Origin: Halarcobacter sp.
GTDB taxonomy: Bacteria > Campylobacterota > Campylobacteria > Campylobacterales > Arcobacteraceae
Direction: 5' to 3'
Assembly: GCF_963675975.1 (NCBI RefSeq)
Contig: NZ_OY780939.1
Coordinates: forward strand, 2,046,001-2,110,000
Length of the DNA stretch: 64,000 nucleotides
Under the pieces are notes generated by a model. It made no database searches. It was not told where the DNA came from and was given only the letters and a program-made list of their open reading frames with translations. A program made the position numbers and the translations under genes. Positions 1 through 64,000 of this stretch are shown here, piece after piece (position 1 is the stretch's first letter; every line of letters begins with the position of its first letter).

Positions 1-2507
1 CAATTGATAGTGCAGATTTTGCAAATATTTCAGGTATAGATACAGTTGATTTCTACACAGGTAATGATACTTTAAATCTAAATGATAATACCCTTGATGG
101 GGTAAACTTTATATTAGACAATGGAGATGATAATCTAAATATCTCATCTGCAAACCTAAGTAGTAGTGATACAATTAATGCTGGTAGTGGAACAGATAGT
201 TTAAATATCACTGATACAAGTGGTACTTTGACTTACAACGATGCAGATTTCACAAATCTTAGTGGCTTTGAAACATTAAACTTAAGTGATGGTGGAGCTG
301 ATACTATAACAGTAGGTACAACTCAAGTTGCTGATGCAGGATTTACAAACTACAACGGAAGAGGGGGTGATGATTCCTTTACTATTGACTCAACAGCTTT
401 TCTTAACAGTATAGATGGTGGAAGTGGAACTGATACCTTAACACTTAATACAAATGATTTAGATATAAGTGGTATAAATATTTCAAGTATTGAAACATTA
501 AATATGAATGGAAATACAACTATTTCAGCTTCACAAGCTGCATTATTTGGGAATAATATCTCTAAAAATGGTTTTACCTTAACTGTTAAAGATACTTCAT
601 CAAATATTGAAGGAAATATTACAACATATGTAGCAAATGGAATAGATAAAGTTGATGCAACAGATAATGTTTTAGATGTTACAATTTTAGAAGCAAATTC
701 TGGAATTACATTTGATAGTACAGATACTATTACTGCAGCAGATTCTCAAGTAAATATTTCTGCTGCTGATTTTTCTACATTACAAACAAATGGAGTATCT
801 CAAGTTGATGTAAGTGGAGCAGATACAATTAATGTAACAGTTGAACAAGCAAGTGCTGGATTAACTTTTATTGATAGTACAGTAAATGTAATTGATACTG
901 TTACAAATATTTTAAATGCTAATTCAACTGTTTTAACAAATGCTGGGGTTGATAATATAATTGTGCTTGATAGTGCTACAAATATTCAAAATGCAAATTT
1001 CAATGATTTATTTAATGCTGGTGTTGATACTGTAGATGCAGGTGGAAATAGTTTAAATATCTCATTATCACAAGCAAGTGCTGGAATAGATTTTACCCTT
1101 GCAGACACAGTTATAGTAACTGGTTCAAATGGAGCAACTTTAGTATCAAATATTGGAAACTATGGAGCAAATATTGATTATCTTGATGCAAACGATAATA
1201 ATGTAAACCTTAGTGTTTCTCAAGCTTCAGCTTTAGATACAACAGGAACAGAGTTTGTGTCAGGAGATACTGTAACTATAAGTGATAATGGGGTAAATAT
1301 TAGTAATGCAGATTTTACAACATTCAGTTCATATACTGATAGTATAAATGTATCTGATAACAATGTAACAATCTCTAAAACACAAGTAGATGAGTTAATT
1401 TCAAATAATATCACTTTTGATAATGCAGATAGTGTAACTTTAAATGCCACAGGTGCACAACTATCATCATATAATTTTGCTAATTTAGAAGCTGTTGGAG
1501 TTGACACACTTGATGCAAGTGATAATACACTTAATATAACATTTGAACAAGCATCAGGAAACTTAGCATTTACTTCAGGTGATACAGTAACAATAGTTGA
1601 TAGTAGTGCAAACTTAAATACTTCTACAGATTTTACAACTATAAATTCAAATGTAGATGGTATTAATGCGACAGATTCAATAACTATTGATATTAGTCAA
1701 AAAAATTATTTAGATAGTAGAAATATAAATTTTGATAGTGCAGATAGTGTTTCTTTAACAGATAGTACAAATGTAGATAGTTTTAATCTTGATAGCTTCA
1801 ATTATGGTTCAATTGATATGGGAAGTGGTGACGACACACTTAATGTAGATGGTAATAATTTGAGTAGTGCAGATACAATAGATGGTGGAACTGGAACAAA
1901 TACATTAAATATTACTGCTAATGCTAATTTGACAGATTTAGATTTTACAAATATTAGTAATTTTGATACCTTAAATTTAACATCGGGTGATGATAACATT
2001 ACTTTAGGAGAAGAAGCTGTTGGAGCAGGAATATCTTCAGATGTAAATGGATTAGGTGGTAATGATGATTTTGTATTAGATTTTACAAACTTATCTTTTG
2101 ATGACGATTCTTTACAGTTTGATATTGATGGTGGAAGTGGAACAAACTCTGTTTCTATAACAGATGCTTCAGTGTTATTAGGTGCGGAAGAACAGTTTGG
2201 AGATAACTCAACATTTGCTAATATCTCTAGTCTTGATTTAACAGGATTAGATTTTGGTGCTACTAATGATGAGTTTGAGTTTACACTATCTGATTCACTT
2301 TTAGACACATGGAATGGTTCAGGATCAAACTTTACACTAAGATTAAATGCGGGTGATGCAGAGCATATTAAGTTTACTGATGTAAACACTGGTCTTACAT
2401 ATGATAGTGACAATGATGGAAATACTGCAACTGGTGACACTGGAAATGTGGTTTCAAGTGGAACATATGATTTAGGTAATGTTAGTTTAGATATAGTTTT
2501 AGTTTAG
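1..2507 (+). CDS. Giant repetitive type I-secreted adhesin, C-terminal part (5' end outside window)
   Basis: The frame is open from base 3 to the stop at 2505-2507, so the gene enters from the left and any start codon inside the window is an artefact. About 835 residues are visible. They are rich in Asp, Asn, Ser and Thr, very poor in Lys/Arg and have no Cys. Single GGxGxD-type motifs (GGSGTDTLT, GGTGTNTLN, GGSGTNSVS) flank about eight degenerate repeats of roughly 50 residues. The C-terminus (SLDIVLV, hydrophobic and uncleaved-looking) resembles type I secretion signals. The LapB/LapC/TolC/LapD-type genes downstream support a LapA-like surface adhesin. The N-terminal retention module cannot be seen. 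Ligand and full size are unknown. Confidence 0.85.
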   Translation, partial: IDSADFANISGIDTVDFYTGNDTLNLNDNTLDGVNFILDNGDDNLNISSANLSSSDTINAGSGTDSLNITDTSGTLTYNDADFTNLSGFETLNLSDGGADTITVGTTQVADAGFTNYNGRGGDDSFTIDSTAFLNSIDGGSGTDTLTLNTNDLDISGINISSIETLNMNGNTTISASQAALFGNNISKNGFTLTVKDTSSNIEGNITTYVANGIDKVDATDNVLDVTILEANSGITFDSTDTITAADSQVNISAADFSTLQTNGVSQVDVSGADTINVTVEQASAGLTFIDSTVNVIDTVTNILNANSTVLTNAGVDNIIVLDSATNIQNANFNDLFNAGVDTVDAGGNSLNISLSQASAGIDFTLADTVIVTGSNGATLVSNIGNYGANIDYLDANDNNVNLSVSQASALDTTGTEFVSGDTVTISDNGVNISNADFTTFSSYTDSINVSDNNVTISKTQVDELISNNITFDNADSVTLNATGAQLSSYNFANLEAVGVDTLDASDNTLNITFEQASGNLAFTSGDTVTIVDSSANLNTSTDFTTINSNVDGINATDSITIDISQKNYLDSRNINFDSADSVSLTDSTNVDSFNLDSFNYGSIDMGSGDDTLNVDGNNLSSADTIDGGTGTNTLNITANANLTDLDFTNISNFDTLNLTSGDDNITLGEEAVGAGISSDVNGLGGNDDFVLDFTNLSFDDDSLQFDIDGGSGTNSVSITDASVLLGAEEQFGDNSTFANISSLDLTGLDFGATNDEFEFTLSDSLLDTWNGSGSNFTLRLNAGDAEHIKFTDVNTGLTYDSDNDGNTATGDTGNVVSSGTYDLGNVSLDIVLV
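639..1806 (+). repeat. About eight degenerate ~50-residue repeats inside the adhesin
   Basis: Successive units share the plan GVDxxDASDNxLNISxxQAS, then a short segment ending DTVTI, then an N/D-rich strand with a DF or NF pair. They are recognisable at protein level and diverged at DNA level, as expected for old stacked beta-solenoid or beta-roll units rather than recent tandem duplication. Confidence 0.7.
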
Positions 2508-2523
2508 GAGATTAGGAATAATA

Positions 2524-4953
2524 ATGTATAATAAAATGGTTTATACACCGCAAATTTTTGAAAAAAATGATTTAGATGATGCTAAAAAGATTATATTAAC
2601 AAAAGAGGGTGATGTCTCAACTGAAGAGAGATGGGATAAAGAAACTCAATTTGTAGTTGATGATATAATTAGTAAATTTGAACTTGATGAAAACAAAATT
2701 GTACTGGATTATGGGTGTGGAATAGGAAGAATAGCAAAGGAGTTAATTAAAAAAACCTCTTGTAAAGTTATTGGATTAGATATTTCAGAATCTATGAGAA
2801 AACTAGCTACAGAGTATGTAGACAGTTCCAATTTTGAAGCAGTATCTCCTGAAGAATTTAAAAGAAAAATAGAAGCTGGTGAAAGGTTTGATTTTGCATA
2901 CTCAATTTGGGTGTTACAGCATTGTATAAAACCACTTGAAGATATAAAATTGATAAAATTATCTTTAAAAAATGATGCTTTGATTTATATATTAAATAAT
3001 ATAAAAAGTGCAGTTCCAACAAATAAAGGATGGATAGATAATAAATTAGATATACATTCACTTTTAATTAAAGAGTTCAAAGAGATAAATATATCAAAAT
3101 TACCTGTTGAAAACTCTAGTGAAAAAATATCTAAGAATACATTTATAAGTTTATTAGAAAATAGTAAGTATAAGTTAAATTCCTTATTTCAAAAAGCTCA
3201 TAAGGCTTATAAAGAGGATAAATTAGAAGACGCAAAGATGTTTTATAAAAAAATATTAGATGAGGATTCTTCTAATGCAGAAGCATATTGTAATTTAGGT
3301 TTTGTTTTAAGAAAGCTTGGAAAAAATAAAGAGGCTTTGGATAGTTATATTAAAGCCATAAATTCAAATCCTAAATATGGCTTAACATACAATAATCTAG
3401 GTAATTTATTAAAAGATACTGGAAATTTTGAAGCAGCATTAAAAGTATATAGTGATGCTTTAAAAGTAAATTCAAAAGATTTTCAAATATATAATAATAT
3501 TGGTATGGTTTATGAAAAACTAAAAAGATATAATGATGCAATAAAATGTTATAAAGAAGCTGTACGAATTAATCCTAATTATGATAAAGCAGTAAACAAT
3601 ATAGGTGTGGTTTTATACAAACAGGATAAATATAAAGAAGCTATTGAAATATTTAAAATAGCTTTAAAAATAAATCCGAAATATTATGAGTTATACAGCA
3701 ATATTGGAGCTTGCTACAACAAACTTAAGATGTATGATGAAGCTATAGAATCTCTTAATATAGCCATTGAAAAAAATCCTGAAAATGGTGGAGCTTATAC
3801 AAATCTTGGTAATGTATATAATAAAATATTTGATTACAAAAAAGCAGCAAAACTACATGAAAAATCTATTGAATTAGAACCAAAAGGGGAAAATGCTTAT
3901 AGTAATGTAGGAAATTCATATAAACATTTAGGTCAAACTAAAAAAGCAATTGATTCATATAAAAAAGCTATTGAGTTAAAACCAGATTTTGTTAATGCAC
4001 ACTTTGATTTAGCAACAATGTATTTGGCAAAAGGTGATTATAAAAATGGCTTTTTAGAATATGAGTGGAGATTTAGAAAAGATGAGATGCTTTCTCACAT
4101 TGCAAATAATAAAGATATATTTTCTAAGCCAATGTTTACAGGAAAAGAAGAGATAAAAGATAAAACGATTCTTTTACATTCAGAGCAAGGTTTTGGTGAT
4201 TCTATTCAATTTATTAGATTTTTAAAACCATTTAAAGAAAAGTTCCCTTGTAAAATTGTAGTTAAATGTAGAGATGAATTAAAAGAGTTGTTTAAATCTT
4301 TAGAAGAGATTGATATTTTAGTAGATAGAAGTGAAAAAACACCAGAATTTGATTATCATCTTCCAATTATGAGTTTAGCAAAAATTTTAGAATTAAAATC
4401 TCCAAAAGATTTACCAAAAGAGTTTCCTTATCTATTTGCTACAAAAGATAAAGAGTTAGAGGTAAAGGAGGAAAAAGGCAAACTAAATATAGGTATTTGT
4501 TGGAGTGCATCTGTAACAGGTGAAAGTTATGACGGAAAAGTTTTTAGTTTAGAATATTTTATACCATTAGCTAATAATCCAAAAATAAATCTTTATTCAT
4601 TACAAGTTGGTCCTGAAAATGAGGATATTAAAAAATTTGGTTTAGAAGATAAAATTATTGATTTAACTGACAGATTAACAGATTTCTCAAAAACAGCAAG
4701 TCTTATGAAAGAGCTTGATTTAGTTATCTCTTCAGATACTTCAGTTGCTCATTTAGCAGGTGCCTTAGATGTTCCTGTTTGGGTACCACTTCAAAAAATT
4801 CCAGATTGGAGATGGTCAAATAAAGGAGATACTACTCCTTGGTATAAAAGTGCTAAACTTTTTAGACAAAAAACAGCTAGAGTCTGGGATAGCGTATTTC
4901 AGTCTATTTATGATAAACTATTTTCTAATTTTAAAATTAAAATAGACAGGTAG
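2524..4953 (+). CDS. Methyltransferase-TPR-glycosyltransferase fusion protein
   Basis: An 809-residue cytoplasmic protein with three parts. Residues about 50-160 form a class I SAM methyltransferase (VLDYGCGIGRIA is the SAM-binding loop, followed by GLDIS). Residues about 215-520 hold roughly nine TPR units. The C-terminal ~270 residues resemble GT9/TPR-linked glycosyltransferase domains (HSEQGFGDSIQFIRF near the front, SSDTSVAHLAGALDVPVWVPL near the end). It starts 16 bp after the adhesin stop and precedes the secretion ABC transporter. A role in glycosylating or otherwise modifying the adhesin before export is inferred from position only. The methyltransferase substrate is unknown. Confidence 0.75.
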   Translation: MYNKMVYTPQIFEKNDLDDAKKIILTKEGDVSTEERWDKETQFVVDDIISKFELDENKIVLDYGCGIGRIAKELIKKTSCKVIGLDISESMRKLATEYVDSSNFEAVSPEEFKRKIEAGERFDFAYSIWVLQHCIKPLEDIKLIKLSLKNDALIYILNNIKSAVPTNKGWIDNKLDIHSLLIKEFKEINISKLPVENSSEKISKNTFISLLENSKYKLNSLFQKAHKAYKEDKLEDAKMFYKKILDEDSSNAEAYCNLGFVLRKLGKNKEALDSYIKAINSNPKYGLTYNNLGNLLKDTGNFEAALKVYSDALKVNSKDFQIYNNIGMVYEKLKRYNDAIKCYKEAVRINPNYDKAVNNIGVVLYKQDKYKEAIEIFKIALKINPKYYELYSNIGACYNKLKMYDEAIESLNIAIEKNPENGGAYTNLGNVYNKIFDYKKAAKLHEKSIELEPKGENAYSNVGNSYKHLGQTKKAIDSYKKAIELKPDFVNAHFDLATMYLAKGDYKNGFLEYEWRFRKDEMLSHIANNKDIFSKPMFTGKEEIKDKTILLHSEQGFGDSIQFIRFLKPFKEKFPCKIVVKCRDELKELFKSLEEIDILVDRSEKTPEFDYHLPIMSLAKILELKSPKDLPKEFPYLFATKDKELEVKEEKGKLNIGICWSASVTGESYDGKVFSLEYFIPLANNPKINLYSLQVGPENEDIKKFGLEDKIIDLTDRLTDFSKTASLMKELDLVISSDTSVAHLAGALDVPVWVPLQKIPDWRWSNKGDTTPWYKSAKLFRQKTARVWDSVFQSIYDKLFSNFKIKIDR

Positions 4954-4959
4954 TTTTAT

Positions 4960-7062
4960 TTGGACGAAGCTTTAGAAAAAGAGGCATATAAAGAGGAATA
5001 CCCTCTTTTATATACCTTAAAATATATATTAGATTTTTATTTTGGTGATATCTCAATTGATACAATATTAAATCTATCTTCAATATCTAACAATGGTTTT
5101 ACATCTAAAATGGTTATTGATGTTGCAAATGAGGTTGGATTAAGTGCAGTTGAAAAAGATATTGATGGTTTTGATATACCTTCTCATTTTTTCCCTTGTA
5201 TTATATTTAACAAAGAGAACAAACCTTATGTATTATTAAAAAGGGATAAAGAAGTATCTTTACACGATCCAATAACTGGTAAAACTTTAAAAGAAGATGT
5301 AAGTTTTTTAAAACATTTTAAAAAAGCAATTTTAATTTTCCGTGATGCAAAAAAAGAACAATTATTAGATATTGAAAGATCAAAAGATTGGTTTTGGAGA
5401 CCTGTTAAAACTTTTTGGCGCTCATACATAGAAATAGGTTTTTTAACTTTTTTTATTAATATATTTGCTCTTGCAGTTCCACTTTTTACAATGAGTGTAT
5501 ATGATAGAGTAGTTCCAAATAATGCCACAGAAACCCTTTTTGTATTAGCTTCGGGTGTTATTATTATTTTAATATTTGATGTGTATTTTAAAAGTGTAAG
5601 AAATCATATTATAGAAAATGTTGGTAAAAAACTTGGCTTGTATTTAGAAGAAGAGTTGATGAAAAGGATGTTGTGTATAAAATCTGAATTTGATAATATG
5701 TTAGTTGGTTCAAAAGCTAATCTTTTTAGAGAATTAAATCAGATAAAAGAGTTTTTTGCAACAAAATCAATTATTCAAGTTATAGATTTACCTTTTTTCT
5801 TTATTGCAATATTTGTAATATTTCTAATCTCTCCAGCCGTTGCTATGGTACCTTTTTCTGTAGCAATTTTAATTATAATATTTAATGTTGTTATGCAAAT
5901 ACCAATTTCAAATTTAAGTAAAAAAAATGTAGAGAATATTCAATCAAAAAATAGTTATTTAGTTGAAACAATCCAAGGAAGTGAGATTATAAAACTTTCA
6001 AATGCAACCTCAAGTAAACTGTTTAATTGGCGAAATATGGTTGCTTCAACTGATAGTGTAGGGAGAAAAATACAATCTTTAAATGTATTTTCAATGAATC
6101 TTTCCCAAACAGTTGTTCAGTTTGTAACTATGGCAGTTATTGTTGTGGGTGTTTTTGAAATAGCTTCAAAAAATCTAACTGTTGGTGGTTTAATAGCCGT
6201 AACTATTTTATCAAGTAGAGCTATGGTTCCAGTTATTCAAACATCAATGATGGTAATTAGATTAAAAGAGATAAAAGAGTCTTTAAATAATATAAATGAG
6301 TTTTGGCATCTACCTTTAGAAAATGATAAAAATGTTGAAATAGGTGCAGGACAATTTAAAGGTGAAATTGAGTTTTCAAAGGTTAGTTTCTTTTATAAAA
6401 ATAGTAAATATCCTTCACTTGATGAATGCTCTTTAAAAATAAATCCAGGTGAAAAAATAGGAATTATAGGACAAACTGGTGCAGGTAAAACAACATTTCT
6501 AAGACTTTTAACAGGACTTGATACTCCAAGTAAAGGAAGTATCTTTTTAGATGGACATGAAATCTCAACTATTCATCCTGTTGAAATAAGACAAAATATA
6601 GGTGTGATGCCCCAAGAGCCATTTTTGTTTTCTGGAACTTTAAAAGAGAATATTGAATTGTCTAGTCCTATAAGTAAAGAAAAAATGATGAGTCTAATTA
6701 AATTAACAGGATTAGATGAATTAGTGAAAAAATCAGGACAAGGTGATGGCCTACAAGTAGGGGAGAGAGGAAGTAATCTTTCTGTTGGTCAAAGACACTT
6801 AGTTGCACTTGCTAGAGCTATTTTAAAAGACCCTTCAATTGTAGTATTAGATGAACCTACTACTGGGCTTGATGTTGGTTTGGAAAAAACACTTATTTCC
6901 CATGTAAAAGAGATATTAAAAGAGAAAACTCTATTAGTCATTACACATAGATTTGCAGCCTTAGAATTAGTAGATAGGGTAATAGTTTTAAACAATGGTA
7001 AGATAGTTGCAGATGGACCAAAAGATAAAGTTTTAGCTGCCTTACAACAAAGAGGGAAATAG
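4960..7062 (+). CDS. Type I secretion ABC transporter, LapB/HlyB type
   Basis: A 700-residue inner-membrane exporter. Residues 1-130 match a C39 peptidase-like domain without its catalytic Cys, as in HlyB and LapB, so it binds rather than cleaves substrate. Membrane helices follow from about residue 155 to 425. The nucleotide-binding domain has Walker A GQTGAGKTT (about 504-512), signature LSVGQ (about 606), Walker B VVLDEP (about 629) and H-loop TH (about 661). The start is TTG, 6 bp after the preceding stop, with CAGG upstream; an ATG alternative would remove part of the C39-like domain. Its expected partners are the adaptor at 7065 and the TolC protein at 11320. Confidence 0.93.
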   Translation: MDEALEKEAYKEEYPLLYTLKYILDFYFGDISIDTILNLSSISNNGFTSKMVIDVANEVGLSAVEKDIDGFDIPSHFFPCIIFNKENKPYVLLKRDKEVSLHDPITGKTLKEDVSFLKHFKKAILIFRDAKKEQLLDIERSKDWFWRPVKTFWRSYIEIGFLTFFINIFALAVPLFTMSVYDRVVPNNATETLFVLASGVIIILIFDVYFKSVRNHIIENVGKKLGLYLEEELMKRMLCIKSEFDNMLVGSKANLFRELNQIKEFFATKSIIQVIDLPFFFIAIFVIFLISPAVAMVPFSVAILIIIFNVVMQIPISNLSKKNVENIQSKNSYLVETIQGSEIIKLSNATSSKLFNWRNMVASTDSVGRKIQSLNVFSMNLSQTVVQFVTMAVIVVGVFEIASKNLTVGGLIAVTILSSRAMVPVIQTSMMVIRLKEIKESLNNINEFWHLPLENDKNVEIGAGQFKGEIEFSKVSFFYKNSKYPSLDECSLKINPGEKIGIIGQTGAGKTTFLRLLTGLDTPSKGSIFLDGHEISTIHPVEIRQNIGVMPQEPFLFSGTLKENIELSSPISKEKMMSLIKLTGLDELVKKSGQGDGLQVGERGSNLSVGQRHLVALARAILKDPSIVVLDEPTTGLDVGLEKTLISHVKEILKEKTLLVITHRFAALELVDRVIVLNNGKIVADGPKDKVLAALQQRGK

Positions 7063-7064
7063 CT

Positions 7065-8342
7065 ATGAGTAATAATCTATTATTTGAAGAAAAAAAATGG
7101 AACTATTATGTTTCTGTTATACCTATTATGCTTTTTTTTATAGCTTTTATTTCTTGGGCTTCATTTAGTGAAGTTGATGAAGTAGTAAGGGGAAGTGGAA
7201 AAGTAGTTCCTTCTGGTCAAACAAAAATTTTGCAAAACCTTGAAGGTGGAATAATCTCTGATATTAAAGTAAAAGAGGGTGAAACTGTAAAAAAAGGTCA
7301 AATCATATATACTCTTTCTAATGAGTTCTTTAAAGCAGATTTAAAATCAAAAGAGATTGATTTATTAGCTTTTAGAGCTGCAGCTGTTAGATTAGAAGCT
7401 ACTATAGATGAACAAGAAGATATTTCATTCCCTGATGAATTAAAAGAAAAAATTCCAGATATAATTGAAAATGAGAAAAAAATATTTTTTGAGGATTTAA
7501 AAAATAAAAAAACAAAGATAAACATTACAAGAGATCAATTAAAACAAAAAGAGTATAAACTAAATGAGGCTCAAACTAAATTTGAAAATTTAACATTAGA
7601 ACTTAATTTAGCTCAAACAAATATGCAGATTTTAGAATCTTTATATAAGAAAAAAGTTGTATCAAAAAAAGAGTACATAGGGGAACTATCTAAAAAGCAA
7701 AATATAGTAACAAAACTATCAGAAACAAGAAATAGTATACCTATTATAAAAGAAGAGATACAAGAAGCTCAAAAGAAAATCCAAAGTGTTAAATCTGAAA
7801 TAAAGAGTAAATATTTAGAAAAATATTCAACCTTAAAAGCAGAAATAAATAAGCTTATAGAGAGAAATAAAGCAAATACAGATAGGGAACTTAGAAAAGA
7901 TATTGTTTCTCCTGTAAATGGAGTTATAAATAGATTATACTTTCATACAATTGGAGGAATTGTAAAATCAGGAGATAAAATTGCTGAAATTACTCCTTTA
8001 GATGATACTTTGACAATAGAGGCTAGAGTGGCTACTAGTAATAGAGCACAAATTTGGGCAGGACAAAAAGTATCAGTAGAGATTACAGCATATGATTTCT
8101 CTAAATATGGTTTATTAGATGGTAAATTAATCTCTATTTCTCCAGATTCTTTTGAAGATAGAAATGGTAACATATATTATTTAGTAAAAGTAAAAGTAGA
8201 TAGTAACCAGTTTGCTCCTGAATTGCCTATTTTACCGGGTATGATTGCTAATGTAAATATCTTAACTGGTAAGAAAACAATACTTCAATATATCATTAAA
8301 CCACTAAAAGATATAAACAAAAATGCTTTAGGGGAGAAATAA
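7065..8342 (+). CDS. HlyD/LapC-family membrane fusion protein
   Basis: A 425-residue periplasmic adaptor. One N-terminal membrane helix (residues about 14-34) is followed by a lipoyl-like half (GSGKVVPSGQTKILQNLEGG), a long coiled-coil hairpin rich in Lys, Glu and Gln (about 130-275) and a C-terminal beta-barrel region with the family pattern DIVSPVNGVINRL and LPGMIANVNI. It begins 2 bp after the ABC transporter and joins that pump to the outer-membrane TolC channel. Length and layout are normal for the family. Confidence 0.93.
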   Translation: MSNNLLFEEKKWNYYVSVIPIMLFFIAFISWASFSEVDEVVRGSGKVVPSGQTKILQNLEGGIISDIKVKEGETVKKGQIIYTLSNEFFKADLKSKEIDLLAFRAAAVRLEATIDEQEDISFPDELKEKIPDIIENEKKIFFEDLKNKKTKINITRDQLKQKEYKLNEAQTKFENLTLELNLAQTNMQILESLYKKKVVSKKEYIGELSKKQNIVTKLSETRNSIPIIKEEIQEAQKKIQSVKSEIKSKYLEKYSTLKAEINKLIERNKANTDRELRKDIVSPVNGVINRLYFHTIGGIVKSGDKIAEITPLDDTLTIEARVATSNRAQIWAGQKVSVEITAYDFSKYGLLDGKLISISPDSFEDRNGNIYYLVKVKVDSNQFAPELPILPGMIANVNILTGKKTILQYIIKPLKDINKNALGEK

Positions 8343-8449
8343 AAGATAATAAGTTATTATTTATTGTATAATTAAATCAAATTTTCATCTTAATAAAAGG
8401 GAAATTTAACTAATATATATACTTAATTTATTATTTTAAGGGTTAATTA

Positions 8450-9403
8450 ATGTTTAGCTTTTTCAAGTTTCTTCAAAAGTTTATTTCAGACCTTAAATCT
8501 AAAAAAGGTTTATGGTTTACAATTTTAGCATTTTTATCTGTTTCTGGTATCTTCTTATCATTATATCTTTTAACTCATATGACAGAAAGTGTATCAAAAG
8601 ATGTATATGTAAATATGTCTTCAACTTATGTAAAAAATTATAAAAATAGGGTTGTAAAAAAAGAACAAACTCTTAAAAAAATTATTTTAACAATGAAATC
8701 AAATCAAGACTTTATTTCTAGTGTAGAAAACAATAATTTACAAAATGTAGGAAGTATAGTTACTAGTTTTAATAATAGTTATAAAGAAAATGGCTTTAAT
8801 AGTTTGCAAATGAGTTTTTATCCAGTATTTAATCAGGTTAATCAATATAGAAGCACAATCAACTCTGTAATAAATACAAAAAATAAAATTTTTGGAATTG
8901 AAGTCTTATCAGATGGTATTTATTATTCTTATATTGAACCTATAATTTCAAATGATAATTTGATAGGTATTTTAGAACTAAAAGAAGAGATTCATGATTA
9001 CAAAGCTGAATATATGAAAGATAATTTAATTTTTCTTTTTATGATAGAAGAAAGAATGCTAAATAGACTTTCTATAAATGCTAGAGATGGAAAATATAGA
9101 GAAGTTATAGATACATTATACGTTGAAGAAGAAAAATATGATGGACAATTTTTTGCAAAAATAATTGAGAATGGAAAAGATAGTTATAAACAGATGCTTG
9201 AAGATGGTTATTCTGTTGATGATGCATATTTTAGAGCAGTACAAAAAGTAGCAGATATAGAGGGAAATGTTATAGGTCTTGTTGTAATAGGTGAACCAGT
9301 TGAAGGTAGTGGTGCCTTTGTAAATATAGTAGATAATATGACTAAAACCGTAACAACTGTTGCTCTTGGGTTAGTTATTTCAATTCTTCTATTTATGTTT
9401 TAA
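8450..9403 (+). CDS. Membrane Cache-domain protein without an output domain
   Basis: A 317-residue protein with a membrane helix at about 24-45, a periplasmic region of about 240 residues resembling a Cache sensor fold (KNYKNRVVKKEQTLKKI helix, then a YYSYIEPI segment), and a second helix at the extreme C-terminus (TTVALGLVISILLFMF). No HAMP, kinase, GGDEF or chemoreceptor domain follows; the protein stops right after the second helix. It is followed 9 bp later by the MotA/ExbB-like gene, so it may report a periplasmic signal to that channel or to the secretion machine by direct contact. That role is inference. Confidence 0.6.
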   Translation: MFSFFKFLQKFISDLKSKKGLWFTILAFLSVSGIFLSLYLLTHMTESVSKDVYVNMSSTYVKNYKNRVVKKEQTLKKIILTMKSNQDFISSVENNNLQNVGSIVTSFNNSYKENGFNSLQMSFYPVFNQVNQYRSTINSVINTKNKIFGIEVLSDGIYYSYIEPIISNDNLIGILELKEEIHDYKAEYMKDNLIFLFMIEERMLNRLSINARDGKYREVIDTLYVEEEKYDGQFFAKIIENGKDSYKQMLEDGYSVDDAYFRAVQKVADIEGNVIGLVVIGEPVEGSGAFVNIVDNMTKTVTTVALGLVISILLFMF

Positions 9404-9412
9404 GGTTTTTAA

Positions 9413-10552
9413 ATGAGACGTATAAAAATATTAAAAATATATTTTATTTTTCTATTATTCATACTATTTTTAGTTTTTTCAAATCTAAATTTAATTACAA
9501 CATTCTTTATGGCAACATTAACTTTTAATATTGCTATTTTAACAATATTTTCTATTGGGCTTTTGATTTTATATCAAGCAGCAATAAAACTTACAATGCT
9601 TTCTGGTACATTTGGTATCTTAGCTTATAAAAAAGGAAAAGCTTTAGAGTTTTACTTACAAGGTATAACTGGAATTTTCCCTGCAACCATTGCTCATATG
9701 TTTAATAAAAGAGCAAAAAAAGGTGTTCTTTATTTTACTCAAGGTGAAGCAAAAAATGTTAGTGAATGGTTAAATGAACAGTTTTTTAATCAAAAAGGTT
9801 ATACAAACTTTTTCGTTGGTACTTCACTTATGTTGGGTCTTTTTGGTACTTTTACAGGTTTATTAGTTGCAATTGATGAGATGGGAGCAATTATTTTATC
9901 TTTTGGTGGAGATGATATTGATATTGGTGAAATTATGACTAACTTCTCTGGACCATTGGGTGGTATGTCTGTAGGTTTTGCTTCTTCACTATTTGGTGTT
10001 GCATCAGCTGTTATTCTAAATGTTATGCAATATATCTTAACAAGAAATCAAGCAGGATTTTTACAAGATGTTGAGGATTGGATGAAGGGTAAAATTATCG
10101 ATTCTCAAAGTTCAGATACTATGGAAGAGGCGAGAGAACAACTTGGTATTTTAGCAGCAGCTCCTCAAGGTGGAGGAGGAAATATGCAAGGTTTCTTAGA
10201 TGTATTTATTGATACAATGGGTGATTTTACTGATAAACTTGAACACTCAAATAGATCTTCTGAGCAGATTTATAAACTAATTACTGATAATCTTTCTAAT
10301 ACTAATCAAGTAAATGAAAAAGAAGCTGTATTATTGGAAAATATTGTTTCAACTTTAAGAGAATCAAATGTTAATCAGTTTTCAAACGCTTCTATGATGC
10401 AAGAATCTTTAGAGGAGATTTCAAATGTTATTTTATCAGAGCATAGAAGTATTAAAAAAAGTTTAGCCTTACAAGAAGAAAACAATAAATTATTATTGGA
10501 ATTAGTTTCTACTTTAAGTAATAAATTAGACAAATTAGAATCAAGAAGATAA
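9413..10552 (+). CDS. MotA/TolQ/ExbB-family proton channel subunit with helical tail
   Basis: A 379-residue inner-membrane protein. Two N-terminal helices, then a cytoplasmic segment, then the family's two core helices: GLFGTFTGLLVAI (about residues 143-155) and GGMSVGFASSLFGVASAVILN (about 183-203). These match the GLLGT and ALxTTxxGL regions of MotA/ExbB/TolQ. A tail of about 160 residues is predicted mostly helical. The MotB-like partner begins 12 bp downstream and type I secretion genes lie on both sides. By analogy with SiiB of the Salmonella SPI-4 secretion system, it probably supplies proton-driven force to the export channel; that role is inferred. Confidence 0.75.
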   Translation: MRRIKILKIYFIFLLFILFLVFSNLNLITTFFMATLTFNIAILTIFSIGLLILYQAAIKLTMLSGTFGILAYKKGKALEFYLQGITGIFPATIAHMFNKRAKKGVLYFTQGEAKNVSEWLNEQFFNQKGYTNFFVGTSLMLGLFGTFTGLLVAIDEMGAIILSFGGDDIDIGEIMTNFSGPLGGMSVGFASSLFGVASAVILNVMQYILTRNQAGFLQDVEDWMKGKIIDSQSSDTMEEAREQLGILAAAPQGGGGNMQGFLDVFIDTMGDFTDKLEHSNRSSEQIYKLITDNLSNTNQVNEKEAVLLENIVSTLRESNVNQFSNASMMQESLEEISNVILSEHRSIKKSLALQEENNKLLLELVSTLSNKLDKLESRR

Positions 10553-10564
10553 GTAGGTTAATAT

Positions 10565-11320
10565 ATGGCAAATAGATGTGAAGATGAATTTAATCCTTGG
10601 CCATCGTTCGTGGATATTTTTTCATCAGTTATCTTAGTAATGTTGTTATTCTTACTAGTTGTATTGGTTAATCTTGGTTATTATGCGCAATTTAAATATA
10701 AAGTATCATATACAGGTTCAATTGCTACTGATGATTTGATTGTAAATGATAATCCTAGTGAAGGAACAACTAAAATGTATCAAGAACAAGTTCCTACACA
10801 AGCACAGGTACAAACACAAAATCAGTCTCAATCTATTGCTCAAATGCAAAATGAAATTATCAGACTTCGAAAAACTATTGAAGAACGAACTGTAAAAGCA
10901 AAAGAGAAAGAAGAATCAGAAATTGAAGCTGGTGGTATTGATGTTAAAGATAGAAAAGATGATGATAATGATACACAACAACAAATTTTAAATGTGGATG
11001 ACTATTTTATTATTACCTTTAAAGGTGATGAAATTTTCTTTGATAATGCTATTACAAAACAATTAAAAATTTTCCTAGCCGAAGTAAAAGAAAAATATGG
11101 AAAACATCAGGTTTTAATAAATGCTGCAGATGTTCAAGGAAGAGCAAGTGCAACAATTTCAAAACAAATTTCACTTGCAAGATCTATTGGAGCTAGGAAT
11201 CTTATTAGAAAACTTGGATATGAAAAAAAAGATGTAAGAATTGACTTATTATCTAGCACAGAGGTTAAAGAAAATATAAATAAACAAAATGGATATTTGG
11301 TAATTAGGATAAAAAAATAG
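10565..11320 (+). CDS. MotB/SiiA-like protein with OmpA-like C-terminus
   Basis: A 251-residue protein. The single membrane helix follows WPSFVDIFSSVILVMLLFLL, with Asp17 at the membrane entrance where MotB, ExbD and TolR carry the proton-binding Asp. A Gln-rich and charged linker (about 70-140) leads to an OmpA-like periplasmic domain (about 145-251) with a recognisable SKQISLARSIGARNLIRKL helix, the peptidoglycan-contacting part of that fold. It directly follows the MotA/ExbB-like gene and overlaps the TolC start by one base. The pair forms a candidate energised stator for adhesin export, comparable to SiiA/SiiB. Confidence 0.72.
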   Translation: MANRCEDEFNPWPSFVDIFSSVILVMLLFLLVVLVNLGYYAQFKYKVSYTGSIATDDLIVNDNPSEGTTKMYQEQVPTQAQVQTQNQSQSIAQMQNEIIRLRKTIEERTVKAKEKEESEIEAGGIDVKDRKDDDNDTQQQILNVDDYFIITFKGDEIFFDNAITKQLKIFLAEVKEKYGKHQVLINAADVQGRASATISKQISLARSIGARNLIRKLGYEKKDVRIDLLSSTEVKENINKQNGYLVIRIKK

Positions 11321-14300
11321 TGAATATGAGTATTTTAAGATATGTATTATTAATCTTTTTAATTGTTCCTTCATCATATGCCTTAGATGATTCTAATGAT
11401 TTAAATCTAATAAGAGCTACAAAACTAAAACAAGTTGAAGGGAAAAAAGAACTTCTTAATGCAGTAAAAAAAGAGTATATTGCAGAAGTTCCTGGAACTT
11501 CAAAACTTAAAACTTTTAATTCTGATAATAATTTAGATACAAAACTTTATCATAAAGTAAAGCTTATTGATGTTGTTTTAGAAACTTTATCTAGAAGTGA
11601 TATTTTAAAATCTTCAAGAGAAAGTGTTATTCAAAATGAATTAAAAGTAAAAAATGCAATAGCAGACTATTATCCTACATTAAATTTCAATTATGAATAT
11701 GGAAGAACAAGAACAAAACCTGGGGAGAATGAAGGAGATAAATATAAATTTTATACAGATAACAATTTTGAATTTATATTAAGACAAAATTTGTATTCGG
11801 GAAATTCAACTTATAATAATATAAAAAGTGTATCTAAAAAACTCGAAGTTGCAAGAAATCAATATAGAATAAAGTTAGATGAAGAGATAAAAAAAGCAAT
11901 TAAAGCATATTTTGATGTAGTGTTTACTAATCGTTCAGTTATGGTAAACGAACGAAATATGAAAAAGCTAAATAAAATTTTAGAGATTGTAACTGCAAAA
12001 TATGAAAGTGGTGCAGCATCAATTGGTGATTTAACATCAATAAAAGCCAATGTTGCAAATGCTTTGACAAAATTAGTAAAAGTTAAATCTAAATTTGTTG
12101 AAGCTCTTAGATATTATGAATATATAGTAGGTACGCAGTTCCAAAAAACAATTCCATACGAAAAAAATTTTAATATTGATATAACTGATTTTGATTTACT
12201 TTATCAAAGAGCTCTTAAAAAGAATAGGAATCTTATAAATTATTATAAAAGTATTGAAGCTGAAAAGTTCAATCAAAAAAATAAAAGATCAGCTTTTGAA
12301 CCAAAAATAGATTTTGAATTAGCTTACGGAAAAACATTTGACGGTGAAGATATTGAAGAGGATGAAACAGATATAAGTGGAAAAGTTAAATTTACATATA
12401 ATCTATTTAATGGTGGAAGAGATAAAAATAAAGTATTAGAAGTAAACAGTAAAATAAGAGATTTATCTTATAAACTTGAGGAAGAAAAAAAGAAAGTTAA
12501 GTGGAATTTATCAAAAATTCATACATCAGTAAAAACTGTAAGAGATGCATTAGAAAGTACAATAGAAGAGATTAAAGCTTCAAGAAAAATGGTTACAGCT
12601 TATTGGGAAGCTTTTAAATTAGGTGAACAAGATTTAAATACTTTACTTCAAGGACAAAGACAATTAAATTCAGCAGAAACAGAATTAGTTAATTTTGAGA
12701 AAAATCAACTTGTAGATTTTTTCAATATACTTGAGTTAACAGGAGAATTATCATCTTTCTTTGATGTTAACCCAGATAGTTCAAAATTTATTGATTTTTC
12801 AAAAAGTGATTATAAAAAAACAGTAATTGCAAAAGATGGACAAAATCTTATATTAGTTGAAAAAGAACCTAAAGAAGTTATTGAAGAGAAAAAAGAAGAA
12901 AAGCCAGTAGTTGAGATTAAGACCCCTGAATTATCTTTAAAAGAAAAAATAGATAATTATCTAAAACAGTTTATTAATTTTGATGATGAAAGTTTTATGA
13001 TAGTAATAAGTGATTTTGATTCTATCTATGATGCTTTTAATTTTATGATTGAAAATGATTTAGATGATAATTCATTTGCATATGATGTTGTTGAAAAATA
13101 TAATATTAAAACAAAAATCGCACATAACAATTTTCAAACAAAAGAAAAAGCAGAAGAGTATATAAAACAATTAAAAGAAAAAAATTCAGATAAAAAATAT
13201 GAAATAAAAAATGTTTCAGAGATAAAAAAACTATATAATGAATATATAGAAGGCTTAGAAGTAAAAGTTCCAGAACAAGAAACTAAGATAAAAGTAGTAG
13301 AAAAATTAATTAAACCACCAGAAAAAAAAGTATTTAAAACAAATCCTGAGTTTAAAGAAAAGTTTTTAAATGCTAATAATTCATTTTATACAATTAATGT
13401 TTCATCTTTTACAGATTTGGATGCTCTAGAAGAGTTTATAAATAAAAATAAAATTTATGATGAATCTTTTTTCTTTAAATATGGTAACAGTGGAGAGTTA
13501 TTAAAACTAGTTACAGGAATATATGAAGATTATACAAATATAGAAGAGATAATAAATAAATTAATTTTAGAAAATGAAAATGTTTTCCCTATAGTAGAAA
13601 AAATATCTTCTGTAAAAACACAATATAATGATAATTTAATATTTAATGAAAATAAATTATATAAAAGTAACTTATCAGAAAAGCTAAATAAAAAAGAGGA
13701 AGCAGATCAATTAGCAAAAATTGAAGCAAAAAGATTAGCAAAAATCGAAGCAGAGAAGAAAGTAAAAGAAGAAGCTGAAAGATTAGCGAAAATTGAAGCA
13801 GAGAAAAAAGCTAAAGAAGAAGCTGCAAGACAAGCAAAAATCGAAGCAGACAAAAAAGCAAAAGAGGAAGCTGCAAGACAAGCAAAAATCGAAGCAGAGA
13901 AAAAAGCAAAAGAAGAAGCTGAAAGATTAGCAAAAATCGAAGCAGAGAAGAAAGTAAAAGAAGAAGCTGAGAGATTAGCAAAAATCGAAGCAGAGAAGAA
14001 AGTAAAAGAAGAAGCTGAGAGATTAGCGAAAATAGAAGCGGACAAAAAAGCAAAAGAAGAAGCTGAAATATTAGCGAAAATAGAAGCAGAACAAAAAGCT
14101 AAAGAAGAAGCTGATAGATTAGTAAAAATCGAAGCAGAGAAGAAAGCAAAAGAGGAAGCCGAAAGATTAGCGAAAATAGAAGTAGAGAAAAAAGCAAAAG
14201 AGGAAGCTGAAAGATTAGCAAAAATCGAAGCAGAGAAGAAAGCAAAAGAGGAAGCTGAAAGATTAGCAAAAATAGAAGCGGACAAAAAAGCGAAAGAAAA

Positions 14301-15006
14301 AGCTGAGAGATTAGCGAAAATCGAAGCAGAAAAGAAAGCAAAAGAAGAAGCTGTAAGACAAGCAAAAATCGAAGCAGAGAAAAAAGCAAAAGAAGAAGCT
14401 GCAAGGCAAGCAAAAATCGAAGCAGAACAAAAAGCGAAAGAAGAAGCTGAAAGACAAGCAAAACTTGAAGCAGAAAAGAAAGCAAAAGAAGAAGCTGAAA
14501 GATTAGCAAAAATAGAAGCAGAGAAGAAAGCAAAAGAGGAAGCTGCAAGACAAGCAAAAATTGAGGCAGAGCAGAAAGCTAAAGAGGAAGCTGAAAGATT
14601 AGAAAAAATAGAAGCAGACAAAAAAGCAAAAGAGGAAGCTGAAAAAAATCCTAAATATACGCGTCCTCAAACTACTTCTATAGAAGAGGTAGATTTTGGT
14701 ACTAAAGTAAAAGAGGAATTTATACCTTATAAAAAAAGATTAGAAAACTTTAGAGATGAATTCAAAACAGTACCAAAAGATAAATTCACTTTAGAAATTG
14801 CAACATTAAAGCCTAGTGAAGTAGATTGGTTTGTAAGTGCAAGGGCAGTTGGTCCATATTATGTAGTAAGAGATGCATCAAATAAAGTTAAACTTTATTA
14901 TGGTATTTATGAAACTAAAGAGGAAGCAAAAAAAGCAACTGAGACTTTACACCCAGTGATATATGAATCAAATCCTCCTATTAAACAAATAGGAAGTGTT
15001 AGATGA
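11320..15006 (+). CDS. TolC-family outer-membrane channel with long helical and SPOR-like C-terminal extension
   Basis: A 1228-residue protein, far longer than usual TolC (about 450-490). Residues 1-22 are a signal peptide. About 80-490 is the TolC channel, with helical repeats and the LRQNLYSG and FTYNLFNGG strands. The extension holds two SPOR-like modules (about 545-640 and 685-770), a Lys/Glu/Ala helix of about 316 residues made of 16-residue repeats (about 793-1108), and a final SPOR-like domain (about 1145-1225). GTG at 11320 is preferred over ATG at 11326 because AGGA at 11306 is spaced 10 bases from it. Position and the pump genes make it the LapE-like exit duct. Confidence 0.85.
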   Translation: MNMSILRYVLLIFLIVPSSYALDDSNDLNLIRATKLKQVEGKKELLNAVKKEYIAEVPGTSKLKTFNSDNNLDTKLYHKVKLIDVVLETLSRSDILKSSRESVIQNELKVKNAIADYYPTLNFNYEYGRTRTKPGENEGDKYKFYTDNNFEFILRQNLYSGNSTYNNIKSVSKKLEVARNQYRIKLDEEIKKAIKAYFDVVFTNRSVMVNERNMKKLNKILEIVTAKYESGAASIGDLTSIKANVANALTKLVKVKSKFVEALRYYEYIVGTQFQKTIPYEKNFNIDITDFDLLYQRALKKNRNLINYYKSIEAEKFNQKNKRSAFEPKIDFELAYGKTFDGEDIEEDETDISGKVKFTYNLFNGGRDKNKVLEVNSKIRDLSYKLEEEKKKVKWNLSKIHTSVKTVRDALESTIEEIKASRKMVTAYWEAFKLGEQDLNTLLQGQRQLNSAETELVNFEKNQLVDFFNILELTGELSSFFDVNPDSSKFIDFSKSDYKKTVIAKDGQNLILVEKEPKEVIEEKKEEKPVVEIKTPELSLKEKIDNYLKQFINFDDESFMIVISDFDSIYDAFNFMIENDLDDNSFAYDVVEKYNIKTKIAHNNFQTKEKAEEYIKQLKEKNSDKKYEIKNVSEIKKLYNEYIEGLEVKVPEQETKIKVVEKLIKPPEKKVFKTNPEFKEKFLNANNSFYTINVSSFTDLDALEEFINKNKIYDESFFFKYGNSGELLKLVTGIYEDYTNIEEIINKLILENENVFPIVEKISSVKTQYNDNLIFNENKLYKSNLSEKLNKKEEADQLAKIEAKRLAKIEAEKKVKEEAERLAKIEAEKKAKEEAARQAKIEADKKAKEEAARQAKIEAEKKAKEEAERLAKIEAEKKVKEEAERLAKIEAEKKVKEEAERLAKIEADKKAKEEAEILAKIEAEQKAKEEADRLVKIEAEKKAKEEAERLAKIEVEKKAKEEAERLAKIEAEKKAKEEAERLAKIEADKKAKEKAERLAKIEAEKKAKEEAVRQAKIEAEKKAKEEAARQAKIEAEQKAKEEAERQAKLEAEKKAKEEAERLAKIEAEKKAKEEAARQAKIEAEQKAKEEAERLEKIEADKKAKEEAEKNPKYTRPQTTSIEEVDFGTKVKEEFIPYKKRLENFRDEFKTVPKDKFTLEIATLKPSEVDWFVSARAVGPYYVVRDASNKVKLYYGIYETKEEAKKATETLHPVIYESNPPIKQIGSVR
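13696..14643 (+). repeat. 48-bp tandem repeat array coding a 16-residue Lys/Glu helix
   Basis: Units encode EEAERLAKIEAEKKAK with variation mainly at positions 5-6 (R or ARQ) and 12-15. After one irregular 24-residue first unit there are 18 exact-length 48-bp units from 13768 to 14631, then a partial one. Length is perfectly kept while sequence drifts, with no stop codon or frame slip. The pattern predicts a single long charged alpha-helix rather than a coiled coil. Long antisense frames over this array are by-products of its composition. Confidence 0.95.
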
Positions 15007-17189
15007 TAAAAAAAATCAATAATAAATTCAAGCATAATAATACTTCATATTCTAATATTATGTTAGGAGTGTTTGCTTTACTTTTTATCTTCTCTTCTTA
15101 TTTGTACTTTCAACATTATAAGAAAATAATACTAAGTAAAAAAATTGATATGTATAAAATAAATGTTCAGTATTTAAATTCAAAATTAAATAATGATATT
15201 TTATTATATAACAAAGAAAATTTAAAAGAAAATATTGAAAAGGTATTTAGTTCTTCTCTTTTTTCACTTATTAAAATAGATACAAAAAGATATATTTTTG
15301 ATAAAAATAGTCTTATTGATAATTCTGAAGGCTTCAATGACAAATCATGGAGTTTAGGTGAGGTTATAGTTGATGTTAGATTTGGTCTTATAACTAAACT
15401 TCCAAATAGCTCTTTTTATGAGTTTATCTCTTCAAATAATTATGATATTTCTCAACCACTTAGAGTTCGATACCAATTATATAAAAATGGTCAAATTAAA
15501 AATGTTATAGCAAAATTAGACTTTTCTAATATCAAAGAAAAAAGATTAGTTACTGGAAATTCTGAAAGTTCATTTTTAAGAAATTTCTTAGATACTAATA
15601 CATTAAATAAAACATATCCTATAAAAAAACAAGATTATACAGTTGCTTCTATTACTTATGAAATAAATAAATATGAAATAAACAATGAAATACAAAATTT
15701 TCTTTTTACACTTATTTTATTTAATATAGTTATGTGTTTACCTATTATTTTTGTATTAGGTTTTTATCATAAATATTTATTTAAAAGATATGTTACTTTA
15801 CCGGTTAATTATCTAAATGGGTATTTGGAAAATATTTTATCCGATAGATTTTCTATTATTGATAAAACACAGTTTGAAGGTACACCTGAGATAAAAGAAT
15901 TAACTAAAAAGATATCTAAACTATCAGGAAAAGTTGCTGCTTTAAAAAATGAATTAAATGTAAACAAAGAGTCTTTAGAGTTAAAAGTTTCAAGTGATAC
16001 TTTAACTGGACTTCCAAACAAAACAATATTTGATTTTGATATAAAAAGTATGTATGTATCAGCTGTACCAGGCTATGTATTTACTTTAAAGATAGAAAAA
16101 CTTAATGAGATTAGTGAAAAATATGATTCAGGATATATTAACAGTTTTATTGAAAGCTATGTAAATATATTAAAAAATGTAATTTTCAAATACAACAAAG
16201 ATATGAAACTTTATAGATTTTATGGTTCAAAGTTTGCAGTTATTGCCAAAAATGTAGATATAGAAGCTTGTGAATCTATGTGTAATGATATTATTAAAGA
16301 ACTAAATGAAAAACTTAGTGATATTTATAATATGCCAGATGATTATATACAAATTGGTGGTACATTTTTTGATATTTATGGAACAATTGATTCTTTACTA
16401 TCAACTATGGAAAAAGCATATGAACGCTCTAAAGCTCAAGGAAAAAACTCATTTCATATAATTGCAGAAGATGAGATTGAAAGAAACTATTCTGAATTAG
16501 ACAGCAATGTTGTTGATATTATAAAAAGAGCTGAGTTTAACTTAAAATTTGTATTTGATACTTATACCTTTGAAGATAATGAAAATTTAATTATGAGTGA
16601 AGCCTCACCACAATTAATTGATTCAAATGGAAATCCTCAATCAATAGGTTCTTTTATCTCTGTTGCAGATAAACTTCATATTGCAGATAAATTTGATAAG
16701 TTGGTTATTGTTAAGACTTTTGCATATATTAGAGGTAATAATATTGACCATAAAATAGCTATAAACTTATCTATGACCTCTATAAAAAATAAAGAATTTA
16801 TGAAGTGGTTATTAGATGTATTAAAAGCGAATCAAGATATTATTGATAAAATTGTATTTAGTATCACTTCTTATACAGCATATCTAAATAAAGATGCTTT
16901 TATTGATTTTATAAAAAATATTCATGAAGTAGGTGCAAGTATTATATTAAAAAGATATAAGACAACTGATTATCCTTTAGAAGAGTTAAAAAGTCTTAAT
17001 CTTGATTATATAAGAATGAGTCATGAATATACTACTGGGTTCTCAAATGATGTAATAAAAAAACATAAAGTTAAAAATATTTTGATTTTTGCAGAACTTT
17101 ACAATATTAAAGTGGTTGCTGATACAGTTAAACTTGATGCAGATTATGATTTATTAGAGAGACTTGGCACATATGCTGCTAGTAGATAA
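15003..17189 (+). CDS. LapD-type degenerate GGDEF-EAL c-di-GMP receptor
   Basis: A 728-residue inner-membrane protein with a helix at about 18-38, a periplasmic domain of about 195 residues with the LapD-like SWSLGEVIVDVRFG pattern, a second helix near 235-258, HAMP, GGDEF and EAL domains. The GGDEF site reads YGSKFAVIA, so it cannot be an active cyclase. The EAL motif is EASP and the metal-binding DD and catalytic Lys segments are absent, so it is not a phosphodiesterase, although INLS is kept. This matches LapD, which binds c-di-GMP and sequesters LapG. ATGA overlap with the TolC gene supports one transcript. Confidence 0.82.
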   Translation: MIKKINNKFKHNNTSYSNIMLGVFALLFIFSSYLYFQHYKKIILSKKIDMYKINVQYLNSKLNNDILLYNKENLKENIEKVFSSSLFSLIKIDTKRYIFDKNSLIDNSEGFNDKSWSLGEVIVDVRFGLITKLPNSSFYEFISSNNYDISQPLRVRYQLYKNGQIKNVIAKLDFSNIKEKRLVTGNSESSFLRNFLDTNTLNKTYPIKKQDYTVASITYEINKYEINNEIQNFLFTLILFNIVMCLPIIFVLGFYHKYLFKRYVTLPVNYLNGYLENILSDRFSIIDKTQFEGTPEIKELTKKISKLSGKVAALKNELNVNKESLELKVSSDTLTGLPNKTIFDFDIKSMYVSAVPGYVFTLKIEKLNEISEKYDSGYINSFIESYVNILKNVIFKYNKDMKLYRFYGSKFAVIAKNVDIEACESMCNDIIKELNEKLSDIYNMPDDYIQIGGTFFDIYGTIDSLLSTMEKAYERSKAQGKNSFHIIAEDEIERNYSELDSNVVDIIKRAEFNLKFVFDTYTFEDNENLIMSEASPQLIDSNGNPQSIGSFISVADKLHIADKFDKLVIVKTFAYIRGNNIDHKIAINLSMTSIKNKEFMKWLLDVLKANQDIIDKIVFSITSYTAYLNKDAFIDFIKNIHEVGASIILKRYKTTDYPLEELKSLNLDYIRMSHEYTTGFSNDVIKKHKVKNILIFAELYNIKVVADTVKLDADYDLLERLGTYAASR

Positions 17190-17198
17190 GGTATATAT

Positions 17199-17975
17199 AT
17201 GATTAAATATTTTTATATTTTTATATTTTTTATTTTTATAGGTTGTAGTTCAACTACAAAAAATATGAATATCTCAGAATTGGAAAAAAATACAACAACA
17301 AAAGTTTATGAAGATATTTCAAAAGATGCAATATTTGAAGCAGCTAAAAAAGTATTTATTCTTTTAGGAGAAGATCAGTTTAGAATAGATTCTTATAGAA
17401 ATAATTTAGAAGTTCAAAAAACAAAACTAAGTCATTTCCCTTTTTATGCATATACTACAAATGATATTTGGAATATATCAATTGAAGAGAAAGATGGTAA
17501 ATCTATAGTTAAAATTAATATAAAAAGAGTTAAAGATTTTGATGAAGAAGATAGTGAATATCTATCAAAAGATTCACATAATCTTCTTTTAGAAAGAATT
17601 GATTATTTATTAGGATTAAATGATAGTTGGAATAGTTGTTTTCTCTCAATTAATGATGTTTTATGTGATAAGATTGACCTAAGTATTATAAATTCTCCAA
17701 CACAAGATGATTTAATTGAAAATATATTTATTTCTCAAAGAGAAGCGAGTAAATCTTTATCTGAAATTGAAGATGATATTTTAGCGGATGATGTAGTCTT
17801 TACTTTAGAAGATTCAAATGATGATATTCTTGAAAAACAAAATGATACATTAGAAGATACTCAAGAGAATATTGATACAGAAAATGAATTAGATAAAAGA
17901 ATTCAAGAATTAGATGATATAGTAAATGATAATATTGATAAAACATTGGATAGAATAACTACAGAAAATGAATAG
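17199..17975 (+). CDS. Lipoprotein of unknown function
   Basis: A 258-residue protein with a short hydrophobic signal and lipobox FIFIGC (Cys16). The middle (about 30-135) is an alpha/beta region of unknown family containing ISKDAIFEAAKKVF and a single FDEEDSEYL acidic patch. The final ~70 residues are highly acidic and probably disordered or helical. It sits 9 bp after the LapD-like gene and overlaps the Sel1 gene by 8 bp, so it is probably the penultimate gene of the adhesin operon. I do not recognise a function. Confidence 0.7.
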   Translation: MIKYFYIFIFFIFIGCSSTTKNMNISELEKNTTTKVYEDISKDAIFEAAKKVFILLGEDQFRIDSYRNNLEVQKTKLSHFPFYAYTTNDIWNISIEEKDGKSIVKINIKRVKDFDEEDSEYLSKDSHNLLLERIDYLLGLNDSWNSCFLSINDVLCDKIDLSIINSPTQDDLIENIFISQREASKSLSEIEDDILADDVVFTLEDSNDDILEKQNDTLEDTQENIDTENELDKRIQELDDIVNDNIDKTLDRITTENE

Positions 17976-18903
17976 ATTAATAACAGTTTTTTTATTGACA
18001 TTCTTATATCTTTATGCTGATTTAATTGATGAAGCAATACAAAATATTGAAAATAAAAAATATTCTCTTGCTTTAGAACAATTAAATCAATTAGCATTAG
18101 AAGATAATGCACTTGCTCAATATAACCTTGGTTTATTAAACTACAAAGGTTTAGGACTTGAGCAAAATAAAGAATTGGCTTTTTTTTGGTATGAAATGGC
18201 TGCAAAAAATGGTAATAAAGAAGCTCAAAACAATCTAGCACATATGTATTTTTTGGGTGAAATTGTTCAAAAAGACTTGACTCAAGCAAAATATTGGTAT
18301 GAACAATCTGCAAGTCAAGGTTATGCTTTAGCACAATTAAATCTTGGTTTAATTTATGAAAAAAATCCTACAAAAGAAAATCTTGAATTAGCTTTTGAAT
18401 ATTATGAAAAAGCTGCAAATCAAGGTGTTATAATTGCACAAAATAATTTAGCTTCAATGTATTATTACGGTAAAGGTGTAAAAAAAGACAAACAAAAAGC
18501 GCTTTATTGGTATCAAATCTCATCAAAAGCAGGAGATAAAGTTGCCCAATATAATTTAGCAATGATGTATATAGCAAGTGATGTGGTAAAAAAAGATTTT
18601 GAAAAGGCTGTTTATTGGTTAGAAAAATCATCTGCACAAGATTATAAAACAGCAATAATAAAACTTGCAGATATGTATAGAATTGGTAACAGAGTTTCAC
18701 AAGATTATGAAAAAGCGTTTAAACTATACGAAAAAACTGCAAAACGAAATAATTTAAAATCTATGTATTATTTAGGTTTGTTTTATTATAATGGGCACGG
18801 TGTATCAAAAGATTTAGAAAAATCTAGATATTGGTTGAAAATGGCTGAATCTCAAGGTCATCAAAGATCTAAAAATTTTCTAGAAACTCACAAATTCTAC
18901 TAA
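17968..18903 (+). CDS. Sel1-repeat (TPR-like) periplasmic protein
   Basis: A 311-residue protein with an N-terminal signal (MNRLITVFLLTFLYLYA) followed by about seven Sel1-like repeats of 32-36 residues, each of the form AxYNLGLxYxxGxGVxKDxEKAxYWYEKAA. Sel1 proteins are scaffolds for protein-protein contact; some act in envelope signalling or as chaperones. It overlaps the lipoprotein gene by 8 bp and ends the adhesin locus. No cysteine-rich HcpA-type pattern is present. Confidence 0.8.
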   Translation: MNRLITVFLLTFLYLYADLIDEAIQNIENKKYSLALEQLNQLALEDNALAQYNLGLLNYKGLGLEQNKELAFFWYEMAAKNGNKEAQNNLAHMYFLGEIVQKDLTQAKYWYEQSASQGYALAQLNLGLIYEKNPTKENLELAFEYYEKAANQGVIIAQNNLASMYYYGKGVKKDKQKALYWYQISSKAGDKVAQYNLAMMYIASDVVKKDFEKAVYWLEKSSAQDYKTAIIKLADMYRIGNRVSQDYEKAFKLYEKTAKRNNLKSMYYLGLFYYNGHGVSKDLEKSRYWLKMAESQGHQRSKNFLETHKFY

Positions 18904-19009
18904 CTTCATAATTTTATATATTAATATCATATTAGAATAGTAATATATTAGTTTTATATATTAAGCTTTAGAATAGATTAATATTATAACATTAAAAAAA
19001 GGTTTTAAA

Positions 19010-19792
19010 ATGAAAAAAATATTTATTATTTTTATGTTTTTTTTAATAAATAATTTATATGCAAGTGAAAGTAGACTTGATATTATCAAATCTAATAATG
19101 AATTAAAAGTATGTATTTGGCCACAATATTATGGTATTTCATATATTGATTCTAGAACACAAAAATTAACTGGAATTGATAGTGATTTGGCAGTTGAATT
19201 AGCAAAAGATTTAAATGTAAATTTAAAACTTTTAAAGAGTTCTTTTCCTACTTTAATTGAAGATGTAAATACAAATAGATGTGATATTGCAATGTTTGCC
19301 ATTGGTAATACAGAAAAAAGAAGAGAAAAACTTAGATTTACAACTCCTCATTTAGAAAGTGATATTTATGCTGTAACTACTAAAACAAATAAGAAAGTAA
19401 AGAGTTGGGATGATATTGATAAAAAAGGTGTAGTTGTAGCCGTTGCAAAAGGAACATACCACGAACCAATTATGAAAGAAAAATTAAAAAATGCAAAACT
19501 AATGGTTATAAAAGGTTTTAAACAAAGAGAAGATGAAGTTAGAGCAGGAATAGCAGATGTTTTTATGACAGATTATCCTTATGGTAAAAAAATGTTGGCA
19601 AAAACTGATTGGGCAAAATTAATTATTCCTAAAAAAACTTATCATCTAACTTCTTATGCTTGGGCTATGAATTATGGTGATGATAAGTTTTATAATGCAG
19701 TAGAAAAATTTATTAGTAAGATTAAAAAAGACGGTAGATTAAAAAAATTAGCTAAAAAAAATGGTTTATTACCAATTGCAAAATTAAAATAA
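19010..19792 (+). CDS. Family 3 extracellular solute-binding protein
   Basis: A 260-residue protein with a signal peptide (about 1-18, ending YAS) and the periplasmic binding protein fold of polar amino-acid ABC systems: LTGIDSDLAVELAKDL near the front, RCDIAMFAIGNTEKRREKLRFT in the first lobe, and a hinge near residues 110-130. No permease or ATPase gene lies nearby. The next gene, 21 bp on, is a sensor kinase, so this may be a soluble ligand receptor for signalling rather than uptake. The ligand cannot be named from sequence. Confidence 0.8.
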   Translation: MKKIFIIFMFFLINNLYASESRLDIIKSNNELKVCIWPQYYGISYIDSRTQKLTGIDSDLAVELAKDLNVNLKLLKSSFPTLIEDVNTNRCDIAMFAIGNTEKRREKLRFTTPHLESDIYAVTTKTNKKVKSWDDIDKKGVVVAVAKGTYHEPIMKEKLKNAKLMVIKGFKQREDEVRAGIADVFMTDYPYGKKMLAKTDWAKLIIPKKTYHLTSYAWAMNYGDDKFYNAVEKFISKIKKDGRLKKLAKKNGLLPIAKLK

Positions 19793-19813
19793 GAAACTAA
19801 GCAGTAGAATTTT

Positions 19814-22249
19814 ATGAAATTAAATATTAAACTTTTTATTGGAGCCTTTATATCTTTTTTAATTATTACAAGTAGTATAATGTATTCTTTATCAATTTTA
19901 AAAGAAGAAGCTGTAAATAACTATTTAACAATTTCAAAATTAAATGCAAAATCTTTTTCAAAAGGTTTAAATCAAGATATTAATAATATTGAACAAACAA
20001 TTACAAATATTAACTCATTATTTGATTTAAATAATATAGATATTAATAAAAGATTGGAAGATATTCAAATAAATTACCCACAAATTAGATCTTTAAATAT
20101 TTTAAAAAATGAAAAAATAGTTTATAGTTCAAATATATATAATATTGGAGTAATAATAAATAGACAAAATTTTTTCCCTAAAACTTTATTTGATGAAAAT
20201 ATTTTAAAAGTATCTACACCATGGACAGGTAGAGACTTTATTAGTGGTAATGATATATACAATTATGAAGATGATTTTGAATTTATTGATAAGTCTTTTA
20301 TACCTATATCAAAAAATATAAAGACAAAAAAAGGAAATTATACAATTATTATTAATTTGAATAGTGATTATTTCATAAATAGTTTTATTACAAGTATTGA
20401 TTCAAGTAGTGTAATTTTTGAATTGGTTCGTTTAGATGGAATTTTGTTGTTAAGTTCAGATAATACAAAATCTATAGGTAAGCGAATAAAAGAAATTGAT
20501 ATTTTAAACAAAACCATTGAAAAAAATATTTACACTGATATTAAGAATATTGATGGAATAAAATATATTTTAACTTCAACCTTAACTGAAGATTATCCTA
20601 TTGGTATTTTAGTGAAGCTTGATTATGATAAAAGTTTATTAAGTTGGAATAAAAAACAATATAGTTTTTTTATTATAATTATTACAATTTTAGTAATAAG
20701 TATTTTAATTACATTGATTCTTTTCTTTTTATATAATAAAAAAAGAGAAGATGAAATTAAAACACATAAATTACAAATTCAAGAACAAGAAAAATTTAAA
20801 TTTTTATTTCAAGATTCTCACTTTTTAGCTGCTGTTTTAGATTCAACAGGAAAAATCTTTGATATAAATAACTTAGCTTCAACTTTTTTAGGAAAAAAAG
20901 ATACACAATTAAGGGGAAGATACTTTTGGGATTTGGATTGTTGGATAGATGATTCAAGAAATAGTATAAAACTTTTTATAAAAAATATAGATGAAACTAA
21001 GATAGAAACAGAAGTTGTAGCTTTTGACCAAAATAAACATGAAAAAATTATTGAGGTTACAATATCATCTTTAGATACTGAAAATGGAAAGATAATAGTT
21101 GTTATAGGTTTTGATATAACAGAAAGAAAATCAAGAGAAAAAAGATTAAAACAGGCATATACAGTATTCAACAATACTAGAGATGGCATTATGATTACTG
21201 ATAAAGAGACTAGATTAATTGATGTAAATAAATCCTTTGAAAAAATTACAGGTTATAAAAAAGAAGAAGTAATAGGTAAAAAAACAAAAATATTAAGGTC
21301 TTCTTCTAACGACGAAGTTTTTTATAATAAAATGTGGAAAAAAATAAATAAATATGGCTATTGGGAAGGTGAAATTGTAAATAAAAATAAAAATGAAAAA
21401 GAGTTTACTGAATGGCTAACTATTAATGCAATATTTGATAAAGATAAAGAAGTTTTAAATTATATTGGAGTGTTTAGTGATATTACTGAGCAAAAGATAA
21501 AAGAAAAACTTTTAAAAGAAAAAGATAATGTTTTATATCAGCAATCAAAAATGGCAGCAATGGGTGAAATGATAGGTAATATTGCCCATCAGTGGAGACA
21601 ACCTTTATCAGTTATATCTACAGCTGCTACAGGAATGGTACTTAAAAAGAATATGGGAATATCTGATGAAAAAGATGATATAGAATCTTTACTTTTTATT
21701 AATGAATCATGCCAATATTTATCAAAAACAATAGATGATTTTAGAAATTTTCTAAAAGCAGATAAAGATATCAAAAAATTTAATATTCATTCAGCTATTG
21801 AAGACTCTTTGACTTTATCAAGCATTAAAGTTAAAAGTCAAGAGATTAATATAGTTTTAAATTTAGAAGAATTAGATGTTTATGGTGTAAAAAATGAATT
21901 TATACAAGTTTTAATTAATATTTTAAATAATGCAAAAGATGCCTTTGAATTATTAAATATAAAAAATAAATTATTGTTAATTGATGTATTTAAAGAAGAT
22001 GAATATGTGTACATAAAAATTCAAGATAATGCAGGAGGAGTTCCAGCGAATATAATTGATAGAGTTTTTGAACCATATTTTACAACAAAACACCAGTCAA
22101 AAGGTACAGGAATAGGACTTTATATGTGTGAAGAAATTATCAAAAATCATATGAAAGGGGAATTATCTGTAAAAAATATAGAATTTGAATATGACAATCA
22201 ACAGTATTTAGGCGCATGTTTTATTATAAAGGTGCCAAACAACAAATAA
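19814..22249 (+). CDS. Membrane PAS-PAS sensor histidine kinase
   Basis: An 811-residue kinase. Membrane helices at about 5-27 and 283-305 enclose a Cache-like periplasmic domain of about 250 residues. Two PAS domains follow (about 335-445 and 450-570), then the H-box MAAMGEMIGNIAHQWRQPL (phospho-acceptor His) and a HATPase domain with NAKDAFELL, DNAGGVP and GTGIGLYM boxes. No receiver domain or response regulator gene is adjacent, so it looks like an orphan kinase. The solute-binding protein gene just upstream may feed its periplasmic sensor. Confidence 0.88.
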   Translation: MKLNIKLFIGAFISFLIITSSIMYSLSILKEEAVNNYLTISKLNAKSFSKGLNQDINNIEQTITNINSLFDLNNIDINKRLEDIQINYPQIRSLNILKNEKIVYSSNIYNIGVIINRQNFFPKTLFDENILKVSTPWTGRDFISGNDIYNYEDDFEFIDKSFIPISKNIKTKKGNYTIIINLNSDYFINSFITSIDSSSVIFELVRLDGILLLSSDNTKSIGKRIKEIDILNKTIEKNIYTDIKNIDGIKYILTSTLTEDYPIGILVKLDYDKSLLSWNKKQYSFFIIIITILVISILITLILFFLYNKKREDEIKTHKLQIQEQEKFKFLFQDSHFLAAVLDSTGKIFDINNLASTFLGKKDTQLRGRYFWDLDCWIDDSRNSIKLFIKNIDETKIETEVVAFDQNKHEKIIEVTISSLDTENGKIIVVIGFDITERKSREKRLKQAYTVFNNTRDGIMITDKETRLIDVNKSFEKITGYKKEEVIGKKTKILRSSSNDEVFYNKMWKKINKYGYWEGEIVNKNKNEKEFTEWLTINAIFDKDKEVLNYIGVFSDITEQKIKEKLLKEKDNVLYQQSKMAAMGEMIGNIAHQWRQPLSVISTAATGMVLKKNMGISDEKDDIESLLFINESCQYLSKTIDDFRNFLKADKDIKKFNIHSAIEDSLTLSSIKVKSQEINIVLNLEELDVYGVKNEFIQVLINILNNAKDAFELLNIKNKLLLIDVFKEDEYVYIKIQDNAGGVPANIIDRVFEPYFTTKHQSKGTGIGLYMCEEIIKNHMKGELSVKNIEFEYDNQQYLGACFIIKVPNNK

Positions 22250-22275
22250 AAAGCAATATTTAAAGAGCTTTTTTA

Positions 22276-22281
22276 TATAAT
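22276..22281 (+). promoter_or_regulatory. Possible -10 box for tRNA-Glu
   Basis: TATAAT lies 18 bases before the mature tRNA 5' end, following a T-rich stretch, as expected of Campylobacterota sigma-70 promoters, which often lack a clear -35 box. Assigned by pattern only. Confidence 0.4.
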
Positions 22282-22298
22282 TTCAATCTCAAATTTAA

Positions 22299-22375
22299 GA
22301 CCCCGTCGTCTAGTGGCCAAGGACGTCAGGATTTCCTCCTGAAGACAGCAAGTTCAAATCTTCTCGGGGTCGCCA
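22299..22375 (+). tRNA. tRNA-Glu (anticodon TTC), divergent
   Basis: The cloverleaf folds with acceptor GACCCCG/CGGGGTC, D-arm GTC/GAC, anticodon stem TCAGG/CCTGA with loop ATTTCCT (anticodon TTC, glutamate), and an encoded GCCA end. Two oddities are visible: position 37 is C where a purine is nearly universal, and the T-stem GCAAG/CTTCT has a C-C mismatch and a G-U pair. It may be a second, specialised or decaying tRNA-Glu. It is the only recognisable gene in the stretch between the kinase (ends 22249) and the next CDS at 22555; 22376-22554 shows nothing else I can support. Confidence 0.85.
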
Positions 22376-22554
22376 AAATCATTATTATCATAAATATTAT
22401 TTTATCTTCATATTGCTCTTAACTATCTTTATTTGTTAATTATTAAACAATTAACAAAAGGTAAATAAATTATGAAAAAAATTTCATAATTCATTCATAA
22501 AAAGTTCATTTACTTGTAATAAAATCCTTTAAAATTTTATAAAGGAACTTTCAA

Positions 22555-24459
22555 GTGAATATTATTTTTAAACTTTTAAAATATTATTTCTTATTAATAG
22601 CTATATTTTTTATAGGACGACTACTATTGTTTATTAGCTATTTTAACCATTTTATTGATTCAGATTCAAATATCTATTTAAGCTTTTTATATGGCTTAAA
22701 AATGGATACTATTGTTGCTTCAATAATATTAATTATTCCAACATTTATGTTAACAGTTATGCCTAGATATTTTAGTAATATTATAGACAAATTATTAAAA
22801 ATTTATTTTTTGGTATTTTCTATTTTTGCAATTTTTATTGAAGTTGCTACTTTCCCTTTTATGGCACAATATGATTCTAGACCAAACTATTTGTTTATAG
22901 AATATCTTGAATATCCAAAAGAAGTTTCTTCAATGATTTTTGCAGACTTTAAGATTGAACTTCTAATTGCATTTACTATTATCTTAACTTTTTGTTTTTT
23001 ATATCTTAAAAAATATAAAGATAGTTTTGTTGAATTATTTGAAATAAATTATTTTAAGAGAATTTTATTATTTTTACCTTTGCTGATAGTTCTGTTTATA
23101 GGGATTCGTTCATCTTTTGGACATAGACCTGCAAATATTTCTGATGCCATGTATTCATCTAACAGAATATTAAATGAAGTAAGTAAAAACTCTATTTATA
23201 GTATTGGTTATGCCTTATATTCTTCTTTTAAACACAGTAATAAAGATATTCAAAAAAGATATGGAAATATGAGTATTGATGAGGCAATAACAAGAGTAGA
23301 AAAAAGACTTAAAATAGAACAAGGTGATGCAAAATATGTTTTAAAGAGAAAAGAGCCTACACATTTTTCAAAGGAAAAGAAAAAAAATATAGTTATATTT
23401 ATTCAAGAGAGTATGGGATATCAGTTTGTTAAAGCAGTTGGAGGAGAAGATGGTATAACTCCAAATTTCAATTCATTAGCAAATGAGGGTATTTTATTTA
23501 AGCAGTTATATTCAAATGGAACACGAAGTGTTAGGGGAATTGCAGGACTTACTTCAGGTATTTTTTCAATTCCAGGTAAAGGTGTGGTAAAAAGAAATAA
23601 AGCTCAAAATGGTTTTTCTACAATTGCCTCTTTACTTAAACCTTACGGATATCATTCATCTTTTATATATGGTGGAGAAAGTAGATTTGATAATATGAAA
23701 TCTTGGTTTTTAGGAAATGGTTTTGATGAGATTATTGATCAAGAAAAGTTTGCTAATCCACAGTTTGTAGGAACTTGGGGTGTAAGTGATGGCGATGTAG
23801 TCAAAAAAGCAAATGAAGAGTATAAAAAACTTTATAAAGATAATCAAAAATTTGTATCTGTAATATTTTCTACCTCAAATCATACACCATTTGATTTCCC
23901 AGATGGAAAAATAGAGTTAGTAAAAGGTGAAGCAAAAAAGAGTGTAAAAAATGCAGTTAAATATGCAGATTATGCAATTGGTGAATTTATTAAATCAGCC
24001 AAAAAAGAGGATTATTATAAAGATACTATATTTCTTATAGCTGCTGATCATAATGTAAGAGTTTATGGTGAAGATATAGTTCCTGTTGATATGTTCCAAA
24101 TCCCTGGATTAATTTTAGCAGATGGAATAAAACCTCAAACTTATGAGAAGTTAGCAACGCAACCAGATTTATTAGCTACTGTATTAGATTTAGCAGGAAT
24201 TGAAACTCAAAATTCAATTATGGGACACTCTATATTTAGTGATAAAAAACAAAACTTGAATCTTATGCAGTTCAATGATAGATATGCTTTAAGAGTTGAT
24301 GATAAAGTTGCAGTTTTAAGACCAAATACAAAACCTCTAAGCTTTCTTTATAAAAATAAGCATTTAGTAAAAACTTCAAATGATACTGAACTTGAAAAAG
24401 ATCTTTTAGCTTTTATTATTGTATTAAATCATGTTTATGAAAATAGATTATTTAAATAA
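22555..24459 (+). CDS. LTA-synthase/sulfatase-family membrane phosphotransferase
   Basis: A 634-residue protein with about five membrane helices in the first 210 residues and an extracytoplasmic alkaline-phosphatase-fold domain. Residues visible include the metal-binding IQESMG, the NGTRSVRGIAGLTSG segment with the likely nucleophile Thr, SNHTPFDFP and AADHNVRVYG. In Gram-negative bacteria this family transfers phosphoglycerol or related groups to glycans or lipids. GTG start at 22555 has AAAGGAAC at proper distance. It heads a cluster with EptA-like, PAP2 and DgkA genes, suggesting envelope lipid remodelling. The exact substrate is unknown. Confidence 0.82.
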   Translation: MNIIFKLLKYYFLLIAIFFIGRLLLFISYFNHFIDSDSNIYLSFLYGLKMDTIVASIILIIPTFMLTVMPRYFSNIIDKLLKIYFLVFSIFAIFIEVATFPFMAQYDSRPNYLFIEYLEYPKEVSSMIFADFKIELLIAFTIILTFCFLYLKKYKDSFVELFEINYFKRILLFLPLLIVLFIGIRSSFGHRPANISDAMYSSNRILNEVSKNSIYSIGYALYSSFKHSNKDIQKRYGNMSIDEAITRVEKRLKIEQGDAKYVLKRKEPTHFSKEKKKNIVIFIQESMGYQFVKAVGGEDGITPNFNSLANEGILFKQLYSNGTRSVRGIAGLTSGIFSIPGKGVVKRNKAQNGFSTIASLLKPYGYHSSFIYGGESRFDNMKSWFLGNGFDEIIDQEKFANPQFVGTWGVSDGDVVKKANEEYKKLYKDNQKFVSVIFSTSNHTPFDFPDGKIELVKGEAKKSVKNAVKYADYAIGEFIKSAKKEDYYKDTIFLIAADHNVRVYGEDIVPVDMFQIPGLILADGIKPQTYEKLATQPDLLATVLDLAGIETQNSIMGHSIFSDKKQNLNLMQFNDRYALRVDDKVAVLRPNTKPLSFLYKNKHLVKTSNDTELEKDLLAFIIVLNHVYENRLFK

Positions 24460-24468
24460 AGAAGCAAG

Positions 24469-26079
24469 ATGAGAGAGATAACACAATATAGATTAATCAC
24501 ATTTAGTGTTTTATTTTTTGCAGTATTTTATAATTTTTCTTTTATAAAAGAGTTTTTTAAAGTATATGATTTAGTTGGATTGAATATTATATATTTTATA
24601 TCTGTTTTTGTAGTATTTGTTTTTTTAAATATATTTTTATTTACACTTGTTAGTAGCAGATTCTCTACAAAAATATTTTTGATTTTAATTTTTATGGTTT
24701 CATCTTTTGTGGCATATTTTATGGATACATATAATGTAGTAATTGATAGTGAAATGATAAGAAATACACTTCAAACTAATCTTAATGAGTCTATGGATTT
24801 ATTTAGTTTAAAATTAGTTTTGTATGTGATTTTTTTAGGGATAGTTCCATCTTTTTTAGTTTATAAATCAAATATTAAATATGAAGATAGAAAAAAAGAG
24901 CTAATAAAAAAGCTTAAAGTATTACTTTTTTCTCTTTTTATAATTATTGTAATAATATTTAGTTTTAGTAAGTTTTATGCATCTTTTTTTAGGGAACATA
25001 AATCTTTAAGATTTTATATGAATCCTACATATTGGGTTTATAGTGTAGGTAATTATATAGCTGAAGCAGTATCTCCTGATATTACAAAATTTAAAATTAT
25101 TGGAGATGATGCCAATATTGTTCCACCTTTTGGTGAAGTAGATAAAAAAGAACTAATAATTTTAGTTGTGGGAGAAGCAGCAAGAGCAGATAGATTTTCT
25201 TTAAATGGTTATGAGAAACAAACTAATCCACTTTTAGAAAAAGAAGATATTGTAAATTTTTCTAATATGTATTCTTGTGGTACATCAACCGCTGTTTCAG
25301 TTCCTTGTATGTTCTCTTTTTATACAAAAGATGATTATACTTATAACAAAGGTATATCAACTGAAAATGTACTTGATGTCTTAAATGATACAAAAGGGGT
25401 TAAAATACTTTGGAGAGATAATAATTCAGATTCAAAAGGTGTAGCTTTAAGAGTTGATTATCAAGATTATAAAATACCAGAAAATAATACAATCTGCGAT
25501 GAAGAGTGTCGTGATGAAGGTATGTTAGTAGGATTAGATAAGTATATAAAAGAAAACAAAGGTAAGGATATATTTATAGTATTACATCAAATGGGAAATC
25601 ATGGTCCGGCTTATTATAAACGATATCCAAAAGAGTTTGAAAAATTTACACCAGTTTGTAAAACAAATGAGTTAGAAAAATGTACCCAAGAAGAGGTGAG
25701 TAATACTTATGACAATGCAATTTTATACACAGATTACTTTTTATCAAAAGTGATAAACTTCTTAAAACCTTATTCAAAAAATTATGAAACTGCTATGTTA
25801 TATATGAGTGATCATGGGGAAAGTTTAGGGGAAAATGGTTTATATCTACATGGTATGCCATATTTAATTGCTCCTGATAATCAAAAGCATATTGCTTCAT
25901 TTATATGGTTAGGAAAGGGCGATATTAGAGAAGATTTAGATGTGGAAAAACTTAAAAGTTATTCAAATAAAAGTTTTTCGCATGATAATCTTTTCCATAC
26001 TCTTTTAGGATTATTTGAAGTTGAAGCAAAAGTGTATAATAAAGATATGGATATATTAAATGACGCAAAAATCGATTAA
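24469..26079 (+). CDS. Phosphoethanolamine transferase, EptA/EptC type
   Basis: A 536-residue inner-membrane enzyme. Five membrane helices occupy about 1-190. The periplasmic catalytic domain has VVGEAARADRFSLNGY (metal ligand Glu), the nucleophile segment SCGTSTAVSVPCMFS (Thr), HQMGNHGPAYYKRYP and SDHGESLGENGLYLHGMPY. Such enzymes move phosphoethanolamine from phosphatidylethanolamine to lipid A and, in Campylobacter, to flagellar rod and glycan targets. It starts 9 bp after the LTA-synthase-like gene and overlaps the PAP2 gene. Cys pairs typical of periplasmic disulfides are present. Confidence 0.9.
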   Translation: MREITQYRLITFSVLFFAVFYNFSFIKEFFKVYDLVGLNIIYFISVFVVFVFLNIFLFTLVSSRFSTKIFLILIFMVSSFVAYFMDTYNVVIDSEMIRNTLQTNLNESMDLFSLKLVLYVIFLGIVPSFLVYKSNIKYEDRKKELIKKLKVLLFSLFIIIVIIFSFSKFYASFFREHKSLRFYMNPTYWVYSVGNYIAEAVSPDITKFKIIGDDANIVPPFGEVDKKELIILVVGEAARADRFSLNGYEKQTNPLLEKEDIVNFSNMYSCGTSTAVSVPCMFSFYTKDDYTYNKGISTENVLDVLNDTKGVKILWRDNNSDSKGVALRVDYQDYKIPENNTICDEECRDEGMLVGLDKYIKENKGKDIFIVLHQMGNHGPAYYKRYPKEFEKFTPVCKTNELEKCTQEEVSNTYDNAILYTDYFLSKVINFLKPYSKNYETAMLYMSDHGESLGENGLYLHGMPYLIAPDNQKHIASFIWLGKGDIREDLDVEKLKSYSNKSFSHDNLFHTLLGLFEVEAKVYNKDMDILNDAKID

Positions 26080-26755
26080 TATTCAAATTCTTATTAGTTT
26101 TTTGCTTTTGGTTTTTGTATTAGTATTTTTTCAGATAACAGATGCTGATATTTATGTTCAAAAGTTTTTTTTCAATTTTACTAATAATACTTGGATATGG
26201 GATAGAAATGAACCAATTAGTGAGTTTTTATTATATTCAGGATTGAAAAAAAGTCTAATTATTTTTGCTTTTTGTATACTAATTGTATTAATATTTTTTT
26301 GGAAAAAACAAATAATTAGAAAATATAGATTTGGATTAATTATAATCGTTTTATCATCTATTGTGGTTCCTTTTACTATCATTAGTCTAAAAAATGTTAC
26401 AAATACTCCATGTCCAAAAAACATTGAATACTTTGGGGGAAATTATCCTGATATAAAAGTATTTGATTCTTATCCAAAAGATTTTATTCAATATGGTAAA
26501 ATACGATGTTGGCCAGCAGGTCATGCAAGTGGTGGATTTGCTTTAATGTCATTGTTTTTTCTTTTTAAGAGAAGAAAAAATCAAGTTTTAGCATTAAGTT
26601 TTGCCATTGGTTTAGCGTGGTCAATGGGATTATACAAAATGATTATAGGTGACCATTTTTTGAGTCATACTATAATAACCATGTTAATTGCATGGTTAGA
26701 GATATTATTAATAGCAAAATTTATAAAAAGGAATTTTTTTGAGAAATCAGCCTAA
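26060..26755 (+). CDS. PAP2-family membrane phosphatase
   Basis: A 231-residue multi-helix protein. The three phosphatase motifs can be traced: LKNVTNTPCP for the first, WPAGHASGGF for the second (catalytic His), and YKMIIGDHFLSHT for the third. It overlaps eptA by 20 bp and dgkA by 17 bp. In this setting it may be a lipid A phosphatase of the LpxE/LpxF type, exposing the site that the phosphoethanolamine transferase modifies, or an undecaprenyl/phosphatidylglycerol phosphate phosphatase. Sequence alone does not decide. Confidence 0.8.
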   Translation: MTQKSINIQILISFLLLVFVLVFFQITDADIYVQKFFFNFTNNTWIWDRNEPISEFLLYSGLKKSLIIFAFCILIVLIFFWKKQIIRKYRFGLIIIVLSSIVVPFTIISLKNVTNTPCPKNIEYFGGNYPDIKVFDSYPKDFIQYGKIRCWPAGHASGGFALMSLFFLFKRRKNQVLALSFAIGLAWSMGLYKMIIGDHFLSHTIITMLIAWLEILLIAKFIKRNFFEKSA

Positions 26756-27104
26756 ATACAATTTTTTTAAAAATACAAGTTATGCACTAAATGGGATTGT
26801 TGATTTACTAAAAACAGAAACATCATTTAAAATAGAATTGATAATTGTAGTTTTATTGTTGCCAGTTTTGATCTTTATTGATACAACTTTAGTAAATAAA
26901 CTTCTTATGTTTATTAGTTTATTTGGAATGTTAATTGCAGAAACAATAAACAGTGCAATAGAAAGAACTGTTGATTTAGTAACATTAGAGCATCATATTA
27001 TGGCAAAACGAGCTAAAGATGTAGGAAGTGCAATTGTTTTTTTTAGTATTATTGTTTTTGTAGTTACTTGGCTTAGTATATTTTATGTAATCTTTTTTCA
27101 GTGA
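26739..27104 (+). CDS. dgkA: Diacylglycerol kinase
   Basis: A 121-residue, three-helix membrane kinase of normal family length, with the catalytic segment AETINSAIERTVDLV and the downstream AKRAKDVGSAIV. It recycles diacylglycerol left after phosphoethanolamine or phosphoglycerol transfer from phospholipids, which fits the two transferases upstream. TTG start at 26739 is supported by AAAAGG seven bases ahead. The overlap with the PAP2 gene indicates translational coupling. Confidence 0.92.
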   Translation: MRNQPKYNFFKNTSYALNGIVDLLKTETSFKIELIIVVLLLPVLIFIDTTLVNKLLMFISLFGMLIAETINSAIERTVDLVTLEHHIMAKRAKDVGSAIVFFSIIVFVVTWLSIFYVIFFQ

Positions 27105-27126
27105 AAATTGTCTATTGACAATTTTC
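27103..27126. terminator. Inverted repeat between convergent dgkA and fur
   Basis: Ten-base arms GAAAATTGTC and GACAATTTTC with loop TATT. It overlaps both gene ends in a tail-to-tail arrangement, so it can serve both strands. No strong T-run follows on either side, so efficiency is uncertain. Confidence 0.55.
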
Positions 27127-27561
27127 GCAAAGTCCATAAATAGTCATAATATGGTCTTCTAAAACAAAACCATTTTTTTCTGCAATTTTGATTTGATTTA
27201 ATTCAATAAAATCATCTGCAAATTCAATTATACTGTGGCAGTTTGTACAAATCATGTGGTCATGATGTTGCTCTTGTTTAAATTCAAATCTTTTTGTGTT
27301 ATCTCCAACATCTAAAGATTCTACAATATTCATTTGCTCAAAGAAGTTTAAACTTCTATAAACTGTAGCAATACCAATATCTAAGTCAAAATCTTTTTGA
27401 ACTTTTTTAGTAATCTCTTCTGCACTTAGATGCTCATTACTAAAATACAAGATTTTTAGAATACAATCTTTTTGAATAGTATTTTTAAAACCTTTTCTTG
27501 TAACTAAAGTTTTAAATTCATCCAAAAAGTGTTCAAACTTTTTTTCTTCTTTTTTTGTCAT
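27112..27561 (-). CDS. fur: Fur-family metal/peroxide-responsive repressor
   Basis: A 149-residue regulator. An N-terminal winged helix (about 10-85, with IGIATVYRSLNFFEQMNIVE as recognition region) precedes the dimerisation domain with HHDHMICTNC and a C-terminal CENC pair, together the structural zinc site. A 45-aa membrane protein gene lies 6 bp upstream, apparently in the same transcript. Fur rather than PerR or Zur is favoured by overall pattern but not proven. Confidence 0.85.
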   Translation of the reverse strand: MTKKEEKKFEHFLDEFKTLVTRKGFKNTIQKDCILKILYFSNEHLSAEEITKKVQKDFDLDIGIATVYRSLNFFEQMNIVESLDVGDNTKRFEFKQEQHHDHMICTNCHSIIEFADDFIELNQIKIAEKNGFVLEDHIMTIYGLCENCQ

Positions 27562-27567
27562 TTTTAA

Positions 27568-27705
27568 TTATTTTCCTATGTATATAATTGTCAAAGAAAC
27601 TAAAAGAGTAGCTGAGTAAATATAAGGTAACCCTTTGTTTATTCTCATATTCATTTTATAAAACATTGAAGCTTCAAAACTATTATTTTTGTCATTTATT
27701 GACAT
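27568..27705 (-). CDS. Small single-helix membrane protein upstream of fur
   Basis: A 45-residue frame beginning MSINDKNNSFEASMFYKM and ending IIYIGK, with one predicted membrane helix (about residues 28-43). AAAGG stands seven bases before the ATG, and the stop is 6 bp before the fur start, so it is probably cotranscribed with fur. It is too short for most automatic gene calls. I recognise no family. Confidence 0.6.
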   Translation of the reverse strand: MSINDKNNSFEASMFYKMNMRINKGLPYIYSATLLVSLTIIYIGK

Positions 27706-27797
27706 CTTTTAGCCTTTAATTAAAATTATACAAGCGAAAACTTAATAAGCATATAAAAGTTTAACACTATATAATTCTCTTAATGCAAGTATTGTTC

Positions 27798-28565
27798 CTA
27801 TTGAAATATCATTTTATAGATATTTGCAAATAACATAGCTACTAAAACAGTTATTAAAACTTTTTTTATAAAAGCTTCTCCACCTTTTATTGCATAATGA
27901 CTTCCCACATAAGAACCACAAATATTGGCAATTCCCATAGGTATTGCAACTAGCCATAAAATTTTTCCTGCAAAAAAGAATGCAACTACAGAACCAAAAT
28001 TTGTAGCAAAATTTAAAGGCTTAGTTGAAGCAGTTGAAACTAGAAAATCTAAATTTAAAAATTTCTTCATAGAGATTGTAAGATAAGTTCCTGTACCTGG
28101 TCCTAAAATTCCATCATAAAACCCAATAGGTGCAGTACTTAATATAATACTTTTTTTAGTTAGTTTTATATTTTCTTCTTTTATTGTTTTACTTTTTTTA
28201 AACAAACTAATCATTGCAATAGCAATAGATAATAATATTGCCCAATGGATTAATTCTTGAGGTAGATACATAACAAGTGAACTTCCTAAATATGATGCAA
28301 GAAGACAAGGTATAATTGCTATTGAAACAACTTTCCAATTTACTTTTTTACTAGCTGCGTATTTTATTGTTGCCATAAGTGCACCAAACATTCCAGCTGA
28401 TTTATTTGCAGCTAAAACGAAAACAGGAGGAATACCACTATAAAGTAATACTGGAACTTGTATCATCCCACCACCACCAGCAATAGAATCAATATATCCA
28501 GCTATAAATCCTGTTAAAATAAAAATAATAATCCAATTAGTTGTAATATTATCAAGAAATTCCAT
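27798..28565 (-). CDS. TSUP (TauE/SafE) family permease
   Basis: A 255-residue membrane protein with about eight helices. The paired family signatures are visible: GFIAGYIDSIAGGGGMIQVPVLL in the first half and IGFYDGILGPGTGTYLTISM in the second. These carriers move sulfite, sulfoacetate, taurine-derived or other organic anions; the substrate is not predictable. AAAGGATAAAGAG precedes the ATG. It faces away from the DsbA-like gene and seems monocistronic. Confidence 0.88.
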   Translation of the reverse strand: MEFLDNITTNWIIIFILTGFIAGYIDSIAGGGGMIQVPVLLYSGIPPVFVLAANKSAGMFGALMATIKYAASKKVNWKVVSIAIIPCLLASYLGSSLVMYLPQELIHWAILLSIAIAMISLFKKSKTIKEENIKLTKKSIILSTAPIGFYDGILGPGTGTYLTISMKKFLNLDFLVSTASTKPLNFATNFGSVVAFFFAGKILWLVAIPMGIANICGSYVGSHYAIKGGEAFIKKVLITVLVAMLFANIYKMIFQ

Positions 28566-28723
28566 CTCTTTATCCTTTAAAAGTGGTAATTATATCACTA
28601 ATGGTAAAAAAAAGTTTATTGTTTTGTATATTTAATATAACTAATTATAATTTTATATATTAGTAATACATATAAACTACACATTGATTAGATAAAATCT
28701 AAAAATTTTAATTTGGAGTAGAT

Positions 28724-29365
28724 ATGCAAAATAAAAAAATGGTTGTTTTTTCAATAGTAATTTTACTTGTAGCTTTTTTTGCAGGAGGAGCTTATTACAA
28801 GAATTTACAAAGTGAAAACAAAGTTAAGATGACAAAAGAACAAGCCCAAACACTTAAAAGACCTTATTCTTTAGTTATAGGAAATAAAGATGCAAAAGTA
28901 CAATTAGTAGAATTTTTTGACCCAGCTTGTGGAGCTTGTGCTTATTTTTATCCGAAAGTTAAAAAACTTATGGAAGATAAAAAAGGTGATATTCAATTAG
29001 TTTTAAGATATGCCCCTTTTCATAAAAATGCAAATTATGCAGTAAAAATGCTTGAAGGTGCAAGAGAACAAGGATTATTTGAAGAAACTTTAGAATTTAT
29101 GTTTAAAACACAAAGTTCATGGGTTGAGCATCATGTTGTAAATCCTCAAAAATTATGGAGTATTTTGGCAAATGTAGAAGGTTTAGATATGGAATTACTA
29201 GGAGAATTTATGAATTCTACTAAAGCAAATGACATAATTAAACAAGATATTGAAGATACTAAAACTTTAAAAATTGATAAAACTCCATCTTATTTTGTAA
29301 ATGGGGAACCATTAGTAGATTTTGGATGGGATAATTTAGTTAAATTAATAGATTCTCATCTTTAA
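28724..29365 (+). CDS. DsbA-family thiol-disulfide oxidoreductase
   Basis: A 213-residue membrane-anchored periplasmic thioredoxin-fold protein. N-terminal helix at about 5-24, then the fold with active site C69-G-A-C72 in FDPACGACAYFYPKVK, and the cis-Pro loop TPSYFVNG. The CGAC active site is unlike CPHC of E. coli DsbA and resembles DsbG/ScsC-like or BdbD-like members. GGAG lies before the ATG. It may form, isomerise or reduce disulfides in exported proteins. Confidence 0.85.
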   Translation: MQNKKMVVFSIVILLVAFFAGGAYYKNLQSENKVKMTKEQAQTLKRPYSLVIGNKDAKVQLVEFFDPACGACAYFYPKVKKLMEDKKGDIQLVLRYAPFHKNANYAVKMLEGAREQGLFEETLEFMFKTQSSWVEHHVVNPQKLWSILANVEGLDMELLGEFMNSTKANDIIKQDIEDTKTLKIDKTPSYFVNGEPLVDFGWDNLVKLIDSHL

Positions 29366-29370
29366 AATAT

Positions 29371-29394
29371 AAGAGGAACTTTTAAGTTTCTCTT
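29371..29394 (+). terminator. Hairpin after dsbA-like gene
   Basis: Nine-base arms AAGAGGAAC and GTTTCTCTT (one G-U pair) with a six-base loop, 5 bp after the stop codon. The T-run is weak. Confidence 0.5.
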
Positions 29395-29497
29395 CATATT
29401 GAAATTAATTTATAAACTTCTAACAACTGCCTTAAACTCAGTACTTTTTCAAGAAAAAAAAGATATTATCTAGTAAACTATAATATACGGAAATTTA

Positions 29498-30538
29498 ATG
29501 ATTGTTAACATAACTTTACCAGATAAAACCTCATACGATATAACAATTGACAATTTAAAACAATTAAGTTTTGATAGAAAAGTTGTTGTTGTAACAAATC
29601 CAACAATAAGTGGATTTCATTTAGATTATTTAAAAAAACATATTTTTGCAAAAGAGTTAAGTATTGTAACTATCCCTGACGGGGAAGAGTATAAAAATAT
29701 GTCAACTATTGACACTATTTTAGACCACTGTTTTGAACAAAAGTTAAATAGAAGTTCTCTTTTAATAGCTTTTGGTGGTGGAGTAATAGGAGATATGACT
29801 GGTTTTGCTGCATCAATATACCAAAGAGGTATTGATTTTGTACAAATTCCAACTACACTTCTTTCTCAAGTAGATGCGAGTGTTGGTGGAAAAACTGGAA
29901 TAAACAATAAATATGGAAAAAATCTTGTAGGTGCTTTTCATCAGCCAATAGCAGTTTATATTGACCCTTATTTTTTAACTACTTTACCAAAAAGAGAGTT
30001 TGGTGCAGGAGTTGCAGAGATAGTTAAGATGGCCGTTACTTTCAATAAAGACTTTTTTGAATGGCTAGAAAACAATGATTTAAATGAAGATGAAAATATC
30101 AAAATAGCTATTGCAAAATCAGTTGAAACAAAAGCATGGGTAGTTTCACAAGATGAAAAAGAAAAAGGTTTAAGAGCTGCTTTAAATTATGGACATACCT
30201 TTGGTCATGTTATTGAAAATGAAACAAATTATAATACATATTTACATGGTGAAGCTGTAGGTATTGGTATGGTTATGGCAAATAACTTAGCTGTAAAAAT
30301 TGGGAATATGACTGAAGATGAAGCCTCTAGAGTAAAACTACTTCTTGAAAAATACAATATTCCTACAGACTATGAGATAAAAGATGTAGAAGATTTTTAT
30401 GAGCATTTTTTCTTAGATAAAAAATCATTAGATAATAAAATAAAATTTATTGTTCCGCAAGGTATTGGTGAGTGTGAAATTACAGATAGAATTTCAAAAA
30501 GTGATGTTATAGAAGTACTTAAAGGTTTCCAAAAGTGA
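29498..30538 (+). CDS. aroB: 3-dehydroquinate synthase
   Basis: A 346-residue cytoplasmic enzyme of the shikimate pathway that converts DAHP to 3-dehydroquinate using NAD and a divalent metal. Visible motifs are the NAD-binding FGGGVIGDMTGFAAS, the QIPTTLLSQVDASVGGKTGIN substrate loop, and the metal ligands in AEIVKMA (Glu), NYGHTFGHVIE (His) and LHGEAVGIGM (His). Length is normal. It heads a compact run of genes and its stop overlaps the mscS GTG start. Confidence 0.97.
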   Translation: MIVNITLPDKTSYDITIDNLKQLSFDRKVVVVTNPTISGFHLDYLKKHIFAKELSIVTIPDGEEYKNMSTIDTILDHCFEQKLNRSSLLIAFGGGVIGDMTGFAASIYQRGIDFVQIPTTLLSQVDASVGGKTGINNKYGKNLVGAFHQPIAVYIDPYFLTTLPKREFGAGVAEIVKMAVTFNKDFFEWLENNDLNEDENIKIAIAKSVETKAWVVSQDEKEKGLRAALNYGHTFGHVIENETNYNTYLHGEAVGIGMVMANNLAVKIGNMTEDEASRVKLLLEKYNIPTDYEIKDVEDFYEHFFLDKKSLDNKIKFIVPQGIGECEITDRISKSDVIEVLKGFQK

Positions 30539-32247
30539 AAAATATTCTAAAAATATTTTTGTTTGCCTCAATTATAAGCATAAATCTTTTTGCGGCACAA
30601 GAGAAGCAGATAGTTGATGAAAAGCATATTGTTTCAAATAACTTAAAAGATATTGAAAAAATCGAAGAGTTAAAACAAGAAGAGGAAAAAGCTAGACTTG
30701 AAGCTGAAGAGAAGCAAAGAATCGAAGAGGAAAAAAGACTAGCAAAAGAGAAAAAAATTGAAGAGCTTAAAGCTACTATTGCAACAATTGATGAGAAATT
30801 AAAAGATAACATTTTATTAAAAAGATATAGTAACTATAATGCATATATTAAAATTACTGATGAGTTAGCTGATCTTAAAAAAAGTGCAAATAAAATAAGT
30901 AATAAAACAGAAGAACAAATTCATCACCTAACAAATAAAATAAGAATTAAAGAAAATGAGCTAGAGCTTATCTCTGAATATAAAGGTTCACCTATTGGTT
31001 CATTAATCAATCCACCTGAGATTGACAATTATGAACAAATATCAAATCCTTTTGGAATCATCAATGCTCTTTCATATATTAAAAAACTTGAAAACAATAA
31101 AAGAGAGTTTTTATCAGTTGAAAAAGGGGTAAGGGAAGCAACAAATTTAATTGAAGAAAAGTTATATGCTTATTTAGAACTTTACAACACAGACCCTAAA
31201 ACTGAATACAAAGAAGAGATAAACTTTTTAGACAAAGAAAAAAGAGACTTCACTATGGTTTTAGAGATTGTTTCTACTACAGAAGAGGTTTATACAAGAA
31301 AAATAGAACAAGTTATTCTTGAAACAAAATCTCAAATCTCAGTTCAAATAGAAAAGATATTTAATATTGCTGTAATTATTGTAGTTTTCTTTATAGTTAC
31401 ACTTTTAATAAAAATGGCACTTAAAAAATACTATTCACAAAATGAAAATTTTTATATGACAAATAAAGTGATAAATTTTACTTTAGTATTTTTTGTTTTA
31501 ATAGTAGTACTTTTTTCTTATATTGACAATGTTTCATACATAGTAACAATCCTAGGATTCGCATCTGCCGGGATTGCTATCGCATTAAAAGATTGGTTTA
31601 TGTCAATATTTGGATGGCTTGTAATTGTAACTTCAGGTTCTATTCATGTGGGAGATAGAATAAAAGTAACACGAGATGGACAACAAGTTGTAGGGGATGT
31701 TCTTGATATATCTTTATTTAAAATAACTATTAGAGAAGATATCACTTTAACTTCATATACAGTAAACAGAAGAACAGGAAGAATTTTCTTTATTCCAAAT
31801 AACTATATTTTCTCAGAAATGATAGCAAACTATACACACTCTGGATTAAGAACAGTTTGGGATGGTATTGATATTACTATTACCTTTGATTCAAATTATA
31901 AAAAAGCTCAACATATTGCAAAAGAGATATTAAAACATTACTCTAAAGGTTATACAGATATAACTAGAAAACAACTTTCAAAGATGAGAAATAAGTATCA
32001 ATTAAGAGCTACAGGAGTTGAGCCAAGAGTTTATACTTTTGTTGAACCTTATGGAATAGTTATATCTTCATGGTACTTGACAAATTCATACGCAGCTTTA
32101 GTTTTAAGAAGTACAATGTCACCTGAGATTTTAGAAGCATTTATGAAAGAGGATGATATTACAATTGCTTACCCAACTCAAACAGTTAATTTGGGGCAGG
32201 GGGCACAGAATTTAAGAACTCCTCCAGAAGATTTACCAGAGGTTTAA
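30535..32247 (+). CDS. MscS-family mechanosensitive channel with long periplasmic N-terminus
   Basis: A 570-residue protein. A signal peptide (about 1-20) is followed by a charged coiled coil of about 230 residues rich in Lys and Glu, membrane helices near 275-300 and 312-335, and the MscS pore helix plus beta domain (ILGFASAGIAIALKDWFMSIFGW, then GDRIKV). The C-terminal vestibule region follows. It opens under membrane tension to release solutes. GTG start overlaps the aroB stop, and mtaB begins 7 bp downstream. Confidence 0.88.
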   Translation: MKNILKIFLFASIISINLFAAQEKQIVDEKHIVSNNLKDIEKIEELKQEEEKARLEAEEKQRIEEEKRLAKEKKIEELKATIATIDEKLKDNILLKRYSNYNAYIKITDELADLKKSANKISNKTEEQIHHLTNKIRIKENELELISEYKGSPIGSLINPPEIDNYEQISNPFGIINALSYIKKLENNKREFLSVEKGVREATNLIEEKLYAYLELYNTDPKTEYKEEINFLDKEKRDFTMVLEIVSTTEEVYTRKIEQVILETKSQISVQIEKIFNIAVIIVVFFIVTLLIKMALKKYYSQNENFYMTNKVINFTLVFFVLIVVLFSYIDNVSYIVTILGFASAGIAIALKDWFMSIFGWLVIVTSGSIHVGDRIKVTRDGQQVVGDVLDISLFKITIREDITLTSYTVNRRTGRIFFIPNNYIFSEMIANYTHSGLRTVWDGIDITITFDSNYKKAQHIAKEILKHYSKGYTDITRKQLSKMRNKYQLRATGVEPRVYTFVEPYGIVISSWYLTNSYAALVLRSTMSPEILEAFMKEDDITIAYPTQTVNLGQGAQNLRTPPEDLPEV

Positions 32248-32254
32248 GGGATTT

Positions 32255-33523
32255 ATGCAGTTTTCAACAAATAAACAAAAAGTATTTTTTAAAACATTTG
32301 GGTGTAGAACAAACTTGTTCGATACTCAAGTTATGATGAGTAATCTAAAAGATTTTGAAGTAACTCAAGATGAAAAAGAAGCAGATATAGTAGTTATAAA
32401 CTCTTGTACAGTAACAAACAGTGCAGATAGTACAGCTAGGGGTTATATTAACTCTTTAAATAGATTTGATAAACCACCAAGGGTAGTTTTTACAGGATGT
32501 GGAGTTTGGACAAAAGGGGAAAACCTTTTCAAAGAAGATAAAATTGATTCTTTATTTGGACACAGTGAGAAAGAGCATATTAATGAACTTCTTCAAAAAG
32601 AGGAGAGATTTTTTGATGCAGGAGATTTAGAACATATTGATGATACAATCGTTGAGGAGTTTATTGGTAAAAGTAGAGCTTTTATTAAAATCCAAGAGGG
32701 TTGTGATTTTAGATGTTCATATTGTATTATTCCTTATGTAAGAGGTGATGCAAGAAGTTATAAAGAGGATAAAATCCTAGAACAAATCACAACTTTAGCT
32801 TCAAATGGTTTTGGAGAGTTTATTCTAACAGGAACAAATGTTGGAAGTTATGGAAAAAAGCAGCACACCTCTTTAGCTAAATTACTTAAAAAAATCTCAA
32901 TGATAAAAGGTGTTAGAAGAATAAGACTTGGTTCTGTTGAGCCTATACAAATTGATGATGAGTTTAAAGAGATTATAAATGAGCCATTTATGGCAAAACA
33001 TCTTCATATTGCACTTCAACACACTTCAAAAGAGATGTTAAAAATAATGAACAGAAGAAATAAAGTTTTATCTGACCTTGAACTTTTTGAATTTTTAAGG
33101 GAAAATGGATATGCTTTAGGTACAGACTTTATTGTTGGACATCCAGGTGAAACAGATGAACTTTGGAAAGAAGCAGTTGAGAATCTACATAGATTTCCTC
33201 TAACTCATGTTCATGCTTTTACTTATTCAAAAAGAGATGGAACTCCTAGTGCAACAATGAAAGGTGAAGTTAGGGGAGATATTGCTAAATTAAGATACAA
33301 TGAATTAGTAAGCATAATAGATGAAAAAAACTATAACTTCAGAAAAAACAATACTCAACCTTTAGAAATTTTAATTGAATCTTATAAAGATGGTATTTAC
33401 ACTGGACTAGATCAATATTTTAATCAAATTGAGGTTAAAAGTAGTGCTGATTTAGTTGGAGATTGGATATTTTTAGAGGAGTATGAAGCAAAGAGAGATA
33501 AAAATGTCGCAGAATTCAAATAA
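32255..33523 (+). CDS. mtaB: tRNA t6A37 methylthiotransferase MtaB
   Basis: A 422-residue radical-SAM enzyme that adds a methylthio group to t6A at position 37 of ANN-decoding tRNAs. The N-terminal UPF0004 domain has Cys in FGCRTN, SCTVT and TGCGVW for one [4Fe-4S] cluster; the radical-SAM motif is CDFRCSYC. The FGCRTN form and overall length favour MtaB over MiaB or RimO. It overlaps the reading frame of the next gene. Confidence 0.88.
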   Translation: MQFSTNKQKVFFKTFGCRTNLFDTQVMMSNLKDFEVTQDEKEADIVVINSCTVTNSADSTARGYINSLNRFDKPPRVVFTGCGVWTKGENLFKEDKIDSLFGHSEKEHINELLQKEERFFDAGDLEHIDDTIVEEFIGKSRAFIKIQEGCDFRCSYCIIPYVRGDARSYKEDKILEQITTLASNGFGEFILTGTNVGSYGKKQHTSLAKLLKKISMIKGVRRIRLGSVEPIQIDDEFKEIINEPFMAKHLHIALQHTSKEMLKIMNRRNKVLSDLELFEFLRENGYALGTDFIVGHPGETDELWKEAVENLHRFPLTHVHAFTYSKRDGTPSATMKGEVRGDIAKLRYNELVSIIDEKNYNFRKNNTQPLEILIESYKDGIYTGLDQYFNQIEVKSSADLVGDWIFLEEYEAKRDKNVAEFK

Positions 33524-34970
33524 AAACGCACTTGATAAAAATATGAAGCTTATGGGCTTATCAGCAATTGTTTTATTAGTATTATTTTTATATACACTTT
33601 ATAAAAGTAGTGACCATATACAAACAAACTCATATTATTTTGGAATAATATTTCTACTTTTTTTACTTGCATTTGCTATTTTTGCAAGATTTAAACAAAA
33701 AAATATTCAAAAGTTTTTAAAAATAAATTCAAAAAATAATACACAATCATTTTCTTCTGAATTATCAACTGCTCAAGATAAAACAGAAGAGCTTAATTCT
33801 AATATTGTTGCAGTTAATTCTAATATTACATTTAAAGATATTGCAGGTATTAGTGAAGTTAAAGGGGAATTAGAAGAGGTAGTTGAATTTTTAAATGACC
33901 CAAGTAAATATTTAAACCATGGAGTTAAACTTCCAAAAGGTGTACTTTTAGTTGGACCTCCAGGTGTTGGTAAAACTCTTATTGCAAGGGCAGTTGCGGG
34001 GGAAGCTGATGTTCCATTTTTTTATCAAAGTGGTGCAAGTTTTGTTCAAATTTATGTGGGAATGGGTGCAAAAAAGGTACGTGAACTTTTTATGAAAGCA
34101 AAAGCTTCAGCTCCTGCAATTGTATTTATAGATGAAATTGACGCAATTGGTAAAAAAAGAGGCGGTAAAACAAATGACGAGAGAGAATCAACTTTAAATG
34201 AACTTCTAACTCAAATGGATGGTTTTGAAGGTGATTCTGGTGTTATTGTTATTGCAGCTACAAATAAAATAGAAGTTTTAGATGAAGCATTACTTAGAGC
34301 AGGTAGATTTGATAGAAGAGTATTTTTAAATCTTCCAAATATTGAAGATAGAAAAAAGATATTGGAACTTTATTTAAAAGCAAAACATTATGAGTTTGAT
34401 TTAGATACTTTAGCTCAACAAACTTCAGGTTTTAGTTCTGCTGCTTTAGCTACTTTGATAAATGAAGCTTTATTAAATATGATAAAAAGAGAATCAAAAA
34501 CTCTTCAAGATATTGATATTGAATTAGCAAAAAATAAATTAGAATTTGGGAAAAAAGAGACTCAAATCCTAAATGAAGAGCAAAAAGAGATATTAAGTAT
34601 TTACCAAGCAAGTAAAGCTTTTATAACAAAATCAAAAGTTACACTTTTTGATGAAAAAGTTACAATTATTGATTCTATTTACCCATCATATACTGAACTT
34701 CTAGAAAATATCAAAAGATATCTTTCTGGAACTATTGGTGTAGAGGTTATAAAAAAACAAAAATATGCAGTAAATAAGCAAGATTTAGAAAAAGCTTATA
34801 ACCTTGCAAAACAGATTGTAGATGAATATAAAATGGCTAAAGATATTGATTCTCTAATAGAAGATGTTAGTAATTCATTGCGTTCAGAGCTTTCAGAAAA
34901 CTCTACACAAATAACAAAGTTAAAAGAGATTATGTTAAAAAATGAGGTAATTGCAGAAGATGACATTTAA
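33504..34970 (+). CDS. FtsH-like membrane AAA ATPase with inactivated protease domain
   Basis: From ATG 33504, 488 residues. Two N-terminal membrane helices (about 15-35 and 43-60), then a typical FtsH AAA module: GPPGVGKT, pore-loop region FVQIYVGMGAKKVRELF, Walker B IVFIDEIDAI, RAGRFDRR arginine finger. The C-terminal ~120 residues align with the M41 peptidase fold, but the zinc motif HEAGH is replaced by YQASK; the later DLEKA Asp is kept. So it can unfold but probably not cut proteins. Start 33504 has GAGAG six bases ahead; ATG 33483 has its SD too close. Confidence 0.85.
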   Translation: MSQNSNKNALDKNMKLMGLSAIVLLVLFLYTLYKSSDHIQTNSYYFGIIFLLFLLAFAIFARFKQKNIQKFLKINSKNNTQSFSSELSTAQDKTEELNSNIVAVNSNITFKDIAGISEVKGELEEVVEFLNDPSKYLNHGVKLPKGVLLVGPPGVGKTLIARAVAGEADVPFFYQSGASFVQIYVGMGAKKVRELFMKAKASAPAIVFIDEIDAIGKKRGGKTNDERESTLNELLTQMDGFEGDSGVIVIAATNKIEVLDEALLRAGRFDRRVFLNLPNIEDRKKILELYLKAKHYEFDLDTLAQQTSGFSSAALATLINEALLNMIKRESKTLQDIDIELAKNKLEFGKKETQILNEEQKEILSIYQASKAFITKSKVTLFDEKVTIIDSIYPSYTELLENIKRYLSGTIGVEVIKKQKYAVNKQDLEKAYNLAKQIVDEYKMAKDIDSLIEDVSNSLRSELSENSTQITKLKEIMLKNEVIAEDDI

Positions 34971-35472
34971 ATATTTTTCAGGTTTTTGTTTAAAAAATGA
35001 GGAAGAGTTATTTAAAGAATATCTACTTGATGGAGATTTTTGTGTAGCTGGTTTTTCTTATGGAGCTATAAAAGCTTTTGAAGAAGTTTATTCAAATAAC
35101 AAAAGAGTTGATACTTTACAACTTTTTTCTCCGGCTTTTTTTCAGACAATGAATACAAAAATTAAAAAACTACAATTAATCTCTTTTAAAAAAGATAAAG
35201 ATACTTATATAAAAAATTTTCTAGAAAACGTAAGTTTTCCTGAAAATACAAATATGTACAAGTATTTAGATGAAGGTTTAGAATCACAATTAGATGAATT
35301 ATTAAACTATACTTGGGATAAAGATAGATTACAAGAATTAGTTGATAGAGGGATTAAACTTGAGGTTTATCTTGGAGGAAAAGATAAAATAATTGACCAT
35401 GAAAGTGCAAAAGATTTTTTTAAAGAGTTTGCAACTGTATATTATATAAAAGACAAAGGACACATATTATGA
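34960..35472 (+). CDS. bioV: Alpha/beta-hydrolase, likely pimeloyl-ACP methyl ester esterase BioV
   Basis: A 170-residue serine hydrolase. The nucleophile elbow is GFSYGA, with Asp in GGKDKIID and His in KGHIL near the C-terminus completing the triad. The short length without a lid domain and the MTFKYFSGF start resemble BioV, the Campylobacterota/Helicobacter enzyme that releases pimeloyl-ACP for biotin synthesis. No other biotin genes are close, so the assignment rests on fold, size and recalled synteny. ATG 34960 overlaps the upstream gene by 11 bp; TTG 34951 is possible. Confidence 0.6.
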   Translation: MTFKYFSGFCLKNEEELFKEYLLDGDFCVAGFSYGAIKAFEEVYSNNKRVDTLQLFSPAFFQTMNTKIKKLQLISFKKDKDTYIKNFLENVSFPENTNMYKYLDEGLESQLDELLNYTWDKDRLQELVDRGIKLEVYLGGKDKIIDHESAKDFFKEFATVYYIKDKGHIL

Positions 35473-36008
35473 GTGATAATATAGCTAAAATAGGTATTAT
35501 AACTGCTAGTGATAGAGCTAGTAAAGGAATTTATGAGGATATTTCAGGAAAAGCTATTGAAGATACTATGAATGATTATCTAAAATCTCCTTGGCAACCA
35601 GTTTATAGATGTATTGAAGATGATCAAAAAACTATCGAAGATACAATGATTGATTTAGTTGATAATGAAAAGTGTTGTCTAGTTGTTACAACTGGTGGAA
35701 CTGGTCCAGCTAAAAGAGATGTAACACCAGAGGCAACAGAAAATGTATGCGATAGAATGATGCCAGGTTTTGGAGAACTTATGAGAGCTGAATCATTAAA
35801 GTTTGTTCCAACTGCAATTCTTTCAAGACAAACAGCAGGTCTTAGAGGAAGTTCTTTAATAGTAAATCTTCCAGGAAAACCAAAATCAATTAGAGAGTGT
35901 TTAGATGCAGTTTTTCCAGCAATTCCATATTGTATAGATTTAATGGAAGGACCATTTTTAGAAACTGATGAAGAGGTTATTAAAGCATTTAGACCTAAAA
36001 AGAAATAA
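35469..36008 (+). CDS. mog: Molybdopterin adenylyltransferase
   Basis: A 179-residue MogA/MoaB-family protein that adenylates molybdopterin before metal insertion. IGIITASDRASKGIYEDISG at the N-terminus and the TTGGTGPAKRDVTPEAT signature are clear, as is the LPGKPKSIRECL region. It overlaps bioV by ATGA. Its product is needed for the molybdenum- or tungsten-dependent formate dehydrogenases later in the window. Confidence 0.93.
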   Translation: MSDNIAKIGIITASDRASKGIYEDISGKAIEDTMNDYLKSPWQPVYRCIEDDQKTIEDTMIDLVDNEKCCLVVTTGGTGPAKRDVTPEATENVCDRMMPGFGELMRAESLKFVPTAILSRQTAGLRGSSLIVNLPGKPKSIRECLDAVFPAIPYCIDLMEGPFLETDEEVIKAFRPKKK

Positions 36009-36034
36009 TACTTAAGATTTAATCTTGAGTATTA
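36006..36034. terminator. Bidirectional terminator between mog and chemoreceptor gene
   Basis: Fourteen-base arms TAATACTTAAGATT / AATCTTGAGTATTA with a minimal loop, placed between convergent genes. A short T-stretch follows on the plus side. Confidence 0.7.
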
Positions 36035-37282
36035 CTTTTCATGTTTTCCTACAAATTCTGCTTTACAAACCATTTCTACATTTATATTTGCTACTTTATT
36101 CATTTGAAGTGAGATATCTTTAACATTTTGTGCTACTGAAGCATTTTTTTGTGTTAGCATATCTATTTGTGTTACTGAACTATTTATTAGATTTATACTA
36201 TGTTCCTGCTCTTGTGAGGCATCTACAACCTTTTCAATAAGTTCAGTTGTTTTACTTATATTTTCATTTAATTCTTCATATCCTTTTATCATTCCATCCG
36301 CAATTGTTTTACCTTCATTTGCTTTTAATGTTGAGGATTCAACTATCTCTTTGATCTTTTTAGCAGCTTCAGCACTTCTTGATGCAAGATTTCTAACCTC
36401 TTGGGCAACTACAGAAAATCCTTTTCCTGCTTCTCCAGCAGTTGCTGCTTCAACTGCTGCATTAAGAGATAATATATTTGTTTGAAAAGCAATTTGGTCA
36501 ATAATATTTGTTGCTTCTTTTACTGCATTTGTTGACTCATTTATATCATTCATTGCATGAACTGTTTTTGATGCTAAATTTAAACCTTTATTAATAGAAT
36601 CTTTTACCATATGACCTTGTTCTGACATGGTTTTAGCAGTTTTTGTATTTATTGATACGGTTTTTGTTATCTCTTCAATAGCTGCTGAAGTCTCTTCAAT
36701 TGCTACAGCTTGATTTGAAGTAGATTCAAAAAGAGATGAAGAGTTTTCTAATAATAAGTTTGATTCCTCTTTCAATAACATAGATGTTTTATAAGAAGTT
36801 TTTAGATTGTTAGTAATCTCATTTTGCAAAAAATTTATCCCCCTTGATAAATCTTTTAATTTCCCACCTTTAAATAGATTTTCATCAATACTTTTTAGAT
36901 AGTTTTGTTTACTATATTCTTGAAGTATATTACAAATCTCTGTTACATTTTTATCAATCTTATCTGACATAACATTAATGGATTTTGATATATAATTTAG
37001 TTTTTCATTTGAAGTAGTTATGCTAATTCTGTCATCTGTATATCCATCAGATAGTTTTTCCGTAGATAACATAATTTCACCATATAAGGTTAAATCTTCT
37101 GTTTGTTTACTCTCAATTAATTTAGAGAGACTTTTTATTGTATTAATAACTGTTTTTGTATCTTTATCTAAATCTTGTTCAATAATCTCATCTATTGAAT
37201 TAACTTCATTTTTTATATATACATCAATTGTTTCCAAAGCTTCTAGTATATGTTTATTTTTTTTCTTATTTGAGAAAAACAT
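36032..37282 (-). CDS. Cytoplasmic methyl-accepting chemotaxis protein
   Basis: A 416-residue protein with no membrane helix. The N-terminal ~170 residues are helical and charged; the rest is the chemoreceptor signalling hairpin with the conserved tip [20 protein letters not shown] and [21 protein letters not shown]. The PAS protein encoded 11 bp upstream on the same strand is the likely sensor, making a split energy-taxis receptor comparable to Campylobacter CetA/CetB, although CetA is membrane-bound. AAGGA precedes the start. Confidence 0.9.
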
Positions 37283-37293
37283 AAGAGATCCTT

Positions 37294-37677
37294 TTATTTT
37301 AGTGTTTTATAAAGTGAAATAGCTTTTTCAATCTCTTTATCAGTAGGCTTTACTCTTACAGAGATGTATCTTTTGTTTCCTTTGGCATCTACTGATGGAT
37401 AAGCAGTTGCATTTACCCAATAATAATCGCCTTTTTTTGTTTTATTTTTAACTATACCTTTCCAAACATTGCCACTTTGTACAGTTTCCCATAAATCTTT
37501 AAAGGCTGCCTTTGGCATATCTTCATGCCTAACCATATTGTGTGGATTTCCTATGAGTTCATCTTTTGTGTAGCCAGAAATTTTGCAAAAATCTTCATTT
37601 GCATATACAATAATACCTTTTGCATCAGTTTCAGATACAATCATTGTTTTTTTGTCTAATTTAATTTCAGCATTCAT
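37294..37677 (-). CDS. Single PAS-domain protein, Aer/CetB type
   Basis: A 127-residue protein that is one PAS domain (about 10-115): [37 protein letters not shown] and [23 protein letters not shown]. These match the FAD-binding PAS of Aer and CetB redox sensors. It has no output domain and lies directly before a soluble chemoreceptor gene, so the pair probably forms a two-protein energy or redox taxis system. AAAGGAATT lies before the ATG. Confidence 0.85.
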
Positions 37678-37960
37678 AATAATTCCTTTTGAGAATTTAA
37701 TAATTTAGAATATAATTTTTAAGCTTTTATTAAATTTAAAAATAAATGTTAAAATTATTTTACCTTTATTTAATGTAATTAATTCTTTTTAATATAAAAA
37801 ATTTAAATAGTGTAAATTTGATGTAAGTTTTAGAAAGAATTATCTATGAGAGTAAAAAAGTAATTATTTTTTATCATTAGTTCTACAAATTAAATAAAAG
37901 CTACTTTTATTTAAGGTTTTTTACTTATTATAATATCCTAATAATAAAAAAGGCGATATT

Positions 37961-39295
37961 ATGAAAAAATATTTAATTACTATTGTTTTGACTTTGGGAG
38001 CTTATTTTTTAGCAAGTTTTGCATTTAATACCCAACATTCAATTCTTTTAGCAATAATTGTATTTCTAGTTACCTTATGGACAAATGAGGCTTTACCTAT
38101 AGGTGTTGTATCTTTACTACCTATTATACTTTTTCCTAGTTTTGATATTTTAAGTACTAATGCTACGACAATAAATTATTCAAAATCTATCATTTTCCTA
38201 TTCTTAGGTGGTTTTATAATTGCAATTGCTACACAAAAAACTGAGTTGCATAAGTATATTTCAAATAAACTATTAACCTTGTTTCCAAATACACCAAGGG
38301 GAATACTTTTTTCACTTGCGATAACTTCAGCTTTTTTAAGTTCACTTATTTCAAACACTACAACAGCTTTATTGTTGATTCCCATTGCAATGTTTTTAAC
38401 AGATAATGTAAAATTAAAAATGAGATTGGTTTTAGCTATTGCTTATGGTGCAAGTATTGGTGGAATCGTTACCCCAATTGGTACACCTCCTAATTTAATT
38501 TTATTAGGTTTTATGGATCAACACTCTCTTGAAGCAATACCTTTTGTGAAATGGATATTTTTAACAGGACCATTAGCATTGGTGATGTTGTTAATTATCC
38601 CTTTATTTTTATCTTTTGGAGTAAATGATATTAAGTTTGATACTGAGTTGTCTCATAAAGAGGATTTAACAAGTGATCAAAGAAGATTACTGTATATCTT
38701 AGGTTCTTTAGTAGTTTTACTTTTTGTTAATTCAAAAATTGAACCATTTTATTCAGGTTTAGGTTTAAATGAAAAAGGGATATTATTAAGTTATGGACTT
38801 TTAATGTTAGTTCCTAAAATTGGTTTTCTAGAATGGGATGATATGAAAAAAATTCCTTATGAGATAATCTTTTTATTTGGTGCAGGTTTTTCCATTGCAG
38901 CAGCTTTCTCTTCAACAGGTCTTGCACAAGAGATCGCAAATTATCTTTTAGAATTAACTAACTTACCTGTATTAATATTAATTTTGTTAGTTGCATCATT
39001 AATCACTTTTACTACAGAAATTACATCTAATACAGCATTAATCTCTATTGCTTTACCTATTATCTATTCTTTAAGTCAAGTAACAAATATAGATACTACA
39101 CTTATATTACTTGTAGCTACAATTTGTGCTTCTTATGCATTTATGTTGCCTATTGCAACTCCTCCAAATGCAATTGCAATGAGTAGTGGAGCTGTAAAAG
39201 TAAAAGATATGGCTAAATTTGGAATTATGTTTAATATATTAGGAATTATTTGTATTACAACTATTGCTTTAGTTTATTGGCAATATGCTTTATAA
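37961..39295 (+). CDS. DASS (SLC13) family sodium/anion symporter
   Basis: A 444-residue carrier with about 11-12 helices. Both substrate-binding repeats show the SNT signature (ISNTTTALLLIPIAM and ITSNTALISIALPI), each followed by a TPPN segment (GTPPNLILLG and ATPPNAIAMSSG). The family carries dicarboxylates such as succinate, or sulfate. The 283-bp gap upstream separates it from the divergent PAS gene and is AT-rich with no feature I can support beyond likely promoters. Confidence 0.9.
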   Translation: MKKYLITIVLTLGAYFLASFAFNTQHSILLAIIVFLVTLWTNEALPIGVVSLLPIILFPSFDILSTNATTINYSKSIIFLFLGGFIIAIATQKTELHKYISNKLLTLFPNTPRGILFSLAITSAFLSSLISNTTTALLLIPIAMFLTDNVKLKMRLVLAIAYGASIGGIVTPIGTPPNLILLGFMDQHSLEAIPFVKWIFLTGPLALVMLLIIPLFLSFGVNDIKFDTELSHKEDLTSDQRRLLYILGSLVVLLFVNSKIEPFYSGLGLNEKGILLSYGLLMLVPKIGFLEWDDMKKIPYEIIFLFGAGFSIAAAFSSTGLAQEIANYLLELTNLPVLILILLVASLITFTTEITSNTALISIALPIIYSLSQVTNIDTTLILLVATICASYAFMLPIATPPNAIAMSSGAVKVKDMAKFGIMFNILGIICITTIALVYWQYAL

Positions 39296-39336
39296 AAAAG
39301 AGGTATTTGTTAGTTTTATCTAGCAAATACTCTTTT
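39296..39336. terminator. Bidirectional terminator between DASS carrier and selB
   Basis: Long hairpin with GTATTTGTTAG paired to CTAGCAAATAC (one G-U pair), extended by AAAAGA/TCTTTT past a bulged G. It sits across the selB stop codon between two convergent genes and has A/T tracts on both flanks. Confidence 0.75.
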
Positions 39337-41148
39337 ATCTTCTTCTTTTTTTATCTCTGATAAAGTATCTAAATAATCCAAGTAGCTAATAAGATATTTT
39401 CTACTAATAGGATATTTTTCTTTTAAATTTTTAAGATTTATATATCCATCATTTTTTATAATATTTTTCATCTCATTTACAATATTTGTAAGGCTTTGAG
39501 CATGGATAAATATATTATGTTGAAGTCTTATTAGTACTTTCTTTGAACATAAAGATTTTAAAATATCATCTCCAGTTTTTCTATCTAAATCCATCTCATC
39601 ATATATATTGTATGGAGCTGTAGGAGTGATATTCTCATTTTCAAATCTTTTTAAAATTAGAGTTTCAAGTGATTCTTTTATATTTGTTGTAATATTTGGG
39701 TTTTTATATAGGTTTTTTTCTTTTATTAAAAAACCTTCACATTCAAGTTCATCTAAAACTATTTGTATAAAACTTTCACTTGCCCATTTTAATCTTAAAG
39801 AAATTGATTGATTAGAAAGTAGGGCAAACTGATTTTTATTATAGATATTTAGAATAAACTCTTTTATAATCTCTTTTGTTGAAGAAGGATAAATTACAAG
39901 TGCTTTTTCATCAATAAAAACATCTTCAATATTTTTTGCATACTCTAAAGCTTTTTCATGACTTAAAGCAAATCTCTGTGCTGAAGAGATAAGTCCTAAC
40001 CCTTTTTTATGAGCTTTTATTAATATTTCATAGGCTTCTTCAATATTTTGCTTCTTAAGTGCTTCAAGAAGTTCTAATTTTTGTGTTTTTTTCATAGGGT
40101 CAACAATTGGATTTAAAACAACTGCTCCTGCTATTGTAATATTTCCTTGTCTTATTATTAGTTTTTCATTGTATATTGAAAATATATCATCTTTTAGTTT
40201 TAGTGTTGCAAATCCAGATTCTAATTCATCTTGACTATTAAATAGTAATACCTTAGCTTCAACTTTTTTAGAGCCTATAAAAATTGAATAATTTGTATTA
40301 TGTTTTAATTTTTTTGTTTTTAAACTATTAAAAGAGATATTAATTGTGTTAAAACCTCTTAAATATCCTTTTTTTGAAATTAAAAAACCTCTTTGTATAT
40401 CTTCTTTTTTTATACCTGATAGATTAATTGCTGTTCTATTTGAGATATTAGAAGTTTCTACCTCTTGTCCATGAACTTGAAGTTTTTTTACTCTAGCTTC
40501 CCTTTTTATATCACAAATAAATACTTTGTCATTTAAAGATATTGGTTTCCCAAGTGTGGTACCAGTTACAATTGTACCTGCTCCTTGTAAAGAAAATATT
40601 CTATCTACATAATATCTAAAAAAGTTTTCTTCGATTTTTGTATTTGCATCCAAGGCAAAAAGTTTATCTTTTAACTCTTCAATAGATTTTTTATCATATA
40701 TAGAAACAGCAGTAGAAAAAAGAAGATTAAAATCAAAACTCTTAACATACTCTTCAATCTCTTGTATAATATTTTCTAGTTGATTCTCTTCTACTAAATC
40801 TTTTTTGGTAACTGTTAAGATGGCATTTTTTACACCCAAAAGATTTAATATCTCTAAGTGTTCTATTGTTTGTGGCATAATCTTTTCAGTTGCACTAACA
40901 ACTATCATTACACAATCAAAACTAAAAGCTCCGGCAATCATATTTTTTACTAGTTTTTCATGTCCTGGAACATCTATAAAAGCAACATTTTTTTCACCTT
41001 TACTCATATTAGAAAAACTCAAATCAATAGTAATACCTCTTTGTTTTTCCTCTTTTGTACTATCCCCTTCATAACCATTTAATGCTTTTATTAAAGCAGT
41101 TTTTCCATGGTCAATATGTCCACAAGTTCCTATAATATAATTACTCAT
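39316..41148 (-). CDS. selB: Selenocysteine-specific elongation factor
   Basis: A 610-residue GTPase that carries Sec-tRNA to the ribosome at UGA codons with a SECIS hairpin. N-terminal GTPase motifs are GTCGHIDHGKTALIKAL, DVPGHEKLV and TKKDLV; EF-Tu-like beta domains follow, and the C-terminal ~240 residues are the winged helices that bind SECIS RNA. It overlaps selA by 8 bp. Its targets in this window are selD and both fdhA genes. Confidence 0.95.
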   Translation of the reverse strand: MSNYIIGTCGHIDHGKTALIKALNGYEGDSTKEEKQRGITIDLSFSNMSKGEKNVAFIDVPGHEKLVKNMIAGAFSFDCVMIVVSATEKIMPQTIEHLEILNLLGVKNAILTVTKKDLVEENQLENIIQEIEEYVKSFDFNLLFSTAVSIYDKKSIEELKDKLFALDANTKIEENFFRYYVDRIFSLQGAGTIVTGTTLGKPISLNDKVFICDIKREARVKKLQVHGQEVETSNISNRTAINLSGIKKEDIQRGFLISKKGYLRGFNTINISFNSLKTKKLKHNTNYSIFIGSKKVEAKVLLFNSQDELESGFATLKLKDDIFSIYNEKLIIRQGNITIAGAVVLNPIVDPMKKTQKLELLEALKKQNIEEAYEILIKAHKKGLGLISSAQRFALSHEKALEYAKNIEDVFIDEKALVIYPSSTKEIIKEFILNIYNKNQFALLSNQSISLRLKWASESFIQIVLDELECEGFLIKEKNLYKNPNITTNIKESLETLILKRFENENITPTAPYNIYDEMDLDRKTGDDILKSLCSKKVLIRLQHNIFIHAQSLTNIVNEMKNIIKNDGYINLKNLKEKYPISRKYLISYLDYLDTLSEIKKEEDKRVFAR

Positions 41149-42490
41149 TTATAATCTCTTCAATTTTTAGTTTAATAATGTTTAGTTCATCATCTTGAAT
41201 TGTTCTCAAGTCCAATAAGAATTTTTCATCTTCAATTCTTCCAATAATATTTTTACTTCTAAATAATTTTTCGATTTTATTTGGTTTATAGTCTTTAAAA
41301 TTTATATTTAAAGCTATTGATGGAATTTTTTTATTTGGTGTTGTTCCTCCACCAATTACTGTTTGTGTTTCTAAGATATTACAATCACAATATTTATCTA
41401 TCATCTGTTTTAATTCTTGAGCTTTTTGTTTTAGTTCATCTTGTGTTTTAAAAAGCATTTTCATAGTTGGAATATTCTCTTTTTGATTTAGTAAAAGAGA
41501 TTTCATACTATCTTCTAATAATGCTAAAGTAAGTTTATCTACCCTTAACATTCTTAATAATTGATTCTTTTTTAATTCATCAATATATTTCTTTTTTCCT
41601 ACTATAATTCCAGCTTGAACAGAACCTAAAAGTTTATCCCCTGAAAAACTCAACAATGAAGGTTTGTATTTCATATAGTCTAACACTGATGGTTCTTTAT
41701 CTTGCAGTCCATAAGGCAAGTCAACAATATGTCCACTTCCCATATCATAATAGTCTATCAATTTGTTTTCATTTGCTATTTCTACAATCTTGTCAAACTC
41801 CACTTCTTTGCTAAAACCTTCAATTGTATAGTTTGATTTATGAACCTTCATTAATATTGAAGTGTTTTCATTGATAGCATTTTGATAATCTTTTTCATGG
41901 GTTTTATTTGTAGTTCCAATCTCTTTTAATATTGCACCACTACTATTCATAACATCTGGAATTCTAAAACTTCCACCAATCTCTACAAGTTCACCTCTGC
42001 TTACAACTACTTCTTTGTTTTTAGCAAAAGTGTTTAATATCAAAAAAACAGCACTTGCATTGTTATTTACAATAAGTACATCTTCACAAGCTAAAAGTTC
42101 TTGGGCTATTTTAGAAATATGTGAATAACGTTCACCCCTTTTACCTTCTTTTAAATCATATTCTAAATTGTTGTATGAAGTTGCTATATCTTTTACTCTC
42201 TCAAAGGCATCTTTATCAATTAAGCTTCTTCCTAAATTTGTATGAATAATTACTCCCGTTGCATTTATAACTTTTTGTAAAGAGGAAGAGGTGATGTTTT
42301 TATATTTATTTTTTACTTTCTCAATTAGTTTTTCTTCATCAATTGAGTCAACTTTTTTATTTAAAATATCTTCTCTTAATTTATTAATTACATCTTTTGA
42401 AATGGAAGTTATAAGTGCTTTTGAATAATTATCAAATGCTGTATTTGAGACAAATTTATCTATTTTAGGAATAGACTTAAGTAAAACCAT
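41141..42490 (-). CDS. selA: L-seryl-tRNA(Sec) selenium transferase
   Basis: A 449-residue PLP enzyme converting Ser-tRNA(Sec) to Sec-tRNA(Sec) with selenophosphate. INATGVIIHTNLGRSL is the family start, and SFSGDKLLGSVQAGIIVG carries the PLP lysine. AAGGG lies before ATG 42490. It forms a two-gene operon with selB and is divergent from the tRNA-Sec gene 53 bp away. Confidence 0.96.
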   Translation of the reverse strand: MVLLKSIPKIDKFVSNTAFDNYSKALITSISKDVINKLREDILNKKVDSIDEEKLIEKVKNKYKNITSSSLQKVINATGVIIHTNLGRSLIDKDAFERVKDIATSYNNLEYDLKEGKRGERYSHISKIAQELLACEDVLIVNNNASAVFLILNTFAKNKEVVVSRGELVEIGGSFRIPDVMNSSGAILKEIGTTNKTHEKDYQNAINENTSILMKVHKSNYTIEGFSKEVEFDKIVEIANENKLIDYYDMGSGHIVDLPYGLQDKEPSVLDYMKYKPSLLSFSGDKLLGSVQAGIIVGKKKYIDELKKNQLLRMLRVDKLTLALLEDSMKSLLLNQKENIPTMKMLFKTQDELKQKAQELKQMIDKYCDCNILETQTVIGGGTTPNKKIPSIALNINFKDYKPNKIEKLFRSKNIIGRIEDEKFLLDLRTIQDDELNIIKLKIEEIINE

Positions 42491-42525
42491 TTTTACCCTT
42501 TCAGAGTTTTTTAATATTTTTATTG

Positions 42526-42531
42526 TAAAAT
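42526..42531 (+). promoter_or_regulatory. Possible -10 box for tRNA-Sec
   Basis: TAAAAT lies 12 bases before the tRNA-Sec 5' end, downstream of a T-rich stretch. It is a pattern match only, and the same short interval must also hold the divergent selA promoter. Confidence 0.35.
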
Positions 42532-42543
42532 TTCATTCTAATT

Positions 42544-42643
42544 GGAGGGCATGTGACCCTGGTGGGCACCGCAGGCTTCAACCCTGATCGGAGGCTTTGA
42601 TGACAAACGCCTCGGTAGGTTCAATTCCTACGCCTTCTCGCCA
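42544..42643 (+). tRNA. selC: tRNA-Sec (anticodon TCA)
   Basis: A 100-nt tRNA with the special Sec layout: long D-arm (GTG-CCC paired to GGG-CAC around TGGT), anticodon loop CTTCAAC with TCA, a long variable arm with GAGGC/GCCTC, T-arm GTAGG-TTCAATT-CCTAC and encoded CCA. The acceptor GGAGGGC pairs with GCCTTCT; the exact first base is uncertain by one. It reads opposite to selA/selB and selD, and ends one base before the 3' end of selD. Confidence 0.93.
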
Positions 42644-42644
42644 A

Positions 42645-43682
42645 TTAATAAACTATAAGAGGTGTAACTCCTCTAGGTATAACTTCTCCAATAATAGTAG
42701 CATAACCAAAAGTTAAATCTTCAACTTTTTTAATATACTCTTTAGCATCATTTTTATCCATAGCAATCAATAGACCACCTGAAGTTTGTGCATCACAATA
42801 CATTTGATAACATTTAGAAGTAGGGCACATAATAGTTGTTTTATCTTCTAAATATTTCATATTTCTTTTTGTTCCTCCTGGAACTACACCTTGGTCTGCA
42901 AATTCTTGGGCATCTTTCATAACAGGAACTATTCCACAATGTATTGCAAAAGATGTTATATCTGATGTAGATTCAAGTGCATGTCCTAAAAGACCAAAAC
43001 CTGTAATATCAGTACAAGAACTAACATCATATTCTCTTAATATTTTTGATGGAAGATAGTTTAATGTTTCCATCACTTTTATTGCTTCATTTTTGGTTGA
43101 CTCACTAATTAAATCTCTTTTAATAGCAGTTGTTAATATTCCCATTCCTAATGGTTTTGTCAATACTAATACATGACCTATTTTTGCTGTATTATTTTTA
43201 TATATTTTATCTGGATGAATCATACCCGTAACTGAAAGTCCATAAAACATTTCAGGTGCTTCAATTGTGTGACCGCCCATTAATAATCCACCACACTCTT
43301 TTATCTTTTCATTTCCACCTCTTAGGATTTCTCCTAAAGCTTCTCTCTCATGATTTTTTCTGTCAAAGCCTACAATATTTAGTGCAGTTTTTACTTCTGC
43401 ACCCATTGCAAATATATCAGAAAGAGAGTTTGCAGCAGCTATTTTCCCATAAATATATGGGTCATCCACAACTGGCGTTATAAAATCAAGTGTTTGAACT
43501 AACGCTTCATCATCATTTAATTTATAAACACAAGCGTCATCACTTGTATCAAATCCAACAAGAACTCTGTCATCGCATGGTACTAAGTTGCTAATAGTTT
43601 GTTTTAGATCTCCCGGACCTAATTTTGCAGCTCAACCAGCAGCTTGGACAAATTTTGTTAGTTTATATTCATCATTATTCAT
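42645..43682 (-). CDS. selD: Selenide, water dikinase, selenocysteine-containing
   Basis: The true gene starts at ATG 43682 (AGGA five bases ahead) and reads through an in-frame TGA at 43634-43632. The N-terminus is MNNDEYKLTKFVQAAG-U-AAKLGPGDLKQ, so the TGA takes the place of the catalytic Cys/Sec residue 17 and the neighbouring Lys follows as usual. The full product is 345 residues, normal for SelD, which makes selenophosphate for SelA. Starting after the TGA (for example 43469) would delete the active site. A SECIS-like hairpin follows the TGA. Confidence 0.94.
43604..43634 (-). promoter_or_regulatory. SECIS-like hairpin at the selD Sec codon
   Basis: On the minus strand, counting T of TGA as 1, bases 13-19 (TTAGGTC) pair with 25-31 (GATCTAA) with one G-U, leaving loop CGGGA at 20-24. 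Stem distance and G-rich loop match the bacterial SECIS layout and the fdhA hairpins in this window. Confidence 0.7.
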
Positions 43683-43809
43683 AATTATCCTAATTTATGG
43701 AGGAGTACAAGTATAAGTTTAGTAAGTAAGACTTTTATGTACACCTATACCATAGGTTCATCTATATAAATTTTACATTTAAATTAGTTAAATAGAGATT
43801 AACTTTAAT

Positions 43810-43827
43810 AGTAAGTTTTTGTTTACT
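43810..43827. promoter_or_regulatory. Candidate operator, AGTAAG-N6-TTTACT
   Basis: An imperfect copy of the 18-bp inverted repeat found before the ferredoxin/fdh genes; 128 bp upstream of the selD start. Confidence 0.45.
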
Positions 43828-43941
43828 ATTTGATAATTTTTAAAAAAAAATAAGATTTTGAAATAATTAAACTAAATATTAACTTTTGAAATAAAGCTAA
43901 TAAAAATTGAATTTGTGGGAAAAATTAAGAAGTATAATAAT

Positions 43942-43959
43942 AGTAAATAATATTTTACT
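43942..43959. promoter_or_regulatory. Candidate operator, AGTAAA-N6-TTTACT
   Basis: Perfect inverted repeat; including flanks, the arms reach nine bases (AATAGTAAA and TTTACTATT) around TAATAT, the same spacer as the copy at 52044. Confidence 0.6.
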
Positions 43960-44007
43960 ATTTAAGTTAAATATTATTTGTAATTTATTATAGTACTTAA
44001 AATATTA

Positions 44008-44071
44008 AAGCATAACCTAAGGATTAGGTTGGACATTTTCATATGCATGAATTTTATGACTACATATGCTT
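44008..44071 (+). promoter_or_regulatory. Possible structured mRNA leader (three-way junction)
   Basis: AAGCATA (44008-44014) can pair with TATGCTT (44065-44071), enclosing hairpin ACCTAA/TTAGGT with loop GGA and hairpin TCATA/TATGA. The shape is like a small riboswitch or thermosensor and lies ten bases before the ribosome-binding site. No known class is recognised; CATATGC direct repeats offer a protein-binding alternative. Confidence 0.35.
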
Positions 44072-44092
44072 CAAAACAAATTGGAGTAATTT

Positions 44093-45187
44093 ATGGAAAG
44101 AAGAAACTTTCTTAAAAGTTCAGCACTACTTTCAACTACAGTGCTAATTAACCCTAGTTTTGCATTTGCAAAAACAGAATCAAATCCTTTTGGAATTAAA
44201 GATGGATTTAGAAAATTTACAATCAAAAATGATTACAAACTTGAAGCAAGTAATGAAGTAACTCAACTTTGGGTTCCAGTTCCATTAACATCTAAATATC
44301 AAGAATTAGTTGATATAAAATTTGATGGAAATTATGAAAAAGCAGAAATTGTAAAAAATCCTTATGATACAAAAGTTCTTTATGTAAAATGGGCAAAAAG
44401 TGATAAAGAAAGAGTATTAAATGTTACTTTTGATGTTATTACAAACCAAAAAAGCCTTGATTTATCAAAAGCTGATGGTAAAGAAATATATAGTGATGAA
44501 GTAAAAGTATTCTTAGAGCCAACTAAACATATTCCTGTTACAGAAAAAATTACAGCTTTAGCAAATGATATTACTAAAAATGCTAAAACACCATTAGAAA
44601 AAGCACAAGCAATTTATGATTGGACAGTTACTACTATGTATAGAGACAATAGTGTTGTAGGTTGTGGACTTGGTGATGCAGGTAAAGCAATTGAAGAGAA
44701 AATCTATGGTGGAAAATGTACAGATATTAGTTCTGTATTTGTTGCACTTCTAAGAAATGCAAATATTCCAGCTAGAGAAGTATTTGGTATTAGAGCAGGT
44801 AAATCAAAAATTTCTAAAGTTTGTGGAAAAGCAGATGAGAATGGTTTTGCAAAAATCACTGGTGGTCAACATTGTAGAGCAGAGTTCTTTATTAGTGGTT
44901 TAGGTTGGGTTCCAGCTGATCCTGCTGATGTTACAAAAGTAAGATTAGGAGAAAAATTAACTAACGAATCTGAAAAAACTATCCAAACTAAAAACTTCAT
45001 GTTTGGATCTTGGGAAATGAACTGGGTTGCATTTAACTACGCAAGAGATTTTGTATTAAATCCTAAACCAGCACAATATCCTCTAAATATGTTAGGATAC
45101 CCTTATGCAGAAGTTGGAGAAGATGCACAAAACTACTATGACCCAAAAGGTTTTGCATATTCTTATACTTCTCAAGAGAATAAATGA
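44093..45187 (+). CDS. Tat-exported transglutaminase-like protein
   Basis: A 364-residue protein with a twin-arginine signal (RRNFLKSSALLSTTVLINPSFAFA). The transglutaminase core has Cys209 in YGGKCTDISSVFVALLRNANIPAREVFGIR, His260 in GGQHCRAEFF and Asp near 276 in PADPADV, so the triad is intact. Tat export suggests it folds in the cytoplasm, perhaps with a cofactor. The next two genes, four bases overlapping and then 2 bp apart, are MerT- and MerP-like. Function could be peptide cleavage or crosslinking; it is a classic transglutaminase core rather than a LapG-type BTLCP. Confidence 0.85.
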   Translation: MERRNFLKSSALLSTTVLINPSFAFAKTESNPFGIKDGFRKFTIKNDYKLEASNEVTQLWVPVPLTSKYQELVDIKFDGNYEKAEIVKNPYDTKVLYVKWAKSDKERVLNVTFDVITNQKSLDLSKADGKEIYSDEVKVFLEPTKHIPVTEKITALANDITKNAKTPLEKAQAIYDWTVTTMYRDNSVVGCGLGDAGKAIEEKIYGGKCTDISSVFVALLRNANIPAREVFGIRAGKSKISKVCGKADENGFAKITGGQHCRAEFFISGLGWVPADPADVTKVRLGEKLTNESEKTIQTKNFMFGSWEMNWVAFNYARDFVLNPKPAQYPLNMLGYPYAEVGEDAQNYYDPKGFAYSYTSQENK

Positions 45188-45510
45188 AAAATTTTATAGT
45201 TCCGATAATAGGTGCAGTTATTACTGCACTATTATCAACTTTATGCTGTTTACCGGCATTTTTATTTTTATTCTTTGGTGTTTCAGGTGGAATACTAACT
45301 TATTTTACTACTTTAGAATATACAAGAATCCCTTTAGCTATTTTATCAGTAGTATTTTTTCTTTGGGGAATCAAAAATCTTAATAAAAAAGTTACTTGTA
45401 AATGTACTAGAAAAAATATAACAACAAATGTATTGATTTTTTCAGCTATATTAATTTTACTTTTTGCACTACTTTTTTATCCAGAATTAATATCTTATGT
45501 AATGGACTAA
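45184..45510 (+). CDS. MerT-like membrane protein
   Basis: A 108-residue, three-helix protein. The first helix contains the adjacent cysteines STLCCLPAF followed by GVSGGILTYF, the hallmark of the mercuric transporter MerT; a second Cys pair (TCKC) lies in the cytoplasmic loop. It overlaps the transglutaminase stop and is followed 2 bp later by a MerP-like gene. MerA and MerR are absent, so the metal may be copper, zinc or another soft metal rather than mercury. Confidence 0.75.
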   Translation: MKNFIVPIIGAVITALLSTLCCLPAFLFLFFGVSGGILTYFTTLEYTRIPLAILSVVFFLWGIKNLNKKVTCKCTRKNITTNVLIFSAILILLFALLFYPELISYVMD

Positions 45511-45512
45511 TT

Positions 45513-45791
45513 ATGAAAAAAATTTTTTTAATACTATTTATTGCAGTTTCAGTTTATGCTTCAAAATTATCAGTGATAAAAGTTGAAGGTATGCATTGCC
45601 CTTTATGTACTACAGCAGTAAAAAAGGCTGTTAAATCATTAGATGGTATTGAAAAAGTTTCAGTTAAACTTAATACAAAAGAAGTAAAAGTTACATATAA
45701 CGATAATGTAAAATTAGAAGATATCTTAACTGCTATAAAAACAACCTCTTATGAGGGTATAGAGATTTCTACAAAAAAACTTAATCAATAA
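45513..45791 (+). CDS. MerP-like periplasmic heavy-metal-binding (HMA) protein
   Basis: A 92-residue protein with a signal peptide (about 1-17) and one HMA domain whose metal site is GMHCPLC, then AVKKAVKSLDGIEKVSVKL. It is the expected periplasmic partner of the MerT-like protein upstream, handing a metal ion to it. The ion is not determinable from sequence. Confidence 0.85.
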   Translation: MKKIFLILFIAVSVYASKLSVIKVEGMHCPLCTTAVKKAVKSLDGIEKVSVKLNTKEVKVTYNDNVKLEDILTAIKTTSYEGIEISTKKLNQ

Positions 45792-45930
45792 TAGATAATT
45801 ATTATCAATTTTATAAATAAGACAATTTTTTTTTACTCTTTAAACTAAAATTTACAATAATTCAAATAAGATATAAAATTTATTTATTAAAATTATAATT
45901 TAATTGAATAATAATCTGTAAGGAGAGAAT

Positions 45931-47979
45931 ATGTATGAAATATGGCGAAAACTTTTTGGTAATCTAAAAGTTTTTAAGAAAATGTTATTAGTATCAGTTG
46001 TTTCATTAATTTCAATGATTGTATTAACTTTTATACTTTTATTGGGTCAAGAAAAAATGATGATAAAAGAGAAAAAGACTCAATTGGTTAATATAATAGA
46101 TCTATCCTACAGTTTTACTCAAAAAGAATACAACAAATTCAAATCTGGTGAAATTACAGAAGAAGAAGCTAAAAAAAATGTTTTAGAAGCATATAAAAAC
46201 TTTAGATATCAAGGTAATAACTATATTTGGATAAATGATAATAATATAGATTCTGTAAAAATGGTTATGCATCCAATGACACCAAATAGAGATGGTAAAA
46301 TTATGGACTCAGATGTTTATAATGTAGCTACTGCAATTGATTTTGGTGAAGATTCAAAATCAAGTAAAAAATTAGATAATACAAATATGTTTAAAGCCTT
46401 TGTTGAAGCTACACAAGGAAGTGGTTCAGGATTTGTTCATTACTCAAGAGTTGATGAAAAAACTAAAAAACTACAAAAAAAGCTTTCTTATGTAAAAGAA
46501 TTCGCTCCTTGGGGTTGGGTTTTTGGTTCAGGAATTTATATTGATGATATAGAAGAAGAGTTTATGAATTCTGCACAAAAAGCAGGATTAATAGTTTTAA
46601 TTATTCTTGGAATTTTATCTTTTATTTTCCGTATGATTACAAAAGAGATTGTATTAAAAGTTACATTTATAAATGAAGGTTTAGAAAATTTCTTTGCATA
46701 TTTAAATAGAGAAACTACTGAGGTAGAGATTAAACAAATCACTTGTAGAGATGAGTTTGGTTTTATGTCTGATTTAATCAATTCAAATATTGAAAAAGCT
46801 AAAAAAGGTATTCAAGAAGATAGAGAATTAATTAATGAAACAATCAATGTGTTAGGTGAATTTGAACAAGGCGATTTATGCCAAAGATTACATATGAATG
46901 TTTCAAATCCTGCAATGATGCAATTAAAAAATGTTTTAAATAAAATGGCTGAAAATTTAGAACATAATATTGATAATGTTTTAAATGTATTAGAAAAATA
47001 TACTAACTTTAATTATCTAGATAAAGTAAATACTACAGGTATTAAAGAGGATTTATTAAAACTAGCAAATGGTGTAAATAGTTTAGGTGATTCAATTACA
47101 ACAATGCTTGTAGAAAATAAATCTAATGGTGTAACTTTACATGATAGTTCAACTGTACTTTTAGATAATGTTGGAAAACTTAACAATAGTGCAAATGAAG
47201 CGGCATCATCATTAGAAGAAACAGCAGCAGCATTAGAGCAAATGACTGGAAATATTAGAAATAATACTCATAATATTGCTAAAATGGCCGAAATTTCAAA
47301 TAATGTAACAAAATCAGCTAACAGTGGTGAAAAATTAGCAAATGATACAGTTGCATCAATGGAAGATATTGATACACAAGTTACAGCTATTAATGAAGCT
47401 ATTGGAGTTATTGATCAAATTGCTTTTCAAACAAATATTTTATCACTTAATGCAGCAGTTGAAGCTGCAACAGCAGGGGAAGCTGGAAAAGGATTCTCTG
47501 TTGTTGCTCAAGAAGTAAGAAACCTTGCTACTAGAAGTGCAGAAGCTGCAAAAGAGATTAAAGGTATGGTTGAAAATGCAACTAAAAAAGCTGATGAAGG
47601 TAAAGAGATAGCAACTAATATGATAAATGGTTATAAGATGCTAAATCAAGATATTACACAAACTATCGAGCTTATATCAGATGTTGAAATGTCAAGTAAA
47701 GAGCAATTAACTGGAATTGAGCAAATCAATGATGCAGTTGCACAACTTGACCAACAAACACAACAAAATGCAGAAATTGCTTCTCAAACAAATGATATAG
47801 CTATATCAACTGATTCTATTGCAAAAGTAATTGTAAAAAATGCTGATGAAAAAGAGTTTAAAGGTAAAGATAGTGTAAAAGCAAAAACTTTTAAACATCA
47901 AGATTTAGAAAAACCTGTTAAAAAAGAAAAAGTAATTGAATCTAAATCAAATGATAGTGATGAGTGGGAAAGTTTTTAA
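45931..47979 (+). CDS. Membrane chemoreceptor with single Cache domain
   Basis: A 682-residue methyl-accepting protein: helix about 19-41, periplasmic sCache_2-like domain (about 45-205, with YIWINDNN and [25 protein letters not shown]), helix about 212-232, HAMP-like linkers, and the signalling tip [20 protein letters not shown] (about 496-515). The C-terminus ends DEWESF, resembling the NWETF-type tail that tethers CheR and CheB in enterobacterial receptors. sCache_2 sensors often bind small carboxylates. AAGGAGAG precedes the ATG. Confidence 0.92.
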
Positions 47980-47986
47980 AAGATAG

Positions 47987-48013
47987 CCTTTAGATGATTA
48001 TTTCATCTAAAGG
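47987..48013. terminator. Bidirectional terminator between chemoreceptor and Panacea-like gene
   Basis: Eleven-base perfect arms CCTTTAGATGA / TCATCTAAAGG with loop TTATT, between convergent stop codons. Confidence 0.7.
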
Positions 48014-48484
48014 TGCTTGTCTTACTTCTTCTATTTGAAAACAAGCATTTGCAACTTTTCTAGCTGTATCTTCTTGGTATTTGTTAGTAATATTTGAGAT
48101 TGTTTCCATCTCATCTTTTGAAAATAATGATTTATCAAAATCCTCTTCCATTTTTATAAAATTTAATTCAATAAATTTTTCTTTTGTTAAGATTTCAATA
48201 TCAAGATAATCGAGTAGTTCTGTAATTAAATATAATCTCTCATCATCTTCATCAACATCTTCATTATTTGCAATGATATCAAAAATTTCACTTAATATCA
48301 TAGGTTCAGGGTTTCTTTTTTGTTTTATAAATTGTTCATTAAAAATCTTTTTATTAAAATTTTTTTGATGTTCAAATTCTATTAAAAATAGTAAAATAGA
48401 AAGTTTTTTGTCATTTAGATGCTTCATATCATTTTCAAGCATATAGAGTATTACATTTGCAATTTTTGTAATATCAATTTTCAA
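47990..48484 (-). CDS. Conserved hypothetical protein, possible Panacea/SocA-like domain
   Basis: A 164-residue acidic protein, mainly helical. KLSILLFLIEFEHQKNFNKKIFNEQFIKQKRNPEPMILSEIF weakly resembles the core of Panacea (SocA-like, DUF4065) domains, in which a KLLYF helix and a short PxPxxL segment are typical. It is the last gene of the binding protein / kinase / regulator operon, 9 bp after the regulator, so a regulatory or protein-turnover adaptor role is possible. No toxin gene lies beside it. The family call is tentative. Confidence 0.5.
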   Translation of the reverse strand: MKIDITKIANVILYMLENDMKHLNDKKLSILLFLIEFEHQKNFNKKIFNEQFIKQKRNPEPMILSEIFDIIANNEDVDEDDERLYLITELLDYLDIEILTKEKFIELNFIKMEEDFDKSLFSKDEMETISNITNKYQEDTARKVANACFQIEEVRQAPLDEIII

Positions 48485-48493
48485 GTTTATCCT

Positions 48494-49159
48494 TTATAAT
48501 TTATTTAATTCAATTTCATTAAATTTGTATGTTTTATGTGCTGTTTTTACAAGTATCTTTTTCTCTGATAACTCTTTAAAAAGTTTGATTAATGTAGGTT
48601 TAGATATTGATATCTCATTCATAATATCACTATATGATGCTGTAAAAATTGAATTTTTATCTAAATTACTAACAATATATTTTATTACTTCTACTTGTTT
48701 TCCATCTGTTACTGCTGAAATCATCTTAATTACATTAGAGTTTTTTTGAATCTCTTGGGCTTGTATAATTGGAAAAACAATATCATGAATTGTATTCAAC
48801 AACTCTTTTATATTTATAGGTTTAACTATATAGTTTTCAACTTTTAGTTTTATTGCATCTAATAGATATTTTGTATCTGTATGCGCCGTTATGAGTATAG
48901 TAGGGATATCAATCTCTTTTTCCTCTTTTAAGTATCTAAGAAAATCAATACCATTTTCATTTTCCAAAAGTATGTCAGAAATTATAACATGTACTTTTTC
49001 TTTTTCAATAATTTCCATAGCTTCATTTGAAGTATTAACCGCATAAACTTTCCCTACAAAATCATCTAATATATCTTTTGTATGTGTTAATAAAGATTTA
49101 TCATCTTCAATATAAAGTATATTAAAGTTGTTTAATATATTCAGATTTCTTTCAATCAT
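48494..49159 (-). CDS. Response regulator with C-terminal winged helix
   Basis: A 221-residue regulator from ATG 49159 (ATG 49168 is also possible). The receiver (about 10-125) has the DD pair in YIEDD, phospho-acceptor Asp in VIISDILL, and the Thr and Lys positions in ILITAHTD and IVKPI. The C-terminal ~70 residues form a helix-turn-helix (SYSDIMNEISISKPTLIKLFKELSEKKILV), suggesting DNA binding. The cognate kinase is immediately upstream and overlapping. It is a candidate binder of the inverted repeats near 52044. Confidence 0.87.
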   Translation of the reverse strand: MIERNLNILNNFNILYIEDDKSLLTHTKDILDDFVGKVYAVNTSNEAMEIIEKEKVHVIISDILLENENGIDFLRYLKEEKEIDIPTILITAHTDTKYLLDAIKLKVENYIVKPINIKELLNTIHDIVFPIIQAQEIQKNSNVIKMISAVTDGKQVEVIKYIVSNLDKNSIFTASYSDIMNEISISKPTLIKLFKELSEKKILVKTAHKTYKFNEIELNKL

Positions 49160-50783
49160 TATTTTCACCTTTCTTTTCTAATGGAATATCAATAATAAAT
49201 AAAGCACCATATTCTAATTGATTACCATCTATTTTATTATAAACATTCTTACATTTTATATTACCGTTCATATGTTTTTCAATAATTTGCTTTGACATAT
49301 ATAAACCAATACCAGTTCCTGCACTTTTATATTTGGTTGTATAATAAGGTTCAAATATTTGAGGAAGAATGGTTTCATCTATACCTCCACCATTGTCATA
49401 CACATTTATTCTAACATTATCTTTGTATTCTTTTACAACAATTTTTATTACTCTTTTTGTATCTATATTTTTTAAGGCATCTTTTGAATTTGAAATCATA
49501 TTTAAAATAACGTGAGATAGTTCATTATAAAAACCATGAATTTGTATATCTTTATCAACAATTAGATTTAGTTTTATATTCTCTTTTTCTAACATATATT
49601 TTGATAATTCAATTGAATGTTTTACACAATCTTTTACACTAAATAAAATTTTATCTTTATTTGGGCTAAAAAAGTTTTGAAAATCTTCTAAAGTGTTTGA
49701 CATATTTTCTGCAAGTAAAACAGCATCTTGCGTTTTCTTTTCAACAAAATCGTAAGATAGTTTTCCTAGCTCCATTTTAGTTTGAAAAGATTGAATAATC
49801 ATCATTAAAGAGCCTAAAGGTTGTCTCCATTGATGTGCAATATTTCCAAGCATTTCCCCTAAACTTACAAGTTTTGATTGTTGGAACATTATTAAATCTT
49901 TTTTTCTAGAGTTAGCAACTTCCATTTTTATTCTTTTTTCTAATGATTCATTTAACTCTTGTAATTCTTTTGTTTTCTCATTTACAGCAACTTCAAGATT
50001 AAAATGTAGTTTTCTAAAATTGCTAATAACAATTAAAGATAAAGCAATAGAAAAAACAAAAACAAATATTATTGAGATATTTAGAAATGTTGTTAGGGTA
50101 CTATATATTTTTTGAGTTCTATTTCTTTCAACTATGGCTTGATTTAAATCATAATTAATTAAATTTGAAATATAAATATTTACAGAGTTTATTTTAGAAT
50201 ATATAGTATCAATTTCTGTATTTGCATCAATAAACTTTTCATTTTCTAAAAGTTTTACAATAAGATTTATTGTTCTATGTAGTTCTTCTATTTTTTTATT
50301 TATATTTAAAACAATATTATTATGCAAAACGGTACTATTTAAATCAGTTTCTATACAAAATAACTTACTTGTAAGAATTGAAATATCTGATCTCTCAAGA
50401 TTACTTAAAGAGTTTTCTTTGTAGTTCAACCAACTTTTATTTATTAGTTGTTGACCTAAACTAATAATATCTTTTGATTCATTTATTGCTATATTTTTAT
50501 GTTGAATATCATAAAAAGTATCATAAATATTGATTTTATAAGTATCTTTTATATTCTCTAGTTGAATAATGGGTTTTGTTCTTTTAGTAAAAAGAATATC
50601 AAAATCATTTTTTAAAGTATATACAGAAACTTGTGAGAGAATTATAATTATTATCATTCCTCCAGCAATAATAAAGCTAAGAAAATAAGTTTTATATGCG
50701 AAGGTTAAAGCATCAAAATATTTAAAAAAAGTTGATAACAATTTACTGAAAATATTTAATTTAAAATTAGTTTTTTTCTTCAT
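49152..50783 (-). CDS. Membrane sensor histidine kinase
   Basis: About 543 residues from ATG 50783 (MKKKTNF; an upstream in-frame ATG at 50813 exists). Helices near 25-55 and 235-262 enclose a helical periplasmic domain of about 170 residues. A coiled coil leads to H-box SKLVSLGEMLGNIAHQWRQPL and a HATPase domain with NSKDALKNI, DNGGGID and GTGIGLYM. It overlaps the binding-protein gene upstream by 17 bp and the regulator downstream, so all act together; the binding protein probably supplies the ligand signal. Confidence 0.87.
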   Translation of the reverse strand: MKKKTNFKLNIFSKLLSTFFKYFDALTFAYKTYFLSFIIAGGMIIIIILSQVSVYTLKNDFDILFTKRTKPIIQLENIKDTYKINIYDTFYDIQHKNIAINESKDIISLGQQLINKSWLNYKENSLSNLERSDISILTSKLFCIETDLNSTVLHNNIVLNINKKIEELHRTINLIVKLLENEKFIDANTEIDTIYSKINSVNIYISNLINYDLNQAIVERNRTQKIYSTLTTFLNISIIFVFVFSIALSLIVISNFRKLHFNLEVAVNEKTKELQELNESLEKRIKMEVANSRKKDLIMFQQSKLVSLGEMLGNIAHQWRQPLGSLMMIIQSFQTKMELGKLSYDFVEKKTQDAVLLAENMSNTLEDFQNFFSPNKDKILFSVKDCVKHSIELSKYMLEKENIKLNLIVDKDIQIHGFYNELSHVILNMISNSKDALKNIDTKRVIKIVVKEYKDNVRINVYDNGGGIDETILPQIFEPYYTTKYKSAGTGIGLYMSKQIIEKHMNGNIKCKNVYNKIDGNQLEYGALFIIDIPLEKKGENND

Positions 50784-51927
50784 ATTCAATCTCAATAAAT
50801 TTATTATCTTCATATTTAAAAAGGTATGTTTTATTTAATAATTCAGTATTATTAAACTTTAAAGGAATACCATTAATTGCATCTTTTGTATTATATTTTA
50901 TTTGTTTTAAAAAGTTTTTATATGTTAAAGAATTATTTGCTTTTTTTAATGCTTCTACTGTAACCTTTGCTGCAAGAAATGATTCAAAAGATATAAATCC
51001 TAATTGCTCTTTTGGATAATATCTTTTCATCAGATATTTATATTCATTGATTACATCAATTTCATAATTATCACTACTTGGAACCACTTCTGAAAAGATT
51101 ATATTTTTAACTTTTTTCCCATTTAAATTATTTATCATCTCATTTGCATTACTAAAAGAGATACTACAAAAAACTACATTTTTTAAATCCTTATCTTTTA
51201 AAGCTCTTTTTATAAACAAAGAATTAGCTTTATATGAACCCACCATTAAAACAGCTTCAGGTTTACTATTTTTTATCTCTTTAAATGCATGTTTTATTGA
51301 TAAGGTATTTCTTTTATATGTACCTTCCCCAACAAGATTCAAATTTTTCTTTTTTAATGCTGAAATTAAAGAGATATATCCCTCTTCACCATAAATATCA
51401 TTTTGATAAAATACAGCAAATTTTTCTATATGCTTAATATCATATAGATAATTGATTATCTTTTGAATCTCTTCTTTATATGATGACCTAAAGTTGACAA
51501 TATTTTTATATTTTGAGTCTCTTAAAAATGATGCTCCTGTAAAAGGAGCAATAAATGGAATATCTGTTTCTGTAATTATATGTAAAATATTTTTTACTGT
51601 AGGTGTACCTACATATCCATATAAAGCAAAAAGATCATCTCTTTCTAAAAGTTTTTTTGTATTTTCTAACGTTAAATCAGGTTCATATTTATCATCAAGT
51701 GTTACAAGTTTAATTTGTCGCCCATTAGGTAAAAGTTTTCTTTCATTTACAAATTTAAAGTAAGCATTAGAACCAATCTCTACACTTTTTCCCCATTCTT
51801 TCATTATCCCAGTTTTTGGTAATGAACTACCCAAAACTATTGTATTATTTGTATATATATCTAGTTTTGATACAAAAAAAATCGTAATTATTATTAATAT
51901 AAAAGCTGAAATATATTTGAACAACAA
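50767..51927 (-). CDS. Type 1 periplasmic ligand-binding protein of a two-component system
   Basis: A 386-residue protein with an N-terminal membrane helix or signal (about 4-21) and a Peripla_BP_6 (Leu/Ile/Val-type) fold: LGSSLPKTGIMKEWGKSVEIGSNAYFKFVN, then FALYGYVGTPTVKNIL and the lobe with YGEEGYISLISALKKKNL. No ABC permease genes accompany it; the overlapping kinase gene does. It probably acts as the receptor of that kinase. Ligand class (amino acid, amide, small acid) is not decidable. Confidence 0.85.
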   Translation of the reverse strand: MLFKYISAFILIIITIFFVSKLDIYTNNTIVLGSSLPKTGIMKEWGKSVEIGSNAYFKFVNERKLLPNGRQIKLVTLDDKYEPDLTLENTKKLLERDDLFALYGYVGTPTVKNILHIITETDIPFIAPFTGASFLRDSKYKNIVNFRSSYKEEIQKIINYLYDIKHIEKFAVFYQNDIYGEEGYISLISALKKKNLNLVGEGTYKRNTLSIKHAFKEIKNSKPEAVLMVGSYKANSLFIKRALKDKDLKNVVFCSISFSNANEMINNLNGKKVKNIIFSEVVPSSDNYEIDVINEYKYLMKRYYPKEQLGFISFESFLAAKVTVEALKKANNSLTYKNFLKQIKYNTKDAINGIPLKFNNTELLNKTYLFKYEDNKFIEIEYEEKN

Positions 51928-52043
51928 TTTTCCTTTATTTTTTTTAGACTAGTTATATAGACACTTTAGAGATATTTTATTAAATAAAATAGCATAATAA
52001 TCATTTGACTTAATAAAACACTAAGTATTTTAAAACTAAAATT

Positions 52044-52061
52044 GGTAAATAATATTTTACC
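52044..52061. promoter_or_regulatory. Candidate operator, GGTAAA-N6-TTTACC
   Basis: Perfect inverted repeat; with flanks, arms are TTGGTAAA and TTTACCAA around TAATAT. It ends 13 bases before the ferredoxin-like start and lies in the 147-bp divergent gap shared with the binding protein/kinase operon. Confidence 0.65.
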
Positions 52062-52074
52062 AAAGGCATAGGTT

Positions 52075-53778
52075 ATGCAGGAATTTATATACTACAATCC
52101 AAATGGAATTGAATTTCCACTTCCTGAATCAATTGTTGTAACCAATAAATTGATTGATTACAAAAACGATAACTTTATTGTATCAAATGTTAGTATGACA
52201 AATACTGAATTAGTAGCAAATGAGATAGATTTTTATATAAACAATAGTAAAGATCCTTTATCAAAGAAAATTAAAAATGTTGAAAAACTTTACGAAGTAA
52301 ATGCAGACAGATTTGATTTAGCTCAAGATATGGTTTATACTCAAGAGGTATCAAATAAAGTTTTATTAGTTTGTGACAATGAACAAAAATCAGAAGTTTT
52401 AAAACATATAGTATCTAGTGAATTTGATTTGTTTCATATTCAAGAAGATATAATAAAAGATATTAATGGACATATTGGAAACCTTACGGTTACCGTTAAA
52501 GATGATGAAAAGTTAATTGATTTAAAAGTTGATCAAATAGTATGGTTTGATGAAAAAGAATTAGGAATGAAACAAAGTGGCTGTTTTGATCCTTTAAAAA
52601 GTTCAGTTGATGATGTAATTGCAAAAATTAGAGAAAATATCTCAAATTATGAATATAAAAAATTCACTACATACGACAAAACAATTTGTCAATACCATGA
52701 AAGAAGAGAAGAGATTTGTGGAAGATGTGCTGATGTATGTCCTACTGTTGCTATTGTAAAAGATGACAGCAAAAAACACTTAGAATTTTCTCAAATAGAT
52801 TGTCATGGTTGTGGGGGATGTGTTTCTATTTGTCCTAGTGGAGCAATAGATTATACGCCATCAAATAGAGAAACAATATCTCAAATGAGTAGATATTATG
52901 AAAATCAAATCCCTTTAATTATCCCTGATAAAATGGATATCTCTTCTTTAAGTATAAAATTAAAAGAGGATGTATTACCTTTTAAAATTGAAGGTGAGAA
53001 GTTTTTACATGAAGCTACTTTATTAACACTTTTACAAGAATCTGGTTCACAAGTTGTATTTTATACAGACTTTTTATCAAAAGGAACTAAAGATTCAATT
53101 TCGATTTTAAATCAAGTTTATCAAGCAAAATATAAAAAAGATGCAATTCTTGTAGCTATGGATGAAAAAGAGTTAGAAAAAGCTCTAAAAAAAGTTGATT
53201 TCATAGAGGGTTCAAGATATAAACTTAGTGATATGGAGATGAACAAAAGAGAGCAATTTGCAATTAGGTTATCTCACATTGTTGGCAATGAAGATTTAGG
53301 AGTTGTAAAAACTGGTGAAAATGTTCATTATGGTCATGTAAAAGTTGATGAATCTAAATGTACTCTTTGTCTTTCATGTGTTGGGGCCTGTAATGTAAAT
53401 GCATTATTTGCTGATGCAAGTGATAATACTCTAAGACTTAACGCTTCAGTTTGTACATCATGTGGATATTGTGAAGTTACATGTCCTGAAAAAGACTGTT
53501 TAACAATAGAACAAGATGTAATAAAACTAAACCCAACTTGGTTTAAAGAAGAGATCTTAGCACAAGATGAACTTTTTGCCTGTGTAGAGTGTGGGAAAGA
53601 ATTTGCTACTAAAAAAGCAGTTGAAAAAATTGCAGGAATTATGGCACCAATCTTTGCATCTGACCCAATCAAAGAGAGAACTCTTTATTGCTGTGAAGAT
53701 TGTAAACCAAAAATTATGATGAAAAGTTATATGGAAAATAAAGGTTCATATAATAATCCTCAAGGTGTAAGTTTATGA
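52075..53778 (+). CDS. Multi-cluster ferredoxin-like protein of the formate dehydrogenase locus
   Basis: A 567-residue cytoplasmic-looking protein. An N-terminal ~200-residue region of unknown fold is followed by a 4Fe-4S pair (about 206-262: CGRCADVCP, CHGCGGCVSICP), a middle region, a second pair (about 429-475: CTLCLSCVGACN, CTSCGYCEVTCP) and a C-terminal zinc-ribbon-like CVECG with CCEDC (about 503-545). It overlaps the TorD-like chaperone gene by ATGA. Similar proteins accompany Campylobacterota formate dehydrogenases; electron transfer or cofactor/selenium insertion are possible roles. Confidence 0.75.
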   Translation: MQEFIYYNPNGIEFPLPESIVVTNKLIDYKNDNFIVSNVSMTNTELVANEIDFYINNSKDPLSKKIKNVEKLYEVNADRFDLAQDMVYTQEVSNKVLLVCDNEQKSEVLKHIVSSEFDLFHIQEDIIKDINGHIGNLTVTVKDDEKLIDLKVDQIVWFDEKELGMKQSGCFDPLKSSVDDVIAKIRENISNYEYKKFTTYDKTICQYHERREEICGRCADVCPTVAIVKDDSKKHLEFSQIDCHGCGGCVSICPSGAIDYTPSNRETISQMSRYYENQIPLIIPDKMDISSLSIKLKEDVLPFKIEGEKFLHEATLLTLLQESGSQVVFYTDFLSKGTKDSISILNQVYQAKYKKDAILVAMDEKELEKALKKVDFIEGSRYKLSDMEMNKREQFAIRLSHIVGNEDLGVVKTGENVHYGHVKVDESKCTLCLSCVGACNVNALFADASDNTLRLNASVCTSCGYCEVTCPEKDCLTIEQDVIKLNPTWFKEEILAQDELFACVECGKEFATKKAVEKIAGIMAPIFASDPIKERTLYCCEDCKPKIMMKSYMENKGSYNNPQGVSL

Positions 53779-54482
53779 TAGATAACGAGAGATTAAATAG
53801 AGCAAGAGTCCTATACTATGGACTTTTCTCTTCTCTTTTTTCTTTTATTGATAGTAAAAGTGATTATGAGAAGGTTGTACATACAATTGAATTTTTAAGT
53901 GAAAATCCAATTGATGAAAATAGCAAAGTTGCCTTTGAAAATATTAAAAAATATTTTGATGAAAAAGGTTATAACGGTTTAAAAGAGGAAAACAATAATC
54001 TTTTTTTTAGTCCAAGTACAACATTTATACCTGTAACTGCTTCTTATTATGAAGAGGATAGGGATGATGGACAAAAAAGAGTTGAGATGACAAATTATGT
54101 TTTGAAATCAAACTTCAGAAAAGATAGTGAAAATTTTAAAGAAGCTGAAGACCATATATCATTTATTTTTGAATTTTTACAAAAAGTTATTGAACAGGAT
54201 ATTCAAAAAGATAAAAACCAATTGGTTATTGATGTTTTTGCAAATATTTTAAATGGAATTATTGATAGATTTATAGAAAACATCTATTTTCATGAAAGTA
54301 GTTCTTTTTATAAAAATATTGCAGTTGTTTTAAAAGTTTTTATAGAACTAGAAAGAGTTTACTTAGATGTTAAAAAACTTGAATCTACAAAAACTAGAGT
54401 TCAACAAGATTTATTTCATCAAAAGAAAAAAGGTTTTACAAAAAGAGCAAAAAGAAACTTTGACGAGGTTACAAGTTTATAG
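53775..54482 (+). CDS. TorD/DmsD-family chaperone for formate dehydrogenase (copy 1)
   Basis: A 235-residue all-helical cytoplasmic protein. RLNRARVLYYGLFSSLFSF at the start and TASYYEEDRDDGQKRVEMTNYVLKSNFRK with EDHISFIFEFLQ in the centre match the TorD-like family that binds Tat signals of molybdoenzymes and guards cofactor insertion. It lies between the ferredoxin-like gene and the Tat/FdhA genes, and has a paralogue at 59689. Confidence 0.82.
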   Translation: MIDNERLNRARVLYYGLFSSLFSFIDSKSDYEKVVHTIEFLSENPIDENSKVAFENIKKYFDEKGYNGLKEENNNLFFSPSTTFIPVTASYYEEDRDDGQKRVEMTNYVLKSNFRKDSENFKEAEDHISFIFEFLQKVIEQDIQKDKNQLVIDVFANILNGIIDRFIENIYFHESSSFYKNIAVVLKVFIELERVYLDVKKLESTKTRVQQDLFHQKKKGFTKRAKRNFDEVTSL

Positions 54483-54493
54483 TTCATTTTTTT

Positions 54494-54530
54494 TAGTTTT
54501 AAATATGCACTTTTGGCATATTTAAAACTA
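54494..54530. promoter_or_regulatory. Long inverted repeat, TATGC-N7-GCATA core
   Basis: Fifteen-base perfect arms, TAGTTTTAAATATGC and its complement, separated by ACTTTTG. It stands 12 bp after the chaperone stop and shares its AAATATGC-N7-GCATATTT core with the site at 54567, so it may be an operator, an attenuating hairpin, or both. Confidence 0.6.
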
Positions 54531-54566
54531 TTTCAATTTGTTATTACATAATTTAATTGCTTTGCT

Positions 54567-54589
54567 AAATATGCAAAATCTGCATATTT
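54567..54589. promoter_or_regulatory. Candidate operator, AAATATGC-N7-GCATATTT
   Basis: Second copy of the motif, 66 bp after the first, arms AAATATGCA and TGCATATTT. It lies 80 bp before the small Tat protein gene that opens the FdhA segment. Confidence 0.6.
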
Positions 54590-54668
54590 GGAAAAGATAC
54601 TAGAGAAAAAAAACTTTTTTGTAGTATCTCTTTTAAATGTAGGAGAAATTTAAGCTTGGAGGAGAGCA

Positions 54669-54872
54669 ATGAAAGAAAAAAGAAGGAGTTTTATTAAAAA
54701 AACTCTTGGTGCTAGTGCTTTAGTTGCTGCTGGAGGAGCTACTGCTGCAATTGCAAGTAGTAAAAGCAGTACTAATAGTTCAAATGGTGTTGTTGTTGGA
54801 AAATCTAACAAAAAAGAGATTTTATACAAAGAAACGGCTGAGTGGGAAGCTTTTTATAAAGCTAGTTATTAA
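54669..54872 (+). CDS. Small Tat-signal protein of the formate dehydrogenase region (copy 1)
   Basis: A 67-residue protein with a twin-arginine signal (KRRSFIKKTLGASALVAAGG) and a short conserved tail NGVVVGKSNKKEILYKETAEWEAFYKASY. This is the 'formate dehydrogenase region TAT target' family, always next to fdhA in Campylobacterota and some proteobacteria; function is unknown, possibly assembly of the exported enzyme. GGAGG lies before the ATG. The fdhA gene starts 20 bp later. Confidence 0.85.
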   Translation: MKEKRRSFIKKTLGASALVAAGGATAAIASSKSSTNSSNGVVVGKSNKKEILYKETAEWEAFYKASY

Positions 54873-54892
54873 ATTTTTTAAGGAGAAGAAGA

Positions 54893-57733
54893 ATGGGTAA
54901 TAATTTACTCAATGACTTATCTTTGAAAATGGGAAGAAGAAATTTCCTTAAACTTGCTTCAATAGGTGCTGGAGTTGGTGTTACATCAATGTTCGCATCA
55001 AGTAATAGTGTTAGAGAAGCTAGTGAAGAAGAGATTAAAAATCCATTTCCTGGATCAAAGAAAGTTAAAACAATATGTAGTATATGTTCTGCTGGTTGTG
55101 GAATAGTTGCAGAAGTACAAAATGGTGTTTGGGTAAGACAAGATGTTGCACAAGATCACCCTATTAGTGAGGGTAGTCATTGTTGTAAAGGTATTGACCA
55201 AATAGATTTAGTTAAAAGTAAACAAAGGGTTAAATATCCTTTAAAAAAAGTAAATGGAAAATGGGAAAGACTTTCTTGGGAAACAGCCATTAAAGAGATC
55301 TCAGAAAAAATGCTTAAACTTAGAGAAGAGAATGGTCCAGATGTGGCTATGTTCTTAGGTTCTGCAAAATTCAATTTACAACAAGCTTTTTATTTTAGAA
55401 AATTTGCTGCTTTATGGGGTACGAATAACATAGATCACGTAGCAAGAATTTGACATAGTGCAACAGTTGCCGGGGTGGCAAATACATGGGGTTATGGTGC
55501 TATGACAAATCATTTTGGTGATGTTGTTGGACATTCTAAAGCGATTTTTATGATAGGTGCGAATTCAGCAGTTGCAAATCCAATTGGATTTAAACATATG
55601 CTGCAAGCAAAAGATAGAAATAATGCAAAATTAATAGTTGTGGATCCAGTATTCACAAAATCTGCTGCAAAAGCGGATCACTACTTGAGAATTAGAACTG
55701 GTACAGATGTTGCTTTTATTTATGGATTATTACATGTGATTTTCAAAAATGGCTGGGAAGATAAAAACTTTATTGAGAGTCGTGTATATGGAATGGAAGA
55801 AGTTAGAGAAGAAGCAAAAAAATGGACACCGGAAGAGACTTCCGATGTAACTGGTATTCCTGCATCTCAAATTGTTCAAATTGCTACATTATTAGCAAAA
55901 ACTAAACCTGCTACAGTTGTATGGGCACTGGGAATTACTCAACACAGTACAGGTACATCAAATACAAGAATACTTCCTATTTTACAATTAGTTCTTGGAA
56001 ATATGGGTAAAAAAGGTGGAGGATGTAATATCATTAGAGGACATGATAATGTTCAAGGTTCTACTGATATGTGTTGTCTTGCTGATAGTTTGCCAGGATA
56101 TTATGGATTAGGTGAAGCATCTTGGAAATATTATGCAAAAGCTTGGGGGCTTGATTTTAATTGGCTTCAAAGCAGATTTGCAGCTCCTAAATGGATGAAT
56201 GAAAAAGGTTTCTCACTTGCAAAATGGTGGCAAGGTGTACTTCAAGAAGAAAAAACATACTCTTCAAGTCCAATTAGAGCTTTATGGGTTCAAGGTACGG
56301 GTATTACATCAATGGCACAAACTGCAAAAGTGCAAGAGGCATTAGATAAATTAGATTTATTAGTTGTTGCTGAACCATTTGTTAATGAGGCTGCTGTTAT
56401 TACTAGTAAAAAAGACAATATCTATATTTTGCCAGTTGGTACACAGTTTGAAACAGAAGGAAGTGTAACAGCAACAAATAGATCTTCTCAATGGAGAAGT
56501 AAAGTTGTTGACCCATTATATGAATCAAAAACAGACCACGAAGTTATGTTTGAATTTGCGAAACAGTTTGGTTTTTATGATGAATATGTTAAAGCTATGA
56601 AAATGGACGTTGTAGATGGTGAATATAAACAAGTTAAAGATGATTTTAATTGGCCTGATGATGCATCAAATGAACTTGCAAGAACAGTAAAAACTATTGG
56701 TCTTGGTGGTTGGACTGCAAAAAGACTTAGAGAACATCAAGAAAATTGGCATATGTTTGACCCTATATCTTTAGAAGGTAGAGGAAAGTACAAAGGTCAA
56801 TATTATGGATTACCTTGGCCAAGTTGGGATACTAAACATCCTGGAAGTCCAATTCTATATGATGTTGATACACCTATGAGTCAAGGTGGTATGGGATTTA
56901 GAAATAGATTTGGATTGGAACATGATGGTGTTTCTCAATTACCAGATGAAAGTGTATCTGTAAAAGGTTCAGATATTAAAGGTGGATACCCAGAAATAAC
57001 TAAAGCTAACATTGAAGAGGTTTTAGGAATAAAACTTACAGATGAAGAAAAAAGAAAAATGGGTGCAAACTGGAAAGTTGACTTAAGTGGAATTATCCAA
57101 GAAAAATGTAATGAAAAAGGTGTTTGTGTTTATGGAAATGCTAAAGCTAGAGCTAAAGTATGGACATTCCCTGACCCTGTTCCAAAACATAGAGAACCTA
57201 TCCACTCACCAAGAATGGATTTAGTAAGAAAATATCCAACTTATGAAGACCAAACAAATAACTTTAGAGTTGATGTTAGATTTAAATCTGAACAAACAGC
57301 ACAAGATTGGTCAAAAGAGTTCCCAACAATGCTTGTAACAATGAGGGTTGTAAACTTAAGTGGTGCTGGTATGTTAGAAAGAACAAGTAAATATCTTTCT
57401 CATATTACACCTGAGATGTTTGCACATATAAATCCTGAACTTGCAGCTCAACATGGCTTAAGAGATGGAGATATGATGTGGTTACATTCACCACAAGGTA
57501 CAAAAATCAAGGTTCAAGCACAATATAGTGATAGAGTAACTCCAGATAGAATCTCTTTACCATATAACTTTGCTGGTGTTATGCAAGGTGTTGATATGAG
57601 TGCAAACTATCCAGAGGGAACTAAGCCTTATGCAATAGGTGAGAGTTCAAATACTATTACAAACTACGGGTTTGATATTATCACTCAGATACCAGAGTTC
57701 AACGCTGGTTTATGTAGAATTGAAAAAGCATAG
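54893..57733 (+). CDS. fdhA: Formate dehydrogenase catalytic subunit, selenocysteine-containing (copy 1)
   Basis: One 946-residue protein reading through TGA at 55451-55453 (Sec187). Tat signal GRRNFLKLASIGAGVGVTSMFAS directs it to the periplasm. [4Fe-4S] Cys ligands are in CSICSAGCGIV and HCCKG; the sequence around Sec is DHVARI-U-HSATVAGVANTWG, the molybdenum/tungsten ligand position of FdnG-type enzymes, with His following. The C-terminal domain binds the two pyranopterin cofactors. It oxidises formate to CO2 and feeds FdhB/FdhC. Splitting it at the TGA would give two false genes. Confidence 0.96.
55451..55492 (+). promoter_or_regulatory. SECIS element of fdhA copy 1
   Basis: TTGCC (55467-55471) pairs with GGCAA (55477-55481) around loop GGGGT, starting 16 bases after the T of TGA. 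Position and G-rich apical loop fit bacterial SECIS. The whole stretch is nearly identical in copy 2. Confidence 0.75.
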
Positions 57734-57742
57734 GAGAGAATG

Positions 57743-58324
57743 ATGAGTGAAATGTCAAGAATGAAATTTTATTGTGATGAAGATAGATGTATTGAGTGTT
57801 ATGCTTGTTCTGTTGGGTGTGCTGAGGCACATGAACTTCCAACAGGAATAAACAGAAGAAAAGTTATAACTCTTAATGCCGGAAAAGAAGGTTTAGAGTA
57901 CTCATTATCTATTGCTTGTATGCATTGTACAGATGCTCCTTGTGAGCAAGTTTGTCCGGTGGATTGTTTTTATATAAGAGAAGATGGAATTGTATTACAT
58001 GATAAACATAAATGTATAGGTTGTGGTTATTGTTTATATGCTTGTCCGTTTGGTGCTCCTCAATTTCCAAGAGATGGGGCATTTGGTATTAAAGGTGCTA
58101 TGGATAAATGTACTATGTGTGCAGGTGGTCCAGAAGAGACTAATTCACATGAGGAAAGACATCTTTATGGTCAAAATAGAATTGCAGAAGGGAAAGTTCC
58201 TTTATGTGCTGCTGTTTGTGCTACAAATGCTTTACTTGTTGGGGATTCTCAAAAAGTATCTGAAATATATAGACAAAGAGTTTTATCAAGAGGGCACAAG
58301 CATTCTAAAACTCAAGAGATATAA
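57743..58324 (+). CDS. fdhB: Formate dehydrogenase iron-sulfur subunit (copy 1)
   Basis: A 193-residue electron-transfer subunit with four Cys groups for [4Fe-4S] clusters: CIECYACSVGC, CMHCTDAPCEQVCPVDC, CIGCGYCLYACPFG and CTMCAGG with a later CAAVCATN. It lacks the C-terminal membrane anchor of E. coli FdnH. ATG 57743 has AGGAGA five bases ahead; ATG 57740 is also possible. It has no signal peptide and is probably co-exported with FdhA by its Tat signal. Confidence 0.93.
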   Translation: MSEMSRMKFYCDEDRCIECYACSVGCAEAHELPTGINRRKVITLNAGKEGLEYSLSIACMHCTDAPCEQVCPVDCFYIREDGIVLHDKHKCIGCGYCLYACPFGAPQFPRDGAFGIKGAMDKCTMCAGGPEETNSHEERHLYGQNRIAEGKVPLCAAVCATNALLVGDSQKVSEIYRQRVLSRGHKHSKTQEI

Positions 58325-58333
58325 AGAGTTAAC

Positions 58334-59227
58334 ATGAAGTTAAAATACATAGTAATTTTACTTCTTGCACTAGGGTCACTTGCAATTGCAAGTGATAGTG
58401 CAATCTGGGGTAAAGATTTAATACCTAATATCTTAGCTTACGATAAGGAAGGCAGCCTTCATTTAGGAAAAATTTTTACACTTTTACAAGGTAAATATTT
58501 TTCTATGGTTTTCTTAGCTATTGCACTTGGAGTGCCAGCTGTATTTTTATTACATTATTTAGTAATAGGACCTATGATATTTTCCCATGATAGAAAGAAA
58601 ATACCAGTATTTACCATATTTCATAGGGTTATACATTGGTTAGCTGGAATCTCTTTTATTGTATTAGTTCCAACTGGATTAATTATGATTTTTGGTTCAT
58701 CATTTGGAGGTGGAAGTTTTGTAAGGGTTTGTAAAGAATTACATGCTATTGCAACACCACTTTTTTGTATAGCAGTTATACCTATGCTTTTAATGTGGTT
58801 AAAAGAGATGCTTCCAACAAGTGATGATATAAAATGGATGATGATTATGGGTGGATACCTAAATAAAAGAAAAGATCCAATTCCTGCAGGAAAATTTAAT
58901 GCAGGACAAAAAATGTGGTTTTGGCTTTGTACTTTAGGTGGTATAGTTATGATTTTGACAGGTGCAGCTATGTACTTTCAAGATTTTAATTTATCTATAA
59001 TCAAAGCATTAGAAATATCACAAATTGATTTTCTAAGAGGAAGTGCAATTGTTCATAATATATTAGGAATGGCAGTTGTTGCATTGTTTATGACACACAT
59101 TTATATGTCTGTTTTTGCAATAAAAGGTGCAATTCATAGTATGATTTCTGGTTTAAAAGAGGAAGAAGAAGTAGAAATTCTTCATAGTACATACTATAAA
59201 AAACTTAAAAAAGAACAAAAAATATAA
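58334..59227 (+). CDS. fdhC: Formate dehydrogenase cytochrome b subunit
   Basis: A 297-residue FdnI/FdoI-type membrane protein with a signal-like first segment and four to five helices. IFHRVIHWLAGISFIVLVPTGLIMI, the CKELHAIATPLF helix and IVHNILGMAVVALFMTHIYMSVFA carry the haem-binding His residues. It passes electrons from FdhB to menaquinone. It starts 9 bp after fdhB and is followed at once by a strong terminator, so it ends the first fdh operon. Confidence 0.92.
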   Translation: MKLKYIVILLLALGSLAIASDSAIWGKDLIPNILAYDKEGSLHLGKIFTLLQGKYFSMVFLAIALGVPAVFLLHYLVIGPMIFSHDRKKIPVFTIFHRVIHWLAGISFIVLVPTGLIMIFGSSFGGGSFVRVCKELHAIATPLFCIAVIPMLLMWLKEMLPTSDDIKWMMIMGGYLNKRKDPIPAGKFNAGQKMWFWLCTLGGIVMILTGAAMYFQDFNLSIIKALEISQIDFLRGSAIVHNILGMAVVALFMTHIYMSVFAIKGAIHSMISGLKEEEEVEILHSTYYKKLKKEQKI

Positions 59228-59256
59228 AAATCCTCTCATTTTTGAGAGGATTTTTT
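59226..59256 (+). terminator. Strong rho-independent terminator after fdhC
   Basis: AAAAATCCTCTCA pairs with TGAGAGGATTTTT around loop TTTT and runs into six T residues. It separates the two fdh operons. Confidence 0.92.
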
Positions 59257-59359
59257 CTTAAAAATTTAAAAATTAAAAAAAATTTTAAAATTCTTTTATT
59301 TTTATAAAAAAATTAACTATTAATGAAAAAAAATAATCAATAAAATTTCACTGTTTTTT

Positions 59360-59380
59360 AATGTGCAAAATTGGCATATT
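59360..59380. promoter_or_regulatory. Candidate operator, AATGTGC-N7-GCATATT
   Basis: Third copy of the TATGC-N7-GCATA motif, with one G-T wobble in the left arm (AATGTGC) and spacer AAAATTG. It is 329 bp before the chaperone start. Confidence 0.45.
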
Positions 59381-59573
59381 TTTAAAATTATGATTATTTG
59401 GGAATATTAAAAAAAATAGATATGTCATTAAAATGTCACTATAAAAATTAGTAAATAAATATTGTCAAAAAAAAGTGTTTCAAAAGTTTACATAAACTAT
59501 TCTATAAGCGATTATATCAAGTGTTCTAGCGATATTAACTAAGTAGATTTTAAACTTTCTGTATTACAATTAG

Positions 59574-59591
59574 GGTAAATAAAAATTTACC
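59574..59591. promoter_or_regulatory. Candidate operator, GGTAAA-N6-TTTACC
   Basis: Perfect outer arms with spacer TAAAAA; same length and arms as the site at 52044 before the first fdh gene set. Confidence 0.6.
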
Positions 59592-59688
59592 AAATTGATT
59601 TTGGGAGATTTTTAAATAGTTGAAATAGATGACAAAAATTGTCCTATTTTCAGATAAACAAAAATTATTTTTTATTTATGAGGAAATT

Positions 59689-60462
59689 ATGAAAGAAGAA
59701 GAGATTAATAAAGCAAGAGCAATATACTATAAAATTTTTAGTAGTTTTTTTGTTTACACAAAAGACAGTGATAGATATTTTAATCTACTAAATCTATTAA
59801 ATATTGTTAGAGAAAATCCATTAAACGATTCTTCAAAAGAAGCATTAGAAAATATTCTAAAAAAACTACAAAAAGATTCAAATGTAGTTTTATTACAAGA
59901 ATATGATGATATCTTTGATAATCCACATACTGCTCAAGTTAGAACAACTGCATCATACTACCATGAAGGTATAGAAAGTGGTAGAAAAAGAGTTGAAATG
60001 CAAAACTTTTTAGCAAAAACAAAAATAAGAAGAGATGAAAAAGTTTATTCTGACTATGAAGATAATATTGGATTTATTTTTACAGTGCTAAATGAACTTT
60101 GTGAACTACAAGCAAAAGGATATGATGAATATAAAAGTACTGTTCATTGTATTTTTGAACAGATTTTAAATGAGTTTGTAGATGAATTTTCAAAAGAGTT
60201 ATATGAGCATAACAGTTCTGATATTTATAAAGATGTTATTGTTGTATTAAAAGCATTTATTGAGTTTGAAAGACTTTATTTAGAAGTTTCAAAACCAATT
60301 ATAAAACAAAAACCATCTATAAGTAAAAAAGAAGAGTCTATTTCTGAAGAAGAAAAAGAGAGAAGAGCTAGAAATAAAGCTATGAAAGCACTTGGACCAA
60401 AAAATAATCAAGATGAATCTTGTCCGGTATTTGTAGCATCAAATGTTGAGGATGACATTTAG
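59689..60462 (+). CDS. TorD/DmsD-family chaperone for formate dehydrogenase (copy 2)
   Basis: A 257-residue paralogue of the protein at 53775. INKARAIYYKIFSSFFVY, TTASYYHEGIESGRKRVEMQNFLAKTKIRRDE and YEDNIGFIFTVLNEL correspond region by region. It has a longer Lys/Glu-rich tail ending in DESCPVFVASN. ATG 59689 is chosen because it matches the paralogue's start and has AGGA four bases ahead; an in-frame ATG at 59629 adds 20 unmatched residues. It opens the second fdh operon. Confidence 0.82.
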   Translation: MKEEEINKARAIYYKIFSSFFVYTKDSDRYFNLLNLLNIVRENPLNDSSKEALENILKKLQKDSNVVLLQEYDDIFDNPHTAQVRTTASYYHEGIESGRKRVEMQNFLAKTKIRRDEKVYSDYEDNIGFIFTVLNELCELQAKGYDEYKSTVHCIFEQILNEFVDEFSKELYEHNSSDIYKDVIVVLKAFIEFERLYLEVSKPIIKQKPSISKKEESISEEEKERRARNKAMKALGPKNNQDESCPVFVASNVEDDI

Positions 60463-60555
60463 CCATCCTTTTTCATGGGCTTCAAATAAGACAAATTAAT
60501 TTGTCTTATTTGAGTCTCATCAAAAGGGGACTAATCACAATTAAAGGAGACAGCT

Positions 60556-60762
60556 ATGCAAGAGAGTAGAAGAAATTTTGCCAAAAAAACTGCGATAGTT
60601 GTTGGTGCTACTGCTGTGGGTGCCACTGCGTTAGCTGCTGCTAACAGTTCTTCTGTAAGAGAAGCAGATTCGAATGGTGTTGTTATAGGACACTCACCTA
60701 AAAAAGAGGTTCTATATAAAAAATCTAAAGCTTGGGAAGAGTTTTATAAACAAGCTTTATAA
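60556..60762 (+). CDS. Small Tat-signal protein of the formate dehydrogenase region (copy 2)
   Basis: A 68-residue paralogue of the 54669 product: twin-arginine SRRNFAKKTAIVVGATAVGA, then SNGVVIGHSPKKEVLYKKSKAWEEFYKQAL. The tail is conserved between copies (KKE-LYK-AWEEFYK) while the signal has drifted. AAAGGAGA precedes the ATG and fdhA copy 2 starts 21 bp later. Confidence 0.85.
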   Translation: MQESRRNFAKKTAIVVGATAVGATALAAANSSSVREADSNGVVIGHSPKKEVLYKKSKAWEEFYKQAL

Positions 60763-60783
60763 TAAAAGTCAAAGGGGTTTTAT

Positions 60784-63609
60784 ATGTCACAAAGTACATA
60801 TGAAGCACTGAATGCAAGAGTAGGGAGAAGAGCTTTTATTAAAATGGCTGCTATTGCTACTGCTGCAGGTGCTACTAGCGCTTTGGCAAATGATGGTGTA
60901 ACTAGAGAGGCTACGGCTGAGGAAGTAAAAAATCCTTTCCCAGGGTCTACAAAAGTTAAAACTATCTGTAATGCATGCTCTGTTGGGTGTGGTATTATTG
61001 CTGAAGTACATAACGGTGTTTGGGTAAGACAAGAGGTTGCACAAGACCATCCTATTTCATTAGGTGGGCATTGTTGTAAAGGTGCTGATATGATTGATAT
61101 GGTTAGGTCTGAAGTTAGACTTAAACATCCAATGGTAAAAGAGAAAGGTAAATGGAAAAGAATCTCTTGGGATGAAGCCTATACTAGAATCTCTGATAAA
61201 ATGAACGAACTACATAATACTGTAGGTTCAGATGCGGTTCAATTTTTAGGATCAGCGAAAATGAATTCAGAGCAAGCTTATTATTTTAGAAAGTTTGCTG
61301 CAATGTATGGAACAAACAATATAGATCATCAAGCTAGAATCTGACATAGTGCAACAGTTGCCGGTGTGGCAAATACATGGGGTTATGGCGCTATGACTAA
61401 CTCACTTGGAGATATCCAAAACGCAAAAGCTATTATTATATTTGGAGCAAATCCTGCGGTTAATCACCCAGTTGGTTTCGGACATTTTTTAAAAGCTAAA
61501 GAAAGAAATAATGCGAAAATTATTGTTGTTGATCCAGTTTATACAAAAACTGCTGCAAAAGCGGATCATTACTGTAGAGTAAGACCTGGTACAGATATTC
61601 CATTTATGTATGGAATGTTACATCTTATCTTCAAAAATGGATGGCATAATGAAAGTTTCATTAACGATAGAGTTTATGGAATGGACGATGTTATGGAAGA
61701 AGCTAAAAAGTGGACTCCAGAGTTAGTTGAAGATGTTACAGGAGTTCCTGCTGATAAATTAATTCAAATAACAAGATTATATGCTAAAAACACTCCAGGT
61801 ACATTAATCTGGGCAATGGGTTTAACACAACATACTATTGGTTCATCTAATACAAGATTAGCTCCAATTTTACAACTTGCTCTTGGAAATATGGGACAAG
61901 AAGGTGGTGGAACTAACATCTTAAGAGGACACGATAATGTTCAAGGTGCTACAGATATGGGTTGTTTATCTGATACACTTCCAGGATATTACGGATTATC
62001 TGAAGGTTCATGGAAATATTTTGCTAAATCTTGGGGAATTGATTTTGAATGGCTACAAGGTAGATTTAAATCACCTGAATGGATGGGTAAAAAAGGTTTC
62101 ACATTAGCTAGATGGTGGGCTGGTGTACTTGATGGTAAAAATGGTAATGACAAAATTGACAATGCTGGAACAAACTTAAAAGCTTTATTTGTAATGGGTA
62201 ATGGTATTACTTCAATTGCACAACAAGCTAAAGTTAAAGAGGGTCTTGACAATTTAGAAATGTTAGTTATCAGTGATCCATTTGTAAATGAAGCTGCTAT
62301 TTTAACTGATAAACAAGATGATGTATTTATTTTACCTGCTGCAACACAGTTTGAAACAAGTGGTACAGTTGTAGCTACAAATAGAACTGCACAATGGAGA
62401 AATAAAGTTATTGAACCAATGTATGAGTCTAAAACAGACCATGAAGTTTTATTTGAATTATCAAAAAGACTTGGTTTTTATGAACAATATACTGCAGCTA
62501 TGAGAGGTGATAAAAAAGACTTTACATGGCCAGAAGATGCAACTAATGAGATTGCAAGAATCATTAAAACTATTGGTTTAACTGGATGGACAGCAGAAAG
62601 AGTTAAAAAACATACTGAAAATTGGCATATGTTTGACCAAATCTCTGGTAGAGGTTATGGTGAAATGAAAGGTGAATATTATGGATTACCATGGCCTTGT
62701 TGGACAGAAAAACACTCTGGAAGTCCAATTCTTTATAACATCGACAGAAGTGTTGCTGACGGTGGTATGGGATTCAGAAATAGATTTGGATTGGAGCATG
62801 ATGGAGTTTCTCAATTAGCAGGAAAAGGTAGTGCACCAAAAGGTTCAGCTAATCCTAATGGTTATCCAGAAATTACAAGAGATAACATTGAAGAGGTTCT
62901 TGGAATCAAATTAACTGAAGATGAAAAACAAAGAATTGGTAAAAACTGGAAAGTTGATACTTCAAATATTATTGCTGAAAAATGTATGGAAGCAGGTGTT
63001 GCACCTTATGGAAATGCAAGAGCAAGAGCAAAAGTATGGACATTCCCAGATCAAATTCCAATGCACAGAGAGCCATTACACTCTCCTAGAGCAGATTTAG
63101 TTAAAAAATATCCTTCTTATGCTGATAAAGGAAACCACTTTAGAGTTGATACTAAGTATGTTTCTAAACAAGCAGAGAAAGATTGGTCAAAAGAGTTCCC
63201 AATTAACCTTGTTACTGCAAGACTAGTTAATATGAATGGTGCAGGTATGGAAAATAGAGCAAGTAAATATTTAGCTGCTTTAACTCCAGAAATGTTCTGT
63301 AATATTAACCCTGATTTAGCAGGAAGAATGGGAATTAGAGATGGTTCTATGATGTGGATTCATTCACCAGAAGGAACTAAAATTAAAGTTAAAGCTAAAT
63401 ACTCTCACGCAGTTAGTGAAGATAGAGTTTGGTTACCATTCCATTTTGCTGGACATTTCCAAGGTGAAGATTTATCTCAGAAATATCCAGAAGGATTAAA
63501 ACCTTATGCAGTAGGTGAAAGTGCAAATACAGTAACTAACTACGGTTATGACATCATTACTCAGATTCCTGAGACTAAAGGTGGATTATGCCGAGTAGAG
63601 CCAGCGTAA
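60784..63609 (+). CDS. fdhA: Formate dehydrogenase catalytic subunit, selenocysteine-containing (copy 2)
   Basis: One 941-residue protein reading through TGA at 61342-61344 (Sec187, the same residue number as copy 1). Tat signal GRRAFIKMAAIATAAGATSALA; [4Fe-4S] ligands in CNACSVGCGII and HCCKG; Sec context DHQARI-U-HSATVAGVANTWG. Long stretches match copy 1, such as GLPWP, GGMGFRNRFGLEHDGVSQL and KVWTFPD. It is probably a separately regulated isoenzyme made by tandem duplication. Confidence 0.96.
61342..61383 (+). promoter_or_regulatory. SECIS element of fdhA copy 2
   Basis: TTGCC (61358-61362) and GGCAA (61368-61372) flank loop GGTGT. The 42 bases from the TGA differ from copy 1 at a single loop base. 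Confidence 0.75.
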
Positions 63610-63619
63610 GGAGTAAGAG

Positions 63620-64000
63620 ATGAGTAATGTAGAAAATGCTAGATTAAAATTTTATTGTGATGAAAATAGATGTATCTCTTGCGATGGATGTTCAGTAGCT
63701 TGTGCTGAAGCACATGAACTTCCAGCAGGGATTAATAGAAGAAAAGTAATTACTTTGAATGAGGGAATCGAAGGATTAGAGTATTCATTGTCAATTGCTT
63801 GTATGCACTGTACTGATGCACCTTGTGAACAAGTATGTCCAGTTGATTGTTTCTATGTGAGACAAGATGGAATCGTACTTCATGACAAAGAAAAATGCAT
63901 CGGTTGTGCTTATTGTTTATATGCTTGTCCTTTTGGAGCACCTCAATTTCCACAAGATGGAGCTTTTGGTACAAAAGGAGCTATGGACAAATGTACAATG
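63620..64000 (+). CDS. fdhB: Formate dehydrogenase iron-sulfur subunit (copy 2), cut by window edge
   Basis: The first 127 residues are visible and open to the right edge. They match copy 1 closely: CISCDGCSVACAEAHELPAGINRRKVI, CMHCTDAPCEQVCPVDCF, CIGCAYCLYACPFGAPQFP. AAGGAG precedes ATG 63620. It follows fdhA copy 2 by 10 bp, repeating the first operon's order, so an fdhC copy may lie beyond the window. Confidence 0.93.
   Translation, partial: MSNVENARLKFYCDENRCISCDGCSVACAEAHELPAGINRRKVITLNEGIEGLEYSLSIACMHCTDAPCEQVCPVDCFYVRQDGIVLHDKEKCIGCAYCLYACPFGAPQFPQDGAFGTKGAMDKCTM

Follow-up and report, generated by a model that had tools for sequence, protein, structure and literature searches.

Selenophosphate synthetase of a Halarcobacter genome as a probable selenoprotein with its active site behind an in-frame TGA

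Does the selenophosphate synthetase (SelD) encoded in the stretch of 64,000 nucleotides analysed here (the window) itself contain selenocysteine (Sec), and would it then depend on its own product? The question comes from the reading frame. Under the standard code, the longest open reading frame at selD starts at GTG 43469 and encodes 274 residues, whereas the minus-strand frame that runs from ATG 43682 to TAA 42645, once its single in-frame TGA (codon 17) is decoded as Sec, yields 345 residues. This matters for annotation, since the standard-code call drops the first 71 residues of SelD and, with them, the Sec loop and the active site. An earlier note, made from the sequence alone, had placed the SelD N-terminus behind the TGA, with ATG 43682 as the start and Sec17 at the catalytic position, and had warned that automatic callers would start at 43469 and lose the active site. 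Both statements hold: the TIGR00476 profile and the alignment to PDB 3u0o agree on the N-terminus, the standard-code frame is shortened as described, and all coordinates given there for SelD are correct.

The selD profile TIGR00476 scores 360 bits on the 345-residue reading, against a cut-off of 125, and covers residues 7-312. In the alignment with Escherichia coli SelD (3u0o), which belongs to the same family over its full length, residue 17 corresponds to Cys17, and Lys20 and the DDA motif at positions 48-50 are present; the E. coli enzyme shares Lys20 and the DD motif but has Cys17 in place of Sec, and recoding is not needed there. At the 5' end of the gene, ATG 43682 is preceded by AGGA and is the first start codon after an in-frame TAA located 15 bases before it; a spurious join of open reading frames as the source of the 345-residue reading was excluded. 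SelD is present in one copy in the 3.27 Mb single-contig genome, in which a hidden Cys-type backup SelD was sought and none was found.

Table 1. Features of the selD locus, of the Sec machinery and of further TGA-bearing genes, with positions in the window, and related Cys-type selD genes given as loci
Feature	Position or loci	Strand	Description
selD, selenophosphate synthetase	42645..43682	-	345 aa via one TGA as Sec17; last codon TAA
Sec codon 17, in-frame TGA	43632..43634	-	corresponds to Cys17 (catalytic) in E. coli SelD
bacterial SECIS-type hairpin	43604..43622	-	7 bp here; loop CGGGA 43615-43611
selC, tRNA-Sec, anticodon TCA	42544..42639	+	Rfam RF01852 48.2 bits; ARAGORN
selA, L-seryl-tRNA(Sec) selenium transferase	41141..42490	-	TIGR00474 572.7 bits
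selB, Sec-specific elongation factor	39316..41148	-	TIGR00475 293.9 bits, cut-off 242
fdhA copy 1, formate dehydrogenase-like alpha	54893..57733	+	in-frame TGA (Sec187); similar 5-bp hairpin downstream
fdhA copy 2, formate dehydrogenase-like alpha	60784..63609	+	in-frame TGA (Sec187); UUGCC/GGCAA stem drawable
Cys-type SelD with SECIS remnants	L034, L035, L037-L046, L048, L049, L051, L072-L077, L121-L123		mostly keeping GGTCCGGG and the stem

The sequence 3' of the selD TGA, GCUGCAAAAUUAGGUCCGGGAGAUCUAA, can be drawn as a 7-bp stem closed by a CGGGA loop, with 16 nt between the UGA and the loop; five of the pairs (43620-43616 with 43610-43606) are conserved among relatives, as is an invariant loop G at 43614. 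The dimensions lie within the bacterial SECIS model, which sets an apical loop of 3-9 nt, an upper stem of 4-16 bp, a UGA-to-loop distance of 16-37 nt and a G within the first two loop positions (PMC13188914), the loop here being 5 nt long with G at position 2. They also agree with the epsilonproteobacterial SECIS, described as having 5-6 bp and an invariant loop G (PMC4607533). When considered as a single sequence, the hairpin is weak. Its predicted energy is -5.2 kcal/mol for the 40 nt from the TGA and -5.6 for 48 nt, and the guideline of -7.5 kcal/mol or below (PMC13188914) is reached only when bases upstream of the TGA are taken in, with -14.1 for a 69-nt stretch. The 40-nt stretch folds no better than its shuffles, the 69-nt stretch is likewise not unusual against shuffles, and Rfam gave no bacterial SECIS match at this hairpin, even at a permissive threshold. 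Single-sequence folding was thus rejected as proof of a SECIS, and the support for more than chance is comparative.

The comparison takes in 111 SelD genes of the order, in which codon 17 is TGA in 77, Cys in 32, Leu in one and degenerate in one. Within the family, SelD was found in 73 of 104 genomes, at 74 full-length places, of which 54 have one TGA and 20 have none (18 Cys, one Leu and one degenerate when read at the codon). The nearest relative, G068, whose SelD is 96% identical, carries the TGA, as do most near orthologues. The loop G falls on the third position of codon 23, a position that is G in all 77 Sec genes, where a synonymous redraw leads one to expect 5.9; the codon is CCG in 74 of them, CTG in two and TCG in one, so that the G is kept even where the residue is not Pro, and CCG accounts for just 6.9% of the remaining Pro codons in these genes. 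The 5-bp stem is complete in 75 of 77 (20.3 expected), and all five pairs occur together with the loop G in 75 (1.6 expected), although, given the common descent of the genes, such counts of stems and codons are not independent. Compensatory changes are seen at pair 14-24 (GU, GC, CG or AU) and at pair 15-23 (UA or CG). Across the Sec genes, with 67 distinct sequences, the five inner pairs are formed in 99-100%, against 67-83% in Cys genes. Taken over all seven pairs, the share formed is 81%, and sliding the partner by 1-3 bases lowers it to 26-49%. The SECIS-like hairpin that the earlier note had seen after the TGA is therefore present, with stem covariation and an invariant loop G across the 77 Sec genes, and it offers a clean case of codon choice revealing an RNA signal within a coding sequence, namely an otherwise rare CCG in nearly all Sec genes.

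The hairpin extends to genes that have Cys at the codon: the complete stem and loop G are retained in 23 of the 32 Cys genes, against 0.5 expected on synonymous redraw, while in the related Cys genes L044 and L045 the stem is eroded, largely via synonymous changes. In a SelD tree from which the first 30 codons had been left out, well-supported branches carry at least 9 changes of the Sec/Cys label, and the best count is 11; such counts do not by themselves give the direction of change. The remnants fit Sec ancestors with Cys descendants, in line with the Sec-to-Cys conversions with SECIS remnants described by Zhang et al. 2006, one fifth of which are in SelD (PMC1794560). Each of the family's 18 genomes with a Cys-SelD has a full selB, and conversion to Cys thus does not end Sec use; judged from the 32 relatives with Cys, Sec at codon 17 of SelD is replaceable and not indispensable.

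The rest of the known Sec machinery adjoins selD, in a cluster from 43682 to 39316 with the order selD (-), selC (+), selA (-) and selB (-). The selC gene converges on selD and runs antisense within the selD-selA-selB direction; in 28 of the 28 loci where ARAGORN found the tRNA-Sec gene, it follows the 3' end of selD on the other strand, often only about 10-20 bases away, and this orientation could possibly balance selC against selDAB. Divergent from selD, at 44093-45791, lie genes for a transglutaminase-core protein, a MerT-like membrane protein and a Cys-type HMA/MerP-like protein, which are related to NCBIfam families with selenoprotein members (NF045683, NF041115).

SelD as the sole selenoprotein was considered and rejected, as two fdhA genes in the window also carry a TGA, and Sec use in this genome thus does not rest on SelD alone. 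In both, the TGA is codon 187, the Sec position of the family, within the motif RI-U-HSATVAG. After the TGA, both genes can form a UUGCC/GGCAA stem whose loop begins with G, and folding predicts this stem only in copy 1. The copies belong to two tandem formate dehydrogenase-like gene sets, and automatic callers would cut each fdhA at the TGA, leaving one fragment of 186 aa and a large one.

The Sec-SelD arrangement is already known and well documented in this bacterial group. In Epsilonproteobacteria such as Campylobacter, Helicobacter and others, Sec-SelD and its SECIS have been described with Sec at the Cys17 position, a complete selABC, an apical hairpin of 5-6 bp with an invariant loop G just 3' of the TGA, and SelD as both a part and a product of the machinery (PMC4607533). 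The present case is alike in all these features; no substantial difference was found, and the locus adds another member, from the Arcobacter group. Helicobacter mustelae, in which Sec-SelD is the sole selenoprotein (PMC4607533), shows the same self-dependence, whereas here the two fdhA also appear to use Sec, and the Sec system is not kept for SelD alone. A SelD of another phylum (PDB 2yye, 2zod) has a closely similar catalytic loop, (U/C)AAK-x-GPGDL, and its crystallised chain has Cys at the site; we take the species to be Aquifex aeolicus and the native residue there to be Sec.

Taken together, the gene almost certainly encodes a Sec-containing SelD of the usual Campylobacterota kind, with Sec inserted at the UGA via SelB and the hairpin. 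By analogy with the known pathway, the ribosome would encounter UGA as codon 17, Sec-tRNA-Sec would be brought in by SelB on the hairpin that closely follows, and translation would run on to the full enzyme. Sec17, in a mobile N-terminal loop, would then act as the catalytic nucleophile in the formation of selenophosphate from selenide and ATP, and SelA would use selenophosphate to make the Sec-tRNA-Sec on which synthesis of the next SelD and of both fdhA products depends. This pathway leads one to expect that Sec is inserted in vivo, that Sec17 is catalytic and that SelD depends on its own product.

Several other readings have to be weighed against Sec insertion. A TGA that arose by sequencing error or recent mutation of a Cys codon is easy to imagine, given that a single base separates TGA from TGT and TGC and that 32 of 111 orthologues have Cys, but the same codon is TGA in 77 genes of many separate assemblies and the hairpin is constrained beyond the protein sequence; we consider error excluded, and error and mutation together have a probability close to nil. 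The earlier note had named two observations that would count against Sec: an error for TGC or TGT, which the 77 orthologues with TGA and their constrained hairpin contradict, and Cys in orthologues, which is true of a minority yet does not argue against Sec here, because most Cys genes keep a remnant hairpin, while the 96% identical relative and most near orthologues keep the TGA. It can also be proposed that SelD starts at GTG 43469 and that the upstream part is a remnant. Being the longest standard-code frame speaks for this start, but it would remove the catalytic loop and a region that aligns from residue 2 of E. coli SelD, the supposed remnant is conserved in orthologues of 80-96% identity, and the genome holds no separate SelD, which leaves the proposal practically without weight. 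Readthrough of the TGA by a Trp or near-cognate tRNA instead of Sec is extremely improbable as well. Low-level readthrough of UGA is general biology, and it might contribute to getting the loop going once SelD has been lost completely; nevertheless, a complete Sec system adjoins the gene, the hairpin is conserved, and the alternative found at codon 17 in orthologues is Cys, the usual exchange partner of Sec.

With Sec insertion as the preferred reading, the self-dependence of SelD can be addressed. There is one Sec-type SelD and no Cys-type copy, and selU/mnmH, the selenouridine synthase that would make a second use of selenophosphate, was not detected in this genome (it was found in only 4 of 104 genomes of the family); SelD would thus depend on its own product, a dependence that is closed on paper and follows from the parts. 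The autocatalytic loop claimed in the earlier note stands to this extent, as a statement of dependency. Whether it is also regulatory is another matter. The autoregulatory idea for Sec-SelD is said to date from Guimaraes et al. 1996 in PNAS, and if the feedback were regulatory, the question posed in 1996 would become testable in a bacterium with a single SelD. The Sec codon might make SelD a selenium-responsive feedback switch, with regulation as the reason why Sec is kept, and the closed dependence, with one Sec-type SelD and no second use of selenophosphate detected in the selU/mnmH search, speaks for it. However, the repeated Sec/Cys changes on well-supported branches, in a family whose Cys genomes kept selB, mean that such feedback is dispensable, and a catalytic advantage is a simpler reason for Sec, which makes regulation as the reason unlikely. 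More speculative still, and distinctly improbable, is a bistable selenium switch in which the loop would collapse below a threshold and restart only via residual SelD or UGA misreading, the frequent loss of Sec in relatives then marking a switch given up.

Some SelD genes in other genomes stand out. The oddest one met, outside the window, is a full-length open homologue of 343 aa in genome G084 (L050:1498-2529, minus strand), which is 63% identical to the Sec-SelD of the sister genome G085, lacks the Sec/Cys loop and has altered DD, GGH and TDITGFG motifs. Pairwise dN and dS between the two genes are 0.29 and 1.5, with the change concentrated in the N-terminal, active-site half; searches of G084 detected neither selA nor a full selB and gave no tRNA-Sec match above the cut-off, and no other close copy of the protein was found among 379 genomes of the order. 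It may be a protein that descends from SelD and is non-catalytic, in loose resemblance to animal SPS1, or else an early pseudogene. Genome G060 (L007:2529-1501; same contig in L133) has TTA (Leu) at the Sec codon with the SECIS-type hairpin intact, alongside selA, selB, tRNA-Sec and three TGA-bearing molybdopterin oxidoreductases, and the TTA is either an assembly error or a very recent loss. Finally, genome G055 encodes two Sec-type SelD (C8:75280-76308 and C8:117057-118055; L020, L091), which are 75% and 52% identical to the SelD of the window, and the second groups with the SelD of another family, which suggests that it was acquired via transfer.
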